Origin: Peterkaempfera bronchialis
GTDB lineage: Bacteria; Actinomycetota; Actinomycetes; Streptomycetales; Streptomycetaceae
Length of the DNA: 64,000 nt
Reading direction: 5' to 3'
Assembly: GCF_003258605.2 (NCBI RefSeq)
Contig: NZ_CP031264.1
Coordinates: forward strand, 744,001 to 808,000
The notes below the pieces were generated by a model that was not told the origin of the DNA, searched no databases, and saw only the letters and a program-made list of their open reading frames with translations. The translations under genes were made by a program, and so were the position numbers. Positions 1-64,000 of this stretch are shown here, in pieces. Within the stretch, counting starts at the first letter, position 1; every line of letters begins with the position of its first letter.

Positions 1-2
1 CC

Positions 3-359
3 CCGTTCCCGGCCCTGTTCTATGCCTGGACACGCCGGGGCCGGGGCCGCCCGGATCGCTCCGCATCGGGCTCCGGTTTGCGAGAGTGGCGGCAGCGGTC
101 GCCGCCCGTGCGCGGCGCGGCCGGCGGCACTCGGGCGGACGAGAGGGAACCGGCGGTGAGGAAGCGGATCGGCGCTCCGGAGAAGGTGGCTTCCGATGCG
201 CCGCGCGGACTCGCCCCGACCACCGCCCCCGCCGACCGGCCGGAGTCGTCCACCGGCCTCCACCGCGCCCCCGCCCGGGGGATCGCCGAAGCCCTGCCGG
301 ACGCGGTGGCGGCCCGGTCCGGTGTCCACCGGCCGGGGAAGCACAAGGAGGGATCGTGA
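3..359 (+). CDS. Unidentified protein, C-terminal part only
   Basis: The frame is open from the left edge of the window to a TGA at 357-359, giving about 118 residues without a start. G or C at nearly every third position argues that it is coding. Its stop overlaps the GTG start of dhaM by four bases (GTGA), the usual sign of translational coupling. The readable part is rich in Arg, Pro and Ala; only a short hydrophobic stretch at the very start (FPALFYAW) hints at a membrane helix. It does not resemble the end of DhaL or DhaK, the usual dhaM neighbours. I do not recognise the family, and high-GC non-coding DNA can mimic such a frame. Confidence 0.35.
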   Translation, partial: PFPALFYAWTRRGRGRPDRSASGSGLREWRQRSPPVRGAAGGTRADEREPAVRKRIGAPEKVASDAPRGLAPTTAPADRPESSTGLHRAPARGIAEALPDAVAARSGVHRPGKHKEGS

Positions 360-898
360 GCACGTCGGACGGCAGGGACGCGGAGGTCATCCCGATCGGC
401 GAGGCGCCGTCCGCGTCGCCCAGGACCTCGGCCCGGCCGAGGCGGGGGCGGCCGGCCGAGGCGCAGCCGGTCACCGCGCATCCGGCGGAGCTGGACCGGG
501 TGGGTGTGGTGCTGGTCTCGCACAGCCGCGCGGTGGCGGCGGCCACCGCCGCGCTGGCGATCGGGCTGGCGGGTACCGGCGACCCGGCGCCGGTGAGCAC
601 TGCGGGCGGTACCGAGGAGGGCGGGCTGGGTACCAGCGCGGCACTGGTGCTGGCCGCCGCCCGGCGGGTCGACCAGGGGGTGGGTGTGGTGGTCCTGTCG
701 GATCTGGGCAGCGCGGTGGGGACGGTGCGGTCGCTGCTGGCCGAGGCGGACCGGAACGGGCTGCCGTTCCCGACCCGGTTCGCCGATGCGCCGTTTGTAG
801 AGGGGGCGGTGGCGGCGGTGGTCACCGCGTCGGCCGGCGGGGATCTGGCGGCGGTGGTGGACGCGGCCGAGGACGCCTACCGGTTCCGCAAGGGTTGA
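356..898 (+). CDS. dhaM: Dihydroxyacetone kinase phosphotransfer subunit DhaM (PTS EIIA-Man-like)
   Basis: 180 residues. After a disordered 45-residue leader comes an EIIA-mannose-type domain beginning VGVVLVSHS, where His56 is the expected phospho-accepting histidine. A glycine-rich AGGTEEGGLGTS segment, a VVVLSDLGSA strand and a PFVEGAVAA motif follow, as in DhaM proteins. DhaM passes phosphate from the PTS (HPr) to ADP held by DhaL, so that DhaK can phosphorylate dihydroxyacetone in the cytoplasm. The start is GTG at 356 because AAGGAG lies five bases upstream (345-350). No dhaK or dhaL is visible after it, and the preceding gene end is unrelated, so partners must lie further left or elsewhere. 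Only the single EIIA domain is present, unlike the fused enteric DhaM. Confidence 0.85.
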   Translation: MSTSDGRDAEVIPIGEAPSASPRTSARPRRGRPAEAQPVTAHPAELDRVGVVLVSHSRAVAAATAALAIGLAGTGDPAPVSTAGGTEEGGLGTSAALVLAAARRVDQGVGVVVLSDLGSAVGTVRSLLAEADRNGLPFPTRFADAPFVEGAVAAVVTASAGGDLAAVVDAAEDAYRFRKG

Positions 899-909
899 CA
901 CAAGGGCTG

Positions 910-963
910 AGCCCCGGTCGCCGATTGGCGGCGATCCCGCCCGTCGGCGGCCGTCCCGGGGCT
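910..963 (+). terminator. Nested hairpin downstream of dhaM
   Basis: AGCCCCGG at 910-917 pairs with CCGGGGCT at 956-963 and encloses a second hairpin, TCGCCG (918-923) with CGGCGA (929-934). No T-run follows, which is normal for actinobacterial terminators. TACGAT at 963-968 just after it is a possible -10 for the epimerase gene, but no convincing -35 is visible. Confidence 0.35.
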
Positions 964-1033
964 ACGATCACGGACGGGGTGAGCCGGCCGCCCCCGGGGG
1001 GACCGATCCGGCCGGGCACGGAGGGGGACGTCC

Positions 1034-1960
1034 ATGCGCGTGGTCATCACCGGCGGTGCGGGGTTCATCGGCGCCAATCTGGCCCGGACCCTGCTGGAGC
1101 AGCCGGAGGTCGAGCAGGTCAGGGTGGTCGACGACCTGTCGACCGGCAGCAAGGCCAATCTGGCGGGCCTGGATGTGGCCTTCCACGAGGGCAGCATCCT
1201 CGATCCGGCGCTGCTGGACGAGGTGTTCGCCGGCGCCGACGCGGTGGTGCACCTGGCGGCGCTGCCGTCGGTGCCGAGGTCGGTCGCCGACCCCGTGGCC
1301 AGCCACCACGCCAATGCCACCGGCACCCTGGAGGTGCTCCAGGCGGCCCGGCGGGCAGGCGGCCTCTATGTCGCGGCGGCGTCCTCGTCGTCGGTGTACG
1401 GCGCCAACCGCGAGCTGCCCAAGCGGGAGGCGATGCGTACCGCGCCGATGAGCCCGTATGCGGTGAGCAAGCTGGCCACCGAGGCGTATCTGACGGCCTT
1501 TCACCACTGCTATGGGCTGGAGGTGCTGCCGTTCCGGTTCTTCAATGTCTTCGGGCCGCTCCAGCCGGCCGGGCACTCCTATGCGGCGGTGGTCCCGGCG
1601 TTTGTGGAGGCGGCGCTGGCCGGGCGACCGCTGACGGTGCACGGCGACGGCGGCCAGACCCGCGACTTCACCTTTGTGGGTACGGTCTCCCGGGTGCTCT
1701 GCGACGCGGTGCTGCGGCGGGTGGTGCACCCCGATCCGGTGAACCTCGCCTTCGGCACCCGTACCTCGCTGACCGAGCTGGTCGCCGAGCTGGAGTCGGT
1801 GCTGGGCAGCCCGGTGGCGGTGGAGCACACCGAGCCGCGCCCCGGCGACGTACGCGACTCACAGGCGGACAACGCCCGGCTGCGGTCGCTCTTCCCCGAG
1901 GTGCGGCCGGTGCCGCTGCGGGAGGGGCTGGAGCGCACGGTGGAGTGGTTCCGGTCCTGA
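1034..1960 (+). CDS. NAD-dependent nucleotide-sugar epimerase (SDR superfamily)
   Basis: 308 residues, typical of extended SDR sugar-nucleotide epimerases. The N-terminus has the Rossmann motif GGAGFIG (residues 7-13). The catalytic set is SSSSVYG near 117-123 and YAVSK at 142-146 (Tyr142, Lys146). The serine-rich motif replaces the TDE triad of 4,6-dehydratases, so a UDP-hexose or UDP-HexNAc 4-epimerase is more likely than a dehydratase. It would supply a sugar donor in the cytoplasm to the glycosyltransferases of the neighbouring polysaccharide locus. ATG at 1034 is preceded by GGAGGGGG at 1020-1027. It converges with the acetyltransferase gene 55 bases downstream. Confidence 0.85.
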   Translation: MRVVITGGAGFIGANLARTLLEQPEVEQVRVVDDLSTGSKANLAGLDVAFHEGSILDPALLDEVFAGADAVVHLAALPSVPRSVADPVASHHANATGTLEVLQAARRAGGLYVAAASSSSVYGANRELPKREAMRTAPMSPYAVSKLATEAYLTAFHHCYGLEVLPFRFFNVFGPLQPAGHSYAAVVPAFVEAALAGRPLTVHGDGGQTRDFTFVGTVSRVLCDAVLRRVVHPDPVNLAFGTRTSLTELVAELESVLGSPVAVEHTEPRPGDVRDSQADNARLRSLFPEVRPVPLREGLERTVEWFRS

Positions 1961-2015
1961 CGCGGGGCCGCCCGGCCGCCCGGCAGCGCGCCGCGCCGTC
2001 GGCCGTACGGCGGCC

Positions 2016-2729
2016 CTATGCGCCGCCGCCCCGGCCCGGCATCGGCCGGGCCGGGGAGCCGATCACCGTGGTGTGCGGCGGCACATCCCGGGTGACCACG
2101 GCCGCCGCGCCGACAAAGGCCCCCCGGCCGACCGTGCGGCCCTGGAGCACCACCGCGTTGCTGCCCACCGTGGCGTCGTCCTCCAGCAGCACCGAGCCGG
2201 AGACATTGCCGCCCGGGTAGACGGTCACCCGCTCCCCCAGCACCGCGTCATGGCCCACCGTGGCGTTGTAGTGCACCTGGCTGTGCGGGCCCAGCCGGAC
2301 GCTGCTGGAGATATACGCCCCGCCGAGCACGATGCAGCCCTCCGCCAGCTCGGTCTCCGGCGCCACCACCGCCCGGGGGTGCACCAGGGTGGCGGGCCGG
2401 GCACCGCGCTCCGCCAGCAGCGGGGCGAGCCGCTGCCGCGCCCCGGGGTCGGCGATACCGATCACATAGCGTGCACCGTCCGGGATCTGACGGGGTGCCA
2501 GCACCGGCAGGCCGCGCACCCTGCCCCCGGCCCGGTGGTCGTCGAGGAAGCCCGCCACCCGGACGCCCGAGGCCAGCGCGGTGTCCAGGGCCTCCCGGCC
2601 CACTCCCCCGGCTCCCGCGATCCACAGGCCGCCGCCGTCCTCCGCTGCGGGCCCCGGAGCGGGGTGGGGGTCGGTGGCGGTGGCGGCGTCGGGTGCGGAA
2701 ATCCCCTGCGACATGGTCGACATGGCCAC
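2016..2729 (-). CDS. Sugar O/N-acetyltransferase, NeuD/PglD family
   Basis: 237 residues. A Rossmann-like N-terminal domain (AGAGGVGRE, residues 38-46) is followed from about residue 115 by a left-handed beta-helix of hexapeptide repeats. The NATVGHDAV motif holds His160, equivalent to the catalytic base of PglD and NeuD. These enzymes transfer acetyl from acetyl-CoA to an amino sugar nucleotide or a sialic-type sugar. The GTG start at 2729 is favoured by a GGAGG site nine bases upstream; ATG at 2714 is an alternative. With the PglC-like transferase (7.5 kb) and DegT aminotransferase (38.2 kb) it could belong to a bacillosamine-like pathway, which is an inference. It is divergent from the ligase gene at 2869. 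Confidence 0.82.
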   Translation of the reverse strand: MAMSTMSQGISAPDAATATDPHPAPGPAAEDGGGLWIAGAGGVGREALDTALASGVRVAGFLDDHRAGGRVRGLPVLAPRQIPDGARYVIGIADPGARQRLAPLLAERGARPATLVHPRAVVAPETELAEGCIVLGGAYISSSVRLGPHSQVHYNATVGHDAVLGERVTVYPGGNVSGSVLLEDDATVGSNAVVLQGRTVGRGAFVGAAAVVTRDVPPHTTVIGSPARPMPGRGGGA

Positions 2730-2868
2730 ATACTGCCGCCTCCGCGACTACCGTGTGGGCAAGTCCGGATGGCCGTCGGGTCGCTGCGGCTGCCCCCGGG
2801 ATGCGTTCTGCCCGATGGGCGGGCGCGGGCCGCGCGGGCCCGGAACGGGGGTCCCAGGGGGGCGGGAA

Positions 2869-3915
2869 ATGCCGGACTCTGATGCCGTCTCCACTCTCGC
2901 GGCGCCGTGCCCGCACCGGCTGCCGGGGCCCGAGGTGGCCGGTGCCGCCGTACTCACCAGCTGCGCCGGCTGGACGCTGGCCACGGCGGCGGGGCACTCC
3001 AGCGCCCGGCCCGAGGGCGTGCTGCTGGCCCTGCTGGCGGTCGCCGCGGGCTACGCCGCCGGACGGGTCGCGGGAGCGCTGCTGCCCACGGCGGCCCCGG
3101 CGGCGGCCGCGCTGGCGGTGGGGCTGCTGACGGCGCTGGTACCGGGCGGGCTGTCCGGTGCACCGCTCGCGCCCCCGCTGCACTACGGCAACGCCGACGC
3201 CGCGCTGCTGGCACTGGGCGTGGGCGCCGCCTGCTGCGCCGCCTGGTCCGCCGACCGGTCCGCCGTACGGGCCGCGCTGCTGGCCCTGGCCTCGGTCCTG
3301 ACCGGGCTGACGCTGCTGGTGGGCTCGCTGACGGCCTTCGCCACCTCGGCGGGAGTCCTGCTGGTCTCCTGCGCGGCCGGGCGGCTGCGGCGGCGGGGTC
3401 CGCTGCTGGCGGTACTGGCGCTCTGCGCGGCACTGGCCGCCGCGGGGACGGTGGCGCTGGCCCGGGGCGCCGTACCGGAGACGCTGCGCGGGCATGCGGT
3501 GGCCGAGCTGTCCGAGCGGCGGATCGAGCTGTGGAACGACGCCCTGGTGCAGACGCGGCTGCATCCGCTGCTCGGGGTCGGTCCGGACCGGTTCGGCGAG
3601 CAGAGCCCCACCGTACTGGCCGACCGGGACACCGACCGGGCCCACTCGGCGCCGCTCCAGCAGGCGGCCGAGCAGGGCCTGCCCGGGCTGGCGCTGCTGG
3701 CCTGCGCCTATCTGTGGGTGCTGTGGGCGCTGCTGCGCTCCCCCCGGCCGACGCCGGTGGCGGTGTCGGCTGCGGCGGCGCTGACCGGGCTGGCCGTGCA
3801 CGCCTCCATCGACTACGTCCTCAGCTTCGCCGCCGTCACGACCGGCGCCGGGCTGCTGCTGGGCATCGCCACGGCCCACCCGCTCACCGAGGAACCCACC
3901 ACCCGCCCGACCTGA
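2869..3915 (+). CDS. O-antigen ligase/polymerase-like membrane protein
   Basis: 348 residues with roughly nine or ten hydrophobic segments. A large extracytoplasmic loop near residues 205-265 carries ELWNDAL, GVGPDRF and AHSAPLQ, the pattern of Wzy_C/O-antigen ligase proteins. Such proteins polymerise or ligate lipid-linked glycans on the outer face of the membrane. The open frame runs further upstream, but that part lies over the oppositely oriented acetyltransferase gene. I chose ATG at 2869, after a G-rich stretch with a GGGCGGGA site. Sequence identity in this family is weak, so the call rests on topology and the loop motifs. Confidence 0.75.
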   Translation: MPDSDAVSTLAAPCPHRLPGPEVAGAAVLTSCAGWTLATAAGHSSARPEGVLLALLAVAAGYAAGRVAGALLPTAAPAAAALAVGLLTALVPGGLSGAPLAPPLHYGNADAALLALGVGAACCAAWSADRSAVRAALLALASVLTGLTLLVGSLTAFATSAGVLLVSCAAGRLRRRGPLLAVLALCAALAAAGTVALARGAVPETLRGHAVAELSERRIELWNDALVQTRLHPLLGVGPDRFGEQSPTVLADRDTDRAHSAPLQQAAEQGLPGLALLACAYLWVLWALLRSPRPTPVAVSAAAALTGLAVHASIDYVLSFAAVTTGAGLLLGIATAHPLTEEPTTRPT

Positions 3916-4135
3916 CAGCGTGGCGCCGGGAGTTCCGATGAGGCAGCTCGCCTCGCAGTCGCCTGGGATCGCCGCGCCGCTTGAGCCCGAACGGCGGCCC
4001 TGGAACCGGCCACCGGTGATCCCACCGAGTGCGGCGCATGTGCCGGGCGCCTGGAGCGTACGACCCGTCAGGTGCTGCCCGCCAGCCGTCGTGTACGGGC
4101 AGCTGCGGGCGGGTGGGGATGTTGTCGGGCGACGG

Positions 4136-5695
4136 TCAGCCCTGCTGGGATCGGCGGTGCAGCCGCAGGAACCACACCGACAGACCAGCGAAGACAACCG
4201 CGCCGGTGACGCCGGCCAGGTGCAGCCCGCCGGTGAACGCGTCGTGCGCCGCGCGCAGCAGGTCGGCCGCAGCCCCGTCGGGAAGTCGGTGCGCAGCGCC
4301 GACCGCGCCGGCCAACGTCTCCCGGGCCTGGTGTGCCGCGCCCTCGGGCAGCCCGGCCGACACTGCGTCCGCGACCGGCCCGGCCATCCGCTGCTGGTAG
4401 AGGCCGGTGCCCGCCGCGCCGAGCAGCGCCATGCCCAGCGATCCGCCGAGGAAGTTGCTGGTCTCCGACATCGAAGCGGCCGAACCGGCCCGCTCCGCCG
4501 GAACCGCGCCCACCACCACGCCGGTGCCGAGCGCGAACAGCGGACCGGTTCCCAGGGCCAGCACCGCCACCCCGACCGCCAACGGCAGCGGCCTGCCGTC
4601 GGCGCCGACCTGTGTGATCAGCAGGCAGCCCGGCACCGAGCAGGCCAGCCCGACCGCGATGGCGGCGGGCAGCGGCAGCCTCCGGCCCAGGGCCGGCGCC
4701 AGCATCGTGCCCAGCCCCACGCCCAGCCCCATCGGCGCGAACCACAGCGCCGCAGTGGTCGGCGACAGGTCGAGCACGCTCTGGAGGAACTGCGTGCCCA
4801 GCAGGCCGGTACCGGCCATCACCACGCCGGCCAGCACCAGCGCGCACAGCACTGCGGTGAAGGTCGGGTTCCGGAACAGCCGCAGGTCCAGCAGCGGCGT
4901 GGCCAGGTGCAGTTGCCGCCGGACGAAGAGCGCGCCGACGCCGGCGCCGACCACGATCGCGGCCACCGGCAGCGTCGGGCCGCCGCCCTCGGGCACGGCC
5001 AGCCGCTTGATCCCGTAGACGATCGGCAGCACGGCCGCCATCGACAGCGCCACGCTGACCGGATCCAGCCTGCCCCGGTCCGGGTTGCGGAACTCCGGCA
5101 GCAGCACCGGCCCGGCCACCAGCACCAGCAGCATCACCGGCGCGGCCACCAGGAACACCGAACCCCACCAGAAGTGCTCCAGCAGGAACCCGCCGAGCAC
5201 CGGCCCGACGGCCGCGCTGGTGAAGTTGCAGGTGGCCCAGATCGAGATGGCCTGCCCGCGCTGCCGGGCCTCGGCGAACATGCTGGTGATCAGTGCCAGC
5301 GTGGACGGCATCAGGGCGGCGCCGGCCAGTCCGAGCAGCAGCCGCGCCGCGATCAGCATCGTCGTACCCGTCGAGAACGCGGCCAGCACGGACGCGGCGC
5401 CGAACCCGGCCGCGCCGATCAGCAGCAGCCTTCGCCGGCCGATCCGGTCGCCCAGGGTGCCCATCGTGATCACAAACCCAGCCGTCATAAACCCATAGCT
5501 GTCGGTGATCCACAACTGCTCGGTACCGCTCGGCCGCAGGTCCGCCGTCAGCCTTGGCAGCGCCAGGAACAGCACGTTCATGTCCAGGCCGACCAGCAGG
5601 GTGGGCAGCGCCAGCAGGGCCAGGCCGAGCCAGGCCCGCCGCCCGGCGCGGGCCGTGGTCGGCGGCGGCGCCGTCTCGGCCGTCGTCGTGCTCAT
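4136..5695 (-). CDS. MFS drug-type efflux transporter, DHA2 family
   Basis: 519 residues, the size expected for a 14-helix DHA2 antiporter. MFS motif A is seen as GTLGDRIGRRR, and the WITDSYGF segment in helix 2 is typical of the QacA/EmrB group. It should export small toxic compounds or antibiotics by proton antiport. ATG at 5695 has a good GGAGG site. It is divergently transcribed from the DGPF/ECF42 sigma operon with about 205 bases between them, which contain a three-copy 12-bp repeat. The three genes look like one cassette sitting within polysaccharide genes, so the pump may be a target of the sigma factor; that regulation is inferred. Confidence 0.9.
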   Translation of the reverse strand: MSTTTAETAPPPTTARAGRRAWLGLALLALPTLLVGLDMNVLFLALPRLTADLRPSGTEQLWITDSYGFMTAGFVITMGTLGDRIGRRRLLLIGAAGFGAASVLAAFSTGTTMLIAARLLLGLAGAALMPSTLALITSMFAEARQRGQAISIWATCNFTSAAVGPVLGGFLLEHFWWGSVFLVAAPVMLLVLVAGPVLLPEFRNPDRGRLDPVSVALSMAAVLPIVYGIKRLAVPEGGGPTLPVAAIVVGAGVGALFVRRQLHLATPLLDLRLFRNPTFTAVLCALVLAGVVMAGTGLLGTQFLQSVLDLSPTTAALWFAPMGLGVGLGTMLAPALGRRLPLPAAIAVGLACSVPGCLLITQVGADGRPLPLAVGVAVLALGTGPLFALGTGVVVGAVPAERAGSAASMSETSNFLGGSLGMALLGAAGTGLYQQRMAGPVADAVSAGLPEGAAHQARETLAGAVGAAHRLPDGAAADLLRAAHDAFTGGLHLAGVTGAVVFAGLSVWFLRLHRRSQQG

Positions 5696-5763
5696 GGGGC
5701 AACCTCCTCCGGGTGGATCGTCACGGTATGGTCGGAACCGATCGACGGATCTTGACCTGCGTC

Positions 5764-5796
5764 GGCGGAATCGTCGGCGGAATCACCGGCGGAATC
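5764..5796. repeat. Three direct copies of GGCGGAATC, 12-bp period
   Basis: GGCGGAATC occurs at 5764-5772, 5776-5784 and 5788-5796. It lies between the divergent MFS gene and the sigma operon, just upstream of the candidate sigma promoter. Near-helical spacing makes it a candidate regulator binding site. Confidence 0.7.
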
Positions 5797-5824
5797 GTCC
5801 GATCTGCTGAATCCAGCGCCGGCA

Positions 5825-5852
5825 TGTCAAGGGCGGCCGACCCGCGACGACC
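5825..5852 (+). promoter_or_regulatory. Candidate ECF42-type promoter of the DGPF-sigma operon
   Basis: TGTCAA at 5825-5830 is followed after exactly 17 bases by CGACC at 5848-5852. From memory, ECF42 promoters have TGTCGA at -35 and a CGA(T)C-type -10, so five of six -35 bases match. The element lies about 50 bases ahead of the first start codon of the operon and would give positive autoregulation. Confidence 0.45.
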
Positions 5853-5900
5853 ACCCGATGACGGGGCCCGTCCGGGCGCCACGACGGTGAGGAGTCGGAC

Positions 5901-6269
5901 ATGAAGTTCCTGCTGATCATGCACATCAACCCGGCCATCATGGAGGAGCTGACCGAGGCCGAACGCCAGGAGATCATGGACGGCCACGGCGAGTTCATAA
6001 AAACGATCCGCGAGTCCGGCGAGATGGTCGGCACCGAGGCGCTGGCCGACCCGTCCCAGAGCGCGGTGGTCCGCGTCCGCGACGGTGTGCCGGTCGTCAC
6101 CGACGGCCCCTACCTGGAGGCCAAGGAGTTCCTGGGCGGCTACTACGTGGTCGACGTCGCGAGCAGGGACCGTGCGCTGGAGCTGGCCGCGTTGATCCCG
6201 GATGCCCGGTTCAACGGCCTGGGCATCGAGGTCCGCCAGGTGATCTTCTCCGGCGGCCTGCCCGCGTGA
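5901..6269 (+). CDS. YCII-related DGPF-domain protein
   Basis: 122 residues, a complete YCII/DGPF domain. VVTDGPYLEAKEFLGGYYVV (about 66-85) contains the signature DGPY at 68-71. These small ferredoxin-like-fold proteins are almost always encoded beside ECF42 sigma factors, but their biochemical role is unsettled. ATG at 5901 has a GAGGAG site. Its stop overlaps the GTG start of the sigma gene by four bases, so the two are translationally coupled. Confidence 0.9.
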   Translation: MKFLLIMHINPAIMEELTEAERQEIMDGHGEFIKTIRESGEMVGTEALADPSQSAVVRVRDGVPVVTDGPYLEAKEFLGGYYVVDVASRDRALELAALIPDARFNGLGIEVRQVIFSGGLPA

Positions 6270-7519
6270 GCGCCGACCGCGCCACCGTCGAGGGCCTGCT
6301 GCGCGCGCTCGCGCCGCAGGCCCTCGGCGCGCTGGTGCGCCGGTACGGGCAGTTCGACCTGAGCGAGGACGCCGTGCAGGAGGCGCTGCTCGCCGCAGCG
6401 ACACGCTGGCCGACCGAGGGCGTCCCGGACAACCCTCGCGGCTGGCTGACCACGGTCGCCAGCCGCCGTCTGGTCGACCGGATGCGCAGCGAACAGGCCC
6501 GGCGGCGGCGCGAGGACGCGGTGGCCGCCCAGGAGCCTGATCCGACGTCGCCCGGCCCCGGCGAGGACACCCCGGCCGACCGGGACGACACGCTCACCCT
6601 GCTGTTCCTCTGCTGCCACCCGGCGCTGAGCCCGGCCTCGCAGGTCGCGCTGACGCTGCGCGCGGTCGGCGGCCTGACCACCGCGGAGATCGCCCGCGCC
6701 TACTTCGTACCGGAACCGACCATGGCGGTCCGGATCAGCCGGGCCAAGCAGCGGATCAAGGCCGCCGGCAGCGAGTTCACCATGCCGGTCGGGCAGGATC
6801 GGGCGGAGCGGCTGCGGGTCGTGCTGCATGTGCTGTACGTGATCTTCAACGAGGGCTACACCGCCAGCTCCGGCGACCGGCTGCGCCGCGACGACCTGGC
6901 CGCCGAGGCGATCCGGCTGACCCGGCTGCTGCACCGGCTGCTGCCGGACGACGGCGCGGTGACCGGCCTGCTGGCCCTGATGCTGCTCACCGACGCCCGC
7001 CGGACCGCCCGCACCGGCCCGCATGGCGAGCTGATCCCGCTCGACGAGCAGGACCGCTCACGCTGGGACCGGGGTCGTATCGCCGAGGGCGTCGCGCTGG
7101 TCACCGACGCGATGACCCGCTCGACACTGGGCCCCTACCAGTTGCAGGCCGCCATCGCCGCGCTGCACGACGAGGCGCCCAGCACCGGCGAGACCGACTG
7201 GCGCCAGATCAACACCCTGTACAGGATCCTGGAGCGGATCTCGCCCAACCCGATGGCCAGCCTGAACCGGGCGGTGGCGGTCGCCATGGTCGACGGACCG
7301 CAGGCCGGTCTGGCCCTGCTGGACGGGCTGGCCACGGACGACCGGATCACCGACCACCACCGGCTGCACGCGGTCCGCGCACACCTGTTGGAGATGGCCG
7401 GCGACCACCCGGCGGCCCGGGAGTACTACCGCCGCGCCGCCCACGGCACCGCCAGCCTGACCGAGCGCCGCTACCTGGAGGCCCGCGCCGCCCGACTGAC
7501 GCCGCGTCCTGCCTCCTGA
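6266..7519 (+). CDS. ECF RNA polymerase sigma factor, ECF42 group
   Basis: 417 residues, about twice the length of a basic ECF sigma. Sigma region 2 lies in the first 90 residues (DNPRGWL and RRLVDRMR are characteristic). Region 4 with its helix-turn-helix is near residues 120-165 (GGLTTAEIARAYFVPEPTMA). The long C-terminal half is the helical, TPR-like extension (DUF6596 type) that defines ECF42 and is thought to control activity in place of an anti-sigma factor. GTG at 6266 overlaps the TGA of the DGPF gene. Its likely targets are its own operon and perhaps the divergent MFS gene. The stop codon lies in a hairpin shared with the convergent sugar transferase gene. Confidence 0.92.
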   Translation: MSADRATVEGLLRALAPQALGALVRRYGQFDLSEDAVQEALLAAATRWPTEGVPDNPRGWLTTVASRRLVDRMRSEQARRRREDAVAAQEPDPTSPGPGEDTPADRDDTLTLLFLCCHPALSPASQVALTLRAVGGLTTAEIARAYFVPEPTMAVRISRAKQRIKAAGSEFTMPVGQDRAERLRVVLHVLYVIFNEGYTASSGDRLRRDDLAAEAIRLTRLLHRLLPDDGAVTGLLALMLLTDARRTARTGPHGELIPLDEQDRSRWDRGRIAEGVALVTDAMTRSTLGPYQLQAAIAALHDEAPSTGETDWRQINTLYRILERISPNPMASLNRAVAVAMVDGPQAGLALLDGLATDDRITDHHRLHAVRAHLLEMAGDHPAAREYYRRAAHGTASLTERRYLEARAARLTPRPAS

Positions 7520-7538
7520 GGCGGGCCCTCGCTCAGGA
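7514..7538. terminator. Hairpin containing both convergent stop codons
   Basis: TCCTGAG (7514-7520) and CTCAGGA (7532-7538) form a perfect 7-bp stem. Each arm contains the TGA of one of the two convergent genes, the sigma factor and the sugar transferase. It may act as a bidirectional terminator. Confidence 0.45.
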
Positions 7539-8213
7539 TGCCTCTTCGGCGGGCTCGGCTGCGGGCTGGTAGCGGGGGCGGGAGACGAGGGGGGTGACCG
7601 GCGGGAGGTGGCTGGTGCGGCGGAGTACGGCGGGTTCGCCGGGAGCGGGGAAGCCGGGGTTGACGCCGCCGGCGCCGGTGATGCCGACCGGCCGCAGCAG
7701 CACGCCGACGGTGCGGAAGAGGATTCTCAGGTCGAGCAGCAGCGAGTGGTGGTCGATGTACCAGAGGTCCAGTTCGATGCGCTCGGGCCAGCTGATGGAG
7801 TTGCGCCCCTGCACCTGGGCCCAGCCGGTGAGTCCGGGCCGGACGGCCAGTCGGCCGCGCTGCCGGGGCGAGTAGTGCACGACCTGCTCGGGCAGGGTCG
7901 GACGGGGGCCGATCACGCCCATGTCGCCCCGGATGACGTTCCACAGCTGGGGCAGTTCGTCCAGGCTGGTCCTGCGGAGCAGGCGGCCGAGCCGGGTGAT
8001 GCGGGGTGCGTCCTCCTCGTCGGGGTGGCGCCGGTCCCGCATGGTGCGGAACTTGAGGATCTCGAACTCCTCGCCGCCGCGCCCGGCGCGCACCTGGCGG
8101 AAGATCACCGGCCCGCCCATGGTGAGCCGGACCAGCAGGGCGATCGTCAGTACCAGTGGAATCGCGACGATCCCGGCCAGTACGGCGACCGCCAGGTCCC
8201 CCCCTCGCTTCAT
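7533..8213 (-). CDS. Initiating sugar-1-phosphate transferase (PglC/WcaJ catalytic-domain type)
   Basis: 226 residues, the short form with one N-terminal membrane helix (about 8-30) and the conserved catalytic domain. KFRTM (54-58), RTSLDELPQLWN with the catalytic Asp85-Glu86 pair, GDMGVIGPRP and RPGLTGWAQVQGR are all present. The enzyme moves a phospho-sugar from a UDP-sugar to undecaprenyl phosphate at the inner face of the membrane, the first committed step of repeat-unit assembly. It lacks the multi-helix N-terminus of WbaP/WcaJ and is closer to PglC. ATG at 8213 follows a GGGGGGAGA site. It is the last gene of the deacetylase, GT4 and transferase operon. Confidence 0.92.
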   Translation of the reverse strand: MKRGGDLAVAVLAGIVAIPLVLTIALLVRLTMGGPVIFRQVRAGRGGEEFEILKFRTMRDRRHPDEEDAPRITRLGRLLRRTSLDELPQLWNVIRGDMGVIGPRPTLPEQVVHYSPRQRGRLAVRPGLTGWAQVQGRNSISWPERIELDLWYIDHHSLLLDLRILFRTVGVLLRPVGITGAGGVNPGFPAPGEPAVLRRTSHLPPVTPLVSRPRYQPAAEPAEEAS

Positions 8214-9487
8214 GCGTTCTCCCCCCTAGCGGTCCGCGATGTCGCGGAGTGACTGGTCGTCCCGGCTGTGCGGTGACGCGGTCGGCCAGCCCAGGCCACG
8301 GGCCCGGGCGACGGCGGCGTAGGTCTGCACCGAGACGCGCGCCACCTCCCGCTGGTCGAACTCCCGGTTGGCCCTGCGGCGGGCGGCTCCCCGAGCCGCC
8401 GCCGCAGGTCGCCGTCGGTGAGCAGCCGGTCGACGGCGGCGGTGAGCGCCGCCGGGTCGCCCGGCGGGGCGAGCAGCAGATGCTCGCCGTGGGTGCCGAT
8501 CTCCCGGCAGCCCCGGATGTCGCTCAGCACCATGGGGAGGCCGCAGGCGGCGGCCTCCATGGCGGAGCGGGAGAAGCCCTCCCGGTAGGAGGGGAGGACA
8601 AAGAGGTCGAGCGCCGCGTAGACGTCGGGCATGTCGTCGCGTTCGCCGAGGAACTCCACGCCGCCGAGGGCGTCGGCGAGGGCGTCGGACTTATCGGGGT
8701 CGTCGGGGCCGATCCAGGCGAAGCGGGCCTTGCCGGTGAGTGCGCGGGCGGTGGCGGCGTACTCGCGGATGCCCTTCTCGGCGACCCTGCGGCCCACTCC
8801 GGCGACCAGCAGTTCTCCGTCGGCGACGCCGAGTCGGGCGCGGACGCGGGCGCGGGCGGCCTCCCGGTCCGGTCCGGTGGCGAAGCGGTCGAGGTCGACG
8901 CCGTTGCCGACCACCCGGGAGCGCCGGGCGGGCACCGCGCGGGCGAGGGTGCGGCGGTCCTCGCCGTTCTGGTACAGCTCGGCGTGCGAGAAGCGGCCGG
9001 CCAGGGCCTCGGCGCCGAGTACCAGGGCCCGTTTGGCGAGCGGGTCGTGCGCCTGGGCCCAGAGTCCATGGCAGGTGTTGACCACCACGGGCACCCGGGC
9101 GGCGCGGCCGAGGATGCGGCCGAGGACGCCGGTCTTGGGGTTGTGGGTGTGCAGTACGTCGGGCCGGATGCGGCGCAGCGCGGTGAGCAGTTCGCGGGCG
9201 GCGGCGGCGTCGCCGCGCGGGTTCCAGGCGCGGGTGAGGGCGGGCAGCGGCACATGGGTGACGCCGAGTGCCTCCACCTGGGCGACATAGGGGCCGGGGG
9301 CGCTGATGCCGTAGGTCTCGAAGCCGCTCTCCACGTCGTGCCGCAGCTCGGTGGCGAGCAGCAGTTGGAGGCTCATGTCGACGGTGGTGAGGTGGGCGAC
9401 CCGCAGCGGTCGGCCGCCGGGGCCGCGCAGGGCGGCGGGGGACGTGCCGTGGGCGGGGGACGTGCCGTGGGCGGGCGCGTCAGGCAC
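8210..9487 (-). CDS. Glycosyltransferase family 4, C-terminus altered by an apparent frameshift
   Basis: The first 360 residues read as a normal GT4 (GT-B fold) enzyme. HTHNPKTGVLG, a donor-site region LPSYREGFSRSAMEAAACGLP and the preceding glycine-rich strands are visible. After RRRLGE (codons ending near 8387) the frame becomes Pro/Ser/Arg-rich nonsense. Inserting one G there (a C on the plus strand near 8386-8387) restores a family-like tail (ARRRANREFDQREV onward) that ends at TAG 8226-8228. As written, the frame instead runs to 8210 and overlaps the next start. The gene start overlaps the upstream deacetylase by eight bases. It may be a sequencing error or a recent mutation; if real, the C-terminal helix that crosses back to the N-domain is lost. 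Confidence 0.8.
   Translation of the reverse strand: MPDAPAHGTSPAHGTSPAALRGPGGRPLRVAHLTTVDMSLQLLLATELRHDVESGFETYGISAPGPYVAQVEALGVTHVPLPALTRAWNPRGDAAAARELLTALRRIRPDVLHTHNPKTGVLGRILGRAARVPVVVNTCHGLWAQAHDPLAKRALVLGAEALAGRFSHAELYQNGEDRRTLARAVPARRSRVVGNGVDLDRFATGPDREAARARVRARLGVADGELLVAGVGRRVAEKGIREYAATARALTGKARFAWIGPDDPDKSDALADALGGVEFLGERDDMPDVYAALDLFVLPSYREGFSRSAMEAAACGLPMVLSDIRGCREIGTHGEHLLLAPPGDPAALTAAVDRLLTDGDLRRRLGEPPAAGPTGSSTSGRWRASRCRPTPPSPGPVAWAGRPRHRTAGTTSHSATSRTARGENA
9437..9472. repeat. 18-bp tandem duplication in the GT4 N-terminus
   Basis: An 18-base unit (GGGGGACGTGCCGTGGGC) is present twice, at 9437-9454 and 9455-9472. It encodes a repeated six-residue AHGTSP near the N-terminus of the GT4 protein and keeps the frame. 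Confidence 0.85.
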
Positions 9488-10313
9488 GGACGCCCACCGC
9501 CTTGGCTGCGGCGACCAGGCGGGCGTAGGCGCGTTCGGGGAGGAGGCGGCCGGTGAGCTTGGCGCGGAAGAAGTCGAGCGGGTCGGTGCGGCGGACCGGG
9601 ACGCGGCGCAGCCGTACCGGGTCGAAGCCGGGCAGGTTGCGGCCGACCTCGCCGGTGGCGGCGCTGCGGAAGCGGGCCCGCAGGGCGGGTTCCATATGCG
9701 GCACGGGGACGCCCCAGGTGTAGGCGTAGTGCCGGGGGCGGGTGCCGAGGTGCTGCTCGATGTCGTCGCCGCAGGCGTCGAGTTCGGCGGTGGAGAGCAG
9801 CTGCGGCCGGGCGTGGCTGCGGGTGTGGTTGGCGACGGTGCAGAGGCCGCCGGCGGTCATCTCGGCGAGCTGGTCCCAGGTCAGGGCGGGGGCGCCGGCC
9901 GCTTTGGCGGTGGAGCCCTCCCAGCGCATCTCGCCGCCGATGTGGCCGCTGGCGAGGTAGATGGTGAAGGGCAGGCCGCGTTCTCTGAGGACCGGCCAGG
10001 CGTGGTCGTACACATCGGCGAAGCCGTCGTCGAAGGTGAGGACGGCGGTGCCGGTGCGGTTGCCCCGTTCCAGCCGGTCGACGGCCTCGTCCAGTGGGAC
10101 GACGGGGCGGCCGGGTAAGTCGGCCAGCAGGTCCATCTGGGCGGTGAAGTCGGCTGTGGAGACGTCCAGTTCATCGGGTGAGCCACCGCCGACGCGGTGG
10201 TAGATGAGCAGCGTGGCGCCCTCGGCGGGGCGGCTGCCGGCAGCACGGGCGAGGTGCTGCTTGACCCGGGTGCGGGCGCCGCCGGGCTCTGTCGGCACGG
10301 TGGTGCGGCTCAT
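9480..10313 (-). CDS. Polysaccharide deacetylase (CE4/NodB family)
   Basis: 277 residues from ATG 10313, which follows a GAGGGGGGAA site; the frame is open further up to 10391 without a better site. NodB motif 1 is TFDDG (93-97) with the catalytic Asp95 and metal-binding Asp96. Motif 2 is HTRSH (His163, His167). No signal peptide is evident, so it may act on cytoplasmic or lipid-linked intermediates, or leave by another route. CE4 enzymes remove N- or O-acetyl groups from glycans. Its 3' end overlaps the GT4 start by eight bases, so it heads a coupled operon with the GT4 and the initiating transferase. Confidence 0.88.
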   Translation of the reverse strand: MSRTTVPTEPGGARTRVKQHLARAAGSRPAEGATLLIYHRVGGGSPDELDVSTADFTAQMDLLADLPGRPVVPLDEAVDRLERGNRTGTAVLTFDDGFADVYDHAWPVLRERGLPFTIYLASGHIGGEMRWEGSTAKAAGAPALTWDQLAEMTAGGLCTVANHTRSHARPQLLSTAELDACGDDIEQHLGTRPRHYAYTWGVPVPHMEPALRARFRSAATGEVGRNLPGFDPVRLRRVPVRRTDPLDFFRAKLTGRLLPERAYARLVAAAKAVGVRA

Positions 10314-10515
10314 GGTTCCGGTTCCCCCCTCTGCGAGACCCTCCCCGGCGTCGCGGCCCGGCGGTGGTGCCCTCCACCGGACGAGGACCACCTTAGGGGG
10401 AAGTGTGGGGCTGCTGCCCCGGAAATGTGAAAGAAGCGAGAAGGTAGGCGGATGATCGGCCGATATGCATACTGCCCGGGCAGAGCCGGTCAGGCCGGGC
10501 AGTCAGACCGGGCAG

Positions 10516-11103
10516 TCAGGCGGTGCCGGGTCGGGCTGGGCCGGGGCCGGTGGGGAGCAGTCCTCGGAGCACCGTCACCGCCGCCTCGGCGTCGTCCACG
10601 GTGACGGTGAAGCGACGGCCGCCGCCGAGTTCCAGGACCAGCGCCGGGCCCTTGCGCACCACCACGGCGGCGCCGTGGCTCTGCCGGTAGCGGTAGCCCC
10701 AGCCGCCCCAGTGCATGGGGGTGCAGGGCTGGTAGCTGGCGTCCACCACATCGGCGAGCGGGATGCGGCGGCGCGGCAGCCCGACATGGCCGCAGCGCAC
10801 CTCCAGGGCGTCCCGGTCGATCCGGACATGAACATGCACAAATGCAAGGGTCCCGGTCAGCAGCAGCAGGCCGATGGCGAGGCAGCCGGCCACCGTCATC
10901 ACCCAGGCGGCCGGGCCGTCGGTGTCCGGCACAGTGACCGCGACCAGCACACCGAGCGCGAGACAGGCCGCCCCGACCCCGGCCAGCAGCCACTGGTGGC
11001 GGTTGTGGGCGGTGCCGCTCCAGAGCGGCGGCACGGGAAGAGACCGGCTCAGCGCCGAGGCGCCCACCGGACGTCCTTCACGATCGCTCTCCGCATCCTC
11101 CAT
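10516..11103 (-). CDS. Small membrane protein with PH-like cytoplasmic domain
   Basis: 195 residues from ATG 11103. A charged N-terminus of about 30 residues precedes two adjacent membrane helices (about 38-56 and 65-86), then a beta-rich soluble domain. That domain contains ALEVRCGHVGLPRRRIPLADV, GGWGYRYR and GRRFTVTVDDAE, the pattern of bacterial PH-like domains in actinobacterial membrane proteins. Function is unknown. No clear ribosome site precedes the ATG, and a TATACC box lies only about a dozen bases upstream, so the transcript could be nearly leaderless. It is divergent from the next deacetylase gene. Confidence 0.65.
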   Translation of the reverse strand: MEDAESDREGRPVGASALSRSLPVPPLWSGTAHNRHQWLLAGVGAACLALGVLVAVTVPDTDGPAAWVMTVAGCLAIGLLLLTGTLAFVHVHVRIDRDALEVRCGHVGLPRRRIPLADVVDASYQPCTPMHWGGWGYRYRQSHGAAVVVRKGPALVLELGGGRRFTVTVDDAEAAVTVLRGLLPTGPGPARPGTA

Positions 11104-11410
11104 GGACCACACGGTATACCGGATACCCGGGCTGGGCACGGGCAAGCACAAGGGGGTTCCCACCGGAGGCCGCCGGGCCACCGCCCACGGCCGCCGCGCG
11201 GAAATTCCCGCCTCCCCTGTACAACCATCCACGGAATGTAGGTGTCTGTACTACGTTGAGCGACCCGGGACGGGGTGGGGAGCCCCCTCGCGGGCCGTCG
11301 TCGCTCCGGGCGGGGCAACTCCGCCCCACCGCACTACCACCGCCGGGAGGACGGGGCCGCCGTCCCTCCGGCGAAACCGCCGCGCCGCCCAGGCGTCGGA
11401 AGGGGGAACC

Positions 11411-12418
11411 GTGCCGCAGCCGGAAACCACCACGCGTTCATCCACCGCCATGATCACGACATTCGCGCCCGCACCGGGCCGCCACCCCGTACCCGTGACC
11501 GACCGCCGCCGGCGCCGACTGGACGCCCTGCTCCGCCACTCGCCCGCGCAACCGGTCTTCCGGGCCAGGGCAGCGCGCCGGCTCTCCGTACTCGCCTACC
11601 ACGAGATCGACGACCCGACCGCCTTCGCCGCCCAGATGGACCGGCTGCTGCGGCTGGCCCGCCCGGTGTCGCTGGACGAGGTGCAGCGGGCCTCGGTGGA
11701 GGACCGGCCGCTGCCGCCGCGCAGCGTGCTGGTCACCTTCGACGACGGCGACCGGTCGGTCGTCACCGAGGGGCTGCCGGTGCTGGCCCGCCGCTCCATC
11801 CCGGCGGTGGCGTTCGTGGTGGCCGGTCTGGTCGGCGGCGACCAGCCGTTCTGGTGGCGGGAGGCGCACTTCCTGGCCCGGCACGGCGGCACCGCCCGGT
11901 CGCTGCCGCCCGGCGGAGCGCCGGAGGCGGTGGTCCGGCGGATGAAGGCGCTGCCGGACCCGGACCGCCGCCGCAGCCTGGCCGAGATGCGGGTGAGTGC
12001 CACCCGGCGCGCGCCCCGGCAGGCCCAGCTCTCCCCCGAGGACCTGCACACCCTGCGCGGCTCCGGCGTGCGGATCGGCAACCACACGCTGGGCCACCCC
12101 TGCCTGGACCACTGCGACGAGCCCACGGTGCGTACCGAGATCGTCGATGCGCACCGGTCGCTGGAGCGGTGGCTGGGCGAACCGCCGACCGCGTTCGCGT
12201 ACCCGAACGGCAACTTCGACTCCCGGGCGGACGGGGTGCTGCGGGAGCTGGGCTACCGGCTGGGGTTCCTCTTCGACCACCGCCACGAGGCGCTGCTGCC
12301 GAGGAATCCGCTGCGGATCAGCCGACTTCGGGTGAACGCCTCCACAAGCCTGCACCGGTTCGACACAATCCTCTCGGGCCTGCACCCGGCGGTGCACCGG
12401 CTGCGCGGCGGCACCTGA
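11411..12418 (+). CDS. Polysaccharide deacetylase (CE4 family)
   Basis: 335 residues from GTG 11411, preceded by AGGGGGAA; ATG 11450 is an alternative. LAYHEID (62-68), motif 1 TFDDGD (109-114), motif 2 HTLGHPC with His225 and His229, and motif 3 FAYPNG (262-267) are present, so all key CE4 elements are intact. There is no signal peptide, as in several deacetylases of exopolysaccharide loci. It probably deacetylates the amino sugars of the same glycan as the 9.5-kb deacetylase. Its last codons are the first member of a degenerate triplicated segment that continues for about 250 bases downstream. Confidence 0.87.
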   Translation: MPQPETTTRSSTAMITTFAPAPGRHPVPVTDRRRRRLDALLRHSPAQPVFRARAARRLSVLAYHEIDDPTAFAAQMDRLLRLARPVSLDEVQRASVEDRPLPPRSVLVTFDDGDRSVVTEGLPVLARRSIPAVAFVVAGLVGGDQPFWWREAHFLARHGGTARSLPPGGAPEAVVRRMKALPDPDRRRSLAEMRVSATRRAPRQAQLSPEDLHTLRGSGVRIGNHTLGHPCLDHCDEPTVRTEIVDAHRSLERWLGEPPTAFAYPNGNFDSRADGVLRELGYRLGFLFDHRHEALLPRNPLRISRLRVNASTSLHRFDTILSGLHPAVHRLRGGT

Positions 12419-12638
12419 CGGCCCGACGACGGCCGGGACACCGCACGGGGGCAGGCCGCCTCGTACGGGACGGGCCGGGGGGCGCGCGGTCGCACGGCCT
12501 GCGCCTGACGGCGCACCGACTACACGACGACAGTTGGGGGACCACACCGGGGCAGGCCGCACAGGCGAGGCGCGTGCCAGGCGGGCCGGGGAGAGCAGGG
12601 TCATGCGACCTGCACCCGACGGTGCACCGGCTGCGCGG
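12379..12638. repeat. Three degenerate tandem copies of the deacetylase 3' end
   Basis: A segment beginning CCTGCACCCGGCGGTGCACC recurs at about 12379, 12498 and 12609, with periods of 119 and 111 bases. The first copy encodes the last residues of the deacetylase (HPAVHRLRG). The second and third are diverged (LTAHRLHD, HPTVHRLRG) and lie in the gap before the GNAT gene. The rest of the 12419-12705 interval holds no convincing gene. Confidence 0.6.
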
Positions 12639-12705
12639 GCGGGGGCCTCATGCCGGGCGGGCCGGGGGTGGGGGCAGTGACAGGGGGGACGCGGGTGGGG
12701 CAGCG

Positions 12706-13782
12706 GTGGGTGGGGGTGCGCAGCCGGAGGTTCACCGTTCCCCTGTGTTGCCCGTCGGGGTCGAGGAGGGCTGGCGGGAGCTGGTCGCGGGTGATCCGGG
12801 CGGGTCGTGGTTCATGACGCCGGACTGGGTGCTCGCCTGGTGGGAGACGCTGGGCGCGGATCTGCCGGCGGGCGCCGCCGAGGTGGCGGTCTGGCGGGGC
12901 CCGGGCGGCGCGGTGGAGGCGGTGGCGCCACTGCTCCGTACCCGGCTGCGGCTGCACCCGAGGGCGCCGCTGTCGGTGGACTGCCTGACGGTGCTGGGTT
13001 CGGGCGCGGGCGCGGCCGACCACTGCGGCTTCCCGGCGCTGCCGGGGCGGCGGGCCGAGGTGCGGGACTGGCTGGCCGGGCGGGCCCGCAGCAGCAGCCT
13101 CTGGCTGCCCGGTCTCGATCCCGGACAGGCCACTCTGCTGCCGCCCGGGGCGCGGGAGGTGGAGCGCACGCCCTGCCCGCGCGCCGACCTCTCGGCAGGG
13201 ACGGAGGCGCTGGGCTCCCGGCAGTTCCGGTCCACCGTCCGCCGGTACGGGCGCAAGCTCGCCGCCGCCGGGGTGTCCTTCCGCTGGGTGCCGCCCAAGG
13301 AGGCCGGGCCCGAGCTGCTGGACGAGGTGATGCGGCTGCACCTGCTGCGGCGTGCCGCGCTGGGCCGCCCCACCACCTTCGACGCCGGGCGCCGCCCGCT
13401 CCATCTGCGGGTGATGGAGCGGGCGGCGCAGGGAACCGGGCCCGAGCGGGGCCCGGCCCTGCTGGTGGCCTCGGCGGGCGGCCGGGTGGTCGGCGGGCTG
13501 TACGGGTTCCTGTGGGGCGACACCTTCGGGTACTACCAGATCGGCTGGGACCCGGCGTGGGCGCCGCTGCGGCTGGGCACCGCGATCATCGCGGAGGCGC
13601 TGGCGGCCTGCGCCGACCGGGGGGTGCGGACCTTCGACTTCCTGCGCGGCACCGAGCCGTACAAGTACCGCTTCGGCGCCGTGGACCGGGACGACATCGG
13701 CTGGCTGGTCCCGCACGGCGCGGGCGGCGCCCTGATCGGGCTGCGGCAGCGCGCCAGGTCCCGCCGCGCGGCGAGGCGCTGA
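12706..13782 (+). CDS. GNAT-fold acyltransferase, BioF2/FemX-like (polysaccharide locus type)
   Basis: About 358 residues. The C-terminal half is the acetyltransferase_6 (BioF2/CelD-like) domain: SRQFRSTVRRYGRKL, a VGGLYGFLWGDTFGYYQIGWDP strand pair, and the terminal FDFLRGTEPYKYRFG signature. Such proteins are common in exopolysaccharide clusters and are thought to acylate or aminoacylate sugars. The start is uncertain: GTG 12706 gives a complete protein but has only a G-rich stretch before it, and GTG 12745 is possible. It converges with the PHP gene, with 14 bases between stop codons. Confidence 0.72.
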   Translation: MGGGAQPEVHRSPVLPVGVEEGWRELVAGDPGGSWFMTPDWVLAWWETLGADLPAGAAEVAVWRGPGGAVEAVAPLLRTRLRLHPRAPLSVDCLTVLGSGAGAADHCGFPALPGRRAEVRDWLAGRARSSSLWLPGLDPGQATLLPPGAREVERTPCPRADLSAGTEALGSRQFRSTVRRYGRKLAAAGVSFRWVPPKEAGPELLDEVMRLHLLRRAALGRPTTFDAGRRPLHLRVMERAAQGTGPERGPALLVASAGGRVVGGLYGFLWGDTFGYYQIGWDPAWAPLRLGTAIIAEALAACADRGVRTFDFLRGTEPYKYRFGAVDRDDIGWLVPHGAGGALIGLRQRARSRRAARR

Positions 13783-13802
13783 GGCGGGCGCGGCGGTCAG
13801 CG
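13777..13802. terminator. Hairpin containing both convergent stop codons
   Basis: CGCTGA (13777-13782) pairs with TCAGCG (13797-13802), a 6-bp stem whose arms contain the TGA of the GNAT gene and the TGA of the PHP gene. The loop is G-rich. Confidence 0.35.
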
Positions 13803-14810
13803 GCGGGCGCGGCTCCAGGCCAGCAGCCGGTCGGCGGTGAGGGTGTTGACCACCCGGGCGGCGGGCACGCCGCACTCCTCGGCGCGGGCGCAGCCGTAGA
13901 TCTGCCAGTCGAGCTGGCCGGGGGCGTGGGCGTCGGTGTCGATGGCGAACACCACCCCGGCGTCCAGGGCCTTGCGGATCAGGCGGCGCGGCGGGTCCAG
14001 CCGGTCCGGGCGGGAGTTGATCTCCACGGCGGTGCCGTGTTCCGCGCAGGCGGCGAAGACGGCGTCGGCGTCGAAGGCGGACTCGGGCCGTCCCCGGCCC
14101 GTCACCAGGCGCCCGGTGCAGTGGCCCAGGATGTCGACCCGGGGGTTGGTGACGGCGGCGACCATCCGGCGGGTCATCGCGGGGGCGTCCATCCGCAGCT
14201 TGGAGTGGACCGAGGCGACCACGATGTCCAGCTGCGCCAGCAGGTCGGGCTCCTGGTCCAGGGTGCCGTCGTCCAGGATGTCGCACTCGATGCCGGTGAG
14301 CAGCCGGAACGGGGCGAGGTCGGCGTTGAGCCGGGCGACCACCCGCAGTTGCTCGCGCAGGCGGTCGGGGCTGAGGCCGCGGGCGACGGTGAGCCGAGGC
14401 GAGTGGTCGGTGAGGACGGCCCAGCGGTGGCCCAGGTCGCGGGCGGTCTCGGCCATCAGCGCGATCGGGCTGCCGCCGTCGGACCAGTCCGAGTGCAGAT
14501 GGCAGTCGCCGAGCAGGGCGGCGCGCAGCCGCTGCCCGCCCTCGGTGAGCGGGGTGCGGGCGCGCTGTTCCAGGTCGGCGAGGTAGTCGGGGGTGGCACC
14601 GCGCAGCGCCTGGTCGACGGCGGTGGCGGTCTTGGGGCCGATGCCGGGCAGCTCGGTGAGGGTGCCCGCCCGGTGGCGGCTCTCCAGTTCGGGCCCGGGG
14701 AGGGCGGCGATGGTGGCGGACGCGGTGCGGAACGCCTTCACCCTGGGGGTGGCGGCCTGTTCGCGTTCCAGCAGGAAGGCGATGCGGTTCAGCGCCTCGA
14801 CCGGGTCCAC
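13797..14810 (-). CDS. PHP-domain phosphoesterase with PolX-like helix-hairpin-helix N-terminus
   Basis: 337 residues from GTG 14810, which has a perfect AGGAGG. Residues 1-90 look like the 8-kDa helix-hairpin-helix region of family X polymerases (LTELPGIGPKTATAVDQAL at 51-69). From about residue 100 there is a PHP domain: GDCHLHSDWSDG with His104 and His106, VLTDHSPR, GIECDIL, and a C-terminal DTDAHAPGQL metal site. The polymerase palm and thumb that normally sit between these parts in bacterial PolX are absent. PHP domains of PolX are 3'-5' exonucleases or 3'-phosphatases. It lies 16 bases downstream of ku on the same strand, so a role in processing ends during NHEJ is a reasonable inference. 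Confidence 0.82.
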   Translation of the reverse strand: MDPVEALNRIAFLLEREQAATPRVKAFRTASATIAALPGPELESRHRAGTLTELPGIGPKTATAVDQALRGATPDYLADLEQRARTPLTEGGQRLRAALLGDCHLHSDWSDGGSPIALMAETARDLGHRWAVLTDHSPRLTVARGLSPDRLREQLRVVARLNADLAPFRLLTGIECDILDDGTLDQEPDLLAQLDIVVASVHSKLRMDAPAMTRRMVAAVTNPRVDILGHCTGRLVTGRGRPESAFDADAVFAACAEHGTAVEINSRPDRLDPPRRLIRKALDAGVVFAIDTDAHAPGQLDWQIYGCARAEECGVPAARVVNTLTADRLLAWSRARR

Positions 14811-14826
14811 GGGGCCTCCTCGCGAG

Positions 14827-15849
14827 TCAGGCGCTGGCCCGCCTGCGGGCTGCCGCGGTCTTCTTGGCGGGCTTCTCGCCGGTCTTCTCGGCAGGCTGCC
14901 CGCCGGCCTTCCCGGCAGTCTTCTCGGGGCTCTTCCGGCCGCCGGAGGAGGCCGTCTTCTTCGCCTCGGGCTGCTGCTTCCGCGCGGTCTTCCGCGCGGC
15001 CGGCTGCTTCGCGGCACTCTTCCGGGGCGGCTTCCCCTCCTCCGGCTCCTCCGGCTCGCCGGCGGTCCGGCTGCGCTCGGCAGCCTTGACGCTGGCGGAC
15101 AGCGCGGCCATCAGGTCGATGACATTGTCGGGGGCGCCCTCGCCGGCCTCCTCCTCGCTCGGCGGCTCCACCCCCTCCAGCTTGGCGGCGACCAGGGTGT
15201 CCAGGGCGTGCTGGTAGTCGTCGTGCAGGGCCTGGAGGTCGAAGTCCTCGCTGAGGGTGTCCATCAGCGAGGTGGCCATGCTCAGCTCCTGGGGCCGGAC
15301 CTCGACCTTGCCCTGCGGTTCGAGGCCGGATGCCGAGCGCACCTCGTCGGGCCAGAGCATGGTCTGGAGCACCAGCAGGTCACCCCGGACCCGCAGCAGC
15401 GCCAGGCTCTCCCGGGTACGCAGCGTGATCTTGGTGACGGCCGCCCGGCCGGTGCCCGCCAGCGCCTCCCGCAGCAGCACATAGGGCTTGGCGGCGGCCG
15501 GGGTGGCGGTCTGGAGGTAGTAGGGCTTGGCCAGCAGCAGCGGATCGACCTCGGAGGCGTCCACAAAGGCCAGCACATCGATGATCTTCTTGCTGGGCAG
15601 CGGCAGCTCCGAGAGGTCCGCGTCGGTCAGCACGGCGGTACGGCCGTCCGGGGACTCATAAGCCTTGGCGATCTCCGCGTAGGGGACCTCGCGGTTCTCC
15701 TTCTCGCAGTACCGCTTCACCCGGATCCGCCCGCCGTCCTCGGCATGGACCTGGTGCAGGCTCACGCCGTGCTCCTCGGTGGCGGGGAAGAGCTGCACCG
15801 GGATGGAGACCAGGCCGAAGGTGATCGCACCTTTCCAGGAACTACGCAT
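14827..15849 (-). CDS. ku: NHEJ end-binding protein Ku
   Basis: 340 residues. The N-terminus MRSSWKGAITFGLVSIPVQL is diagnostic for bacterial Ku, and the core runs to about residue 255. The last 85 residues are a Lys/Ala/Pro-rich tail like the histone-like extensions of streptomycete and mycobacterial Ku, which bind DNA and recruit LigD. Ku homodimers thread onto double-strand break ends. ATG 15849 is only 30 bases from the divergent start of the LigD-type polymerase gene. The longer open frame upstream is antisense to that polymerase and is discounted. Confidence 0.95.
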   Translation of the reverse strand: MRSSWKGAITFGLVSIPVQLFPATEEHGVSLHQVHAEDGGRIRVKRYCEKENREVPYAEIAKAYESPDGRTAVLTDADLSELPLPSKKIIDVLAFVDASEVDPLLLAKPYYLQTATPAAAKPYVLLREALAGTGRAAVTKITLRTRESLALLRVRGDLLVLQTMLWPDEVRSASGLEPQGKVEVRPQELSMATSLMDTLSEDFDLQALHDDYQHALDTLVAAKLEGVEPPSEEEAGEGAPDNVIDLMAALSASVKAAERSRTAGEPEEPEEGKPPRKSAAKQPAARKTARKQQPEAKKTASSGGRKSPEKTAGKAGGQPAEKTGEKPAKKTAAARRRASA

Positions 15850-15879
15850 GCTTCCGTCCCTTCTGGGGACTTTCACGGT

Positions 15880-16782
15880 ATGCCGGACCGGATCGCCACG
15901 ACAGTCGACGGCCGCCCGCTGGCCCTCAGCAACCTGGAGAAGGTCCTGTGGCCGGCGACCGGCTTCACCAAGGGCGAGGCGCTGCACTACTACGCCCTGG
16001 CGGCTCCGGTGCTGCTGCCGCACCTGCGCCGCCGCCCGGCGTCCTTCGTACGGTTCCCGGACGGCGTCGAGGGCGAGCGGTTCTACATCAAGCATCCCCC
16101 GCCCGGGCTGCCCGACTGGGCGCCCACCGTCGAGGTCTCCGGCAAGGACGGGTCGCGCAGGCAGGTCGTGGTGGACGATGTGCCGACCCTGATGGCGCTC
16201 GCCAACCTGGGCGCGCTGGAGCTCCATGTCCCGCAGTGGACGGCGGACGGCGGACCGGATGCCCACGACCTGCTGGTGGTGGACCTCGACCCGGGACCCG
16301 GCGCGGGCCTGCTGGAGTGCTGCCGGGTGGCGTGCCTGGTCCGTGAGGCGCTGGCCGAGGACGGGTTGGAGTGCTGGGTGAAGACCAGCGGCTCCAAGGG
16401 CCTGCACCTGTATGCGCCGCTCGTCCCGGCGCCCGGGCGGCTGGTCTCCGGCTATGCCAAGGCCGTGGCGCAGCGGCTGGAGGCGGACCATCCGGCGCTG
16501 GTGCTGTCCCGGATGGCCCGGCATCTGCGGCCCGGCAAGGTCTTCGTGGACTGGAGCCAGAACGCCAGCGCCAAGACCACCGCCGCCCCGTACACCCTGC
16601 GGGCCCGCCGCACGCCCACCGTGTCCACCCCGGTGACCTGGGAGGAGGTGGCGCACTGCACCCGTCCGGAGCAGCTGGCCTTCACTCCGAGCCAGGTCCT
16701 GGCCCGCGTCGAACGGGACGGCGACCCCTTCGCCTCCCTGACCGACCCCGCCCGCGCCCGGCCGCTGCCGGGCACCCGGTGA
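15880..16782 (+). CDS. LigD-type NHEJ polymerase/primase (stand-alone)
   Basis: 300 residues, the size of a free LigD polymerase domain (archaeo-eukaryotic primase fold). LSNLEKVLWPATGFTKGE near the N-terminus, the metal-binding pair Asp135 and Asp137 in VVDLDPG, TSGSKGLHLY (169-178) and VFVDWSQN are the expected active-site elements. The enzyme adds ribo- or deoxynucleotides at Ku-bound ends before ligation. ATG 15880 has only a weak site (GGGGAC). The gene is divergent from ku and converges with the ligase, so the three NHEJ activities of mycobacterial LigD-Ku are split over separate genes, as is usual in Streptomyces. Confidence 0.93.
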   Translation: MPDRIATTVDGRPLALSNLEKVLWPATGFTKGEALHYYALAAPVLLPHLRRRPASFVRFPDGVEGERFYIKHPPPGLPDWAPTVEVSGKDGSRRQVVVDDVPTLMALANLGALELHVPQWTADGGPDAHDLLVVDLDPGPGAGLLECCRVACLVREALAEDGLECWVKTSGSKGLHLYAPLVPAPGRLVSGYAKAVAQRLEADHPALVLSRMARHLRPGKVFVDWSQNASAKTTAAPYTLRARRTPTVSTPVTWEEVAHCTRPEQLAFTPSQVLARVERDGDPFASLTDPARARPLPGTR

Positions 16783-16798
16783 CCGAGACCGGGCCCGG

Positions 16799-17791
16799 TC
16801 AGTACGGGGGAACGTCGGCGGCAGGGCCGCGCAGTCCGCGCCAGACCGGCTGGCGCAGTCGGCCGCCGGAGGTCTGCTCCAGGTACTCCACCTCGCCCTG
16901 GAGCACCGGGGCGACCCAGCGCACCTCCCGGCCGGACTCCTCGCGCAGGGCCTCCAGATTGGCGGTGAAGGGCGGCGCCTCCCGCTCCAGCGGGAGCAGC
17001 AGGCCCGCGAGGGCCTGCCGGTCGCGCTGGGTGAAGCCGGTGCCGACCCGGCCCGCGTAGCGCAGCCCGGTGGGGTCGGCGGTGCCGATGAGCAGCGCCT
17101 GGCAGGCGCTGGCGCGGGGGCCGTCGGCGACCCAGCCGCCGATGGCGACGTCGGCGGTCCTCAGGTGCTTGATCTTGATCCACTCCCGGGATCTGGTGCC
17201 GGGCCGGTACGGGGACTCCAGCCGCTTGGCGACCACCCCCTCCAGTCCGGCCGACCGGGTCCACTCGAAGGCCAGGGTGCCGGTGCCCACCCAGTTGGCC
17301 GGGACCACCGCCCGGGGGTGGTCGATGCCGAGGCCGGTCAGCAGGTCCCGGCGGGCCGTGTAGGGCCGTGCGGTGGTCGGCCCGCCGCGCAGCCAGAGCA
17401 CATCGAAGACCATCGCCGTCACCGGCGCGGCGGCGGCCGAGGCGCGCACCGCCTCCGGCCGGTAGAGGCTCATCCGGTCCTGGAGCCGTCGGAAGGAGGG
17501 CCTTCCATCGAGGCCCAGCGCCACGATCTCCGCGTCCAGGACGGCGTCGGTGCCGGGCGGCAGCGCCTCGGGCAGCGCGGCCAGCTCCGGGTACTGCGCG
17601 GTGACGTCGCGCCCCTGGCGGGACTCCAGCCGTACGGTGCCGTCGCCGGGCAGATAGGCGAGGACCCGCATGCCGTCCCACTTCACCTCGTACGCCCAGT
17701 CGGCCTGCACGGCCGGCAGCCGACCCGCCGTGGCCAGCATCGGCCGCAGCGACGGCAGCGGTACGGCGGGGGCTGCGGCGGCGGGGCTCAC
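16799..17791 (-). CDS. ATP-dependent DNA ligase (LigD ligase-domain type)
   Basis: 330 residues from GTG 17791. The adenylation motif is YEVKWDGMR with catalytic Lys37. Nucleotidyltransferase motifs VLDAEIVAL, VFDVLWLRG and LEGVVAKRLES follow, then motif V in EWIKIKH and an OB-fold with YAGRVGTGF. It seals Ku-bound breaks in the NHEJ pathway. The GTG has a poor ribosome site; longer frames upstream cross the glutamate racemase gene and the repeat array and are rejected. A palindrome GACCGGGCCCGGTC (16787-16800) abuts its stop and may terminate both convergent genes. Confidence 0.92.
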   Translation of the reverse strand: MSPAAAAPAVPLPSLRPMLATAGRLPAVQADWAYEVKWDGMRVLAYLPGDGTVRLESRQGRDVTAQYPELAALPEALPPGTDAVLDAEIVALGLDGRPSFRRLQDRMSLYRPEAVRASAAAAPVTAMVFDVLWLRGGPTTARPYTARRDLLTGLGIDHPRAVVPANWVGTGTLAFEWTRSAGLEGVVAKRLESPYRPGTRSREWIKIKHLRTADVAIGGWVADGPRASACQALLIGTADPTGLRYAGRVGTGFTQRDRQALAGLLLPLEREAPPFTANLEALREESGREVRWVAPVLQGEVEYLEQTSGGRLRQPVWRGLRGPAADVPPY

Positions 17792-17850
17792 CGGACCAGG
17801 CTGCGTCCGGCGGGCCCGCCGCGCAGCCCGGGGCGTGGGCCGTACGGCGG

Positions 17851-18648
17851 TCAGCGCGGGACGGGGGCCCCGGCGATGAACCGGCCCTCGGCACAGCGCA
17901 GGGCCTCCGCCGGGAGTTCGCTCTCCCGGCCGCTGAGGATCACCCGCAGGGTGCCGCCGCCGGTGGCCGCGACGCGGGCGGGGGCGGACACCGCGACCCG
18001 GCGCAGCGCCTGGGCGGCGACGGCGTCGGCCGACCCGAAGAGGGCCAGGTCGGGGTGGGCGGTACCGGCGACGGCGGCGCGGATGCGGCCGGCGACCAGC
18101 TCGTAGTGGGTACAGCCGAGCACCAGGGCCCGGATCCCCGCCGGGGTGCGGGCGGCGGCGTCCGCGACGGCGGCGGCGACAGCCCGCTGGTCGGCGCGTT
18201 CCACGGCGTCGGCGAGACCGGGGCAGGCCACCTCGGCGACCTCGGTGCGGTCGGCGAAGTCGCCGATCAGGCCGCGCTGGTAGGGGCTCCCGGTGGTGGC
18301 GGGCGTCGCCCAGATCGCCACCGGACCGCCGGTGGCGGCGGCGGGCTTGATCGCGGGGACGGTGCCGACCACGGGCAGGGCCGGTTCGAGTTCGGCACGC
18401 AGGGTCTCCAGGGCGTGCACCGAGGCCGTGTTGCAGGCGACGATCAGCGCGTCGGGCCGGTGCAGGGCGGCGGCGCGGGCGCAGGCGAGGGCATGCCGGG
18501 TGACGTCGGCCGGGGTGCGGGGGCCCCAGGGCATGGACTCGGGATCGGAGGAGAGCACCAGGTCCGCGTCGGGGCGCAGCCGTCGCAGGGCCGCCGCTGC
18601 GGCGAGCAGGCCGATACCGGAGTCCATCAGTGCGATCTTCACGACCAT
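17851..18648 (-). CDS. murI: Glutamate racemase-like Asp/Glu racemase
   Basis: 265 residues. MDSGIG at the N-terminus and the two catalytic cysteines, Cys72 in ACNTAS and Cys179 in LGCTHYEL, match cofactor-independent Asp/Glu racemases. MurI makes D-glutamate for peptidoglycan. The product-binding motif SSDPESMPWG departs from the usual DxxxxPYG, so another substrate or a second paralogue is possible. ATG 18648 has AAGG five bases ahead; an in-frame GTG lies two codons later. The gene is divergent from an HpnB-like glycosyltransferase across a 780-base interval filled mostly with tandem repeats. Confidence 0.82.
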   Translation of the reverse strand: MVVKIALMDSGIGLLAAAAALRRLRPDADLVLSSDPESMPWGPRTPADVTRHALACARAAALHRPDALIVACNTASVHALETLRAELEPALPVVGTVPAIKPAAATGGPVAIWATPATTGSPYQRGLIGDFADRTEVAEVACPGLADAVERADQRAVAAAVADAAARTPAGIRALVLGCTHYELVAGRIRAAVAGTAHPDLALFGSADAVAAQALRRVAVSAPARVAATGGGTLRVILSGRESELPAEALRCAEGRFIAGAPVPR

Positions 18649-18914
18649 CGACCTTAGACGATCGACCGTGGCCGCCCGCACCGCAGCAGCCGCACGGCGG
18701 CGGGTTCCGGCCGAGCCCGGCGAGTCCGGCCGCAGACTCCGGCGCAGGCGTGGGACCCGGCAACGGGCTCCCACCAGGCAGGAGGTCCGGTACCAGGGCT
18801 CCGGCACGGGCCCGGGCGCGGCGCGCGGGGACGGGCCCCCGCCGGGCACGGAGGTCGGCGACAGGCCGGGCGCGGCGCGGGGGGACAGGGCACCACCGCC
18901 CACCGGACACCGCA
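18649..18914. other. GC-rich intergenic DNA upstream of the racemase gene
   Basis: No gene is convincing here. A GGGCGCGGCGCG block occurs twice (about 18807 and 18869), each followed by GGGGAC, giving a looser repeat beside the main 40-bp array. The racemase promoter should lie at the left end of this stretch, but I see no clear -35/-10 pair. Confidence 0.5.
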
Positions 18915-19410
18915 ACGGGGAGGCGGAGGCTGCGGCGGAGGGATGACGCCGGAGGCGGGGAGGCTGAAGCTGCGGCGAGGCGCTGACGGTGGGGACGGGG
19001 AGGCGGAGGCCGCGCCGGAGGGGCTGACAGTGGAGACGGGAGGCTGAAGCTGCGGCGGGGGGCTGACGCCGGAGGCGGGGCGCGGGCTGCGGCGGAGGGA
19101 TGACGCCCGAGGCGGGTGGGTGGGGGCTGAGGCGGAGGCGGAGGCTGCGGCGGGGGGCTGACGCCGGAGGCGGAGGCGCAGGCTGAGGCGGAGGGCTGAC
19201 GCCGGAGGCGGAGGCGCAGGCTGAGGCGGAGGGATGACGCCGGAGGCGGGGAGGCTGAAGCTGCGGCGAGGCGCTGACGGTGGGGACGGGGAGGCGGAGG
19301 CTGCGGCGGGGGGCTGACGCCGGAGGCGGGGAGGCTGAAGCTGCGGCGGAGGGATGACGCCGGAGGCGGGTGGGCGGGGGCTGCGGCGGGGGGCTGATGG
19401 TGGGGGTGGG
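18915..19410. repeat. Minisatellite: about twelve imperfect 40-bp tandem repeats
   Basis: The unit runs roughly from TGACGCCGGAGGCGGGGAGG through CTGAAGCTGCGGCGGAGGGA. Marker TGAC or TGAT positions are 18944, 18984, 19025, 19064, 19101, 19159, 19197, 19235, 19275, 19315, 19355 and 19395. Spacing is mostly 37-41 bases with one longer gap of 58. The plus strand is strongly purine (G) rich. Because 40 is not a multiple of three, a frame through it changes reading with every unit, so the Pro/Ser-rich open frames on the minus strand are artefacts. The array ends about 20 bases before the start of the GT2 gene. Confidence 0.9.
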
Positions 19411-19431
19411 GGGTGGGGCAGACTGCGGGGC

Positions 19432-20589
19432 GTGACGGTGCTCGGGTGGATCTCCGTGGTGTCCCTGGCGGCCTGGGTGTGGCTGACGTTCTGCCATGGC
19501 CTCTTCTGGCGGACGGATGTGCGGCTGCCGCCGCGCGCCGCACCGGAGCGGTGGCCGTCGGTCGCGGTGGTGGTGCCGGCCCGCGACGAGGCGGAGGTGC
19601 TGCCGGTCAGCCTGCCGAGCCTGCTGGCGCAGGAGTACCCGGGCGAGGCGCGGGTGGTGCTGGTGGACGACGGGTCCACCGACTCCACCGGGGCGTTGGC
19701 GAAGGAGCTGGGCGAGGCCGGCGGGCTGCCGCTGACCGTGGTCTCACCCGGGGAGCCGCCGGCCGGGTGGACGGGCAAGCTGTGGGCGGTGCGGTACGGC
19801 GTGGAGCAGGCCGGGGACGCCGAGTACCTGCTGCTCACCGACGCCGACATCGCGCACCGGCCGGACTCGCTGGCGCAGCTGGTCGCGGCGGCGGAGAGCG
19901 CGGGTCTGGACCTGGTGTCGCAGATGGCGCGGCTGCGGGTACGCACCGGCTGGGAGCGGCTGATCGTCCCGGCGTTCGTCTACTTCTTCGCGCAGCTGTA
20001 CCCGTTCCGGTGGTCCAACCGCCCGAGTGGCCGCACCGCCGCCGCAGCCGGCGGCTGCTCGCTGGTGCGCCGCTCGGCGCTGGAGCGGGCCGGCGGGGTG
20101 GCGGCGATCCGGGGCGCGGTGATCGACGATGTGTCGCTGGCGCGGGCGGTGAAGCGGTCCGGCGGGCGGATCTGGCTGGGCCTGGCCGACCGGGTGGACA
20201 GTGTGCGGCCGTACCCGGAGCTGGCGCAGCTCTGGCGGATGGTCTCGCGCAGCGCATATGCGCAGCTGCGGCACTCGGTGCTGCTGCTGGCCGGGACGGT
20301 GCTGGGGCTGGCTCTGGTCTATCTGGTGCCGCCGGTCGCGACGGTCGCGGGGCTGGTGGCGGGTGCGCCCCGGGTCGCGGTGCTGGGCGGCTGCGCATGG
20401 GTGCTGATGGCGGTGACGTATCTGCCGATGCTGCGCTACTACGGGCAGCCGCCGGCCGCCGCGCTGCTGCTGCCGTACACCGCCTTCCTCTATCTGCTGA
20501 TGACGGTGGACTCGGCGATCCAGCACTGGCGGGGGCGGGGCGCGGCCTGGAAGGGGCGGACCTACCCGGCCCCGGGGCGCCCCAGCTGA
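19432..20589 (+). CDS. Glycosyltransferase family 2, HpnB-like membrane protein
   Basis: 385 residues. An N-terminal anchor helix (about 3-21) precedes a GT-A domain with VVVPARDEAEVLP, VDDGSTDST and the metal-binding TDADI motif. PPAGWTGKLWAV and the GGCSLVRRSALE acceptor region follow, then three or four C-terminal helices. This architecture matches the hopene-associated family HpnB, but no hopanoid genes are visible nearby, so the acceptor lipid is unknown. GTG 19432 or GTG 19438 is the start; a weak GCGGGG precedes it. Its promoter and leader must lie in or beside the 40-bp repeat array, which ends right upstream. Confidence 0.82.
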   Translation: MTVLGWISVVSLAAWVWLTFCHGLFWRTDVRLPPRAAPERWPSVAVVVPARDEAEVLPVSLPSLLAQEYPGEARVVLVDDGSTDSTGALAKELGEAGGLPLTVVSPGEPPAGWTGKLWAVRYGVEQAGDAEYLLLTDADIAHRPDSLAQLVAAAESAGLDLVSQMARLRVRTGWERLIVPAFVYFFAQLYPFRWSNRPSGRTAAAAGGCSLVRRSALERAGGVAAIRGAVIDDVSLARAVKRSGGRIWLGLADRVDSVRPYPELAQLWRMVSRSAYAQLRHSVLLLAGTVLGLALVYLVPPVATVAGLVAGAPRVAVLGGCAWVLMAVTYLPMLRYYGQPPAAALLLPYTAFLYLLMTVDSAIQHWRGRGAAWKGRTYPAPGRPS

Positions 20590-20769
20590 CCCCTGTCAGG
20601 GATGCGACAATCCCGTATTTGTCGGGCTATGCCCGTTATGAGACCCATCTAACAGTGGCCTCGATCACAATTCCTCCCCATTTGGGTGGTGGCTTGTAAG
20701 GGTTTGTACGAGGTCGCGCCCGGTGTGGCGCGGCATCGTCATGCACCGCCAAGCCCCCGAAGAGGTTGT

Positions 20770-22722
20770 ATGCGATCGACCCGCTCTCGCCGGCGTGTGA
20801 GCGTCCAGGCAGCGGCCGTGCTCCTGCCCGTCGCCTCGTCCCTGCTCGTCTGGGGGCCGCCCGCCCAGGCGGCCGACCGGGTCCCGCTGGCCGGTGCCCG
20901 CCCGGACTGGGCCACCGCCCGGGCGGACCGGGGCGGCATACCGGCGCAGACCACCGTCAGCAGCCGGGTCTACCTCGCCGGACGCGACCCGCAGGGCCTG
21001 GCCCGCTATGCGCAGGCGGTCTCCGACCCGAAGTCGCCGCTGTACCAGAAGTACCTGTCGCCGCAGCAGGTGCGGGAACGGTTCGGAACCAGCAGCGGCC
21101 AGCGGGCCGCGGTGACCTCCTGGCTGACCTCCTCGGGCCTCAGGATCACTGCGGCCACCCCGCGCTATGTGGCCTTCCAGGGGAGCGCCACCGCCACCGA
21201 CCGGGCCTTCGGCACCCGGCTGCACGGGTACGCCACCTCCGGCAGCACCTACTTCGCGCCGTCCTCCATACCCTCGGTGCCGGCCGCGCTGAAGGACGCC
21301 GTACTGGGCGTGGCGGGCCTGGACGACGCCCCGCGCCAGGCCGGACGCGCCGAGGCCCTGCCCGGCCCCGGCTCGGCCTTCGTGGACGCCGGACCGTTCT
21401 CCACGTACTACGGCTCCACCGTGGACAAGAAGCTGCCGAAGGCGTTCGGCATACAGCCCCCCGCCCCCGTTCGGGGCTACACCGGCAAGCAGCTGCGCGC
21501 GGTCTACGGCGGCACCGCGTCCGGGCTGACCGGCAAGGGCGTCAAGGTGGCGGTGCTCGACGCCTACGCCTCGCCCACCCTGGCGTCGGACGCGGCCACC
21601 TACGCGGCCCGCAACGGCGACCAGCCCTACCGCCCCCACCAGCTCACCCAGTCGCTGCCGAAGAGCTACAACGACATCAAGGCATGCGACGCCTCCGGCT
21701 GGTACGGCGAGGAGAGCATGGACGTCGAGGCGGTGCACGCCGTCGCCCCCGACGCGGACATCGTCTATGTCGGCGCCGCCTCCTGCAATGACGACGACCT
21801 CGTGGACGCCACCGCCAGGATCGTCGACCACCACCTCGCCGACATCGTCTCCAACTCCTGGGGCGACGCCGAGAGCGATGCGCCGGACGGCGGCCCCAAG
21901 GTGTACGACCGGCTCTTCATGGAGGGGGCCGTCGAGGGCATCGGCTTCTACTTCTCCTCCGGCGACGACGGCGACCAGCTCGCCTCCTCCGGGACCAAGC
22001 AGATCGACTACCCGTCGGACTCCCCCTGGGTCACCACGGTCGGGGGGACCAGCCTGGCGGTGGGCAAGAACGACCAGTACCTCTTCGAGACCGGCTGGGG
22101 CACCGCCGAGGCCAGGCTGTCGGCCGACGGCAAGCAGTGGAAGCACCTGCCCGGCACCTTCACCGGCGGCTCCGGAGGCGGTACCAGCCGGTTCTACGCC
22201 CAGCCGTCCTACCAGCGCGGCATCGTGCCCGACGCGCTGGCGCGGGCGCACGGCGGGACCCGGCACCGCACGGTCCCGGACATCGCGGCCGTCGCCGACC
22301 CCGCCACCGGCTTCCTGGTGGGCCAGACCCAGCGGTGGTCCGACGGCTCGGTGCGGTACGGCGAGAGCCGGGCGGGCGGCACCTCGCTGGCCGCGCCGGT
22401 GATCGCCGCCGTTCAGGCGATGGCGCAGCAGGCCAGGGGCGGCGTGCCGATCGGGTTCGCCAATCCGTCGATCTACGCCCGGTACGGCAGCAGCGCCTAC
22501 CACGATGTGACCGACCACCCGCTGGGGGCGGACAAGACCCTGGCCGTGGCGCGGGTCGACTACGCCAACAACGAGAACGCCCGGCGCGGCACCACGACCT
22601 CGCTGGAGATCCTCGGCAAGGACAGCTCCCTGTCGGCGACGCGCGGATACGACGACGTCACCGGCGTGGGATCGCCCGGCGCGGACTACCTGAAGTCGTT
22701 CCTGCCCGGGCAGCGCGGCTGA
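20770..22722 (+). CDS. Secreted serine-carboxyl peptidase, S53 (sedolisin) family
   Basis: 650 residues. A signal peptide (charged RSTRSRRR, hydrophobic core, PAQA cleavage near 34) is followed by a pro-kumamolisin activation domain (about 40-190) and the S53 catalytic domain. The catalytic Glu314 and Asp318 lie in GEESMDVE, the serine in GGTSLAAP (Ser539), and the C-terminal calcium site in GYDDVTGVGSPGAD. S53 enzymes are acid-active endopeptidases that self-process on export. ATG 20770 follows GAAGAGG. The 180-base upstream region is unusually AT-rich for this window and probably holds the promoter. The stop codon lies in a strong hairpin shared with the convergent GT4. Confidence 0.93.
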   Translation: MRSTRSRRRVSVQAAAVLLPVASSLLVWGPPAQAADRVPLAGARPDWATARADRGGIPAQTTVSSRVYLAGRDPQGLARYAQAVSDPKSPLYQKYLSPQQVRERFGTSSGQRAAVTSWLTSSGLRITAATPRYVAFQGSATATDRAFGTRLHGYATSGSTYFAPSSIPSVPAALKDAVLGVAGLDDAPRQAGRAEALPGPGSAFVDAGPFSTYYGSTVDKKLPKAFGIQPPAPVRGYTGKQLRAVYGGTASGLTGKGVKVAVLDAYASPTLASDAATYAARNGDQPYRPHQLTQSLPKSYNDIKACDASGWYGEESMDVEAVHAVAPDADIVYVGAASCNDDDLVDATARIVDHHLADIVSNSWGDAESDAPDGGPKVYDRLFMEGAVEGIGFYFSSGDDGDQLASSGTKQIDYPSDSPWVTTVGGTSLAVGKNDQYLFETGWGTAEARLSADGKQWKHLPGTFTGGSGGGTSRFYAQPSYQRGIVPDALARAHGGTRHRTVPDIAAVADPATGFLVGQTQRWSDGSVRYGESRAGGTSLAAPVIAAVQAMAQQARGGVPIGFANPSIYARYGSSAYHDVTDHPLGADKTLAVARVDYANNENARRGTTTSLEILGKDSSLSATRGYDDVTGVGSPGADYLKSFLPGQRG

Positions 22723-22740
22723 CCCCGGGGCCGGGTCAGC
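22718..22740. terminator. Perfect 8-bp hairpin containing both convergent stop codons
   Basis: GCTGACCC (22718-22725) and GGGTCAGC (22733-22740) flank a 7-base loop. The TGA of the peptidase lies in the left arm and the TGA of the minus-strand GT4 in the right arm, so the hairpin can serve both transcripts. Confidence 0.6.
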
Positions 22741-23953
22741 GGCGGAGCAGCCGCAGTCCGGCGGGCTTCACAAACTCGTAGCGGCTCATCTGCTCGGCGT
22801 CGCGCAGCCAGCCGGTGAGGCCCGGCGGGGAGGCCAGGGCGGAGCGGTACAGCTCCTCGAAGGCGGTGGCGACCTTGGTCAGCGAGAAGCGGCCGACCAC
22901 CCAGGTACGGCCCCAGTCGGACAGCTCGGCGCGGCGGTCCGGGTCGTCCAGCAGCCGCCGGATGTGCCCGGCCAGCGCGGTCGGGGAGGGCTCGCCCGTC
23001 CCATAGCCGTACATGCAGCGGGAGGCGTGCTCCTCCACCACCGGGCCGGGCTCATGGACGGCGTGGTAGCCGTCGGCGCCGTACACGATCACCGGCTTGC
23101 CGAAGGCCAGCCCGCGCAGCGCCGAGCTGCCCATGCCGAGGACGAGGTCGGCGGCGGCATAGGCGGTGCGCGGGTCGGCCATCTGGCCGGGTACCAGGAC
23201 GGCCTCCCGGCCGAGTGCGGCGTTGGCCCGGGCGGCGGCGGCGCGCAGCCGGTCGCGGCTGGGGCCGTCGCCGACGACGGCCAGCCGGAGGCGCGGGTCG
23301 GCGAGGCTGCGGACGGCCTCGACGGTGAGTTCGGCGCCGGCGTCCTTGCCCAGGTCGGGCACCAGCCGGGTGACGATGACCAGCAGCTGCTCGTCGGCGC
23401 CGATGCCGTGGGCGGCCCGGAAGTCGGCGCCGTCCACGGCCCCGGGGGCGTCGTCGTCGGTGTTGACGGGCGGCTCGATCAGATGCAGGTCGCGGTGGCC
23501 GAAGGCGCGGCCGTCGGCGGTCAGCGCGCCCAGGCCCAGCACCAGCGGCTGGTGCCGGGGCATGCCACGGAGCATCCGGACGCCGTAGAAGGTGGTGACC
23601 ACCGGGAGGCGGCCGAACCGGGCCGGGCCGAAGTAGGCGTTGCGGGCGGCGCGGACCTCCCAGGCGTGCACCAGCCGGCTGCCGTGCTCGCGGGCGAGCC
23701 GCTCCAGCCGCCCCCGCACCGCGCGGTGCGGGGTGCCGGGACCGCCGGCCACCACCAGGTCGAGGCCGTGGGCGGCGGCCCGGTCGACCAGCGGGGCGGG
23801 CCCGTCCACGCCCTGGGCGAAGAGCACCGGGTGGTGGCCCCGGTCGCGCAGGGTGCGGGCGATGTCGACGGCGTTGATCTGGGCGCCGCCCAGGGCGAGG
23901 TTGTTGAGGTGGACCAGGACGCGCAGGCCGCCTCTGCCGTCGACTGACGCCAC
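22736..23953 (-). CDS. Glycosyltransferase family 4
   Basis: 405 residues from GTG 23953, which has a GGGAGG site about ten bases ahead. The N-domain starts RVLVHLNNLALGGAQ, the GT4 glycine-rich pattern. The C-domain has VIVTRLVPDLGKDAG, LAVVGDGPSRDRL and a donor site LGMGSSALRGLAFGKPVIV. The usual Glu-x7-Glu is not clear at that site, so catalytic details may differ. It is one base downstream of the Wzt-like ATPase gene, so it is the last gene of an exporter operon and likely builds or caps the exported glycan. Confidence 0.87.
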   Translation of the reverse strand: MASVDGRGGLRVLVHLNNLALGGAQINAVDIARTLRDRGHHPVLFAQGVDGPAPLVDRAAAHGLDLVVAGGPGTPHRAVRGRLERLAREHGSRLVHAWEVRAARNAYFGPARFGRLPVVTTFYGVRMLRGMPRHQPLVLGLGALTADGRAFGHRDLHLIEPPVNTDDDAPGAVDGADFRAAHGIGADEQLLVIVTRLVPDLGKDAGAELTVEAVRSLADPRLRLAVVGDGPSRDRLRAAAARANAALGREAVLVPGQMADPRTAYAAADLVLGMGSSALRGLAFGKPVIVYGADGYHAVHEPGPVVEEHASRCMYGYGTGEPSPTALAGHIRRLLDDPDRRAELSDWGRTWVVGRFSLTKVATAFEELYRSALASPPGLTGWLRDAEQMSRYEFVKPAGLRLLRR

Positions 23954-23954
23954 G

Positions 23955-25148
23955 TCAGCCCTCCCAGTGGTGCGGGACGAAGACCGGTGCGGCCAGCACC
24001 ACGGCGCGCGGCGGGGTGTCCAGCATCGGCCCGAAGACATCGAACTGGCCAGCGGAGTGCCAGCTCATCAGGGTGCCGCCGTCGGTGTGCCCGATGCTGT
24101 AGACCCCGGCCCAGAGGGTGTAGCGGCCGCGCGGCAGCGGCAGCCGGGGGATGGTGCAGCTGACCTTGCGGTCCTCGCCGGTCAGCCGGACCTCATGGCT
24201 GATCTGGAAGATGGGGCTGGCCGTGCCCTCGCTGACGCCGAGGTGCAGGGTGGCGTCGCCCCGGTAGTCGCCGCCGAGGAAGAGGTCGACCGTCATCGGC
24301 TCGTCGGAGAGCAGGTTCTCCCGCTCGGGGCCCCGGACCTCGTACTTGAGCAGCTGGAGCGGCTCACCGGTGCGGGCGTTGCCCTCCGACTGGGCCTCGA
24401 TGGAGTCCCGGTACCCGGCCATGGCCTCGCGGATCCCGGCGTCGACCCGTACGGTGCCCTGCTCCAGCCAGATGCCCCGGCTGCACACCGACTCCACGGC
24501 GGGCAGGTCGTGGGAGACGAAGACCAGGGTGGTGCCCTGGTCCAGCACCTCGCGCATCCGGTCCAGGCAGCGCTGCTGGAAGACCGCGTCGCCGACCGCC
24601 AGCACCTCGTCCACCAGCAGCACATGCGGCTCCAGGTAGGCGGCGACGGCGAAGCCCAGCCGCATCTGCATACCGGAGGAGTAGAACTTCACCTGCCGGT
24701 CGATGGCGTCGTTGAGCCGGGCGAACTCCACGATGTCATCGAACCGCCCCGCCACCTCGCGCCGCTTGAGGCCGAGCAGCGCGCCGAAGAGGTAGATGTT
24801 CTCCCGGCCGGTCAGGTCGGGGTGGATACCGGCCCGGATCTCGATCAGGGCGCCGATCCGGCCCCGGACGTCGATGTCGCCCGCGTACGGGTACATCACC
24901 CGGGTCAGCATCTTCAGCAGCGTCGACTTGCCGGAGCCGTTGGAGCCGATCAGGCCGACGGCCTCGCCGGGCTCGATGTGCAGATTGATGTCGCGCAGCG
25001 CCCAGCGCCACTCCTCGCCGCGTTGCCCGCGCAGCCGCCGCCCCAGGGACTCGACCTTGTCGCGCAGCAGCATCCGCTGCTGGTCGGCCTTGAAGCGCTT
25101 CCAGACGTGCTCGGTGCGGATGGTCCCGTCGGGCAGCTCACGCGACAT
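23955..25148 (-). CDS. Polysaccharide ABC exporter ATPase, Wzt/TagH type with C-terminal carbohydrate-binding-like domain
   Basis: 397 residues. The nucleotide-binding domain has Walker A GSNGSGKSTLL, the signature region SSGMQMRLGFAVA, Walker B HVLLVDEVLAVGD and a switch His in VFVSHD. About 150 further residues form a beta-rich C-terminal domain like Wzt_C, which in O9a/O8-type systems recognises the capped end of the glycan. Together with the membrane subunit encoded just upstream it should flip lipid-linked polysaccharide or teichoic-type polymer across the membrane. ATG 25148 overlaps the permease gene by 11 bases, indicating coupled translation. Confidence 0.92.
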   Translation of the reverse strand: MSRELPDGTIRTEHVWKRFKADQQRMLLRDKVESLGRRLRGQRGEEWRWALRDINLHIEPGEAVGLIGSNGSGKSTLLKMLTRVMYPYAGDIDVRGRIGALIEIRAGIHPDLTGRENIYLFGALLGLKRREVAGRFDDIVEFARLNDAIDRQVKFYSSGMQMRLGFAVAAYLEPHVLLVDEVLAVGDAVFQQRCLDRMREVLDQGTTLVFVSHDLPAVESVCSRGIWLEQGTVRVDAGIREAMAGYRDSIEAQSEGNARTGEPLQLLKYEVRGPERENLLSDEPMTVDLFLGGDYRGDATLHLGVSEGTASPIFQISHEVRLTGEDRKVSCTIPRLPLPRGRYTLWAGVYSIGHTDGGTLMSWHSAGQFDVFGPMLDTPPRAVVLAAPVFVPHHWEG

Positions 25149-26025
25149 CGGCGATCCCCGTTTCGAGCTTCTTGAAGATCAGGTACCCGCCCACCAGGAA
25201 GACCAGCGAGCTCACGGCGGCGATCACGGTCAGCCGGGCGTCGGGCGCATCACCGTAGAGCAGCGCGCCCCGGTAGCCCTCGATGACCGCGCCGAGCGGG
25301 TTGAACCCGACGTAGACCTCCTGGAGCCGGTGCGGGATCTGGGCCAGCGGATAGGCGACCGGGGTGGCGAAGACTCCCATCTGGGTGATGATCGGCAGCA
25401 GGTGCCGCACATCCCGGAGGTAGACCACGGCCACCGAGAGGATCAGCGCCACGCCGTAGGTGAAGGCGAACTGGATCAGCAGCAGCGGCAGCACCCAGGC
25501 GGCGGTGGCCGCCGGCGGCACCCAGAAGGCGAGGAAGAGCACCCCGAGCACACCCACGCCGATCAGCATGTCCACGCTGGCCACCAGCATGGTGGCGAGC
25601 GGGAAGACCTCACGCGGGCAGTAGACCTTGTTGAGCAGGCTGAGGTTGTTGGCGAGGCTCAGCGCGCCCTGGTTCATGGTGTTGCTGAAGAACTGCCAGA
25701 CGATCAGGCCGACATAGGCGAAGAGCGCATAAGGCGCCGAGCCGGTCTCGATCTTGACGGCCCGGTGGAAGACCAGGGTGAAGATGGCGCAGAGCGCCAG
25801 CGGTGTCAGCACCGCCCAGGCGAAGCCGAGCACCGCCTGCTTGTAGCGGGCCCTCAGGTCCCGCTCGGCCAGTGCGCGCACCAGCTCGCGCGATGCCCAC
25901 AGCTCCCGGGCCACCTGGGCCGGGCGCAGCCGGCGTCTGAAGATCGCGCCGGGCGGCGGCCCCTCGGCGACCGCCGCGCCTCCCTCGGCGCGCACTTCGA
26001 CCAGCTGTGCGTTGCGTCCCCCCAC
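25138..26025 (-). CDS. Polysaccharide ABC exporter permease, Wzm/TagG type (ABC-2 family)
   Basis: 295 residues from GTG 26025, chosen because GGAGG lies a few bases upstream; the frame is open to 26160 but lacks a site. After an amphipathic region (RDLRARYKQAVLGFAW, typical of ABC-2 polysaccharide permeases) there are six membrane helices. The signature NLSLLNKVYCPREVFPL and the GFNPLGAVIEGYRGALL loop are characteristic of Wzm/TagG. It forms the channel for the ATPase encoded immediately downstream. The operon is permease, ATPase and GT4. The LAL-like gene lies about 195 bases upstream on the same strand. Confidence 0.92.
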   Translation of the reverse strand: MGGRNAQLVEVRAEGGAAVAEGPPPGAIFRRRLRPAQVARELWASRELVRALAERDLRARYKQAVLGFAWAVLTPLALCAIFTLVFHRAVKIETGSAPYALFAYVGLIVWQFFSNTMNQGALSLANNLSLLNKVYCPREVFPLATMLVASVDMLIGVGVLGVLFLAFWVPPAATAAWVLPLLLIQFAFTYGVALILSVAVVYLRDVRHLLPIITQMGVFATPVAYPLAQIPHRLQEVYVGFNPLGAVIEGYRGALLYGDAPDARLTVIAAVSSLVFLVGGYLIFKKLETGIADVA

Positions 26026-26220
26026 GGACCTCCGCCTTTCCGTCCCCCCACGGCCCCATCCCGGGGCCGGGCCTGCGGCACCCGACCACTCTGGCACAGA
26101 GTGTGGCCGACCGGAGGCGGTTCGGTGAACGTGATCGACACTCCGTGCCGGGGGGATCACTCCCGGCGGTGGGCAGCCTGATCACCGTCAGGACCAGGCC
26201 GCCCGCACCGCGCGGCGCGG

Positions 26221-29163
26221 TCAGCGCTCCGCTGTGCCGCGCGGGGTGGCGGGGCTGTCGACCACGCGGAGCGGGCGCAGTCTCGGGCCGGTTGCGGCCA
26301 GCTCGGCGCGGGCCCGGTCGGCCAGGCCGTCGGCCTCGCAGCGGACGGCCAGGTCCACCCCCGCGTACAGCCGGTCCGCCGCCTCGTCCGCGCGGTCGGC
26401 CCGGCGCAGCGCCGCACCGAGGTCCACCAGCGCCTCGGCGTACTCATGGAGGCTGGGCGAGCGGCTGAGCAGGTCGACCGCCTCCTCCAGCAGCGCCAGC
26501 GCCTCCGGGCCGCCGTCGGCCACGGCGGCTGCGGTGCGCAGCGCCTGCCCGATCGCGGTGGCCGTGCCATGGCGGCGGGCCCGTTCCAGGGTCTGCGCCA
26601 CCAGCAGCCGGGCGCGGTCGGGGTCGTCGTCCGCGACGGCCAGGGCGAGGTGTCCGGCCCAGGGGCACCAGGTGGGGCTGAGGGCTCCCTTGGCCTCCAT
26701 CCGCCGCCCGACCTCGGCGAGTTCGGCGGCGGCCTCGGTGTGCCGCCCCTGGGAGAGCAGCAGTCGGCCGAGCACCGTCTGGGGGTCGGGGAAGACGACC
26801 GCGCTGGGGAACGGCGGGCCGAAGTCATAGTTGTCGGCGACCCGTTGGGCCTCGTCCAGGTGGCCCCGGGAGAGCAGGACGTCGATCAGCAGTCCGACGG
26901 CGTACCACTGGGCGGGCACCCGGCGGCCCACCCGGTCGGCGAGCCGCACCCCTTCGCGGGCGAAGCCCTCCGCCGCGCCGAGCCGCCCCTGGCGGAACCG
27001 CACCAGGCCGAGCAGGGTGAAGCCGAAGGAGAGGTGCGCGCCGCTCCACCCGGCCTGCTCGCACTCGGCGATGGCGGCGCCGAACATCTCCTCCGCCCGG
27101 TCGGGCTGGTCGGCGTACATGAAGGAGAGCGCGGCCACGCTGGGCAGTTCGAAGCCCCAGTCGGGGTCGGTGTAGCTCAGGGCGGAGCGGGTCCGGCCGG
27201 TGGAGTGCCGGGGCGGCCGCCCGAGGGGCGCGGGAGAGGGCCCCGGGCCGGTGCCGGTCCACAGCGGGGCCTCAGGGATCTGGGGCGTCTGGCCGCTCAG
27301 GGAAGTCTGGCCGCTCAGGGGCGTCTGGCCGCTCAGGGGCGCCCGGGAGGCCAGGCCGAGGGCGCGGTCGGCGATGGCGAGGGTGGTGGCGGCGGGCTCG
27401 CCGCGCAGGGTGGCGTCCCAGGCGCGCAGGCAGAGGACGGCGCGTTCGCCCTCGGTGTGTCCGCCCAGGTGCTCGGCGAGCCGGGCGAGTCGGCGGGAGC
27501 GGGCCGGGCCCTCGGTCTCATAGGCATCGAAGACCTGCCAGAGGAAGTGCGCCGTCTGGAGGCGCAGCCGGCCGCTGGGCGACTCGGTGCGGCCGGCCTC
27601 GTCCCCGACCACCTCGGCGGCCTCGACCAGCCGGTCGCTGTGGGCGAGCGCCTGGGCGAGGCGGAAGGCGATGTCCTCGCGCAGGTCCGGGTCCAGGTCG
27701 GGCTGGGCGAGGGCGGCGCGCAGGTGGTTGACGGTGACGGCGGGGGCGGTGAGCAGGGCGGAGCAGCCGAGTTCATAGAGCACGGCGGCCCGGTCGGCCG
27801 GGCGCGGCGGCTCGCGCAGGGCGCGTTCCAGGCAGCGGCGGGCCGCCTCGGGGGCACCGGCCCGGAGGTTCTCGCGGGCGGCGGCGCGCAGGTGGTCGAC
27901 GGTGTCGGGGTCGCTGTCGGGGTGGGTCTCCAGCAGGTGGCGGGCGGCGGCGGCGATGCCAAGTCCGGCGTCGGCGACGGCCCAGGCGGCCTGCCCGTGC
28001 AGGGCGGTGCGGGTGGCCGGGGGGATGGCGCTGTAGACCGCGGTGGCGATCAGCGGGTGGACGAACTCCAGGGTGGTGGTGCCGGTGAGGATCCGGGCGG
28101 TACGCAGCCGGTCGACGGCGTCCGCCGCCTCGGCGAGGCCCAGCCCGGCGACGGTGGCGGCCAGGCCGGGCGAGATCTCGGTGCCGAGCACGGCTGCGGC
28201 CCAGGCGAGGCGTACGGTGCCGGGGCCGAGGCGTTCCAGGCGGCGGACCAGTCCGCTGCCACGTGCGGTGGCGGCGAGGTCGCGCAGCAGCGGGGCGGCG
28301 TCCGCGACCGGTTCGATGCCCCGGTCCTGGACCCTGGCGATGAGTTCCACGGTCTCGTACGGGTTGCCGCCGGTGACCGCCCAGCACTCATGGCAGAAGG
28401 GGCCGTCGGCGCGGTCGCCGAGGGCGCTGCGGACCAGCCCGGCGACGGCGTCGGGGCTGAGCGCGTTGAGGCCGATGGGCCGGGCGGCGCGGCCGGTGAC
28501 GAGGGTGCGGAAGGTGTCGGCCGCCTCGGGCAGCTCGCCGGGCCGGTAGCCGAGCACGGCGAGCACGGGCAGCTCCCGGAGCCTGACGGCGAAGGCCGCG
28601 AACCAGGCCAGGGACTCCAGGTCGGCCCAGTGGGCGTCGTCCACGACCAGGACGATCGGCGGCTGGAGGACGGCGAGCCGGGTGACCACCCAGTCGAGGC
28701 CGTCGCGGACGCCCTGGGGGTCGGGCAGCGCGCCGTCGCCCTGGGCGAAGAGGCCGACTGCGGGTCCGGCGATCTCGTACCAGCCGCCGAACAGCTCCCG
28801 GCACTCGGCCTCGGTGCGGCCGGCCAGGACGGGTTGCAGCAGTTGGCGGACCACATGGAAGGGGACGGTGTGCTCCTGCTCGCTGCCGCGCGCGAAGAGC
28901 ACGGTGCAGTCGCGGGCGGCGGTGCGGCGGGCCTCGGCGAGCAGGGTGGTCTTGCCCAGCCCAGCCGCTCCGCTGAAGAGCAGCAGGTCGCCGAGGGCGG
29001 CGCCGGCGCCCTCGGGCCCCGCGCGGAGCCGGTCGACGGCCTCCCGGACGGCGGCCAGTTCCCGCTCGCGCTCATACAGGTGCGGGCTGCCGAGGGCACC
29101 CGCGGCGGTGCCCAGCCCTGCACGGTCGGCCTCGGCTTCTGACGCCGCCGGTCTGTCCGACAA
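26221..29163 (-). CDS. Large LAL-type ATPase lacking the LuxR DNA-binding domain
   Basis: 980 residues from a TTG start at 29163 that has purine-rich GAGGAGAGAGG upstream. An N-terminal AAA/STAND ATPase has Walker A SGAAGLGKTTLL and Walker B IVLVVDDAHWAD. The rest is a helical TPR-like scaffold as in LuxR-type LAL regulators. In those proteins the sequence after the ELAATG block continues into a TPSERRVA-like linker and a LuxR helix-turn-helix. Here it ends ELAATGPRLRPLRV followed by about 14 residues, and no frame downstream encodes the missing domain. A low-complexity insert of about 60 residues with three LSGQT repeats interrupts the helical part. It may be an ATPase that signals through a partner, or a truncated regulator. 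Confidence 0.82.
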   Translation of the reverse strand: MSDRPAASEAEADRAGLGTAAGALGSPHLYERERELAAVREAVDRLRAGPEGAGAALGDLLLFSGAAGLGKTTLLAEARRTAARDCTVLFARGSEQEHTVPFHVVRQLLQPVLAGRTEAECRELFGGWYEIAGPAVGLFAQGDGALPDPQGVRDGLDWVVTRLAVLQPPIVLVVDDAHWADLESLAWFAAFAVRLRELPVLAVLGYRPGELPEAADTFRTLVTGRAARPIGLNALSPDAVAGLVRSALGDRADGPFCHECWAVTGGNPYETVELIARVQDRGIEPVADAAPLLRDLAATARGSGLVRRLERLGPGTVRLAWAAAVLGTEISPGLAATVAGLGLAEAADAVDRLRTARILTGTTTLEFVHPLIATAVYSAIPPATRTALHGQAAWAVADAGLGIAAAARHLLETHPDSDPDTVDHLRAAARENLRAGAPEAARRCLERALREPPRPADRAAVLYELGCSALLTAPAVTVNHLRAALAQPDLDPDLREDIAFRLAQALAHSDRLVEAAEVVGDEAGRTESPSGRLRLQTAHFLWQVFDAYETEGPARSRRLARLAEHLGGHTEGERAVLCLRAWDATLRGEPAATTLAIADRALGLASRAPLSGQTPLSGQTSLSGQTPQIPEAPLWTGTGPGPSPAPLGRPPRHSTGRTRSALSYTDPDWGFELPSVAALSFMYADQPDRAEEMFGAAIAECEQAGWSGAHLSFGFTLLGLVRFRQGRLGAAEGFAREGVRLADRVGRRVPAQWYAVGLLIDVLLSRGHLDEAQRVADNYDFGPPFPSAVVFPDPQTVLGRLLLSQGRHTEAAAELAEVGRRMEAKGALSPTWCPWAGHLALAVADDDPDRARLLVAQTLERARRHGTATAIGQALRTAAAVADGGPEALALLEEAVDLLSRSPSLHEYAEALVDLGAALRRADRADEAADRLYAGVDLAVRCEADGLADRARAELAATGPRLRPLRVVDSPATPRGTAER
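27287..27337. repeat. 18-bp repeat, three copies, inside the LAL-like gene
   Basis: GTCTGGCCGCTCAGG starts at 27287, 27305 and 27323 with an 18-base period. It encodes a six-residue unit containing LSGQT on the minus strand and preserves the frame. Confidence 0.85.
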
Positions 29164-29295
29164 CCCCGTGCCTCTCTCCTCGTCCGCCCCTTGCGGGGAG
29201 CGTACCGATTAAACGCGCCCGGGTCGGCTCTGTATGCAGTTCGCGCGGGATGCGGTTCGCCCACGACCGGGTGACGGCAGGTCAGGGCAGGGTGG

Positions 29296-30395
29296 TCAGC
29301 GGACGGCGGCCACCTCGCCGAGCAGCCGCTGCCAGGCGTCCGCGACCACGCCCAGTTCGAAGCGGTCCAGGGCGTGGCGGCGGGCGGCGGCGCCCAGGGC
29401 GGCGCGGTCGCCGGTGAGGACCCGGCCGAGGGCGTCGGCCAGGGCCTGGGCGTCGCCGGGGGCACCAGGGCGCCGGTGACCCCGTCGACCACGGCCTCCC
29501 GGACCCAGCCGACCTCGGTGGCGACGCTGGGCAGGGCGGCCAGCGCGGCTTCGACGAGGACGCCGGGCATGCCCTCGCTGGCGCTGCTGAGCAGCAGCGC
29601 GTCGGCGGCCCGGTAGAGCTCGGCGGGGCTGTCCAGGCCGCCGAGGAAGTGCACCCGGCCGGGGGCGAGGACGGCGGCGTGCTCCTCCAGGGCGGCGCGC
29701 AGCGGGCCCTCGCCGGCCACCGCGAGGTGGGCGCCGGGGGTGCGGGTGACGGCGTCCACGGCGAGGTCGATCCGCTTCTCGGGGGTGAGCGCGCCCACGG
29801 CGGCGGCCAGCGGTACATCGGGCGGCAGGCCCAGGGCGCGGCGGGCGGCGAGCCGGTCGGCGGGTCCGGCGGCGGGCGGGTAGCGGTCGGCGGCGCGTCC
29901 GTTGGGGATGGTGCGGACCCGTTCGGGGTGCAGCCGGAAGCGGTCCAGCAGCACCTCGCGGGCGCCGTCGGAGAGGGCGGCGACGGCGGCGGCCCGGTGC
30001 AGGGCGGCGCCGACCCGCAGTCGGCGGGCCCGGCTCGCGGTCCAGTGCCGGGGGTCGCCGATGTTGACGTAGACGAAGGGGGTGCGGCTGCCGAGCAGCG
30101 CCGCCGCGCAGGCGGGCAGGGTGCTGGAGCCATGGGCGACCACCACGTCGGCGGTGGTCGCGGCGCGGCGCAGGGCGCGCAGCGTGGCGGGGTGGAAGCG
30201 GGCGGGGCCGAGCACCGGCAGCGGGTCCCCGGGCGGGGCGTCGGGGTGGGGTTGGAGGGCGGCGATGCGGCTCTCGGTGCCTCGGGCGAGGAGTTCGGCG
30301 TGCAGGTCGCGGGCGAGGTTCTGGGCGCCGCGCCGACGGGGGTCGGTCACCAGGTGGAGGACGCGGGGCTGCTCGGCTGACGCGGTGTCGGGCAT
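29296..30395 (-). pseudogene. Glycosyltransferase family 4 interrupted by a one-base frameshift
   Basis: Translation from ATG 30395 (site AGGGTGG) gives a good GT4 protein: VLHLVTDPRRRGAQNLARDL, VGALTPEKRIDLAVDAV, a LLSSASEGMPGVLVEAALAALP donor site, and GVTGALVPP. At that point the frame fails. A run of five Gs on the plus strand (29458-29462) would need six to continue as GDAQALADALGRVL and finish RFELGVVADAWQRLLGEVAAVR at the stop at 29296. Both halves have normal codon bias, so the gene is either recently inactivated, prone to slippage at this homopolymer, or affected by a base-calling error. It is divergent from the next GT4 across 263 bases. Confidence 0.8.
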
Positions 30396-30658
30396 GGTGC
30401 ACCACCCTGGCACAGCGGGCGGTCCGGCAGAGCCGGTTCTGCGGGTCGCCTGGTGCACCGTGACCGGGTGCGTCCGTCACTTGACGTTCTTTGCCCGAAT
30501 CCGACAGCGGCTTTGCCTGCCTGGGGGCACTCTTTACGTATCCGAACCGCCGTTCCGCAGCGGGCACCCCTCCCCGCCTGGGATGCTGTGTCGGCGATGG
30601 CGCCGCCGGACGGCGGGGAGGGCCGGTGCGCATCGCACAAGGGGGGGGAGACCTGCAC

Positions 30659-31846
30659 ATGCATGTGCTCTATGTGATCGACAGTCTGGAGAGAGTCGGC
30701 GGCGCGGAGCAGGGCCTCGCCAGCATGGCGCCTCATCTGATCCGCAGCGGCGTCCGGCTGGACATCGCCTATCTGGTCGACTCCGAGGGGTTCCAGCCGG
30801 AGCTGGCCGCCGCCGGAGCCACCCTCTTCGGGGTGCACCGGGCCGGCCGGTCCGGCCGCGTCCGGGGTCTGTACGAGCTGCTGCGCGAGCGCCGCCCCGA
30901 CCTGGTGCACACCACCCTGTTCGAGTCCGATGTGCTGGGCCGCAGCGCGGCGCTGGCGGCGCGGGTGCCGGTGGTGTCCAGCCTGGTCAACTCCTCGTAC
31001 GGGCCGGAGCATGTGCACGCCCGGGGCCTGAGCCCGTGGAAGGTGCGCGCGGCCCAGGCGGTGGACGGGGTGACCGCGCAGGGCACCCGCCGCTTCCATG
31101 CGCTGACCCGGCATGTCGCCGGGGCGATGTCCCGCCGGCTGCGGATCTCCCCGGACCGGATCGATGTCATCCCGCGCGGCCGGGACCCCGAGCTGCTGGG
31201 CACCGCCGACCCCGAGCGGCGGGCCAAGGTGCGGGCCTCGCTCGGTCTGCCGCAGGAGGTGCCGCTGGTGCTGGCCGCCGCCCGGCAGCAGTACCAGAAG
31301 GGCCTGGACGTGCTGCTGGAGTCCTGGCCCCGGGTGCGCCGCGCGGTGCCGGAGGCGGTGCTGCTGCTGGCGGGCGGCCCCGGCGCCGAGACGGCCCGGC
31401 TGCGGGCCCTGGCCGAGGCCGCCGACGGCGGGGCGGCGCCCGCGTCCGACGGCTCCACCGGGAGCGTGCGCTTCCTGGGGGCGCGCACCGATGTCTTCGA
31501 CCTGATGGCGGCCAGCGACGTCTTCACCGCCCCGTCGCGCTGGGAGGGCCTGGGCAGCGCCGCGATGGAGGCCATGGGCGTGGGGGTGCCCCTGGTCTGC
31601 TCCGATGTGCCCGCGCTGCGGGAGACCGTCGGCTCGGAGGAGTACGCCTCGCTGGTCCCGCCCGAGCGGCCCGAGGAGCTGGCCGACGCCCTGGTGGCCA
31701 CCCTGGAGCACACCGAGGCCGCGCAGCGCCGGGTGGAGGCGGCCCGGGCGCGCTTCCTGGCGTTCTTCACCCTCCAGCGGGTGACGGGGCGCACCGTGGA
31801 CTTCTATGAGCGGTCGCTCGGGGCGCGGGGGCGCGGGGGCCGCTGA
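30659..31846 (+). CDS. Glycosyltransferase family 4
   Basis: 395 residues from ATG 30659, preceded by GGGGGGGGAG. The N-terminus VLYVIDSLERVGGAEQGLA is a typical GT4 acceptor-side motif. The C-domain has VLAAARQQYQKGLDVLLES, LLAGGPGAE and the donor-site signature PSRWEGLGSAAMEAMGVGVP with the Glu-x7-Glu pair. It should add a hexose or related sugar to a lipid-linked intermediate at the inner membrane face. It stands alone between the divergent frameshifted GT4 and the BY-kinase operon that begins 411 bases later. Confidence 0.92.
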   Translation: MHVLYVIDSLERVGGAEQGLASMAPHLIRSGVRLDIAYLVDSEGFQPELAAAGATLFGVHRAGRSGRVRGLYELLRERRPDLVHTTLFESDVLGRSAALAARVPVVSSLVNSSYGPEHVHARGLSPWKVRAAQAVDGVTAQGTRRFHALTRHVAGAMSRRLRISPDRIDVIPRGRDPELLGTADPERRAKVRASLGLPQEVPLVLAAARQQYQKGLDVLLESWPRVRRAVPEAVLLLAGGPGAETARLRALAEAADGGAAPASDGSTGSVRFLGARTDVFDLMAASDVFTAPSRWEGLGSAAMEAMGVGVPLVCSDVPALRETVGSEEYASLVPPERPEELADALVATLEHTEAAQRRVEAARARFLAFFTLQRVTGRTVDFYERSLGARGRGGR

Positions 31847-32257
31847 CCGGGAATTGCCAAAGTGGTTGCGCCGGACGCCTGCTGAGGCAAGCATCGCAAG
31901 GGACGGCGGTTCCACACGGGGGTGCGGAAGGCGAGCTTCCGCGTGGTCAGGGGGGTAGAGGTGCACAACCGATCGAGGAATCCCGCGACCGCCTGCTGCG
32001 GCCGGCGCGGTGGCGGCTGTCCGCGACCGTCCGCGTCCGAGACCCCACGGGCCTGAACCAGGAGCGAGCCGCCGCCACGCCGCCGCCGCCCGGGGGAGGG
32101 CGCGGCTCGCCGCACCGGCGCCTCACCGAGCCGGACGGCGCACCGCGTGGGCCTCGCCACGGCCCGTGTGGACGCGACGCACGGCACCGCCGGGACCGGC
32201 AGCGGGAGGGCCGGGCCCGGTAGCACCGAGCACACGATCGCGAGGGGAACTCCACCG
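31847..32257. other. 411-base leader and intergenic region before the Wzz/BY-kinase operon
   Basis: No gene is convincing. A hairpin with a 7-bp stem, GCGGAAG (31924-31930) and CTTCCGC (31936-31942), lies about 80 bases after the GT4 stop and could be its terminator or part of a leader. A short frame from the GTG at 31949 has no family-like features. The operon promoter is expected here, but no clear -35/-10 pair stands out. Confidence 0.5.
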
Positions 32258-34090
32258 GTGGAACCGGCAAACCATCTCACCGTCCTACGACGGTACTGGC
32301 GGCTGCTCGTCGGCTGCGGCCTGGCGGCGCTCGTCGTCGGCTGGCTGCTCACCCCGGCCGGCAACGCCGTGGACAACGGCAAGTGGGAGTGCAAGGTCAG
32401 CATCGTGCCGGCTGCGGGCTCCGGAGACACCGTCAAGATCGACCAGGTGCTGTCCTTCGCCACCGGCTCGGACGTCGCCCAGGCCGCCGCCAAGAAGCTC
32501 GGCACCACCGACCTCCAGACGCTGCTGACCCGCCGCGAGGTGACGGCGGTCAGCGAGCAGATGCTCCAGTTCACCGCGCACGGCCCCACCCAGCAGGCCT
32601 GCTCCGACGTGGTCAGCGCGTTCGCCGAGGCCACCATCATCGGGTACGGCCGCGAGGCGCAGAAGAACGCCCAGGACTCCATCCAGTCCCTCCAGCAGCA
32701 GGCGACGATCCAGCAGCAGCAGCTCGACTCCCTCAACTCCAGGCTCGCCGGCGCCACCGCCGAGGCGCAGACCAAGCTGCAACCGCAGATAGACGCCGCC
32801 AAGGCCGCCATCACCAAGACCCTGACCGACATCTCCAACCTCCAGAACGCCGCCCGCACCGACGCCGTGCGCAAGTGGGGCTCCATCGACAGCAGCCCGG
32901 CCGACTCCACCCTGCTCACCGCGCCCAGCAGCCGCCCGCTGCGCCTCGCCCTCGCGGTCGCCCTCGGGTTGGCGCTCGGCGTGGTCGCCGCGCTGATGCT
33001 GGACCGGATCGACGGCAAAGTACGGACTCGCAACGGCGCCGAGGAGGCGTTCGCCCTGCCGGTGATCGGCGAGATCCCGGTGCTCTCCCGGCGGCTGCGG
33101 CGGCTGCGCGAGCCGGTGGTGGTCGCCCGCCCGTCCGCGTCGGCCGCCGAGGCGTACCGCTCGCTGCGCTCCACCCTGCTGCTGACCGGGCCGCCCTCGC
33201 TCTCCCTGCACATCAGGGACGGAGAGGAGGACGGCAGTCCGGCGGCGGCCGCCGCGCTGGTCTCCCGCCGGCTCGCCCACCCGGCCCCCGTGGTGCTGGT
33301 GATGTCCGGGCGCAGCGGCGACGGCAAGACCACCACCGTGGCCAATCTGGCGGCCGCGCTCGCCGAGACCGGCCGCTCGGTGCTCGTGCTGGACTGCGAC
33401 TTCCGCCACCCGCAGACCCATGAGCACTTCGGGGTGGCCGCGCGCGGTCCCGGCATGGCCGAACTGCTGCGCGGCGACCGGCTCACCGGCATCGTCGACG
33501 TCGTCCGGACCACCAATGTGGAAGGGGTCACCCTGATCGGCGCCGGAAACACCAACGCCTACCCCGCAGCCCTGGTGATGCGCGCCGGGGAGGTGCTGCA
33601 ACGGGCCCGGCGGCACGCCGACATCGTGCTGATCGACACCTCGCCGCTGCTGCACGCCAATGACGCGTACGACCTGGTGCAGCACGCCGACGCGGTACTG
33701 GTGACCGCCCGCAGCGGCAATGTGACACCGGAGCAGGCCGCCCGGGTCAGCGAACTGCTGGCCCGCACCGGCGTACCGGTGGCCGGGCTCGCGCTCACCG
33801 CCTCCCCGTCGCCGTCCGGCGGCGGCCCGCGCACCGGGCTGCGCCGCTCGGAGGCCGCGCCGCCCGGCGCCGCCGTCACCACCCTGGGCCGGGGCGGCGC
33901 GCAGCCACGCGCCCTGGTCCGGCCCGACGACGACGAGGAGGACCGGGTCTACGAGACCCGCGAGCGGGAACGCGAACGGCACGCCCCGAGCTGGGCGCGC
34001 GGCGAGGCCGGACTGCCCGACCGGGCCGTGGACGGCGGGTACGCCGCCGACCCGGCGGCGGTCCGCCGGGCGGAGGGGGAGGACCGGTGA
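32258..34090 (+). CDS. Chain-length regulator fused to bacterial tyrosine kinase (Wzz/BY-kinase)
   Basis: 610 residues from GTG 32258 (GAGGGGAA upstream). Two membrane helices (about 15-32 and 229-249) bracket an extracytoplasmic coiled-coil-rich Wzz domain, with a Gln-rich coil near 145-185. The cytoplasmic kinase has Walker A GRSGDGKTTT (Lys357), Walker A' VLVLDCDFRHP and Walker B DIVLIDTSPLL. The C-terminal 70 residues are charged and contain only two tyrosines (VYE, GGYAA), rather than a dense Tyr cluster, so autophosphorylation control may be limited. Such proteins set polymer length and coordinate Wzy-dependent export. It heads a coupled operon; its stop overlaps the next GTG by four bases. 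Confidence 0.9.
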   Translation: MEPANHLTVLRRYWRLLVGCGLAALVVGWLLTPAGNAVDNGKWECKVSIVPAAGSGDTVKIDQVLSFATGSDVAQAAAKKLGTTDLQTLLTRREVTAVSEQMLQFTAHGPTQQACSDVVSAFAEATIIGYGREAQKNAQDSIQSLQQQATIQQQQLDSLNSRLAGATAEAQTKLQPQIDAAKAAITKTLTDISNLQNAARTDAVRKWGSIDSSPADSTLLTAPSSRPLRLALAVALGLALGVVAALMLDRIDGKVRTRNGAEEAFALPVIGEIPVLSRRLRRLREPVVVARPSASAAEAYRSLRSTLLLTGPPSLSLHIRDGEEDGSPAAAAALVSRRLAHPAPVVLVMSGRSGDGKTTTVANLAAALAETGRSVLVLDCDFRHPQTHEHFGVAARGPGMAELLRGDRLTGIVDVVRTTNVEGVTLIGAGNTNAYPAALVMRAGEVLQRARRHADIVLIDTSPLLHANDAYDLVQHADAVLVTARSGNVTPEQAARVSELLARTGVPVAGLALTASPSPSGGGPRTGLRRSEAAPPGAAVTTLGRGGAQPRALVRPDDDEEDRVYETRERERERHAPSWARGEAGLPDRAVDGGYAADPAAVRRAEGEDR

Positions 34091-35301
34091 CCGACGCCGC
34101 AGAGGCGGACCCCGCCGCCACCCCCGGACCCGCCCCGCTCCCCCACCGCCCCTCCGGCGCCCGGACCAGGGTGCTGTGGCTGGCCAAGGGGCTCGGCCGG
34201 GGCGGTGCCGAGCAACTGCTGGTCAACTGCGCCCGGCACCTGGACCGCGACCGCTACGAGGTCGAGGTCGCCTATGTGCTGCCGTGGAAGGACGCCCTGG
34301 TCCCCGCCCTTGAGGAGGCCGGGATACGGGTGCACTGCCTGGGCGGGGCCCACGGCACCCCCGGGCGGGCCGACCCGCGCTGGCCGCTGCGGCTGCGCCG
34401 CCTCGCCGCCGAGCGGCGCTACCGGCTGGTGCACACCCATATGCCGGTGCCTGCGGTGGCGGCGCGGCTGCTGCTGCGCGGGCCCGGGCTGCGGGGCGTA
34501 CGGCTGGTGCACACCGAGCACAACATGTGGGAGCGGTACCGGACCGCCACCCGCTGGGCCAATGCCGCCACCTACCGCCGCAACGACGCGGTGATCGCGG
34601 TCTCCCGGGCCGTCGCCGAGACCGTCTCCCCCCGGGCGCACCGGCTGGGCGACCGGCTCACGGTGGTGCACCACGGGCCGGACCTCTCCGGCGCCCCCAC
34701 CGGCCCGCTCGCCCGGGCCTCGGCCCGGGCGCTGCTGGGCGTGCCCGGGGACGCCGTGGTCGTCGGCAGCGTCGGCAACCTCACGGCGAAGAAGGACCAG
34801 CGGACACTGCTGGAGGCGCACGCCCGGCTGCGGCGCACCCACCCGGGCACGGTGCTGGTCCTGGTGGGCTCCGGGCCCCTGGAGGGGGAGCTGCGCGGCC
34901 GGGCGGCGGCGCTGGGCCTCACCGACGGCGCGGTCGTCTTCGCCGGGTCGCGGTCGGATGTACCGGCCCTGCTGCCGGGGCTGGACGTCTTCGCGCTGAG
35001 TTCCCGTCAGGAGGGGCTGCCGGTGGCGCTGATGGAGGCGATGGCCAGCGGGCTGCCCGCCGTGGTGACCCGCGTCGGCGGGATGCCGGAGGTGCTGGAC
35101 GACGGCGACCAGGGCCTGCTGGTGCCGCCCGCCGACCCGGACGCCCTCTGCCGCGCCCTGGCCCGGCTGGTGGGCGACGACGGGCTGCGCGCCCGGATGG
35201 GCGCGGCGGCCCGGGAGCGGTCGCGGTCCTTTGACGTCGCGGGGGCGCAGCGGGCGGTCGAGGCCGTGTACGAGCAGGTGCTGGGGGCCGGCCGCCGGTG
35301 A
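34087..35301 (+). CDS. Glycosyltransferase family 4
   Basis: 404 residues. GTG 34087 overlaps the kinase stop (GTGA) with GGAGGGGGAGG upstream. The acceptor side has VLWLAKGLGRGGAEQLLVN. The C-domain has VGSVGNLTAKKDQRTLLEA, LVLVGSGPLEGEL and the donor-site region SSRQEGLPVALMEAMASGLP with Glu-x7-Glu, ending VGGMPEVLDDGDQGLLVPP. All family elements are intact, in contrast with the two frameshifted GT4 genes elsewhere in the window. It is the second gene of the kinase, GT4, GNAT, membrane protein and aminotransferase operon, and probably extends the repeat unit. Confidence 0.93.
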   Translation: MTDAAEADPAATPGPAPLPHRPSGARTRVLWLAKGLGRGGAEQLLVNCARHLDRDRYEVEVAYVLPWKDALVPALEEAGIRVHCLGGAHGTPGRADPRWPLRLRRLAAERRYRLVHTHMPVPAVAARLLLRGPGLRGVRLVHTEHNMWERYRTATRWANAATYRRNDAVIAVSRAVAETVSPRAHRLGDRLTVVHHGPDLSGAPTGPLARASARALLGVPGDAVVVGSVGNLTAKKDQRTLLEAHARLRRTHPGTVLVLVGSGPLEGELRGRAAALGLTDGAVVFAGSRSDVPALLPGLDVFALSSRQEGLPVALMEAMASGLPAVVTRVGGMPEVLDDGDQGLLVPPADPDALCRALARLVGDDGLRARMGAAARERSRSFDVAGAQRAVEAVYEQVLGAGRR

Positions 35302-36518
35302 CCGCCACCCCCGCCCCAGAGCCGCCCCGCGAGAGCGGGCCGGGCCCGGCCGATGCGGTGAACGCCCTGAGCGCCCCTGCCGAGCCGCCGGACCACACCG
35401 ACAGCCCGGCCCCCGGGGCGGCGCCGCGGCGGGCTGTCGGGGGCCGGGGCGGTGGCGGTGCCGGGCTGCTGGTGCGGCCGTGGGTGGAGGGCGACCTGCC
35501 GGAGCTGCTGCGCCTGCTCACCGCCTCGCTCGCCGGAGGCCCCACCGGTGAGCGCAGCGCCGACTTCTTCACCTGGAAGCACCTGCGCAACCCCTTCGGG
35601 GTGAGCCCCGGCCTGGTCGCCGAGACCGGGGACGGCCGACTGGCCGGGGTGCGGCTCTTCCTGCGCTGGGAGTACGCCGCCGCCGGACGCCCGGTCCGCG
35701 CGGTGCGGCCGGTGGACACCGCCACCCACCCGGACTTCCAGGGGCGCGGCATCTTCCGCCGCCTCACCCTGGACCTGCTGGACCGGGTCGCGGACGACAC
35801 CGCCCTGGTCTTCAACACGCCGAACGCCAGCAGCCTCCCCGGCTATCTGAAGATGGGCTGGCAGCCGGCCGGACGGGTGCCCATCGCCGTGCGGCCGGTG
35901 CGGCCCGCCGCCTTCGCCCGGGGCGTACGCGCCGTGCTGGCCCGCCGGGCCGCCCCCGCGCCCCCGCAGGACGCCGGGGCCCGCTGCCCGCTGCCCGGCG
36001 CGGCCGACTGGTTCGCCGGGCAGCAGCGGGACGGCACCGCAGGCCCGCTGGCCGAGCTGCTGCGCGAGCGGGCGGAGGCCGACGCGGGCGACGCCCGGCT
36101 GGCGACCGTGCGCTCCGCCGCCTTTCTGCGCTGGCGCTACGGCGAGGCGCCGGGCCTGGACTACCGGGTGATCACCGTGGTCCGTGGCGGCGAGCTGGCC
36201 GGGGTGGCCTTCGGCCGACCGCGCCGCCGGGGCCCGCTCACCGAGTTCACCCTGGCGGATGCGGTGGTCCGCCCCGGCGACCGGGCCACTGCGGCCCGGC
36301 TGCTGCGGATGGCCGCCCGCTCCGGCTGCGACCATGTGGCCACCCATCTGGCGGCGGGCACCGAGCCGGCCGCCGCCGCGCTGCGCAGCGGCTACCTCAC
36401 CGCGCCGCGCGCCGGGATGACGCTGGTGTCGCGCGCCCCCGGCGGCGGGCCGGGGCCGGGCGGGGCCGGGGGCGTCGCCGGCTGGCGGTTCGCCCTGGGC
36501 GACCTGGAGGTCTTCTGA
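35298..36518 (+). CDS. GNAT-family N-acetyltransferase of the polysaccharide operon
   Basis: 406 residues. A Pro-rich disordered leader of about 55 residues precedes the GNAT core. LLVRPWVEGDLPELLRLL starts the fold, DTATHPDFQGRGIFRRL is the acetyl-CoA pyrophosphate-binding motif, and VFNTPNASSLPGYLKMGW completes the domain. A second, less conserved half (about 240-400) may be a degenerate repeat of the fold. It could acetylate an amino sugar or an aminoacyl group of the glycan. GTG 35298 overlaps the GT4 stop by four bases, and its own TGA shares one base with the next ATG, so the operon is fully coupled. Confidence 0.8.
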   Translation: MTATPAPEPPRESGPGPADAVNALSAPAEPPDHTDSPAPGAAPRRAVGGRGGGGAGLLVRPWVEGDLPELLRLLTASLAGGPTGERSADFFTWKHLRNPFGVSPGLVAETGDGRLAGVRLFLRWEYAAAGRPVRAVRPVDTATHPDFQGRGIFRRLTLDLLDRVADDTALVFNTPNASSLPGYLKMGWQPAGRVPIAVRPVRPAAFARGVRAVLARRAAPAPPQDAGARCPLPGAADWFAGQQRDGTAGPLAELLRERAEADAGDARLATVRSAAFLRWRYGEAPGLDYRVITVVRGGELAGVAFGRPRRRGPLTEFTLADAVVRPGDRATAARLLRMAARSGCDHVATHLAAGTEPAAAALRSGYLTAPRAGMTLVSRAPGGGPGPGGAGGVAGWRFALGDLEVF

Positions 36519-38155
36519 TGCGGTCCCGCCACGAGCTGGCCGCGCTGCCCGCCCGCTGGGCCCGCCGGGTGCCGTGGGCCTCCTGCGTGGCGGGCCTGCT
36601 GGTGTCCGGCTATGTGGCGATGTTCGCCTGGGGCATGGCGCACACCTCGTACGACATCTGGGGTGCGCTGCTGATCCTGCCGGTGCTGATGGCGGTGAGT
36701 ACGCCGATCCTGGGCCGGATCGCCGCCGTCAACCCCGAGCCGAGGATCTTCAAGCTGCTGATGATGGCGATGGCGCTCAAGCTGCTCTGCGCCTTCCCCC
36801 GCTATCTGATGGCGTTTGTGCTGTACGGCGGCCAGGCCGACGCCAGGATGTACGACGAGAAGGGCCGGGCCCTGACCGCTGCGCTGGAGCAGGGGACCCT
36901 GCTCCAGAACGGCGGCCACTACGACCTGGGCATGAAGGTGGCCGGCACCGGCTTCGTCATCATCGTCACCGGCGTGGTCTACCTGGTGACCGGCCCCTCC
37001 CTGCTGGGCGGCTTCCTGGTCTACTCCTGGCTCGGCTTCTGGGGGCTGCTGCTCTTCTGGCGGGGGGTGCAGATCGCCTTCCCGGAGGCGGAGTCGCGCC
37101 GCTACGCCAAGCTGCTCTTCTTTCTGCCGTCGCTGCTCTTCTGGCCGTCCAGCATCGGCAAGGACGCCTGGATGATGCTCTGCCTGGGCGCCACCGCGTA
37201 CGGCACGGCCCGGCTGCTGGAGCGGCGGCGCGGGGCGTTCGCCTGGATCGCCGCCGGTTCGCTGGGCACCGGGATGGTCCGCCCGCATGTGACGGTGCTC
37301 GCCGGGGCCGGGCTGGTGATCGCCTATGTGCTGCGGCGGCGGCCCAAGGAGGTCAGCGCGCTGGGGCCGCTGCGCACCATCCTCACCGTCGCCGTGCTGG
37401 GGGTCGGGGTGATGCTGATGCTCCAGCAGGTCAGCTCGTTCTTCGGCACCGCGGGGGCGGGGCAGGTCGACCAGGTGCTCCAGGAGACGGCACGCCGCAC
37501 CTCGCAGGGCGGCTCCCAGCTGACCGCGACCGCCGGGGCGGGGATCAGCGACGACGCGGCGCCGAGTGTCAGCCTGTCACCGCTGGGGCTGCCGATGGCG
37601 GTGGTGACGGTGTTGTTCCGGCCATTCCCGTTCGAGGCGTCCAACCTCCAGAACCTGGTGCAGTCGGTGGAGTGCTTTGCGCTGCTGATCGTCTTCATCC
37701 GGTCCTGGCCCCGGCTGCGCCAGGTGCCCCGGCTCTTCGTGCGGCGGCCGTACATGGCCTTCACGGTCGTCTATACGCTGCTGTTCTGCTGGGCGTTCTC
37801 CAGCATCAACAACATGGGCATCCTGTCCCGGGAGCGGGTGCAGGTGCTGCCGCTGGTACTGGTGCTGCTGGTGATCCCCAGACCGCCCGCCGTCCGCCCG
37901 CTGCCCCGGCAGCGGGCGGTGGAGTGGCTGGCCGAGCCCGGTCAGTGGCGGGACCGGGCCTGGCCCGGGGCCGAACCGCCCGACTCCCGGCTGGTGCCGC
38001 TGCGCACCGCCGTACCGCGCCGCCCACCGCCGACTCCACCGGCGACAGCCGCGCCACCATCGCCACCGCCGCACCGGCCGTACCGGCCACGCCCACCGCA
38101 CCCACCGCACCCGCCGCACCCGCCGTACCCGCCGCACTCCAGGGGGATCGACTGA
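36518..38155 (+). CDS. Polytopic membrane protein, possible polysaccharide polymerase
   Basis: 545 residues with roughly ten membrane helices spread over residues 15-450. A conserved-looking segment FFLPSLLFWPSSIGKDAWMM and a long loop with SINNMGILSRERVQVLPL resemble the Wzy-like multi-spanning proteins of exopolysaccharide clusters. I cannot assign a named family. Its position between a GNAT gene and an aminotransferase gene, downstream of a Wzz/BY-kinase, makes a polymerase role plausible. The last 70 residues are a cytoplasmic, Pro-rich tail with PPHPPHPPHPP repeats encoded by a 9-bp repeat near 38095-38141. ATG 36518 shares one base with the previous stop. Confidence 0.7.
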   Translation: MRSRHELAALPARWARRVPWASCVAGLLVSGYVAMFAWGMAHTSYDIWGALLILPVLMAVSTPILGRIAAVNPEPRIFKLLMMAMALKLLCAFPRYLMAFVLYGGQADARMYDEKGRALTAALEQGTLLQNGGHYDLGMKVAGTGFVIIVTGVVYLVTGPSLLGGFLVYSWLGFWGLLLFWRGVQIAFPEAESRRYAKLLFFLPSLLFWPSSIGKDAWMMLCLGATAYGTARLLERRRGAFAWIAAGSLGTGMVRPHVTVLAGAGLVIAYVLRRRPKEVSALGPLRTILTVAVLGVGVMLMLQQVSSFFGTAGAGQVDQVLQETARRTSQGGSQLTATAGAGISDDAAPSVSLSPLGLPMAVVTVLFRPFPFEASNLQNLVQSVECFALLIVFIRSWPRLRQVPRLFVRRPYMAFTVVYTLLFCWAFSSINNMGILSRERVQVLPLVLVLLVIPRPPAVRPLPRQRAVEWLAEPGQWRDRAWPGAEPPDSRLVPLRTAVPRRPPPTPPATAAPPSPPPHRPYRPRPPHPPHPPHPPYPPHSRGID

Positions 38156-39345
38156 TGACCGCAGACCTGCCCGCAGCCCTGGGCGGCACGCCCGCCTTCC
38201 CCGAGGGGCTGCCGCTCACCGTCGTCCGGGCACCCGACCGGGACGGGCTGCTGCGCCGTCTGGGCACCGTCCTGGACAGCGGTCAGCTGACCAATGGGCC
38301 GACCGTCGCCGAGTTGGAGGAGAGCGCCGCCAAGCTGCTGGAGGTGGACCATGTGGTGGCCGTCTCCAACTGCACCGCCGGGCTGATGCTGGTGCTCCAG
38401 GCCGCCGGGGTGGGGGCCGGCCGGCCGGTGGTGATGCCCGGCTTCACCTTCTCCGCGACCGCGCACGCCGCGCACTGGGCGGGCGGGGTGCCGCTCTTCG
38501 CGGAGGCGCTGGAGGAGAACATCACCCTGGACCCGGAGGACGCCGCCGCCCGGCTGGCCGCCGCCGGGTCGCCGGCCGCGCTGATGGCCACCCATGTCTA
38601 CGGCACCCCGTGCCGGGTCGAGCGGTTGCAGGAGGTGGCCGACGCCGCCGGGGTGCCGCTGGTGTACGACGCGGCGCACGGCCTGGGCAGCCGCCGGGCC
38701 GGTACCCCGGTGGGCAACTTCGGCCTCGCCGAGGTGTTCTCCATGAGCCCCACCAAGGTGGCGGTGGCCGGTGAGGGCGGGCTGGTCGCCACCCGCGACG
38801 GAGCGCTGGCCGCGACGCTGCGCTGCGCCCGCGACTACGGCAACCCCGGCGACTACGACACCCTCTTCCCCGGCCTCAACGCCCGGATGAGCGAGCTGCA
38901 CGCCGCGGTGGCGCTCAGCTGGCTGGCGGGGCTGGAGGAGCGGGTGGCCCACCGGGGGGCGCTGGCGGGCGAGTTCAGCTCGACCGTCGCCGGGCTGCCG
39001 GGCCTGCGGATCGCGGTCCCGGACGAGGGCGACATCTCCACCTTCAAGGACCTCACCCTGATCCTGGATCCGGACCGCTTCGGCCTGACCGCCCTGGAGC
39101 TGTCCCGCGCCCTCAAGGCGGAGGGCGTGGACACCCGCCGCTACTTCCACCCCCCGGTGCACCGGCAGCGGGCCTACGCCCACCTCGGCCAGGCCGAGGC
39201 GCTGCCCCGTACGGACCGGCTCGCCGACTCGGTGCTCACCGTCCCGCTCTGGACGCAGATGGACGCCGCGACGGTGCGGCGGACGGCGGACGCGGTGGTG
39301 CGCATCCACGGGCGGGCCGAGCAGCTGCGCTCGCACGGCGTCTGA
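38155..39345 (+). CDS. PLP-dependent sugar aminotransferase, DegT/DnrJ/EryC1/StrS family
   Basis: 396 residues. SGQLTNGPTVAELEE near the N-terminus, the NCTAGL phosphate-binding loop, PGFTFSATAHA, YDAAHGLGS (with the PLP-contacting Asp), and MSPTKVAVAGEGG with the Schiff-base Lys201 define the family. NARMSELHAAVAL and the C-terminal RRYFHPPVHRQ are also typical. These enzymes convert 4- or 3-keto sugar nucleotides to amino sugars, as PglE does in bacillosamine synthesis. With the acetyltransferase at 2.0 kb and the PglC-like enzyme at 7.5 kb it suggests a diamino or amino-deoxy sugar, but the required 4,6-dehydratase is not seen. The ATG shares one base with the preceding stop, ending the operon. 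Confidence 0.92.
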   Translation: MTADLPAALGGTPAFPEGLPLTVVRAPDRDGLLRRLGTVLDSGQLTNGPTVAELEESAAKLLEVDHVVAVSNCTAGLMLVLQAAGVGAGRPVVMPGFTFSATAHAAHWAGGVPLFAEALEENITLDPEDAAARLAAAGSPAALMATHVYGTPCRVERLQEVADAAGVPLVYDAAHGLGSRRAGTPVGNFGLAEVFSMSPTKVAVAGEGGLVATRDGALAATLRCARDYGNPGDYDTLFPGLNARMSELHAAVALSWLAGLEERVAHRGALAGEFSSTVAGLPGLRIAVPDEGDISTFKDLTLILDPDRFGLTALELSRALKAEGVDTRRYFHPPVHRQRAYAHLGQAEALPRTDRLADSVLTVPLWTQMDAATVRRTADAVVRIHGRAEQLRSHGV

Positions 39346-39492
39346 GCGCGCCGGACCCGGGGCGCGCGCGGCCTCGGACGGGCTCCTCGCGGGGCCGGTC
39401 CGCAGCCGTGCGCGCCCTCGTTCGTCTGCGATCACTCCGCTGATCACTCCGCCGCACAACGGCCGGATGTCGAGGGTCACATGCACAACCAC

Positions 39493-39532
39493 TTGACAAC
39501 CTCGCCGACGCTTGGTGACCGTTTTTCATACT
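39493..39532 (+). promoter_or_regulatory. Candidate promoter region for the DUF6643-like gene
   Basis: A consensus TTGACA lies at 39493-39498 inside an AT-rich patch unusual for the window (GTTTTTCATACTTTC at 39521-39535). No -10 sits at the ideal 17-base distance; CATACT at 39527-39532 is too far. Upstream, GATCACTCCGCT is directly repeated at 39430-39453. Weak but suggestive. Confidence 0.3.
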
Positions 39533-39621
39533 TTCAACGCAAGTGTGGAGAGGAAGTCTCGGCAAACACACCAACTCCGTGCCCTACCGGTCTCCTCAGC
39601 AGGCACAAGGTGTCCTACGGT

Positions 39622-40233
39622 ATGCGCATGACCTCCCCGCGCTCCTTCGACGGAGTCGGCTACTACGCTCCGTCCTTCTCCTCGGACACGCCCATCTACG
39701 ACAGCCTGGTCGCAGAACGCGGAGTCCCCCAGATCGCCCCGATCAATGTGCCGGCTGCCCTTCCGCCGGCCATGCCGTCCCCCTATGAGCAGCCGCGCTA
39801 CGGCGGCTATGAACCGGCCTCCAACCTGCCCGCGCTGCCGCCCGCCCGCCCGGCGCTGGGCCCCGGTCCGAGCAGCAGCCACCTGCCTCCGCAGGCCCCC
39901 GCCCCGCAGTACGCGGCGGCCCCGCAGGCACCCCAGTACGGCGCTCCCCAGCCGTATGTCCCCAACCAGCGGATGGCCGCCCCCGGGCAGGGCATGCCGC
40001 CGCAGGGCATGCCCAGCGCGCCGCAGGGCGGCCAGGGCCAGCCGGGCGGCTACGGCTACCCCGGTCCGGGCCAGGGCTTCGGCGGCAACGGCCTGCGGCC
40101 CGCCGCCCCGGTGGCGCCGGTCGCCCCCGTCGCTCCGGTCCGGCCGATGCCGCAGCGCCCCGCAGCGCCCACCCAGTACGGCGACCAGCAGCAGCAGCAG
40201 TACCCGCGTGGCGGTGGCTACCCGGGGTACTGA
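39622..40233 (+). CDS. Pro/Gln/Gly-rich conserved streptomycete protein (DUF6643-like)
   Basis: 203 residues from ATG 39622, with AAGGTG nine bases before it. The first 45 residues are conserved-looking: MTSPRSFDGVGYY, then TPIYDSLVAERGVPQIAPI, as in small streptomycete proteins of the DUF6643 type. The remainder is low complexity: repeated APQYAAAPQAPQYGAP, MPPQGMPSAPQGGQG, VAPVAPVAPV and a QQQQQ tract. It has no membrane segment or catalytic motif and is likely disordered. Function is unknown. It is followed by two strong hairpins. Confidence 0.75.
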   Translation: MRMTSPRSFDGVGYYAPSFSSDTPIYDSLVAERGVPQIAPINVPAALPPAMPSPYEQPRYGGYEPASNLPALPPARPALGPGPSSSHLPPQAPAPQYAAAPQAPQYGAPQPYVPNQRMAAPGQGMPPQGMPSAPQGGQGQPGGYGYPGPGQGFGGNGLRPAAPVAPVAPVAPVRPMPQRPAAPTQYGDQQQQQYPRGGGYPGY

Positions 40234-40323
40234 CCGGCACACCCACCGCACGACCCCGGTGCCGCGCCGCACCGGAGGAGCATGGGCCCCTCCTGCCCGC
40301 CCCGGGCCAGGAGGGAGGGTCTG

Positions 40324-40358
40324 CACCGGGCCGATCGGGTTTCCCGATCGGCCCGGTG
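40324..40358. terminator. Very strong 16-bp perfect hairpin
   Basis: CACCGGGCCGATCGGG (40324-40339) pairs perfectly with CCCGATCGGCCCGGTG (40343-40358) around a TTT loop. A second inverted repeat (CCTCCTG with CAGGAGG) lies just upstream at about 40286-40317. Together they should terminate the DUF6643-like gene efficiently. Confidence 0.8.
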
Positions 40359-40388
40359 GCATCTCCGGCCCGGCGCCCGCGCGCCCGC

Positions 40389-40420
40389 ATACCGCCCGGA
40401 TACCGCCCGGATACCGCCCG
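40389..40420. repeat. 11-bp tandem repeat ATACCGCCCGG, three copies
   Basis: Units at 40389-40399, 40400-40410 and 40411-40420 (the last lacks one base), with a fourth partial ATACCG at about 40427. The array lies about 50-80 bases ahead of the MOSC gene start. An 11-bp period equals one helical turn, as in operators bound by OmpR-type regulators. Confidence 0.75.
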
Positions 40421-40471
40421 CCCTTGATACCGCGAGCGCCCGCACCGGCCGCCACCTGGCACCATGGCCGC

Positions 40472-41353
40472 ATGCCACGCCTGAGCGCCCTGTACGTCCA
40501 CCCGCTGAAGTCCGCCCGCCGGCTGAGCCCCGCCTCCGCCCCGGTCGAGCCGTGGGGGCTGGCCGGAGACCGGCGCTGGATGCTGGCCGCCCGCGACGGC
40601 CGCTTCGTCAGCCAGCGTGACCACCCCCGGCTGGCGCTGGTCCGGGTCGAGCCCCGGCCGGACGGCGGCCTGCTGATCACCGCCCCCGGAGCCGAACCGC
40701 TGCATGTCGACGCCCCGTCCGCCGAGCGCGGCGACCCGCTCGCCGACGTCCACGTCTGGGGCACCCCCTTCCAGGCCGCCGCAGCCGGGAAGGAGGCCGA
40801 CGTCTGGTTCGCCGAACTGCTCGACGCCGATCTGCGGCTGGTGCACCTGGACGACCCCCGCCGCCGCCCGTCGGACCCTGAGTACGCCCCCGGCGGGACG
40901 GTCTCGATGGCCGACGGCTTCCCGCTGCTGCTCACCACCACCGCCTCACTGGACGCGCTCAATGCGCACATCGCCGCCGACCACCCCGGCGACCCGGTCG
41001 CGGGCGCCCCGCTGCCGATGGCCCGGTTCCGCCCCAACCTGGTGGTCGACGGCACCGAGCCGTGGGCGGAGGACGGCTGGCGGCGGATCCGGGTCGGCGA
41101 GGTGGCCTTCCGGGTGGTCAAGCCCTGCACCCGGTGCGTGGTCACCACCACCGACCAGGAGACCGGCGTACGCGGCGCGGAGCCGCTGCGCGCCCTGGGC
41201 AGGCACCGCCGGTTCGGCAAGGGCCTGGTCTTCGGGCAGAACCTGGTGCCCGAGCGCCCCCCGGGCCGCATCGGCGACGTACTGGGCACCCTCCATCTCG
41301 GCGACCCGGTGACCGTGCTGGAGGAGGGGCCGCGCCCGGTCCCCGGAAGGTGA
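40472..41353 (+). CDS. MOSC domain protein with N-terminal beta-barrel (YcbX-like)
   Basis: 293 residues. The N-terminus LYVHPLKSARRLSPASAPVE and WGLAGDRRWMLAARDGRFVSQR are typical of MOSC_N. The MOSC domain has RFRPNLVVDGTEPWAEDGW and PCTRCVVTTTDQETG, with Cys219 as the likely sulfur- or molybdenum-cofactor ligand. GKGLVFGQNLVPE follows. YcbX/mARC-type proteins bind molybdenum cofactor and reduce N-hydroxylated compounds with partner reductases. ATG 40472 lacks a clear ribosome site; an out-of-frame ATG lies eight bases earlier. No ferredoxin domain is fused, so a separate electron donor is needed. Confidence 0.87.
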   Translation: MPRLSALYVHPLKSARRLSPASAPVEPWGLAGDRRWMLAARDGRFVSQRDHPRLALVRVEPRPDGGLLITAPGAEPLHVDAPSAERGDPLADVHVWGTPFQAAAAGKEADVWFAELLDADLRLVHLDDPRRRPSDPEYAPGGTVSMADGFPLLLTTTASLDALNAHIAADHPGDPVAGAPLPMARFRPNLVVDGTEPWAEDGWRRIRVGEVAFRVVKPCTRCVVTTTDQETGVRGAEPLRALGRHRRFGKGLVFGQNLVPERPPGRIGDVLGTLHLGDPVTVLEEGPRPVPGR

Positions 41354-41492
41354 ACGATCGGGTCGTGGTTCCGGCCACCCGGCACGGATGATCTTCGCCG
41401 AGGCGCTACGGTGGGGCGACGGCTCCGCCCACGGCCGTCCCCGTGGGCGCTGCCGCGGCACGGCCGGACGAGAGGTGGGGACGCGTTCCGCT

Positions 41493-43949
41493 ATGGGAGA
41501 GCAGAAGGTCCGAGTCACGCAGGACAGCGGCTCCCGCTGGCGGCGTCGGACCGGCGAGTACGACACCCTGGCGGAGGCGCTTGCCGCCGCCGAGCCCGGG
41601 GACACCGTCACCGTCCGGGCGGGGACCTTCCGGGAGAACCTGGTCCTCGACAAGCCGGTGACCGTCACCGCCGCCGGCGCCCTCGGCTCGGTGCGGATCG
41701 AGCCGCCCGCCGGACCGGCGCTCACCGTGCTGGCCGCCGCCTCGGTGCGGGGCCTGGTGCTGGAGGGCCATGACACCTCGTCGGCCGCCGTGCTGGTCGA
41801 CGGGCCGGCTGCGGCGGCCGAGATCGCCGAGTGCCGGGTCAGCACCGTCTCCGCCGTGGGCATCGAGGTCCGGGGCGGGGCCAGGCCCACCGTCCGGCAG
41901 TGCACCGTGGAGAACCCCGGAGGGCTCGGCATCCGGGTCCGCGACGCCGCCGCCGCGTCCTTCGAGGAGTGCGAGGTGGTCGCCGCCGGGCAGGCAGGGG
42001 TGGCGGTGCTGGAGGGCGCCACCGCCCGCCTGGACCGCAGCCGCATCCACCACGCCTCCGGCGCCGGACTGCTGCTCACCGGCGAGGGCACCACCGTCGA
42101 GGCGGTCGGCTGCGAGGTCTACGAGATCGACGGCACCGGCGTGCAGGCGGAGAGCCGGGCCGTCGGCCGGATCACCGACTGCGAGGTGCACCGGGTCTCC
42201 GGCAACGGCATCACCCTGGACAGCGAGGCGGTGCTGGCGCTCGACGGCACCCGCGTCCACGACGTACCGGAGAACGGCGCCGACCTGCGCGGCCGCTCGG
42301 TGCTCACCCTGGAGCGCAGCACCATACGGGCGTTCGGCCGCAATGGGCTCTCGGTGTGGGACGCGGGCACCCGCGCCGAGGCGTCCGGCAGCGAGCTGCA
42401 TGACTCCACCGGCGACTACCCGGCCGTCTGGATCAGCGACGGCGCCCGGGTGTCCCTCTCCGACTGCCGCCTGCACGATGTGCCCGACGCGCTCTTCGTC
42501 CTGGACCGCGACTCGCACGCCGAGGTCACCGACTGCACGCTCACCCAGATCCGCAGCTCCGCCGTCTCGGTGAGCGGGGGCGCCACCGTGCGGCTGGACC
42601 GCTGCCGCATCCAGGACGCCGGTACCGGCCTCTGGTTCCGCGACCACGGCAGCGGCGGCACGCTGGACGGCTGCGAGATCGCCGACGTGGCCACCGGGGT
42701 GATCGTGGCCCGGGGCGCGGACCCGGTGGTGCGCTCCTGCACCGTACGCGGCAGCGCGGACGCGGCCGTCTATGTCTCGGCGGGCGGCGTGGGCACCTTC
42801 GAGGAGTGCCGGGTCTCGCACGGCAAGGGCTATGGCTTCCATGTGATCGACGGCTGCCGGACCGTCATCTCCCGCTGCCGCGCGGAGCAGCACGCCCGGG
42901 GCGGGTTCGAGTTCTCCGAGCCCGGCCCGATCGTGGAGGACTGCACCAGCGACGACATCAAGCCGCAGACCGCCACCGCCACGGCCGCGCGCGGCACGGT
43001 CAGCGACCACGCGGCGGGCGCCGGCGGCATCCTCGGCGGCGGCATCCTCGGCGGGGGCTTCGCGGGCGGCGGCGGTGGCGCCGCGCGTACGGGCAGCGCC
43101 CCGCTGGTGGACTCCACCGCCGCCATCGCCCCGATCCCCGACTGCCGCCCCGCCGACGAGGCGCTGGCCGATCTGGACGCGCTGATCGGGCTGGACACCG
43201 TGAAGCAGGAGGTCCGCACCCTGATCGACCTGATCTCGGTCGGCCGGCGGCGGCAGCAGGCCGGGCTCAAGGCGCCCTCGCTCCGCCGCCACCTGGTCTT
43301 CACCGGCTCCCCCGGCACCGGCAAGACCACGGTGGCCCGCCTCTACGGGGAGATCCTGGCCGCCCTGGGGGTGCTGCAACGCGGCCACCTGGTGGAGGTC
43401 GCCCGGGTCGATCTGGTCGGCGAGCACATCGGCTCCACCGCGCTGCGCACCTCGGAGGCGTTCGACCGGGCGCGCGGCGGGGTGCTCTTCATCGACGAGG
43501 CGTATGCGCTGGCACCGGAGGACGGCAGCCGCGACTTCGGCCGGGAGGCGATCGACACCCTGGTGAAGCTGATGGAGGACCACCGCGATGAGGTGGTGGT
43601 CATCGTGGCCGGCTACACCGCCGAGATGGAGCGTTTCCTCTCCTCCAACCCCGGTGTGGCGTCCCGCTTCTCACGTACCGTCACCTTTCCCGACTACTCC
43701 GCCGAGGAGCTGCTGCGGATCACCCGCACCCAGTGCGCCGAGCATGAGTACCAGCTGGCCGAACCGACTGCGACGGCGCTGCTGGACCACTTCGCGGCGC
43801 TGGACCGGGGGCCGTCGTTCGGCAATGGGCGCACCGCCCGGCAGGTCTTCGAGACCATGGTCGAGCGGCACGCCGTACGGGTGGCCCAGTTGGCCGACCC
43901 CTCCACCGAGGAGCTGCAACTGCTGGTGCCCGAGGACCTGCCCGGGTAG
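41493..43949 (+). CDS. Right-handed beta-helix protein fused to a CbxX/EccA-type AAA+ ATPase
   Basis: 818 residues from ATG 41493. Residues 20-60 have a DTLAEALAAAEPGDTVTVRAG opening like NosD/pectate-lyase-fold proteins. Then about 20 short beta-helix rungs of 22-24 residues run to about 505 (each with a C-x-V or C-x-I step and G-I-x-V/L turn). A Gly-rich linker (GGILGGGILGGG) leads to an AAA+ domain: IGLDTVKQEVRTLIDL, Walker A GSPGTGKTTVA (Lys611), Walker B VLFIDEAYAL (Asp668, Glu669) and an arginine-finger region GVASRFSRTVTF. CbxX/EccA ATPases remodel protein assemblies, in rubisco activation or type VII secretion. No signal peptide or esx gene is present. The beta-helix may be a substrate-recognition platform; the role is unknown. 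Confidence 0.88.
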   Translation: MGEQKVRVTQDSGSRWRRRTGEYDTLAEALAAAEPGDTVTVRAGTFRENLVLDKPVTVTAAGALGSVRIEPPAGPALTVLAAASVRGLVLEGHDTSSAAVLVDGPAAAAEIAECRVSTVSAVGIEVRGGARPTVRQCTVENPGGLGIRVRDAAAASFEECEVVAAGQAGVAVLEGATARLDRSRIHHASGAGLLLTGEGTTVEAVGCEVYEIDGTGVQAESRAVGRITDCEVHRVSGNGITLDSEAVLALDGTRVHDVPENGADLRGRSVLTLERSTIRAFGRNGLSVWDAGTRAEASGSELHDSTGDYPAVWISDGARVSLSDCRLHDVPDALFVLDRDSHAEVTDCTLTQIRSSAVSVSGGATVRLDRCRIQDAGTGLWFRDHGSGGTLDGCEIADVATGVIVARGADPVVRSCTVRGSADAAVYVSAGGVGTFEECRVSHGKGYGFHVIDGCRTVISRCRAEQHARGGFEFSEPGPIVEDCTSDDIKPQTATATAARGTVSDHAAGAGGILGGGILGGGFAGGGGGAARTGSAPLVDSTAAIAPIPDCRPADEALADLDALIGLDTVKQEVRTLIDLISVGRRRQQAGLKAPSLRRHLVFTGSPGTGKTTVARLYGEILAALGVLQRGHLVEVARVDLVGEHIGSTALRTSEAFDRARGGVLFIDEAYALAPEDGSRDFGREAIDTLVKLMEDHRDEVVVIVAGYTAEMERFLSSNPGVASRFSRTVTFPDYSAEELLRITRTQCAEHEYQLAEPTATALLDHFAALDRGPSFGNGRTARQVFETMVERHAVRVAQLADPSTEELQLLVPEDLPG

Positions 43950-43972
43950 CCAGGCAGGTGAGCAGGGCCGGT

Positions 43973-46543
43973 TCAGCAGAGCCGGGAGAGCAGCGCGGCC
44001 CGCTCGGCGGCGAAGGCCGGGTCGGCCTGGTAGTGGGAGTGCGCCTCGACCTGGGTGGGCAGCGGAGCGGCCGGGGTGCGCCCATAGCTGAGCGGGTCGG
44101 TGAACGGCGGCGCGTCCACCGGCGCCTGCTGCCCGGCGGTCGGGACGTGCACCGGGCCGCCTATCGGGTCGGTGTACCGGTAGAGGTTCCGCCACGCCGG
44201 GATGTGGCGCCGCAGCCGGGCCAGGTCCTCGGGGCCCATGTACGCCGGGAAGAACCGCCCGTACAGGCGGCGCAGCGGCGAGCCATAGGTGAGCAGGCTG
44301 ACCTGGTGGCGTACCGACTCGGGGAGCTGCCAGAGCGCGGCGGCGGCGATCACCGTGCCCTGGGAGTGGGCGGAGACCACGATCCGGCAGACCGGCCCCC
44401 GGTCGCACCAGGCCCGGACGCGGGAGACCAGGTCGGGCACGGCGCGCTCGGCGTAGCAGGGCGGGGCGAAGGGGTGTGCGGCGCGCGGCCAGAAGGTGCC
44501 GATGTCCCACAGGATGCCGATGGTGCGCCGCGCCCCGGCGCCCTTGTAGGCGCGGCGGCCCAGGGCCACCAGGGCGACCACGGCGGTGCCGATCAGCCAG
44601 GACCCGAGCGCCTGGGCGGTGTCGGCGGCATAGGCGACGGCGGTGGGCGTGGAGTCGGCGGCCTGGGCCGGGTCGGCGTGCTTGACCAGCGCCCCGGCCA
44701 GTGACCCCGCGCAGGCCAGCAGGGCCAGCAGTGCGACGGCGCCGATCAGCGCGGGGCCGGAGTCGGTGAGCCGCGCCCGGGCGAGCGCCCCGGCGATGGC
44801 GGCGGACCGCTCGGGGCTGGCTCCGTCGGGGGCCACCCCGTAGGTGGCCGGTACCCGGGGGGCGAGGTCCCGCTGCTGGAGCACCATCCGGCCGCCGGCC
44901 AGCGCCAGCAGCCCGGCGACGGCCAGCAGCACGACGGGGAGGCAGACGGCGTGCCAGGTGAGCAGCAGCGGCGGGGCGGGGAGGGTGTCGCGGCGGTCGC
45001 CCGGTCCGGCGGCGCGGTTGAGCCAGTCGGCGGCCCAGACAACCGCGCCGGAGGTGAAGAGCACGCCCAGGCCGCAGGCGAGCATGGCGGTGGCCGGGCC
45101 GCCGAAGCCGCCCAGCGCCGCCCCGTCGGGCCCGCCGAAGCCGGGGGCCCGCAGCGCCGCCCCGGGCTGCTTGCCGTCGGGCTCCGGGCCGGGCTGCTTG
45201 CCGTCGGGCTCCGGGCCGGGCTGCTTGCCGTCGGGCTCCGGGCCGGGCTCCGGGCCGGGCCCCTCGGCGAGGCCCGCGGCGGCCGGGGCGCGGCCGGACC
45301 TGCGGGCGAGGACGGCGGTCACGGCGGCGAGCCCGACCACCAGCACCAGTTGACCGGTCGCCAGCACGGTGAAGGCGGCGGCCCCGCCGGGGAGCAGTCC
45401 GGAGGAGGTCCAGCCGGTCCGGCCCCAGCCGCTGTAGAGCAGGGCCGCCCCGCAGATGGCGAGGGTGGCCCAGTGCAGATAGCGCACCAGGACGCCGTCC
45501 CGGGCGTCGTCCAGGATGGCCTCCCGGCGTACGCTCCCCACCAGCACCACCAGGACCGCGACCGCCACCGCCGTGAGCAGTGCCGCCAGCAGCACCCCCG
45601 CCCCGAGCAGCGCCGCCGATCCGGTGGGCCCGGCGTCGTGCCGCAGCGTGGGGACCACCAGAGCGATGCCCACGGTGGCCAGCGCGGCGGCGAGATGGGC
45701 GATCCGCAGTCGGCCGACCGCGCGTTTGCCGTACCAGAACCCGGCGAGCTCCATGGGGGCCTCGCGCTGCTCGGTCGCCCGGTGCTCATCGGGCTGGTGG
45801 GCCTCGAAGGCGCTCCAGGTGCGGTGTGAGAGATGCCCCAGCAGGGCGACCAGCGCCAGCGGCAGCAGCGCGCCGAGGGCGAGTCGGCGGCCGGGCTGGT
45901 GCCACCAGTTGTGCGGGTCGGCGGCGAAGCGCAGCCAGGACTGGTGCACGGCGCAGACGGGGCTGCCCGCGCACTGCCAGGCGGCCAGGTCGAGCGCCAC
46001 CTCGCAGGCACCGGCGGCGAGCAGCACGGTGAGCAGCAGCGCCAGCAGCCGCAGCAGCAGGTCATAGGCGGCCCCGGCGCGCTGCCTCGGTGCCTGGCCC
46101 GTACCGGCCGCGCCTGGGCCCGCCTGACCCGCGCCCGCCTGGCCCGGGGGCCGCATCCAGTGGGCGAGGTTGACCACCATGAAGGGCAGGAGCAGCAGCC
46201 AGAGCGCCCGGGTGCCGTCGCCGGAGGTGAGCCCGGACCAGCAGTACGCCTCCTGAAGGGGTTCCTGCCGAGGGTTCCGGGGGTCGTCCTCGGCGTGCAG
46301 GTCCCTCCGGCGGCGGTAGACGCCTGCGGTGTCGTCGCCGAGCATCCGGATGGGGTGCGGGTCGGCCAGCATGCCGCCGGGCGTGGCTCCGCCGACGCCA
46401 TGGACGAGGAGTTCCAGGGCGGGGCCGGAGGAGGCGGCGGGCGGCGGTGCGACGCCGACGGGACTGGCCTGGCCCGGCAGGTCGGGCTGCGGTGGCGGCG
46501 GCGTGCCCGGCGGGCCGCCGGGGCGCTCGGGTGCCTGGGTCAT
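43973..46543 (-). CDS. Large integral membrane protein with alpha/beta-hydrolase-like domain
   Basis: 856 residues from ATG 46543 with a GGGGGAGAGAG site; the longer open frame beyond is antisense to the DeoR gene. A Pro-rich leader is followed by LELLVHGVGGATPGGML, a hydrolase-like first strand, at about 43-59. There are then about ten membrane helices (about 110-690), and a C-terminal part with VCRIVVSAHSQGTVIAAA where Ser727 sits in an AHSQG nucleophile elbow. LLTYGSPLRRLYGRFF follows, as in lipases. The fold thus seems split: first strand at the N-terminus, nucleophile near the C-terminus, membrane helices inserted. A 9-residue EPDGKQPGP repeat (three copies) lies in a loop. Substrate unknown; it may be an esterase acting on a lipid or wall component. 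Confidence 0.72.
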   Translation of the reverse strand: MTQAPERPGGPPGTPPPPQPDLPGQASPVGVAPPPAASSGPALELLVHGVGGATPGGMLADPHPIRMLGDDTAGVYRRRRDLHAEDDPRNPRQEPLQEAYCWSGLTSGDGTRALWLLLLPFMVVNLAHWMRPPGQAGAGQAGPGAAGTGQAPRQRAGAAYDLLLRLLALLLTVLLAAGACEVALDLAAWQCAGSPVCAVHQSWLRFAADPHNWWHQPGRRLALGALLPLALVALLGHLSHRTWSAFEAHQPDEHRATEQREAPMELAGFWYGKRAVGRLRIAHLAAALATVGIALVVPTLRHDAGPTGSAALLGAGVLLAALLTAVAVAVLVVLVGSVRREAILDDARDGVLVRYLHWATLAICGAALLYSGWGRTGWTSSGLLPGGAAAFTVLATGQLVLVVGLAAVTAVLARRSGRAPAAAGLAEGPGPEPGPEPDGKQPGPEPDGKQPGPEPDGKQPGAALRAPGFGGPDGAALGGFGGPATAMLACGLGVLFTSGAVVWAADWLNRAAGPGDRRDTLPAPPLLLTWHAVCLPVVLLAVAGLLALAGGRMVLQQRDLAPRVPATYGVAPDGASPERSAAIAGALARARLTDSGPALIGAVALLALLACAGSLAGALVKHADPAQAADSTPTAVAYAADTAQALGSWLIGTAVVALVALGRRAYKGAGARRTIGILWDIGTFWPRAAHPFAPPCYAERAVPDLVSRVRAWCDRGPVCRIVVSAHSQGTVIAAAALWQLPESVRHQVSLLTYGSPLRRLYGRFFPAYMGPEDLARLRRHIPAWRNLYRYTDPIGGPVHVPTAGQQAPVDAPPFTDPLSYGRTPAAPLPTQVEAHSHYQADPAFAAERAALLSRLC
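45164..45244. repeat. 27-bp repeat, three copies, in the membrane hydrolase gene
   Basis: Units beginning GGGCTGCTTGCCGTCGGGCT start at 45164, 45191 and 45218. They encode the nine-residue EPDGKQPGP repeat and keep the frame. The copies are almost identical, so the expansion is recent. Confidence 0.9.
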
Positions 46544-46774
46544 GGTGCTCTCTCCCCCGAGGAACTGATACGGCGCCGGGCCGGGGCTGCGCGGCCGGGC
46601 CCGGTGGGACCATGGTTCCGCCGGCGGGCGGTCTGTACACCCGCTGCGCCCCAACCGCAATGAACAGCGGGCGCGCAGGCTGCGGTGCGCGCTCACCCAT
46701 ACGTGGCCGCGCCCCACGGTGCATGGGATCATGGGCCCGACCACCGGGACGGAGCAGAAGGCGGGTCGGCTTCC

Positions 46775-47584
46775 TTGACGGAGAACAGCAACCTCCTCGC
46801 CGAGCAGCGTAGGGCGCTGATCCTCGACGAGGTGCGGCGGCGCGGGGGCGTGCGGGTCAATGAGCTCACCCGTCGGCTCGGCGTCTCGGACATGACGATC
46901 CGCCGGGACCTCGACGCCCTCGCCCGGCAGGGCGCGGTGGAGAAGGTGCACGGCGGCGCGGTGCCGGTCGAGGAGGCCCGGACGCATGAGCCGGGCTTCG
47001 AGGCGAAGTCGTCGCTGGAGCTGACCGCCAAGGAGGAGATCGCCCGGGCCGCGGCGCGGCTGGTCGCCCCGGGCAGCGCGGTGGCGCTCTCCGGCGGCAC
47101 CACCACCTACGCCCTCGCCCACCGGCTGACCCAGGTGGAGGGCCTGACCGTGGTGACCAACTCGGTGCGGGTCGCCGATGTCTTCGAGCATGCGCTGCGG
47201 CAGGGCGGCGGCGCGGGGACCACGGTGGTGCTGACCGGCGGGGTGCGCACCCCTTCGGACTCGCTGGTCGGGCCGATCGCGGACCGGGCGATCCGGTCGC
47301 TCCACTTCGACCTGCTCTTCCTGGGCTGCCACGGGGTCTCCCCGGCGGCGGGGCTCTCCACGCCCAATCTGGCGGAGGCGGAGACCAACCGCAGCTTTGT
47401 GGCCTCCACCCGGCGGCTGGTGGTGGTGGCCGACCACACCAAGTGGGGCACGGTCGGCCTCTCCACCTTCGCCGAGCTGGCGGAGGTGGACACCTGGGTC
47501 TGCGACGCCGGGCTGCCCGAGGAGGCCCGGGAGACGGCCCGCGAGCAGATCCGCGAACTGGTGCTGGCGGGCGCGTCCGACTGA
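46775..47584 (+). CDS. DeoR/GlpR-family transcriptional regulator
   Basis: 269 residues from a TTG start at 46775. The N-terminal winged helix (RALILDEVRRRGGVRVNELT, then GVSDMTIRRDLDALARQGAVEKVHGGA) is textbook DeoR. The C-terminal DeoRC sensor has SGGTTTYALAHRL, VVTNSVRVADVF and VVVADHTKWG, which bind phosphorylated sugars. It is divergent from the membrane hydrolase gene (231 bases between starts) and may regulate it. No sugar-catabolic operon is adjacent. AAGG upstream of the TTG is somewhat distant, so the start could differ by a few codons. Confidence 0.9.
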   Translation: MTENSNLLAEQRRALILDEVRRRGGVRVNELTRRLGVSDMTIRRDLDALARQGAVEKVHGGAVPVEEARTHEPGFEAKSSLELTAKEEIARAAARLVAPGSAVALSGGTTTYALAHRLTQVEGLTVVTNSVRVADVFEHALRQGGGAGTTVVLTGGVRTPSDSLVGPIADRAIRSLHFDLLFLGCHGVSPAAGLSTPNLAEAETNRSFVASTRRLVVVADHTKWGTVGLSTFAELAEVDTWVCDAGLPEEARETAREQIRELVLAGASD

Positions 47585-47699
47585 GCCGGGGCCGCCCCGA
47601 GGCACCCTCGCCGGGCGGCTGCCGCTCCCGTACGATGGCGCCTCCGGGCCCTGGGGTTGGCTTGCCGGGTCCTCGTCGCACGGAGCGGGAGGTGGCCTG

Positions 47700-48200
47700 A
47701 TGGCACGTCACCTGCGGCCCGAGACACCGGACTTCCTGACCGGTGCGCCGGTGCGGCTGCGTTTCTCGGCCGTGCTGGCGGCCTCCCCGGAGGCCGTCTT
47801 CCGGGAGCTGGCGGAGATCCCCGAGGGCTGGCCGCGCTGGTTCCGCCCGATCGCCTCGGTGGAGTACGTGGGCGATCCGCCGTACGGGCGGGGCAGCTGC
47901 CGGCGGGTCAGACTGGTCGGCGGGGGCCGGTTCGTGGAGAGCGTGCTGGTCGCCGAGGAGGGGCGGCGGTTCGTCTACCGGGTGGACGAGACCAGCGTCC
48001 CCGGGCTGCTGGCGCTGATGGAGGAGTGGCGGCTGTCACCGTCCCCGTACGGCGGCACCCGGCTCCAGTGGACCACCGCGCTGGCGGCGCGGCGGCCCGC
48101 CCGGCAGCTGTGGAGCGCGGCCCGGCCGCTGCTGGCCCGGGCGTTCCGGCGGGCGGCACGCCGCCTGGACGAGCGGATCGCCGAACAGGCCGCCGGCTGA
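47700..48200 (+). CDS. SRPBCC-fold protein (polyketide cyclase/dehydrase or lipid-binding like)
   Basis: 166 residues from ATG 47700 with GGGAGGTGG upstream. The SRPBCC pattern is visible: VRLRFSAVLAASPEAVFREL, then a WPRWFRPIASVEYVG strand, GRGSCRRVRLVGGGRFVESVL, and a long C-terminal helix RPLLARAFRRAARRLDERI. Such proteins bind hydrophobic ligands; no catalytic residue can be assigned. TACGAT at 47631-47636 is a possible -10. It converges with the PLP enzyme gene and both stops lie in one hairpin. Confidence 0.8.
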   Translation: MARHLRPETPDFLTGAPVRLRFSAVLAASPEAVFRELAEIPEGWPRWFRPIASVEYVGDPPYGRGSCRRVRLVGGGRFVESVLVAEEGRRFVYRVDETSVPGLLALMEEWRLSPSPYGGTRLQWTTALAARRPARQLWSAARPLLARAFRRAARRLDERIAEQAAG

Positions 48201-48213
48201 CGGCTGGTCAGCC
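48195..48213. terminator. Hairpin containing both convergent stop codons
   Basis: GGCTGAC (48195-48201) pairs with GTCAGCC (48207-48213) around a 5-base loop. Both arms contain a TGA: that of the SRPBCC gene and that of the PLP enzyme gene. Confidence 0.5.
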
Positions 48214-49335
48214 CTGCCATTCCCCGCCGGCCAGAAAGCCGTCCAGGACGGCGGTGTACGGGGCGATCTCGATGCCCTGCTCGGCGAGCCAGCGGTCGGA
48301 GTAGTACTTGTCCAGGTAGCGGTCGCCGGGGTCGCAGAGCAGGGTGACCAGGCTGCCGCGCTGCCCGGCGGCGCGCATCTCGGCGACGATCCGCAGCGCG
48401 CTCCACAGCCCGGTGCCGGTGGAGCCGCCAGCCCGGCGGCCGAGCACCCGCTCCAGGGTGCGGACGGCGGCGATGGAGGCCCCGTCGGGGACCTTCATCA
48501 TCCGGTCGATGGCGCCGGGCACGAAGCTGGGCTCGATCCGGGGCCGCCCGATGCCCTCGATCCGCGATCCGCGCTCGCAGTGCACGGTCTGATCGCCGCT
48601 CACCCAGCCGTCGAAGAAGCAGGAGTTCTCCGGGTCGGCCACGCAGATCCGGGTGTCGTACTGCTGGTAGCGGACATAGCGCCCCAGGGTGGCGGAGGTG
48701 CCGCCGGTCCCGGCGGTGGCGATGATCCAGGCGGGCTCGGGGTAGCGCTCCATACGGAGCTGACTGTAGATCGACTCGGCGATGTTGTTGTTGCCCCGCC
48801 AGTCGGTGGCCCGCTCCGCGTAGGTGAACTGGTCCATGTAGTGGCCGCCGGTCTCCGCCGCGAGCCGCGCGGAGACCTCGTACACGGTGCGCGGGTCGTC
48901 GACCAGATGGCAGGTGCCGCCCTGGAACTCGATCAGGCTGATCTTCTCGTAGCTGGTGGTGCGCGGCATCACGGCGACAAAGGGCACGCCGACCAGTCCG
49001 GCGAAGTACGCCTCGGAGATGGCGGTGGAGCCGCTGGATGCCTCGATCACCGGCTTCCCGGGGCGGATCCAGCCGTTGCACAGGGCGTACAGGAAGAGCG
49101 AGCGGGCCAGTCGGTGCTTGAGGCTGCCGGTGGGGTGGGTGGACTCGTCCTTGAGGTACAGGTCGATGCCCCACTCCTCGGGCAGCGGGAAGCGCAGCAG
49201 ATGGGTGTCGGCGGAGCGGTTGGCGTCCGCCTGGACCTTGCGCACGGCCTCCTTCAGCCAGGCCCGGTAGGCGTCGTCGGAGCGGTCCACATCGACGGTC
49301 GCCGCTGCTCCGGCGGTGTTCCGGGGGTCTGCCAT
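48208..49335 (-). CDS. PLP-dependent cysteine synthase-like enzyme (fold type II)
   Basis: 375 residues from ATG 49335 with AGGAGG nine bases ahead. [20 protein letters not shown] carries the Schiff-base lysine in [25 protein letters not shown] is the substrate and phosphate loop, [14 protein letters not shown] the PLP phosphate clamp, and [17 protein letters not shown] the C-terminal motif. It is related to cysteine synthase and cystathionine beta-synthase, but with a longer N-terminus and no CBS or regulatory domain. The exact substrate pair is uncertain. It is divergent from the HATPase gene across 328 bases. Confidence 0.9.
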
Positions 49336-49663
49336 GCCGTCGGGCCTCCTTGCGTGCCTGCGGTCGAGCCGACGCAAGCGTAACAGGCGACTACCATAAG
49401 TGACCGTTACCTGCTATCCATGCGCCCCTTATGCCACCCCCGTCCGCCGAACGGCGGGATACGCCGGTTCGCACCACCGCCCACCGGCCCGTTCACGCCG
49501 TGCGCTCCCCGGTGCAGCATCGCGCCCGCGTGTGCGCAAGTTGCGGAACGGCGCCATCGGCGTGAGTCTGGTGCACATCGCTTTCCGTTGCGACCCAGAC
49601 ACTCTGCGCGTTCGAGGTCTCGCAGCGCGCAGCCGGCCCCACCTCGGAGGGAGTCGTTGCGTC
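49336..49663. other. 328-base divergent intergenic region
   Basis: No gene is evident. An AT-richer patch (49380-49425) contains the inverted repeat GTAAC (49380-49384) and GTTAC (49406-49410), and plausible -10 elements for both directions (TATGGT on the minus strand at 49393-49398, TATCCA on the plus strand at about 49416). The remainder is GC-rich leader for the HATPase gene. Confidence 0.45.
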
Positions 49664-50257
49664 ATGGAGGATCGGGTCAGGAATTACGAACTGCGGCTGG
49701 CCGCAGTCCCGAGCCGCTTCGAAACCGTGCGCCGGATAACCTCGGCGCACCTGCGGTACTGGAAGTGCGCGCCCCTGGTGGACTCGGCACTGCTCGGGCT
49801 GACCGAGCTGCTCGCCAACGTCCACCAGCATGCCGCCGGCAGCGAGGAGTGCGTCCTGGAACTCAGGGCCGCCCCGGACTGCCTCACCATCTCGGTGCAC
49901 GACGCCGACCCGACCCTGCCGGTGGCCCGCGAGGCCGACGTCTGGGAAGTCAGCGGCAGGGGGCTGGCCATCGTGGCGGCGCTCAGCAAGGAGTGGGGCG
50001 CCGTGGTGGAGCCGGAGGGCCTGCTGGCCGGCAAGGTGGTCTGGTTCTCGCTGGCCGCCGACCCCGTACTGCCGGACCCGCTGCGGGCCCCCCGGGCCCG
50101 CCGGGCGCTCGCCCACCCCCGGCTCACCGTGGATCCGCTGCGGCCGTCGGCTCCGCTGCGCACCGCACCGCTGGTGCTGCCCTCCGGCGACGAGGACGAC
50201 TGGTACGACCCCGCGCTGCCGGGCCGGGCCCAGCCCGTCGCCGTACCCCACCGCTGA
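49664..50257 (+). CDS. ATP-binding HATPase_c protein, RsbW-like anti-sigma/regulatory type
   Basis: 197 residues from ATG 49664 with GGAGGGAG upstream. The domain (about 5-130) shows LTELLANVHQHA (N-box with the conserved Glu and Asn), ISVHDADP (G1-like) and SGRGLAIVAALSKEWG (G2 box). This is the short single-domain HATPase found in very large numbers in Streptomyces, related to the anti-sigma kinase RsbW/SpoIIAB. The last 60 residues are Pro- and Arg-rich and not conserved. No anti-anti-sigma or sigma gene is adjacent, so its partner is unknown. Confidence 0.85.
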   Translation: MEDRVRNYELRLAAVPSRFETVRRITSAHLRYWKCAPLVDSALLGLTELLANVHQHAAGSEECVLELRAAPDCLTISVHDADPTLPVAREADVWEVSGRGLAIVAALSKEWGAVVEPEGLLAGKVVWFSLAADPVLPDPLRAPRARRALAHPRLTVDPLRPSAPLRTAPLVLPSGDEDDWYDPALPGRAQPVAVPHR

Positions 50258-50326
50258 GCCACGCGGGGCAGGGAGACCGGGCAGCGGGCAGCCCCAGCGG
50301 CCCGCCCGCCGCCCGCCGCCCCGGCC

Positions 50327-50765
50327 TCAACCTCCGCCCAGGCCGCGCGCAGTCGGCGGGGGACGCCGACTCACCGCGTATGCGCTCGCTCGGCGCGACG
50401 TCGGCACCAGGCCCAGCTCAAAGGCGATGGTGACCAGCTGGACCCGGTCACGGGCCGCCGACTTGGTGGGCAGCCGCCCCCCGTGGGCCTTGGCGGTGGC
50501 CGGGCCGATGAAGAGCCCGGAGGCGATCTCGCCGCTGGACCGGCCGCGTCCGACGAGAACGAGCACCTCGCGCTCCCGGTCGGCGATGCCCTCGACCACC
50601 CCGTGCCGGGGCGCAGCCGCAGGCTCGGGGCGGGCGGCGAACTCCTCGATCAGGCGGCGCGTCACGCTCGGCGCGATCAGCGCCTCACCGGCGGCGACCA
50701 CCCGGAGCGCGGCGAGGAAGCCGCTCGCGCCCGCGCGCAGCGCGCCGTAGCCCTCGTCCGGCCTG
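50327..50765 (-). pseudogene. Decayed LuxR-family response regulator, C-terminal remnant
   Basis: The minus-strand frame contains ALRAGASGFL directly joined to AALRVVAAGEALIAPSVTRR. The segment that normally lies between (LKDTPPEQLL-like) is deleted. The helix-turn-helix survives in altered form (DREREVLVLVGRGRSSGEIA, then GLFIGPATAKAHGGRL), with substitutions of key residues such as HVSRL to HGGRL. The receiver domain with its phospho-acceptor Asp is missing; upstream of PDEGYGALRAG the frame is unrelated. The expected NarL-type end (near GLV) is overrun to a stop at 50327. I read this as a remnant, not a working regulator. Confidence 0.7.
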
Positions 50766-50990
50766 GCCCGGGCGATCCTGCGCGACCACCACGGCCTCTC
50801 CCTCAGCGCCCCCGGCGCCCTGCGGGCCGTCGCCGCCTCCGCGCGGCTCGCCCCGCTGCACGCCCTGGTCGGCATGGCTCTCGGTGCCCTCATCCGGCAC
50901 GCCGGGGGCACGGTCGTCGCGGTCGTCGGTGTGCTCCTGCCGCTGGCTGCGCTCTTCGCCATGGCCGCCGTGCACCGCCGCGACGTATGA
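50757..50990 (+). pseudogene. ABC-2 permease C-terminal remnant
   Basis: The plus-strand frame ending with TGA at 50988-50990 reads LRDHHGLSLSAPGALRAV, then ALVGMALGALIRHAGGTVVA, VVGVLLPLAALFAMAAVHRRDV. This matches the end of streptomycete ABC-2-type antibiotic-export permeases (GALRAVxG..., LGxGALLRHTAG...), but about 80 residues between the VVGVLLPL helix and the terminal HRRDV are missing. An in-frame stop (50748-50750) cuts it off upstream. It abuts the response-regulator remnant head to head, as in loci where an ABC transporter sits beside a two-component system. Confidence 0.6.
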
Positions 50991-51032
50991 GCGCTCCAGG
51001 CCCGCCGCCTTCCGGGCCCAGACATCGCGGAA

Positions 51033-51059
51033 TGAAAATGACAACCATCTCGCTATAGT
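51033..51059 (+). promoter_or_regulatory. Promoter with Zur-like operator ahead of rpmG-rpmE
   Basis: TATAGT at 51054-51059 is a good -10, about 34 bases before the rpmG start. The -35/spacer region holds TGAAAATGACAACCA (51033-51047), close to the actinobacterial Zur box (TGAxAATxATTxTCA form), although its right half is degenerate. Zinc-bound Zur would block RNA polymerase here and release it in zinc starvation. Confidence 0.5.
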
Positions 51060-51092
51060 GGGCACACCGCACCGAAGGGAGCCCACCCCCGC

Positions 51093-51257
51093 ATGGCCCG
51101 CAATGACATCCGCCCGATCATCAAGCTCCGCTCGACCGCCGGCACCGGCTACATGTATGTGACCCGCAAGAACCGCCGCAATGACCCCGACCGGCTGCAA
51201 CTGCGCAAGTACGACCCGGTCGCCCGCCGCCATGTGCTGTTCCGCGAAGAGCGCTGA
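51093..51257 (+). CDS. rpmG: 50S ribosomal protein L33, zinc-independent type
   Basis: 54 residues, complete: [20 protein letters not shown], then [20 protein letters not shown] and PVARRHVLF. The four cysteines of zinc-binding L33 are absent, so this is a C-minus paralogue. AAGGGAG lies upstream of the ATG. In streptomycetes such paralogues are induced by zinc starvation through Zur and replace zinc-containing copies, freeing zinc. The gene is followed by type-B L31, 34 bases later. Confidence 0.97.
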
Positions 51258-51291
51258 CCCGAGCCGACCCGAGAGAGACCCGGAGAGACCC

Positions 51292-51537
51292 ATGAAGCCC
51301 GGCATCCACCCCCAGTACCGCCCCGTCGTCTTCCGCGACCGCGCGGCGGACTTCGCCTTCCTCACCCGCTCCACGGCGACCAGCGAGCGCACCGTGGAAT
51401 GGGAGGACGGCAAGACCTACCCCGTGATCGACGTGGAGGTCTCCTCCGCGAGCCACCCCTTCTACACCGGACGCACCCGCGTGCTGGACACCGCCGGCCG
51501 GGTGGAGCGCTTCGAGCGCCGCTACGGCCGCCGCTGA
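51292..51537 (+). CDS. rpmE: 50S ribosomal protein L31 type B (zinc-independent)
   Basis: 81 residues from ATG 51292 (GGAGAG upstream). [20 protein letters not shown], then [40 protein letters not shown] is characteristic of type-B L31, which lacks the CxxC zinc motif of type A. It sits in the ribosomal central protuberance bridge. Co-transcribed with rpmG and expected to be Zur-controlled. A strong hairpin terminator follows. Confidence 0.97.
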
Positions 51538-51568
51538 CCGGGCGGAGCGACGCGCGCAGCGACCGCGC

Positions 51569-51600
51569 ACGGGGGCTGCCGCAGTCGCGGCGGCCCCCGT
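51569..51600 (+). terminator. Strong hairpin terminator of the rpmG-rpmE operon
   Basis: ACGGGGGCTGCCGC (51569-51582) and GCGGCGGCCCCCGT (51587-51600) form a 14-bp stem with one G-T pair and an AGTC loop, 32 bases after the rpmE stop. Confidence 0.75.
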
Positions 51601-51721
51601 TCACGCGGCGGCAACGCCCGAGGCGAGATGTCCACCCGAGGGTCATCCGCCTGCAAAACACCCGTCACAACGGGGTGCCAACCTTGGAGTCAAAGGAAGA
51701 CTCCCGGAAAGGAACCCCACA

Positions 51722-51961
51722 ATGAGCGATCTCACCCTGCTGCTGGCCGCCGTCGCCGAGAAGCTGCCCGTCTCCGACAACGGAGCCGGTGCCCCGCCCC
51801 GCATCCCGGGCCACGAGGCCGACCGGCTGGCGAGCCTGGGCCCGGCGGCCCGCCCGGGCCCTGGACGCGGCACGGAGGGACGGCGGCGCCGAACCGCCGT
51901 CGGCGCCCGGCTTCGGCGGCGACTGCTCACCCGGCCCGCCGTGGCCGCGCCACCGTCCTGA
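51722..51961 (+). CDS. Small unidentified protein, possibly frameshifted
   Basis: 79 residues from ATG 51722, which has an excellent site (GGAAAGGAA). The first 45 residues (MSDLTLLLAAVAEKLPVSDN and on to LASLGPAAR) look like a real, mildly hydrophobic protein start. After PAAR the frame turns Arg-rich. Adding one base in the CGCCCGGG run near 51853 would switch to a frame with better third-position GC (RALDAARRDGGAEPPSAPGF) that ends at TGA 52005-52007. I do not recognise the family. It lies between the rpmE terminator and the phosphotransferase operator. Confidence 0.5.
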   Translation: MSDLTLLLAAVAEKLPVSDNGAGAPPRIPGHEADRLASLGPAARPGPGRGTEGRRRRTAVGARLRRRLLTRPAVAAPPS

Positions 51962-52004
51962 GCAGCCCCCCGCGCGCTCGTCGCGCACCCTGCTGCCCAA
52001 TTTC

Positions 52005-52018
52005 TGAGAGCGCTCTCA
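52005..52018. promoter_or_regulatory. Perfect 14-bp palindrome, LacI/CebR-like operator
   Basis: TGAGAGCGCTCTCA differs by one base per arm from the streptomycete CebR box TGGGAGCGCTCCCA. It lies 70 bases upstream of the phosphotransferase start. A central CG with GAGCGCTC is typical of LacI-family operators. Confidence 0.55.
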
Positions 52019-52086
52019 CCCGGATTCCGCTACCCTCCTGGCTGTCCGGCGCCCACCCGGGGCGCGGACCGCCGGAGGGGACGACC

Positions 52087-53097
52087 ATGGAGAGCCTGAC
52101 CAAGCGCCGACCGCCCGTGGAGCAGTTGCAGACGTGGCTGCACCAGGCACTGGGGCCGCAGGCGCTCCTCGCCGAACACTCCGAGTGCACCGACGGCTGC
52201 TTCAACGCCGTGTACGCGGTGACACTGGCGGACGGCCGCGACTGCATCCTCAAGGTGGCTCCCCCGTCCGGCCTCAAGCTGCTGCGCTACGAGGCCGATC
52301 TGCTGCACGCCGAGGCGCACGTCTACAGCCGGGGGGCGGAGGCGGGGGTGCCGCTGCCGGATCTGCTGTACGCCGACCTCGACCAGGGGTTCCTGGTGCT
52401 GGAGCGGCTGCGCGGCACCCCGCTGGAGAAGGTCCGCGACACCCTGGACCCGGCCGCCCTGGCCGACGTCCGCCGCCAACTGGGCGGGGCCACCGCCCGG
52501 CTGCACTCCGTGACCGGCCCGGCCTTCGGCTACATCCGCCGCGACGGGCACACCCGGTCGGCAACCTGGCGCGGTTCGTTCCTGGCCATCGTCGACGACA
52601 TCCTCGCCGACGCCGCCGAGTTGGGGACCGAACTGCCCGCGCCGCCGGACCGCATCCGGTCCGTGATCCACCGCCACGCCGACGCGCTGGACGAGGTCAC
52701 CCGGCCCGCCCTGGTCCACTTCGACCTCTGGGACGGCAATGCGTTCGTGCTGCCGGACGGCGACGGATCGTGGCGGCTTGAGGGCATCATCGACGGCGAA
52801 CGCGCCTTCTACGGCGATCCGCTGGCCGAGCTGGTCTCGCTCGCCCTCTTCTGCGACCCGGAGGACTCCCCCGGCCTGCTGGAGGGCTACGCCGAGGCGG
52901 CCGGCGCACCGCTGAGGCTCGACGGCGCGGCCCGGAGGCGGCTGGCCCTGTACCGGATCTACCTGGACCTCATCCTGGTGACCGAGGGCGCGACCCGCGG
53001 CTTCACGGGCGAGGAGCACGAGGGCTTCCGGCGCTATGCGCTGGGGCTGCTCGACGGGGAACTGACCGAGCTGGACGCGACACACCCGCACAAATAG
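52087..53097 (+). CDS. Aminoglycoside phosphotransferase-family (APH) small-molecule kinase
   Basis: 336 residues from ATG 52087 (GGAGGGG upstream). The kinase-like fold is clear: CILKVAPP with the ATP-binding lysine, FLVLERLRGTPLEKV as the hinge, HFDLWDGN with catalytic Asp213 and Asn218, and IDGERAFYGDPLAEL with the metal-binding Asp. Substrates of this family range from aminoglycosides to sugars, choline and ribosylated metabolites. The LacI-type operator upstream suggests a sugar-related substrate rather than drug resistance, but this is an inference. It has no obvious operon partner. Confidence 0.87.
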   Translation: MESLTKRRPPVEQLQTWLHQALGPQALLAEHSECTDGCFNAVYAVTLADGRDCILKVAPPSGLKLLRYEADLLHAEAHVYSRGAEAGVPLPDLLYADLDQGFLVLERLRGTPLEKVRDTLDPAALADVRRQLGGATARLHSVTGPAFGYIRRDGHTRSATWRGSFLAIVDDILADAAELGTELPAPPDRIRSVIHRHADALDEVTRPALVHFDLWDGNAFVLPDGDGSWRLEGIIDGERAFYGDPLAELVSLALFCDPEDSPGLLEGYAEAAGAPLRLDGAARRRLALYRIYLDLILVTEGATRGFTGEEHEGFRRYALGLLDGELTELDATHPHK

Positions 53098-53125
53098 TAC
53101 TAATTGTCCACAATCTGACTAGAGT
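53095..53125 (+). promoter_or_regulatory. AT-rich promoter with two palindromes
   Basis: TAGTACTA (53095-53102) adjoins ATTGTCCACAAT (53103-53114), both perfect palindromes, and TAGAGT at 53120-53125 is a plausible -10. The patch separates the phosphotransferase stop from the NlpC/P60-like gene. Confidence 0.4.
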
Positions 53126-53150
53126 AAACCTCCCGGATCAGGGAGGCGCC

Positions 53151-54455
53151 ATGTCGACACCGATGTTCTATGACGTTCCGTCAGCAGAGGGCTGCCAGTG
53201 CCCCGCATGCAGCGCGGTGCGGCTCGCCCGCAATGTGCGCCGGCTGCGCCGGGCAGGTCTCGGCGACGGCCGGGCGCACGGGCGGGCGCAGCTGCGTCCG
53301 GTGGTGACCGTCGCCGCCGGTACGGTGCTGGCCGGGACGGGCGTGGCGCACGCCGCCCAGAGCAGCACACCGCCGTCCACCACCTTCGCCGATCTGCCCG
53401 GCCCCACCGACCTGCCCGGCCCCAGCGATCTGCCCACCGACCTCCCGGGCTCCGCCGGCCTGCGGTCGACTGCGGCCTGGACGATGCGCGGGGACGACGC
53501 GGGGCCGCCGGTCCTGACGGAGCTCACCCGCGCGGAGATCGTCTCCCGGGCGGCCCGCTGGCTGAACTCCCGCGTCCCCTACAGCCGGTCCCACTTCCGC
53601 GACGGCTACCGCACCGACTGCTCGGGTTTCATCTCCATGGCCTGGGGGCTCGACGGCAGCGCCTGGACCGGCAACCTGACGGACTTCGCCGTCCCCATCG
53701 CCAAGGACGACCTGGCAGCGGGCGACATCCTGCTCTTCCACAACCCGGCCGACCCGGAGCGGGGCTCGCATGTCGTCCTCTTCGACCACTGGGCCGACCG
53801 GTCGCACACCTCCTACGTCGGCTATGAGCAGTCCCGGCCGCACACCTTGCGGCGCACCATCCCGTACGGGTACTTCACGCATGGCACGGAGTACCGGGCC
53901 TACCGCTACCGCAACCTGGCGTCGGGCATCTCCGAGCTGCCCTTCCCCGGCGCCGAGTCCTTCGGGCCGGGCGCCAGCAACTCCTCGGTGACGCTGCTCG
54001 GCTCGATGCTGGTGGGGCGTGGCGGCGGCCGGTTCTACACCGAGGGGCCCGGCCCGGAGTGGGGTGACGCCGACCGCGCTGCCACCCAGGCGTTCCAGCA
54101 GGCGCAGGGGTGGCGGGACGCCGAGGCCGACGGGTTGCCCGGCCCGCACACCTGGCGGCTGCTGATCAACGGCGGGGGCCGCGACATCCCGGGCGACGCC
54201 CTCGGCGCCGGCCGCACCCCGGACTTCCCCGGCGTCGACTCCTTCGCCCCCGGCCGCTCCGGCAGCCATGTGCTGGCCCTGGGGCGGCAGTTGACGACGC
54301 GCGGCTACGACAGCCACTACCGGGTCGGCCCCGACCCGATCTGGACGGAGGCCGACCGGCTGAACGTCCAGGACTTCCAGCGCGCCCAGGGCTGGCGCGG
54401 CACCGAGGCCGACGGCTACCCGGGCCCGGACACCTGGACCCGCCTCTTCGAGTGA
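53151..54455 (+). CDS. Secreted NlpC/P60-like protein with two peptidoglycan-binding-type repeats
   Basis: 434 residues from ATG 53151 with GGGAGG. A charged 50-residue leader that contains GCQCPACSAVRLARNVRRLRR precedes a hydrophobic segment and AHA cleavage site (about 51-69), so export uses a long n-region. A Pro-rich linker with DLPGPTDLPGPSDLP repeats follows. The catalytic-like domain (about 120-260) has RTDCSGFISMAWGL (Cys157) and GSHVVLFDHW, an NlpC/P60-type Cys-His pair. Two C-terminal repeats (about 265-345 and 350-434; each FPG...F..G...G and ending in a PGPxTW step) resemble streptomycete wall-binding modules. It probably cleaves or remodels peptidoglycan stem peptides. Confidence 0.85.
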   Translation: MSTPMFYDVPSAEGCQCPACSAVRLARNVRRLRRAGLGDGRAHGRAQLRPVVTVAAGTVLAGTGVAHAAQSSTPPSTTFADLPGPTDLPGPSDLPTDLPGSAGLRSTAAWTMRGDDAGPPVLTELTRAEIVSRAARWLNSRVPYSRSHFRDGYRTDCSGFISMAWGLDGSAWTGNLTDFAVPIAKDDLAAGDILLFHNPADPERGSHVVLFDHWADRSHTSYVGYEQSRPHTLRRTIPYGYFTHGTEYRAYRYRNLASGISELPFPGAESFGPGASNSSVTLLGSMLVGRGGGRFYTEGPGPEWGDADRAATQAFQQAQGWRDAEADGLPGPHTWRLLINGGGRDIPGDALGAGRTPDFPGVDSFAPGRSGSHVLALGRQLTTRGYDSHYRVGPDPIWTEADRLNVQDFQRAQGWRGTEADGYPGPDTWTRLFE

Positions 54456-54513
54456 GCCGTCCGCTGCCCGGCGGGCGGCGGGCGGCCGGCCGGGTCGGGG
54501 CGGGGCGGGCCGG

Positions 54514-55281
54514 TCAGAGCAGGGTGAGGATGCGCGGGCCCTCCTCGGTGACGGCGATGGTGTGCTCGATGTGGGCGGCCCGGCTGCCGTCGGCGGTGCG
54601 CAGGGTCCAGCCGTCGGGGTCCGTACGGTAGTCGTCCAGGCCGCCGGCCAGCAGCATCGGCTCGATGGCCAGGGCGAGGCCGGGGCGCAGGTGCAGCCCT
54701 CGGCCGGGGCGGCCGGTGTTGGGGATGTGGGGGTCCTCGTGCATGCGGCGGCCGATGCCATGGCCGCCGAAGTCGGAGAGCTGGCCGAAGCCGGCGGAGC
54801 GGGCGACGGTGCCGACGGCATGGGAGATGTCGCCGATGCGGTTGCCGGCGGTCGCGGCGGCGATGCCCGCGTCCAGGGCCCGCTGGGTGGCCTGGATGAG
54901 CTCCAGATCGGCGGGGCGGGGGGTGCCGACGGTGAAGGAGACGGCGGCGTCGCCGGTCCAGCCGTCGAGTTCCGCGCCGCAGTCGATGCTGACCAGGTCG
55001 CCGTCGCGCAGCCGGTAGCCGTCGGGGATGCCGTGCACCACGGCATCGTTGACGGAGGCGCAGATCACCGCCGGGAAGGGGGTGGGGGCGAAGGCGGGCC
55101 GGTAGCCGAGGAACGGTGAGCGTGCCCCGGCCTCCGCCAGGACCGTACGGGCGCACTCGTCCAGCTCCCGGAGGCTGACCCCCACGGCCGCCGCCTCGCG
55201 GACCGCCGCGAGCGCCTGCGCCACGACCCGACCGGCCTCACGCATCGCCTGAAGGGCCGTGTCCGTCTTGATCTCCACCAT
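54514..55281 (-). CDS. map: Methionine aminopeptidase type I
   Basis: 255 residues from ATG 55281 (GGGAG upstream). All five metal ligands are seen: Asp100 in SIDCGAELDGW, Asp111, His174 in GGHGIGRRMHEDP, Glu207 in AIEPM and Glu239 in HIEHT; His83 in VVHGIP is the substrate histidine. It removes N-terminal methionine from nascent proteins. It lacks the N-terminal extension of MapB-type enzymes. It is likely a second map copy, as it is paired with a divergent XRE regulator 60 bases away instead of lying by secY and adk. Confidence 0.95.
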   Translation of the reverse strand: MVEIKTDTALQAMREAGRVVAQALAAVREAAAVGVSLRELDECARTVLAEAGARSPFLGYRPAFAPTPFPAVICASVNDAVVHGIPDGYRLRDGDLVSIDCGAELDGWTGDAAVSFTVGTPRPADLELIQATQRALDAGIAAATAGNRIGDISHAVGTVARSAGFGQLSDFGGHGIGRRMHEDPHIPNTGRPGRGLHLRPGLALAIEPMLLAGGLDDYRTDPDGWTLRTADGSRAAHIEHTIAVTEEGPRILTLL

Positions 55282-55341
55282 GTCCGCGACTCCCGTCGTG
55301 TCGAGTGAACCAATTCTTATACCGGCATTAGTATCACGGTC

Positions 55342-55617
55342 ATGGTGAGAACGCCTTTGACTCCGCAGGAACGGCAGCGCGGCGAGCGGTTCGGCGCCCT
55401 GCTGCGGCAGGCGCGCGGCGAGCGGTCCATGGTGGAGGTGGCCGCGGCGGCGGGGGTGTCGGCCGAGACGCTGCGCAAGATCGAGACCGGCCGGGCGCCC
55501 ACCCCGGCCTTCTTCACGGTGGCGGCCCTGGCCGCCGCGCTGGACCTCTCCCTGGACACGCTGGCCGCCGCCTGCGCGGAGGACGTCGACTACGACGGCC
55601 CGGCGCTCTCGGCCTGA
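55342..55617 (+). CDS. Small XRE-family helix-turn-helix regulator
   Basis: 91 residues, essentially one HTH_3 domain: RFGALLRQARGERSMVEVAA, then AGVSAETLRKIETGRAPTPA and FTVAALAAALDLSLDTLAAA. No sensor domain. There is no ribosome site before ATG 55342, so the message may be leaderless. It is divergent from map; the 60-base gap contains an ATAC (55319-55322) and GTAT (55331-55334) inverted repeat within an AT-rich stretch, a candidate operator for control of itself and map. Confidence 0.9.
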   Translation: MVRTPLTPQERQRGERFGALLRQARGERSMVEVAAAAGVSAETLRKIETGRAPTPAFFTVAALAAALDLSLDTLAAACAEDVDYDGPALSA

Positions 55618-55647
55618 GCGGCGGCCCGGCTCAGGGCCCGGCTCAGG
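55613..55647. terminator. Inverted repeat containing both convergent stop codons
   Basis: CCTGAG (55613-55618) can pair with CTCAGG at 55642-55647 or with the identical CTCAGG at 55630-55635; the latter two belong to a 12-bp direct repeat (CCGGCTCAGGGC). The XRE and ROK stop codons lie in the outer arms. Confidence 0.35.
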
Positions 55648-56908
55648 GCCCGGCGACCGCCAGGGGGTCGTCGAGGTAGGGCTGCCAGGCAAGTTCGGCG
55701 GCGCCGGTGAGGTCCGGGCGGCCAAGGGCGGCGGGCAGCAGCGGGACACCGGCGCTGCGGCCCCAGAGGCACCGCTCGGCGACGACGCCGGGCAGCCGCT
55801 CGGGAGCGGCGGCGAGCAGGTCGAGGTGGATGCCGCCGAGCACGATGCGGTCCGGGTTGAGGATGTTGACCAGCCCCGCGATGCCGAGGCCCAGCCGGTC
55901 CACCACCTGGTCCACGGCGGCGCGGGCGACCGGGTCGTGGGCGGCCGCGCGGGTGACGGCTCGGGCCTGGTCCAGCAGCGGTTCGACGGGGTCCGGGACG
56001 ATTCCGGCGGCGGCCAGCAGGGCGGCCGGGTCGGTCTCCACGTCCAGGCAGCCGCGCCGGCCGCAGGGGCAGCGGCGGCCCTGCGGGTCGACCGTCAACT
56101 GGCCCACCTCCAGGGCGAGTCCGGCGCTTCCGGTGTGCAGTCGGCCGCCGACGACCAGGGCACCGCCGACGCCCCGGTGGCCGGAGGTGACGTACAGCAG
56201 GTGGCGGGCGTCGCGTCCGGCGCCGTGCCGGTGCTCGGCGAGGGCGGCGAGGTTGGCGTCGTTGGCGACGGCGGTGGGCAGCGGGGGGCCGGGGACGGCT
56301 TCGGCGATACGGGCGGCGAAGAGGTCGGCCACGGGGGTTCCGCTCGGCCAGTCCAGGTAGACGGCGGCGAGTGCGGTGCCGTCCGGCTCGGTGACCGGCG
56401 TGGGCACGGCGAGGGCGGCGCCCAGGCAGCGCCGGGGGCTGGCGGCGATCAGCCGGGCGCCCGCCTCGGCGACCGCGCGGAGTACCCGCTCGGGGTCGCC
56501 GGGGCTCGGCAGCGGGAGGTCGGCGGGCTCGCCGAGGGCGCCGCCGAGCCCGGCCAGGGCGACGCTCAAGCCGTCGGCGTGGATCTGCGCGGCGAGCACC
56601 ACCGGCCCGCCGGGCGCAACCGCCAGCCGGTGGGAAGGGCGGCCCCGGCTGCCCCCGGCGGGCCGGGAGTCGACCGCGACCAGGCCGAGCGCCTCCAGTT
56701 CGGCGGCGACCGCCCCGGCGGTGGCGCGGGTGACGGCGAGCGCCCCGGTGAGCGCGGAGCGGGTGGGGGCCTGCCCGGTGTGGATCAGGGCGAGCGCGGG
56801 CCCGAGTACGGTGCGGCCCCGGTCCAGGGCGGGCCGACCCGCCGGTCGGCCCGGGCGGGTGGGCGGCGCGGGGCTTGTCGTGGTGTGCGGCACCCCTCTA
56901 TTCTGCAT
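55643..56908 (-). CDS. ROK-family transcriptional regulator
   Basis: 421 residues. An N-terminal winged-helix region (about 30-85; PTRSALTGALAVTRATAGAV is the recognition part) precedes the ROK sugar-kinase-like domain. VANDANLAALAEHRHGAGRD, VTSGHRGVGGALVVGGRL and the zinc-binding CPCGRRGCLDVE motif are present. ROK repressors sense sugars. The ATG at 56908 lacks a ribosome site, and its start is only two bases from the divergent MFS start. GTG 56893 is an alternative. It most likely represses the adjacent transporter gene. Confidence 0.9.
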   Translation of the reverse strand: MQNRGVPHTTTSPAPPTRPGRPAGRPALDRGRTVLGPALALIHTGQAPTRSALTGALAVTRATAGAVAAELEALGLVAVDSRPAGGSRGRPSHRLAVAPGGPVVLAAQIHADGLSVALAGLGGALGEPADLPLPSPGDPERVLRAVAEAGARLIAASPRRCLGAALAVPTPVTEPDGTALAAVYLDWPSGTPVADLFAARIAEAVPGPPLPTAVANDANLAALAEHRHGAGRDARHLLYVTSGHRGVGGALVVGGRLHTGSAGLALEVGQLTVDPQGRRCPCGRRGCLDVETDPAALLAAAGIVPDPVEPLLDQARAVTRAAAHDPVARAAVDQVVDRLGLGIAGLVNILNPDRIVLGGIHLDLLAAAPERLPGVVAERCLWGRSAGVPLLPAALGRPDLTGAAELAWQPYLDDPLAVAGP

Positions 56909-56928
56909 TTGTGCCGCGACTCAACAAA
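56875..56928 (+). promoter_or_regulatory. Leaderless MFS promoter with overlapping operator
   Basis: TTGTCG (56875-56880), an 18-base spacer and TATTCT (56899-56904) place transcription start at or next to the GTG at 56911, so the MFS message would be leaderless. TTTGT (56908-56912) and ACAAA (56924-56928) form an inverted repeat with an 11-base spacer that covers both start codons, a plausible ROK operator. Confidence 0.5.
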
Positions 56929-58203
56929 ATACCCGTCAGCTCCGACCTCGACCCGCTGCGGCGCACCTTCCGACGCCGCAACCGGCCCGCTGACCGGCCG
57001 TCACCCGGCGACCCCCTGCCGTCCGCGTGGTCCCCGCTGCGATTGGCCCTGACCGCCTTCTTCACCGCCGACGGCTTTGTCTTCGCCGGCTGGGTGGTGC
57101 GGGTGCCCGCCATCAAGGAGCAGGTACACGCCTCCCCCGGCGCCCTGGGACTCGCCCTGCTCTGCATCTCGGCCGGCGCGGTCGCCACCATGGCCGTCGT
57201 GGGCAGGCTCTGCGTGCGCCATGGCACCCGCCCGGTGACGGTGGCCTCCGCGCTGCTGCTCAGCCTCGTCGTCGCGCTGCCCGCCCACGCCCACTCGGTG
57301 GCCACCCTCGGCGCGGCGCTGCTGCTCTTCGGCGCGGGGTACGGGGCGCTGAACGTGGCCATGAACAGCGCCGCCGTCGAGGTCGGCGCCGCCCTCCGAC
57401 GCCCCATCATGCCGACCTTCCACGCCGCCTACAGCCTGGGCGGGCTCTGCGGCGCCGGACTCGGCGGACTGCTGGCCTCCCGGCTGACCCCCGCCTGGCA
57501 CCTGGGCCTGATCGCCCTCGTCGGGCTGGCGGTCACGGCGACCGCCGGAACCGTCCTGCTGCGCTCCCCCGCACCGGGCCGCCCGCAGCCGCAGGACGCA
57601 CAGGGCGCACGCCCCGCCGCCCCGCGCGGCGGCGACCGGGGCCGCCGGGTGGGCCTGCTGGTGGTACTGCTCGGGCTCACCGCGCTCTGCACCTCGTACG
57701 GCGAGGGCGCACTCGCCGACTGGGCGACCCTCCACCTCACCGACGACCTGCACACCGGCGCCGGACTGGCGGCGGCGGGCTATGCCGCCTACGCCTTCGC
57801 CATGACGACCGGTCGGCTGACCGGCACCTGGCTCTCCATGCGGCTGGGGCCGACCCGGGTGATGGCCGGCGGCGGACTGCTGGCCTGCGCGGGCATGCTG
57901 ACGGCGGCGCTGGCGCCCTCGGTGCCGCTGGTGCTGGGCGGCTTCGTCCTGGTGGGCCTCGGCCTGGCCAACACCTTCCCGCTGGCCATCGCCCGCGCCG
58001 GGACGCTGGCCGGGCCGCAGGGCGTGGCCACCGCCTCCACCCTCGGGTACGGCGGCATGCTGATCGGGCCGCCGGTGATCGGCTTCCTCGCCAACGCCTT
58101 CGGGCTGCCCCTCGCGCTCACCACCGTCGCCGCGCTGGCCGCCGTCGCTGCGGCCATCGCCGTCAGTACGGACCGCAGGCCCGCCGCGCACCCGGGCAGT
58201 TGA
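56911..58203 (+). CDS. MFS transporter
   Basis: 430 residues with about 12 membrane helices. RVPAIKEQVHASPGALGLAL, GRLCVRHGTRPVTVAS (motif A-like) and the duplicate TGTWLSMRLGPTRVMAGGG in the second half fit the FucP/YbjJ-like group often annotated as sugar or unknown MFS. YGEGALADWATLHL in the middle is typical of the YbjJ type. No ribosome site precedes the GTG; the promoter geometry implies leaderless translation. Divergence from a ROK regulator suggests sugar-responsive control. Confidence 0.88.
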   Translation: MPRLNKIPVSSDLDPLRRTFRRRNRPADRPSPGDPLPSAWSPLRLALTAFFTADGFVFAGWVVRVPAIKEQVHASPGALGLALLCISAGAVATMAVVGRLCVRHGTRPVTVASALLLSLVVALPAHAHSVATLGAALLLFGAGYGALNVAMNSAAVEVGAALRRPIMPTFHAAYSLGGLCGAGLGGLLASRLTPAWHLGLIALVGLAVTATAGTVLLRSPAPGRPQPQDAQGARPAAPRGGDRGRRVGLLVVLLGLTALCTSYGEGALADWATLHLTDDLHTGAGLAAAGYAAYAFAMTTGRLTGTWLSMRLGPTRVMAGGGLLACAGMLTAALAPSVPLVLGGFVLVGLGLANTFPLAIARAGTLAGPQGVATASTLGYGGMLIGPPVIGFLANAFGLPLALTTVAALAAVAAAIAVSTDRRPAAHPGS

Positions 58204-58324
58204 CGGGGCAGCGGACGGACCGGCCGACCCCGAGGCACCGCCGTACGGATCGGCGACTCCCGACCGGACTCCGGTACCCGGCACCGGACCGCCCTGGGAA
58301 CCAGTCCGTCAGATCAGTCCAGAG

Positions 58325-59122
58325 TCACGAAGCGGCGGACGGGTCGGCCGCCCCCGCGCCCGGGCCGCCGTCCACCGGCCCGGGCAGGTGCAGATCCCAG
58401 CCGACCAGGGCCCGCAACTGCTCCGCCGTGACACCGTCCGGCACCGGCCGGGGCGCCGCCGTACGGATCGGCGGCTCCCAGCCGGCCTCCGGCGTCCAGC
58501 GGCGGACCACCTTGGCCGGAGCCCCCGCGACCACGCTGTGGTCGGGCACCTCGCCCCGGACCACGGCGCCCGCCGCCACCACCACATTGCGGCCGAGCCG
58601 GGCGCCCGGCAGGATCACCGCGCCGGTGCCGATCCAGCTGCCGGAGCCGATCTCCACCGGCTCGTTGCGCGGCCACTGCTTGCCGATCGGCAGCCCCGGG
58701 TCCCGGTACTCGTGGCCCTGGTCGGTGATGTACACCCCGGGGCCGGTCCAGACGTCGTCACCGAGCACGATCGACTGGTGGCCCACGATGTGGCTCTCCC
58801 GGCCGATCACACAGCCGCCGCCGATCCGCACGATCGGCTCGGGCCCCAGGTCGAGGCCGGGCAGAAAGCCCGCCGACAGGGTGACCTGCTCGCCCACGAT
58901 GCAGAACGGCCCCAGGTGGATCCACCGCTCGTTGAAGACGGTGCCCAGCGGGAACGCCAGCCGGGTACCGTCCCCCAGGCTTCCGAAGCGGTACGGCCCC
59001 GGGCTCTCCGGCGACACCGCCCCGCGTTCCTGCACCCAGCGCCAGCCGCGGTGCACCAGTCGGCCGACGGCGCGTCGGCGGCGGGCCCGGGCAGCGGAGA
59101 GCAGCGAGTGCGGGAAGGGCAT
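58325..59122 (-). CDS. Hexapeptide-repeat acyltransferase (LbH, WbbJ/MaoA-like)
   Basis: 265 residues. A basic N-terminus of about 25 residues (ARARRRRAVGR) is followed by a left-handed beta-helix. VRIGGGCVIGRESHIVGHQS, YITDQGHEYRDP (with a catalytic-type His), EIGSGSWIGTGAVILPGARL, AAGAVVRGEVPDHSVVAGAP and AKVVRRW are hallmark hexapeptide motifs. It should acetylate or acylate a sugar hydroxyl. The start ATG 59122 has a poor ribosome site. No glycosyltransferase is adjacent, so whether it acts with the polysaccharide loci at 1-39 kb is unknown. The 121 bases to the convergent MFS gene hold nothing clear. Confidence 0.87.
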   Translation of the reverse strand: MPFPHSLLSAARARRRRAVGRLVHRGWRWVQERGAVSPESPGPYRFGSLGDGTRLAFPLGTVFNERWIHLGPFCIVGEQVTLSAGFLPGLDLGPEPIVRIGGGCVIGRESHIVGHQSIVLGDDVWTGPGVYITDQGHEYRDPGLPIGKQWPRNEPVEIGSGSWIGTGAVILPGARLGRNVVVAAGAVVRGEVPDHSVVAGAPAKVVRRWTPEAGWEPPIRTAAPRPVPDGVTAEQLRALVGWDLHLPGPVDGGPGAGAADPSAAS

Positions 59123-59193
59123 GCGCCCACGGTAGCCGCCGCCGGGCGGCCATGATCGGGGACGGGAGCAACGTCACACCCCCGCCCGAGGGG

Positions 59194-59967
59194 TCAGCGT
59201 GCCCAGGAGGGCGGGCGGCGCTCCAGGAAGGCGGACATGCCCTCCCTGGCCTCCTCGCTGCCGAAGAGCAGCGCGGACTGGGCGACCCGGTCCTCCCCGT
59301 CCTGGTCGAAGGAGCGCAGCAGATCGGTGGCAACCAGCCGCTTGGACTCGGCCAGGCCCTGCGGGGACGCCTGCCGCAGCGCGGCCAGGATGGGCTCCAG
59401 GGCGGCGCCGGTGTCCTCGGCGGCGAGGGTGAGCAGGCCCATCCGGACGGCCTCGGCGGCGTCGAAGGTCTCGCCGGTGAGGTAGTAGCGGGAGGCGGCG
59501 CGCGAGTCCAGCCGGGGCCGCAGCGGCACCGAGATCACGGACGGGGCCAGGCCGAGCCGTACCTCGGTGAAGGCGAAGGTGGCCGCCGGTCCGGCGACGG
59601 CGATGTCGCAGACGCCGAGCAGGCCCAGCCCGCCCGCCCGGACATGCCCGTCGGCGCGGGCGACGACCGGCTTGGGGCACTCCACCACGGCGCGCAGCAG
59701 CTCCAGCAGCCGTCGCGGGCCTGTGGTGAAATCGCCGGAGGCGGCCTCGGAGAGGTCGGCGCCGGCGCAGAAGACCTTGCCGGTGTGGGTGAGCACCACG
59801 GCGCGGACGGCCGGGTCCTCGGCCGCCTCGGCGAGCCCCTGCCCCAGTTCGGCCATCAGCCGGGTGGAGAGGGCGTTGCGGTTGTGCGGGGAGTCCAGGG
59901 TGAGGGTGGCGACCGCGTCCTCGACCGTGTAGCGGACGAGGGGGGCGGGGGTGGTGGGGTCGGTCAT
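59194..59967 (-). CDS. Enoyl-CoA hydratase/isomerase (crotonase) family protein
   Basis: 257 residues, standard crotonase length. HNRNALSTRLMAEL binds CoA, VFCAGADLSE is the first oxyanion-hole motif, DGHVRAGGLGLLGVCDIAVA the second, and FTEVRLGLAPSVISVPL follows. At the position of the catalytic glutamates of enoyl-CoA hydratase the protein has GHVRAGGLG rather than GxxxGGGxE, so hydratase activity may be altered; an isomerase or methylglutaconyl-type role is possible. The ATG overlaps the stop of a small upstream frame (ATGA). Confidence 0.88.
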   Translation of the reverse strand: MTDPTTPAPLVRYTVEDAVATLTLDSPHNRNALSTRLMAELGQGLAEAAEDPAVRAVVLTHTGKVFCAGADLSEAASGDFTTGPRRLLELLRAVVECPKPVVARADGHVRAGGLGLLGVCDIAVAGPAATFAFTEVRLGLAPSVISVPLRPRLDSRAASRYYLTGETFDAAEAVRMGLLTLAAEDTGAALEPILAALRQASPQGLAESKRLVATDLLRSFDQDGEDRVAQSALLFGSEEAREGMSAFLERRPPSWAR

Positions 59968-60236
59968 CGCGAGGGGCCTTCTTCCGGGTCGGCTCCGTTG
60001 CCGGCGTGCGTCGGGGTCTCGGTCGCGGTGGCGCGGGCACCGTCGGGCTCCCGCTCGTGCGGCCGGCGACTGAGGGTCCCGCCGGTCGCCGACACGGGGA
60101 CGGGGCCGGCCACGTAGTCGATCACCTGCTTGAGGCGTGAGGTTACTCCCCGGCCCTCCCCCGCCCGGCGGAGGGCCCGGTCGACCTTCCTCTGCCGACC
60201 CGGCGAGGCCCCGGCGGCCGGCTCACTGCCTGCCAC
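59964..60236 (-). CDS. Possible small protein coupled to the crotonase gene
   Basis: 90 codons from GTG 60236 to a TGA that overlaps the crotonase ATG by four bases. Codon bias is GC-rich throughout. The middle part (TSRLKQVIDYVAGPVPVSAT) looks ordered; the rest is Arg-, Pro- and Thr-rich. No ribosome site or known domain is visible. The overlap suggests coupling, but the frame may be fortuitous; the 300-base interval contains no other candidate. Confidence 0.35.
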   Translation of the reverse strand: MAGSEPAAGASPGRQRKVDRALRRAGEGRGVTSRLKQVIDYVAGPVPVSATGGTLSRRPHEREPDGARATATETPTHAGNGADPEEGPSR

Positions 60237-60270
60237 CGGGGCCCGTTCGACCAGTCAGCCGGTCAGCCGG

Positions 60271-62166
60271 TCAGCCGGTGGGGACGGTCCACTTCTGGTT
60301 GGCGGCGCCGGTGCAGGTCCAGATCTGGAGCGGGGTGCTGTTGGCGGAGGTGTTGCCGGTGACGTCGAGGCACTTGTTGGCCTTGGGGTTCACCAGGTCA
60401 CGCCCGGAGGTGTAGCTCCACTGCTGGGCGGTGGTGCCGTTGCAGTCGTACAGCTGCACCTTGGCGCCGTCGGCGGTGGAGCCGGAGGCCACGTCCAGGC
60501 ACTTGCCGAGCGCGCGGACCGTCCCGTCGGCGGCCATGGTCCACTGCTGCGCCGTGGTGCCGTTGCAGTCGTAGAGCTGGACCTGGGTGCCATTGGCGCT
60601 GCTGGCGGCGGCGACGTCCGCGCACTTGCCGCCCAGTCCGGTGATCGCACCGGTGGGCGCACCGCCGCCGGACTGGCCGCCGTTCCAGGTGAAGGTGGCG
60701 GAGGTCCTGGCGGGCAGGGTGTAGGCGAAGGACTGGCCGCCCCAGTTGACCCGCAGGGTCTGGGTGGAACCGGAGTCGTTCCAGGCCACCAGGGCCTTGG
60801 AGCCGTCCGGGTTGAGCCAGGCGACATTGGGGACGGTGCCGCTGGCGGTGGAGGCGATCCGGTACGCGCCGGGCTGCACGAACTTGGTGAGGTGCCCCAT
60901 GGTGTAGTACTCGACCGTGTAGTCCACCTGCCCGCTGCGGCTGTCGCCGTTGTGGACCGTGACCAGGCCGGTGCAGGTGCCGCAGCCGCCGTAGTGCGGG
61001 CCCATGTTCTGGTCGACGGCCAGGCTCCACTTGGTCACCGACTTCCCCCAGTTGCGGGTGTAGTCGATGATGTTGCGCATGTCCTCCCGCTGCTGGTCGG
61101 CGATCCAGGTGCCACCGGAGTGCTCGGTGTCGAAGGCGTCCACCGACGGGTACTGGTTGTGCACGGTGGTCTGCTGGCTGACGTCGCCGCCGTAGCCGTG
61201 CCAGGCGATACCGCCGAAGAGCGAGTCATTGCGGATGGCCGCGTCGTCGACGACCGGGGCGCCGTACCCGGACCACAGGTCCCAGTTCCAGTCCAGAGCC
61301 AGGACCTTGGTGGGGAGCCCGGCGCCGTGCAGCGCGGGCAGCAGATTGGTCTTGGTGAAGTAGTTGAGGCCGGAGCCGTTCCAGCTCATGGAGGGGTAGC
61401 CGGAGCAGCAGGTGGGCTCGTTCTGCACGGTCACATAGTTCACCGGCACGCCCTGGGCCTGGTACGCCTGGAGGTACTTGACGAAGTACTGGGCGTAGGC
61501 GCCGTAGTCCTCGGCCTTGAGCCAGCCGCCGTTGAGGCTGCCGCTGTCCTTCATCCAGGCCGGGGCGGTCCACGGGCTGGCCATCACGGTGAGCCCGGGG
61601 TTGAGCTGCCGGGCCTGCTTGGTGAGGGGCAGCACGTCGGCGAGGTCGTGGGCGATGGAGAAGCTGTTCAGGTTGGGGTCGCTCTGCCCGGCGGGGACGT
61701 CGTCGTAGGTGTAGCCGGTGCGGGCGAGGTCGGAGGCGCCCATGGGGTTGCGGAGGAAGGAGAGCCCGATGCCGGTGCCGGGGTCGAAGAGCTTCTTCAT
61801 CACATCGGTGCGGGTGGCGGCGGAGAGGGCGCCGCTGGAGTTCAGCAGCCAGGCGGCGGTGTCGGTGAAGGAGGCGCCGCCGCCGGTGAACTGCTGGTAC
61901 CGGGTGTTCTGGTCGACGGTGACATTGACGCCCGAGCCGCCGGTGCCGGCCGCGAAGGCGACCGGGGACTGCTGCTGGAGGCCCCGGGTCACATGGCGGC
62001 CTGCGGCGTCGTCGGTGGTGGTCAGCCAGACGTTGACGGTCTCGTTGGCGGCGTGCGCCGGGGCGGCGGTCAGCAGTCCGGCCGTGGCGAGCAGCCCGGT
62101 GAGGGCCGCGGCGACCGGGCCGCGCCAGGGCGGCCGGCGGTGGCCGGCCGTACGGGTGGAGGGCAT
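60271..62166 (-). CDS. Secreted GH30-type glycoside hydrolase with ricin-type lectin (CBM13) domain
   Basis: 631 residues from ATG 62166. Signal peptide with an AHA cleavage site near residue 39. The GH30 domain (about 50-490) has QQFTGGGASFTDTAAWLLN, FLRNPMGASDLA and SPWTAPAWMKDSGSLNGGW. The acid/base is Glu250 in VQNEP and the nucleophile Glu348 in DTEHSGG. A C-terminal beta-sandwich is followed by a beta-trefoil of three QxW-type repeats (GKCADVAAAS, GKCLDVASGS, NKCLDVTGNT). GH30 covers glucosylceramidase, beta-1,6-glucanase and xylanase activities; the substrate is not decidable here. It is divergent from a ROK regulator, its likely repressor. Confidence 0.93.
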   Translation of the reverse strand: MPSTRTAGHRRPPWRGPVAAALTGLLATAGLLTAAPAHAANETVNVWLTTTDDAAGRHVTRGLQQQSPVAFAAGTGGSGVNVTVDQNTRYQQFTGGGASFTDTAAWLLNSSGALSAATRTDVMKKLFDPGTGIGLSFLRNPMGASDLARTGYTYDDVPAGQSDPNLNSFSIAHDLADVLPLTKQARQLNPGLTVMASPWTAPAWMKDSGSLNGGWLKAEDYGAYAQYFVKYLQAYQAQGVPVNYVTVQNEPTCCSGYPSMSWNGSGLNYFTKTNLLPALHGAGLPTKVLALDWNWDLWSGYGAPVVDDAAIRNDSLFGGIAWHGYGGDVSQQTTVHNQYPSVDAFDTEHSGGTWIADQQREDMRNIIDYTRNWGKSVTKWSLAVDQNMGPHYGGCGTCTGLVTVHNGDSRSGQVDYTVEYYTMGHLTKFVQPGAYRIASTASGTVPNVAWLNPDGSKALVAWNDSGSTQTLRVNWGGQSFAYTLPARTSATFTWNGGQSGGGAPTGAITGLGGKCADVAAASSANGTQVQLYDCNGTTAQQWTMAADGTVRALGKCLDVASGSTADGAKVQLYDCNGTTAQQWSYTSGRDLVNPKANKCLDVTGNTSANSTPLQIWTCTGAANQKWTVPTG

Positions 62167-62357
62167 GGGTGGGTCCGCCTCTCGGTGGTTCGACGGGTGG
62201 GCAGCTGGTGAGGGGTTGTCCGAAAGCGACGCCGCACCCCGCTTCCGACTTATTTCAGGGCGTGATTCAACTCATGCGGTTAAGCTGCGTCAAGGGTTTC
62301 GACAGGAGTAATTCCGTGGACATGACAGGGTCAGCAGAAAGACGAGGGAGAGAGCAG

Positions 62358-63599
62358 ATGCCGGAGCGAACCCTGCAGACGGTCCGCGACCTGCGCCGGT
62401 CCAACCGGTCGCTGCTGCTCCGGCGGCTCTACTTCGGAGGACCGCTCAGCCGCCAGGACCTGATCCACACCACCAGCCTCAGCGCCGCCTCGGTGAGCAA
62501 TGTGGTCGCCGACCTGGTCGACGACGGGCTGGTGGTGGAGGCGGGCGCCCTGGAGTCCGAGGGCGGCCGGCCCCGCATCCTGCTGCGGGTCAACTCCTCG
62601 GCGCTGCATGTGGTGGGCGTGGACGTGGGCGAGACCCGGGTGCGGGTCGAGCTCTTCGACCTCGACCTGGAGCGGCAGGCCGGGACCGACCTGCCGCTGG
62701 ACGCGGGCGGCTTCACCGCGCCCGAGGTGGTCACCCGCATCCGGGCCGGGCTGGAGGCGGTGACCGGGGCCGCCGCTCCGGACGGACCGGCGCTGCTGGG
62801 CATCGGCATCGGTGTCCCCGGCGTGGTGCAGCACTCCCCCGACGCCGTGGTGCACGGGCAGACCAACGGGTGGGACGGGGTGCCGCTGGAGCGGCTGCTG
62901 CACGAGTTCACCGACCTGCCGATCTTCATCGACAACGGCGCGGTGACCATGGGCCAGGCCGAGATGTGGTTCGGCGCCGGGCGCGGCACGCGGAACACCG
63001 TGGTCACGCTGATCGGCTCGGGTGTCGGCGCCTCGGTGGTCACCGCGGGGTCCCCGTACCGGGGATCGACCAGCAGCGCCGGGGAGTGGGGGCACACCAC
63101 CGTACGGGTGGACGGCCGCCGCTGCCGCTGCGGGTCGCGCGGGTGCCTGGAGGCGTACATCGGCGCCGAGTCGGTGATCGCCCGCTTTCTGGAGATCGCC
63201 GACGACCCCGCCGTACGGGACGCGGCGGACGAGGAGTCGGCGCTGGCCGCGCTGCTGGCCCGGACCGACTCGGCCGCCGCCCGCGAGGTGCTGGACGACA
63301 CGGCGGTGCACATCGGCGCCGGGGTCGCCAACCTGATCAACCTCTTCAACCCCGAGCGGATCGTGATCGGCGGCTGGGCGGGCCTGATGCTGGGCAGCGC
63401 GCTGCTGCCGCGCATCCGGGAGACGGCCCGCGAGTACGCGCTGCACCACCCGTTCTCGCAGACCCGGATCACCCTCGGCGACCTCGGCCCCGACGCGGTC
63501 ACCCGGGGCGCGGCCACCCTGCCGGTCGCCCGGTTCCTCGCCGCCGGCGGCACCCGCAGCCGCGCCGGGGCGCAGGCCGCACCGGCCTCCGGGCACTGA
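62358..63599 (+). CDS. ROK-family transcriptional regulator (XylR-like)
   Basis: 413 residues from ATG 62358 with GAGGGAGAGAG upstream; GTG 62316 is an alternative. The winged helix (RSLLLRRLYFGGPLSRQDLI, then TSLSAASVSNVVADLVDDGL) precedes a ROK domain: GVDVGETRVRVELFDLDLE, DNGAVTMGQAEMWFGAG, GWGH-like EWGHTTVRVDG and the zinc-binding CRCGSRGCLEAY. The 190-base divergent gap to the GH30 gene has an AT-rich core (62250-62330) with an imperfect inverted repeat TTCAAC and GGTTAA (62266-62283). It likely represses the GH30 gene until an inducing sugar is present. Confidence 0.93.
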   Translation: MPERTLQTVRDLRRSNRSLLLRRLYFGGPLSRQDLIHTTSLSAASVSNVVADLVDDGLVVEAGALESEGGRPRILLRVNSSALHVVGVDVGETRVRVELFDLDLERQAGTDLPLDAGGFTAPEVVTRIRAGLEAVTGAAAPDGPALLGIGIGVPGVVQHSPDAVVHGQTNGWDGVPLERLLHEFTDLPIFIDNGAVTMGQAEMWFGAGRGTRNTVVTLIGSGVGASVVTAGSPYRGSTSSAGEWGHTTVRVDGRRCRCGSRGCLEAYIGAESVIARFLEIADDPAVRDAADEESALAALLARTDSAAAREVLDDTAVHIGAGVANLINLFNPERIVIGGWAGLMLGSALLPRIRETAREYALHHPFSQTRITLGDLGPDAVTRGAATLPVARFLAAGGTRSRAGAQAAPASGH

Positions 63600-63609
63600 G
63601 ACGGAAAAG

Positions 63610-63645
63610 GTGCCGCCGACCGGCCCGGACTCCGGTCGGCGGCAC
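63610..63645. terminator. Perfect 14-bp hairpin between convergent genes
   Basis: GTGCCGCCGACCGG (63610-63623) pairs with CCGGTCGGCGGCAC (63632-63645) around an 8-base loop, 10 bases after the ROK stop. It can end transcription of both the ROK gene and the CBM2 gene. Confidence 0.75.
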
Positions 63646-63665
63646 GCCGAGGGGCGATCAGTGCG

Positions 63666-64000
63666 TCAGAAGAGGCTGCACGTCGCGCCGTTGAGGGTGA
63701 AGGCGGTCGGGGTGGCATTGGACGAGTTGTAGGTGCCCTGGAACCCGAAGGCGGTGGAGGCACCTGCGGGGAGGCTGCCGTTGTAGCCAAGGTCGGTGGC
63801 GGTCACCGAGGCACCGGACTGGGTGACCTTGGCGTTCCAGGCGCTGGTGATCTTCTGGTCGCCGGGGTAGGTCCACTTCAGCGTCCAGCCGTTGACCGCA
63901 GCGCTGCCCGTGTTCTTCACCGTGACGTCGACGGTGAAGCCGCCGCTCCAGGAGTTGGGCTTGTAGGAGACGGAGCACGCGGCGTTGCCGGGCGGAGTGG
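63666..64000 (-). CDS. Secreted protein with C-terminal CBM2 cellulose-binding domain (partial)
   Basis: Only the last 110 residues lie in the window; the gene continues beyond the right edge. The visible part is an entire CBM2 module: PPGNAACSVSYKPNSWSGGF, then TVKNTGSAAVNGWTLKWTYP, AWNAKVTQSGASVTA, NGSLPAGASTAFGFQG and a final NGATCSLF. The two cysteines near the ends form the family disulphide, and the three surface Trp (NSW, NGW, SAW) form the binding strip. The missing N-terminal part is probably a cellulase, xylanase, GH30 partner or lytic monooxygenase. It converges with the ROK gene. Confidence 0.92.
   Translation of the reverse strand, partial: TPPGNAACSVSYKPNSWSGGFTVDVTVKNTGSAAVNGWTLKWTYPGDQKITSAWNAKVTQSGASVTATDLGYNGSLPAGASTAFGFQGTYNSSNATPTAFTLNGATCSLF

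Follow-up and report, generated by a model that had tools for sequence, protein, structure and literature searches.

The divergent racemase–hpnB locus

The window (the whole 64,000-nucleotide stretch of Peterkaempfera bronchialis DNA that was analyzed) contains two divergent genes, an Asp/Glu racemase-like gene and hpnB, with a long G-rich minisatellite between them. The features of the locus, in window coordinates, are as follows.

17851–18648, − strand: Asp/Glu racemase-like gene (matches PF01177, scores under the NCBIfam cut-off for glutamate racemase)
18640–18656, − strand: conserved racemase promoter and start (−10 TAAGGT at 18656–18651, 8 nt before the GTG at 18642–18640)
18657–18915, no strand assigned: GC-rich, non-array part of the spacer (259 bp), without counterpart in the spacers of congeners
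18916–19394, + strand: 40-bp minisatellite of about 12 units (TRF, unit list, and autocorrelation compared with shuffles)
18934–19010, + strand: first copy of an exact 77-bp internal duplication (second copy at an offset of 291)
19101–19158, + strand: 58-bp unit, read as a 40-bp unit plus an 18-bp GGCGGA-type slippage insertion (unit list; TRF period-6 row at 19125–19232)
19225–19301, + strand: second copy of the 77-bp duplication (first copy at 18934–19010)
19395–19412, + strand: G/T-rich bridge from array to promoter (mean G4Hunter score of 2.46 over 19395–19420)
19413–19434, + strand: conserved hpnB core promoter and start, GTGGGGCAGACTGCGGGGCGTG (−10-like CAGACT at 19419–19424, 7 nt before the GTG)
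19432–20589, + strand: hpnB, hopene-associated glycosyltransferase (NCBIfam TIGR03469)

The right-hand gene scores 510.4 bits against TIGR03469 (cut-off 379.25) and is an HpnB by this measure, which bears out an earlier sequence-only reading that had placed the array directly upstream of an HpnB-like glycosyltransferase. The divergent racemase named in that reading is likewise supported, by the PF01177 match and by its orientation relative to hpnB. We compared the locus with a set of 106 distinct orthologous hpnB loci. The racemase gene is divergent from and adjoins hpnB in 98 of these, and in 55 of the 98 divergent loci the spacer measures 50 to 60 bp from start to start. The pattern CA[CGT]ACT-N5-9-RTG precedes hpnB in 96 of the 106 orthologs, and TANNNT occurs near the racemase start in 90 of 98. 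Most Streptomyces have the two starts 57 to 58 bp apart with both −10 elements conserved (orthologs L010–L126).

Because conserved −10-like elements lie so near the start codons, both genes are probably leaderless, and the divergent starts form a candidate back-to-back leaderless promoter pair. In S. coelicolor, 21% of primary starts give rise to leaderless mRNAs (PMC4895711). The flanking genes resemble the Streptomyces leaderless genes described there in the closeness of their −10-like elements to the start codon; they differ in that the hpnB element, CAGACT, does not match TANNNT at its first position and in that the starts are here read from sequence. With two leaderless genes, the array would lie between the promoters and probably be part of neither transcript. 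Beside the racemase gene, positions 14827 to 17740 of the window hold Ku-, LigD-polymerase-type-, and ATP-dependent DNA ligase-like genes, an end-joining repair block as read from the translations.

Structure of the array

TRF reports a repeat at 18916–19397 with a period of 40, 11.8 copies, 68% matches, 13% indels, and a score of 260, as well as a tighter sub-array within it (19129–19397, score 319). The autocorrelation of the array peaks at lags of 40 (0.59), 80 (0.57), and 120 (0.55), all of which exceed the maximum obtained over 1000 Markov shuffles (0.52). Both analyses confirm that the array is a real tandem repeat and agree with the proposed minisatellite of about twelve units of roughly 40 bp. 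On the + strand, the array segment is 79% GC, 72% purine, and 59% G (291 of 496 positions).

TGAC/TGAT markers start at positions 18944, 18984, 19025, 19064, 19101, 19159, 19197, 19235, 19275, 19315, 19355, 19395, and 19433, giving consecutive steps of 40, 41, 39, 37, 58, 38, 38, 40, 40, 40, 40, and 38. The described recurrence of TGAC every 37 to 41 bases with one 58-base gap is reproduced by these positions. An extent of 18915–19410 had been given for the array; the array itself stands, but its right edge needs to be moved, as the repeat proper stops near 19394. Of the final two markers, the one at 19395 is part of the bridge, and the 13th, at 19433, comes from the GTGACG around the hpnB start codon and does not represent a repeat unit. 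Relatives that lack the array also have the promoter and start segment at 19413–19434. The unit list shows sub-types that are partly repeated in blocks. The units are contiguous and all similar, which sets the array apart from the constant repeats and unique spacers of a CRISPR array.

Read unit by unit, the “58-base gap” appears to be a normal unit that carries an 18-bp GGCGGA-type slippage insertion. The exact 77-bp segment found at both 18934 and 19225 indicates that the array grew partly by duplicating multi-unit blocks. Together, the 77-bp duplication and the 18-bp insertion show that the array grew through slippage and the duplication of blocks.

Distribution of the repeat

A genome-wide search with a relaxed unit pattern gave six matches in the 7.09-Mb single-contig genome, all inside the array, so that the search proposed in the sequence-only reading confines the unit to this locus. 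Remaining matches in the same genome are G-rich sequences with 67 to 96% identity over 25 to 382 bp. The relaxed pattern had no match in either of the two congeners and one isolated match in each of two of 295 further Streptomycetaceae genomes, and an array of the unit was found in none of the 297 other Streptomycetaceae genomes searched. We found no Streptomyces report of the array in the literature. The array is private to one lineage and absent from its relatives.

The best match in a congener is a GGCGGA-type low-complexity stretch. One congener (G002) has a racemase–hpnB spacer of 134 bp without the array, and in the other (G001, ortholog L010) a trmO gene occupies the spacer in its place; both keep the hpnB promoter GCGGCAGACTGCGGGGCGTGACGGTG without the array. 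This trmO/tsaA tRNA methyltransferase gene has no match in the genome of the window and a distant one in G002.

The unit thus behaves differently from the mycobacterial MIRUs, which form one family spread over 41 loci (PMC2734929). The array resembles a MIRU in being an intergenic actinobacterial minisatellite with units of tens of bp; MIRUs are scattered, whereas this unit sits at a single locus, and a dispersed MIRU-like family was rejected on that ground. With 11.8 copies of 40 bp, the array is large enough for the catalogue of prokaryotic “satellites” (PMC6749651), which takes in four or more tandem repeats of 10–200 nt and has 38 such arrays for S. coelicolor. It differs in that three does not divide its period and in its low internal regularity (68–80% matches).

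Unrelated tandem repeats occur in the racemase–hpnB spacer of at least three other lineages. The spacer of Kitasatospora sp. GP82 (L014; L077 is the same record) holds a perfect G-rich array of 3.2 copies of 36 bp at 1370–1486, presumably a recent one. A 30-bp repeat of 2.3 copies is found in L118, and C-rich arrays with periods of 22 to 140 bp in L051, L052, L058, and L098. The opposite signs of the G/C strand bias among these arrays entail that no strand-specific structure is conserved. Repeats in the spacers of several lineages point to repeated slippage in GC-rich noncoding DNA and not to a conserved element.

Arrays with a TRF score of at least 100 were found in 7 of 98 racemase–hpnB spacers versus 6 of 240 other gaps at the same loci (Fisher p = 0.06), numbers that are approximate, like the motif and strand-skewed-array counts, because “intergenic” was assigned with a home-made gene caller. 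Four of the seven spacer arrays probably come from one clade, and counting that clade once gave p = 0.48; the idea that the spacer is a repeat hotspot was rejected on this basis.

Coding capacity, helical phasing, and R-loops

The six frames of the array have codon scores of −0.32 to −0.45 per codon, compared with a minimum of +0.11 per codon for 160-codon pieces of called genes. These negative scores, together with a period of 40, which is not a multiple of 3, uphold the earlier argument that the array is noncoding, and a coding tandem repeat was rejected. The window contains no Rfam match. The array contains no TA dinucleotide and, on both strands, no TANNNT; as the units have no −10 element, they do not qualify as an array of promoters.

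Two of the proposed functions fared less well. A period of four helical turns had been suggested to phase a protein, but 40 bp corresponds to 3.8 turns at 10.5 bp per turn. The phase coherence of the markers is low (R = 0.10 at 10.5 bp per turn and 0.23 at 10.4, with a range of 0.10–0.23 over 10.4–10.6), and R = 0.60 is reached only with an imposed 10.0 bp per turn. A helically phased protein-binding array was rejected. Tuning of the neighboring genes by R-loops is unlikely, since neither gene starts within the array and both look leaderless.

Alternative explanations

An assembly artefact, with the repeat collapsed or expanded, is exceedingly improbable: the genome was assembled as one 7.09-Mb contig, the units are not identical, and no exact repeat within the array exceeds 77 bp, a length that one ordinary read spans. 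We give practically no credence to the idea that the racemase has a proline-rich N-terminal extension encoded by the − strand of the array. An ORF at 17851–19497 (− strand) does cross the array in frame with the racemase, and all three − frames are open, but they are open because the + strand lacks TTA, CTA, and TCA. The period of 40 shifts the reading frame at each unit, the codon score is negative in every frame, the putative extension has no Pfam match, and a conserved racemase start with an adjacent −10 element is found in 90 of 98 orthologs. The array could also be seen as a ladder of −35-like sites contacted by RNA polymerase, with the number of sites tuning a leaderless promoter. This reading, which we regard as very unlikely, rests on the resemblance of NTGAC to the Streptomyces −35 motif NTGACC (PMC4895711) and on the last NTGAC-like copy, CTGATG at 19394–19399, being located 19 nt upstream of the hpnB −10 element; NTGAC occurs 11 times in the array and NTGACC 0 times. 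The chance that G-quadruplexes form on the G-rich strand and affect initiation at hpnB seems small. G4Hunter scores are raised in the array (mean 1.21), with 43% of its 25-nt windows at 1.2 or above versus 4% in the whole window, and a very strong stretch (mean 2.46) at 19395–19420 reaches the −10 element. The earlier suggestion of G-quadruplexes is borne out to that extent, but of the 33 listed matches to the strict G3+N1-7 pattern in the window, 32 lie outside the array and one inside it. The potential of the array peaks only beside the hpnB promoter, and sister arrays in the same spacer of other lineages show the opposite strand bias.

The units may alternatively descend from the hpnB promoter and start, copied in tandem and since decayed (unit ...CTGCGGCGAGGCGCTGACGGTG compared with promoter CTGCGGGGCGTGACGGTG), a derivation that we consider doubtful. 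The 8-mer TGACGGTG is found again exactly one period past the last marker, where it is in register with the hpnB start. The alignment score is matched by 20 to 28% of dinucleotide-shuffled promoters and by 20% of G-matched segments of the window; only 1.7% of all Met-Thr starts align as well, but 20% of the G-matched ones do. The register is therefore suggestive but not significant against G-matched controls, and this derivation was rejected. Variation in copy number, with array length setting the expression of hpnB (and perhaps of the racemase), is an unlikely alternative with an actinobacterial precedent. This precedent, the closest functional one, is VNTR3239/ETR-F of M. tuberculosis, located upstream of fpg1; its length varies among strains, and longer versions are accompanied by higher fpg1 expression (PMC2734929). 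The two are alike, by description, in being noncoding actinobacterial minisatellites of compound length that directly precede a gene and have units of tens of bp; strain length variation and a correlation with expression were reported for the VNTR, whereas the array is described from one genome. The position of the array directly upstream of the hpnB promoter core fits such a role, and the 77-bp duplication indicates that its length has changed. On the other hand, no relative has the array, and both congeners keep the same promoter core without it, which argues that the gene does not need it.

Origin and likely effect of the array

We favor, as the probable explanation, a species-private, noncoding, and near-neutral minisatellite. 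A G-rich GGCGGA-type seed inside the divergent racemase–hpnB spacer would have given rise to it through replication slippage, and block duplication would have enlarged it. The array looks like an ordinary lineage-specific bacterial minisatellite, and the divergent promoter region around it is otherwise conserved; we infer that the array is near-neutral and not selected. Its main effect, if any, would be to set the two gene starts about 790 bp apart, compared with 50 to 60 bp in most relatives. The locus thereby offers a natural experiment, in which the spacer has reached 789 bp largely through a private minisatellite with the promoter cores intact. It allows one to ask whether it matters that divergent leaderless promoters lie close together, and whether promoter-adjacent minisatellites tune genes in actinobacteria.

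Some findings count against neutrality. The array abuts the hpnB promoter core, it is the longest of its class in our sample of the genome, and spacer arrays are somewhat more frequent before the clade correction. The sample consisted of 100 evenly spaced 20-kb pieces plus the window (2.06 Mb, 29% of the genome), and the class comprises non-CRISPR arrays with a non-triplet period and at least 3.5 copies. Intergenic arrays with a strong strand skew are common in this sample, and their orientation to genes is not fixed. L173 (G000:C1, at approximately 3.30 Mb) carries two CRISPR-like arrays, at 7213–8462 and 11726–12611, with a period of 61 and a repeat that includes CCCGCAGGCGCGGGGAGCA.
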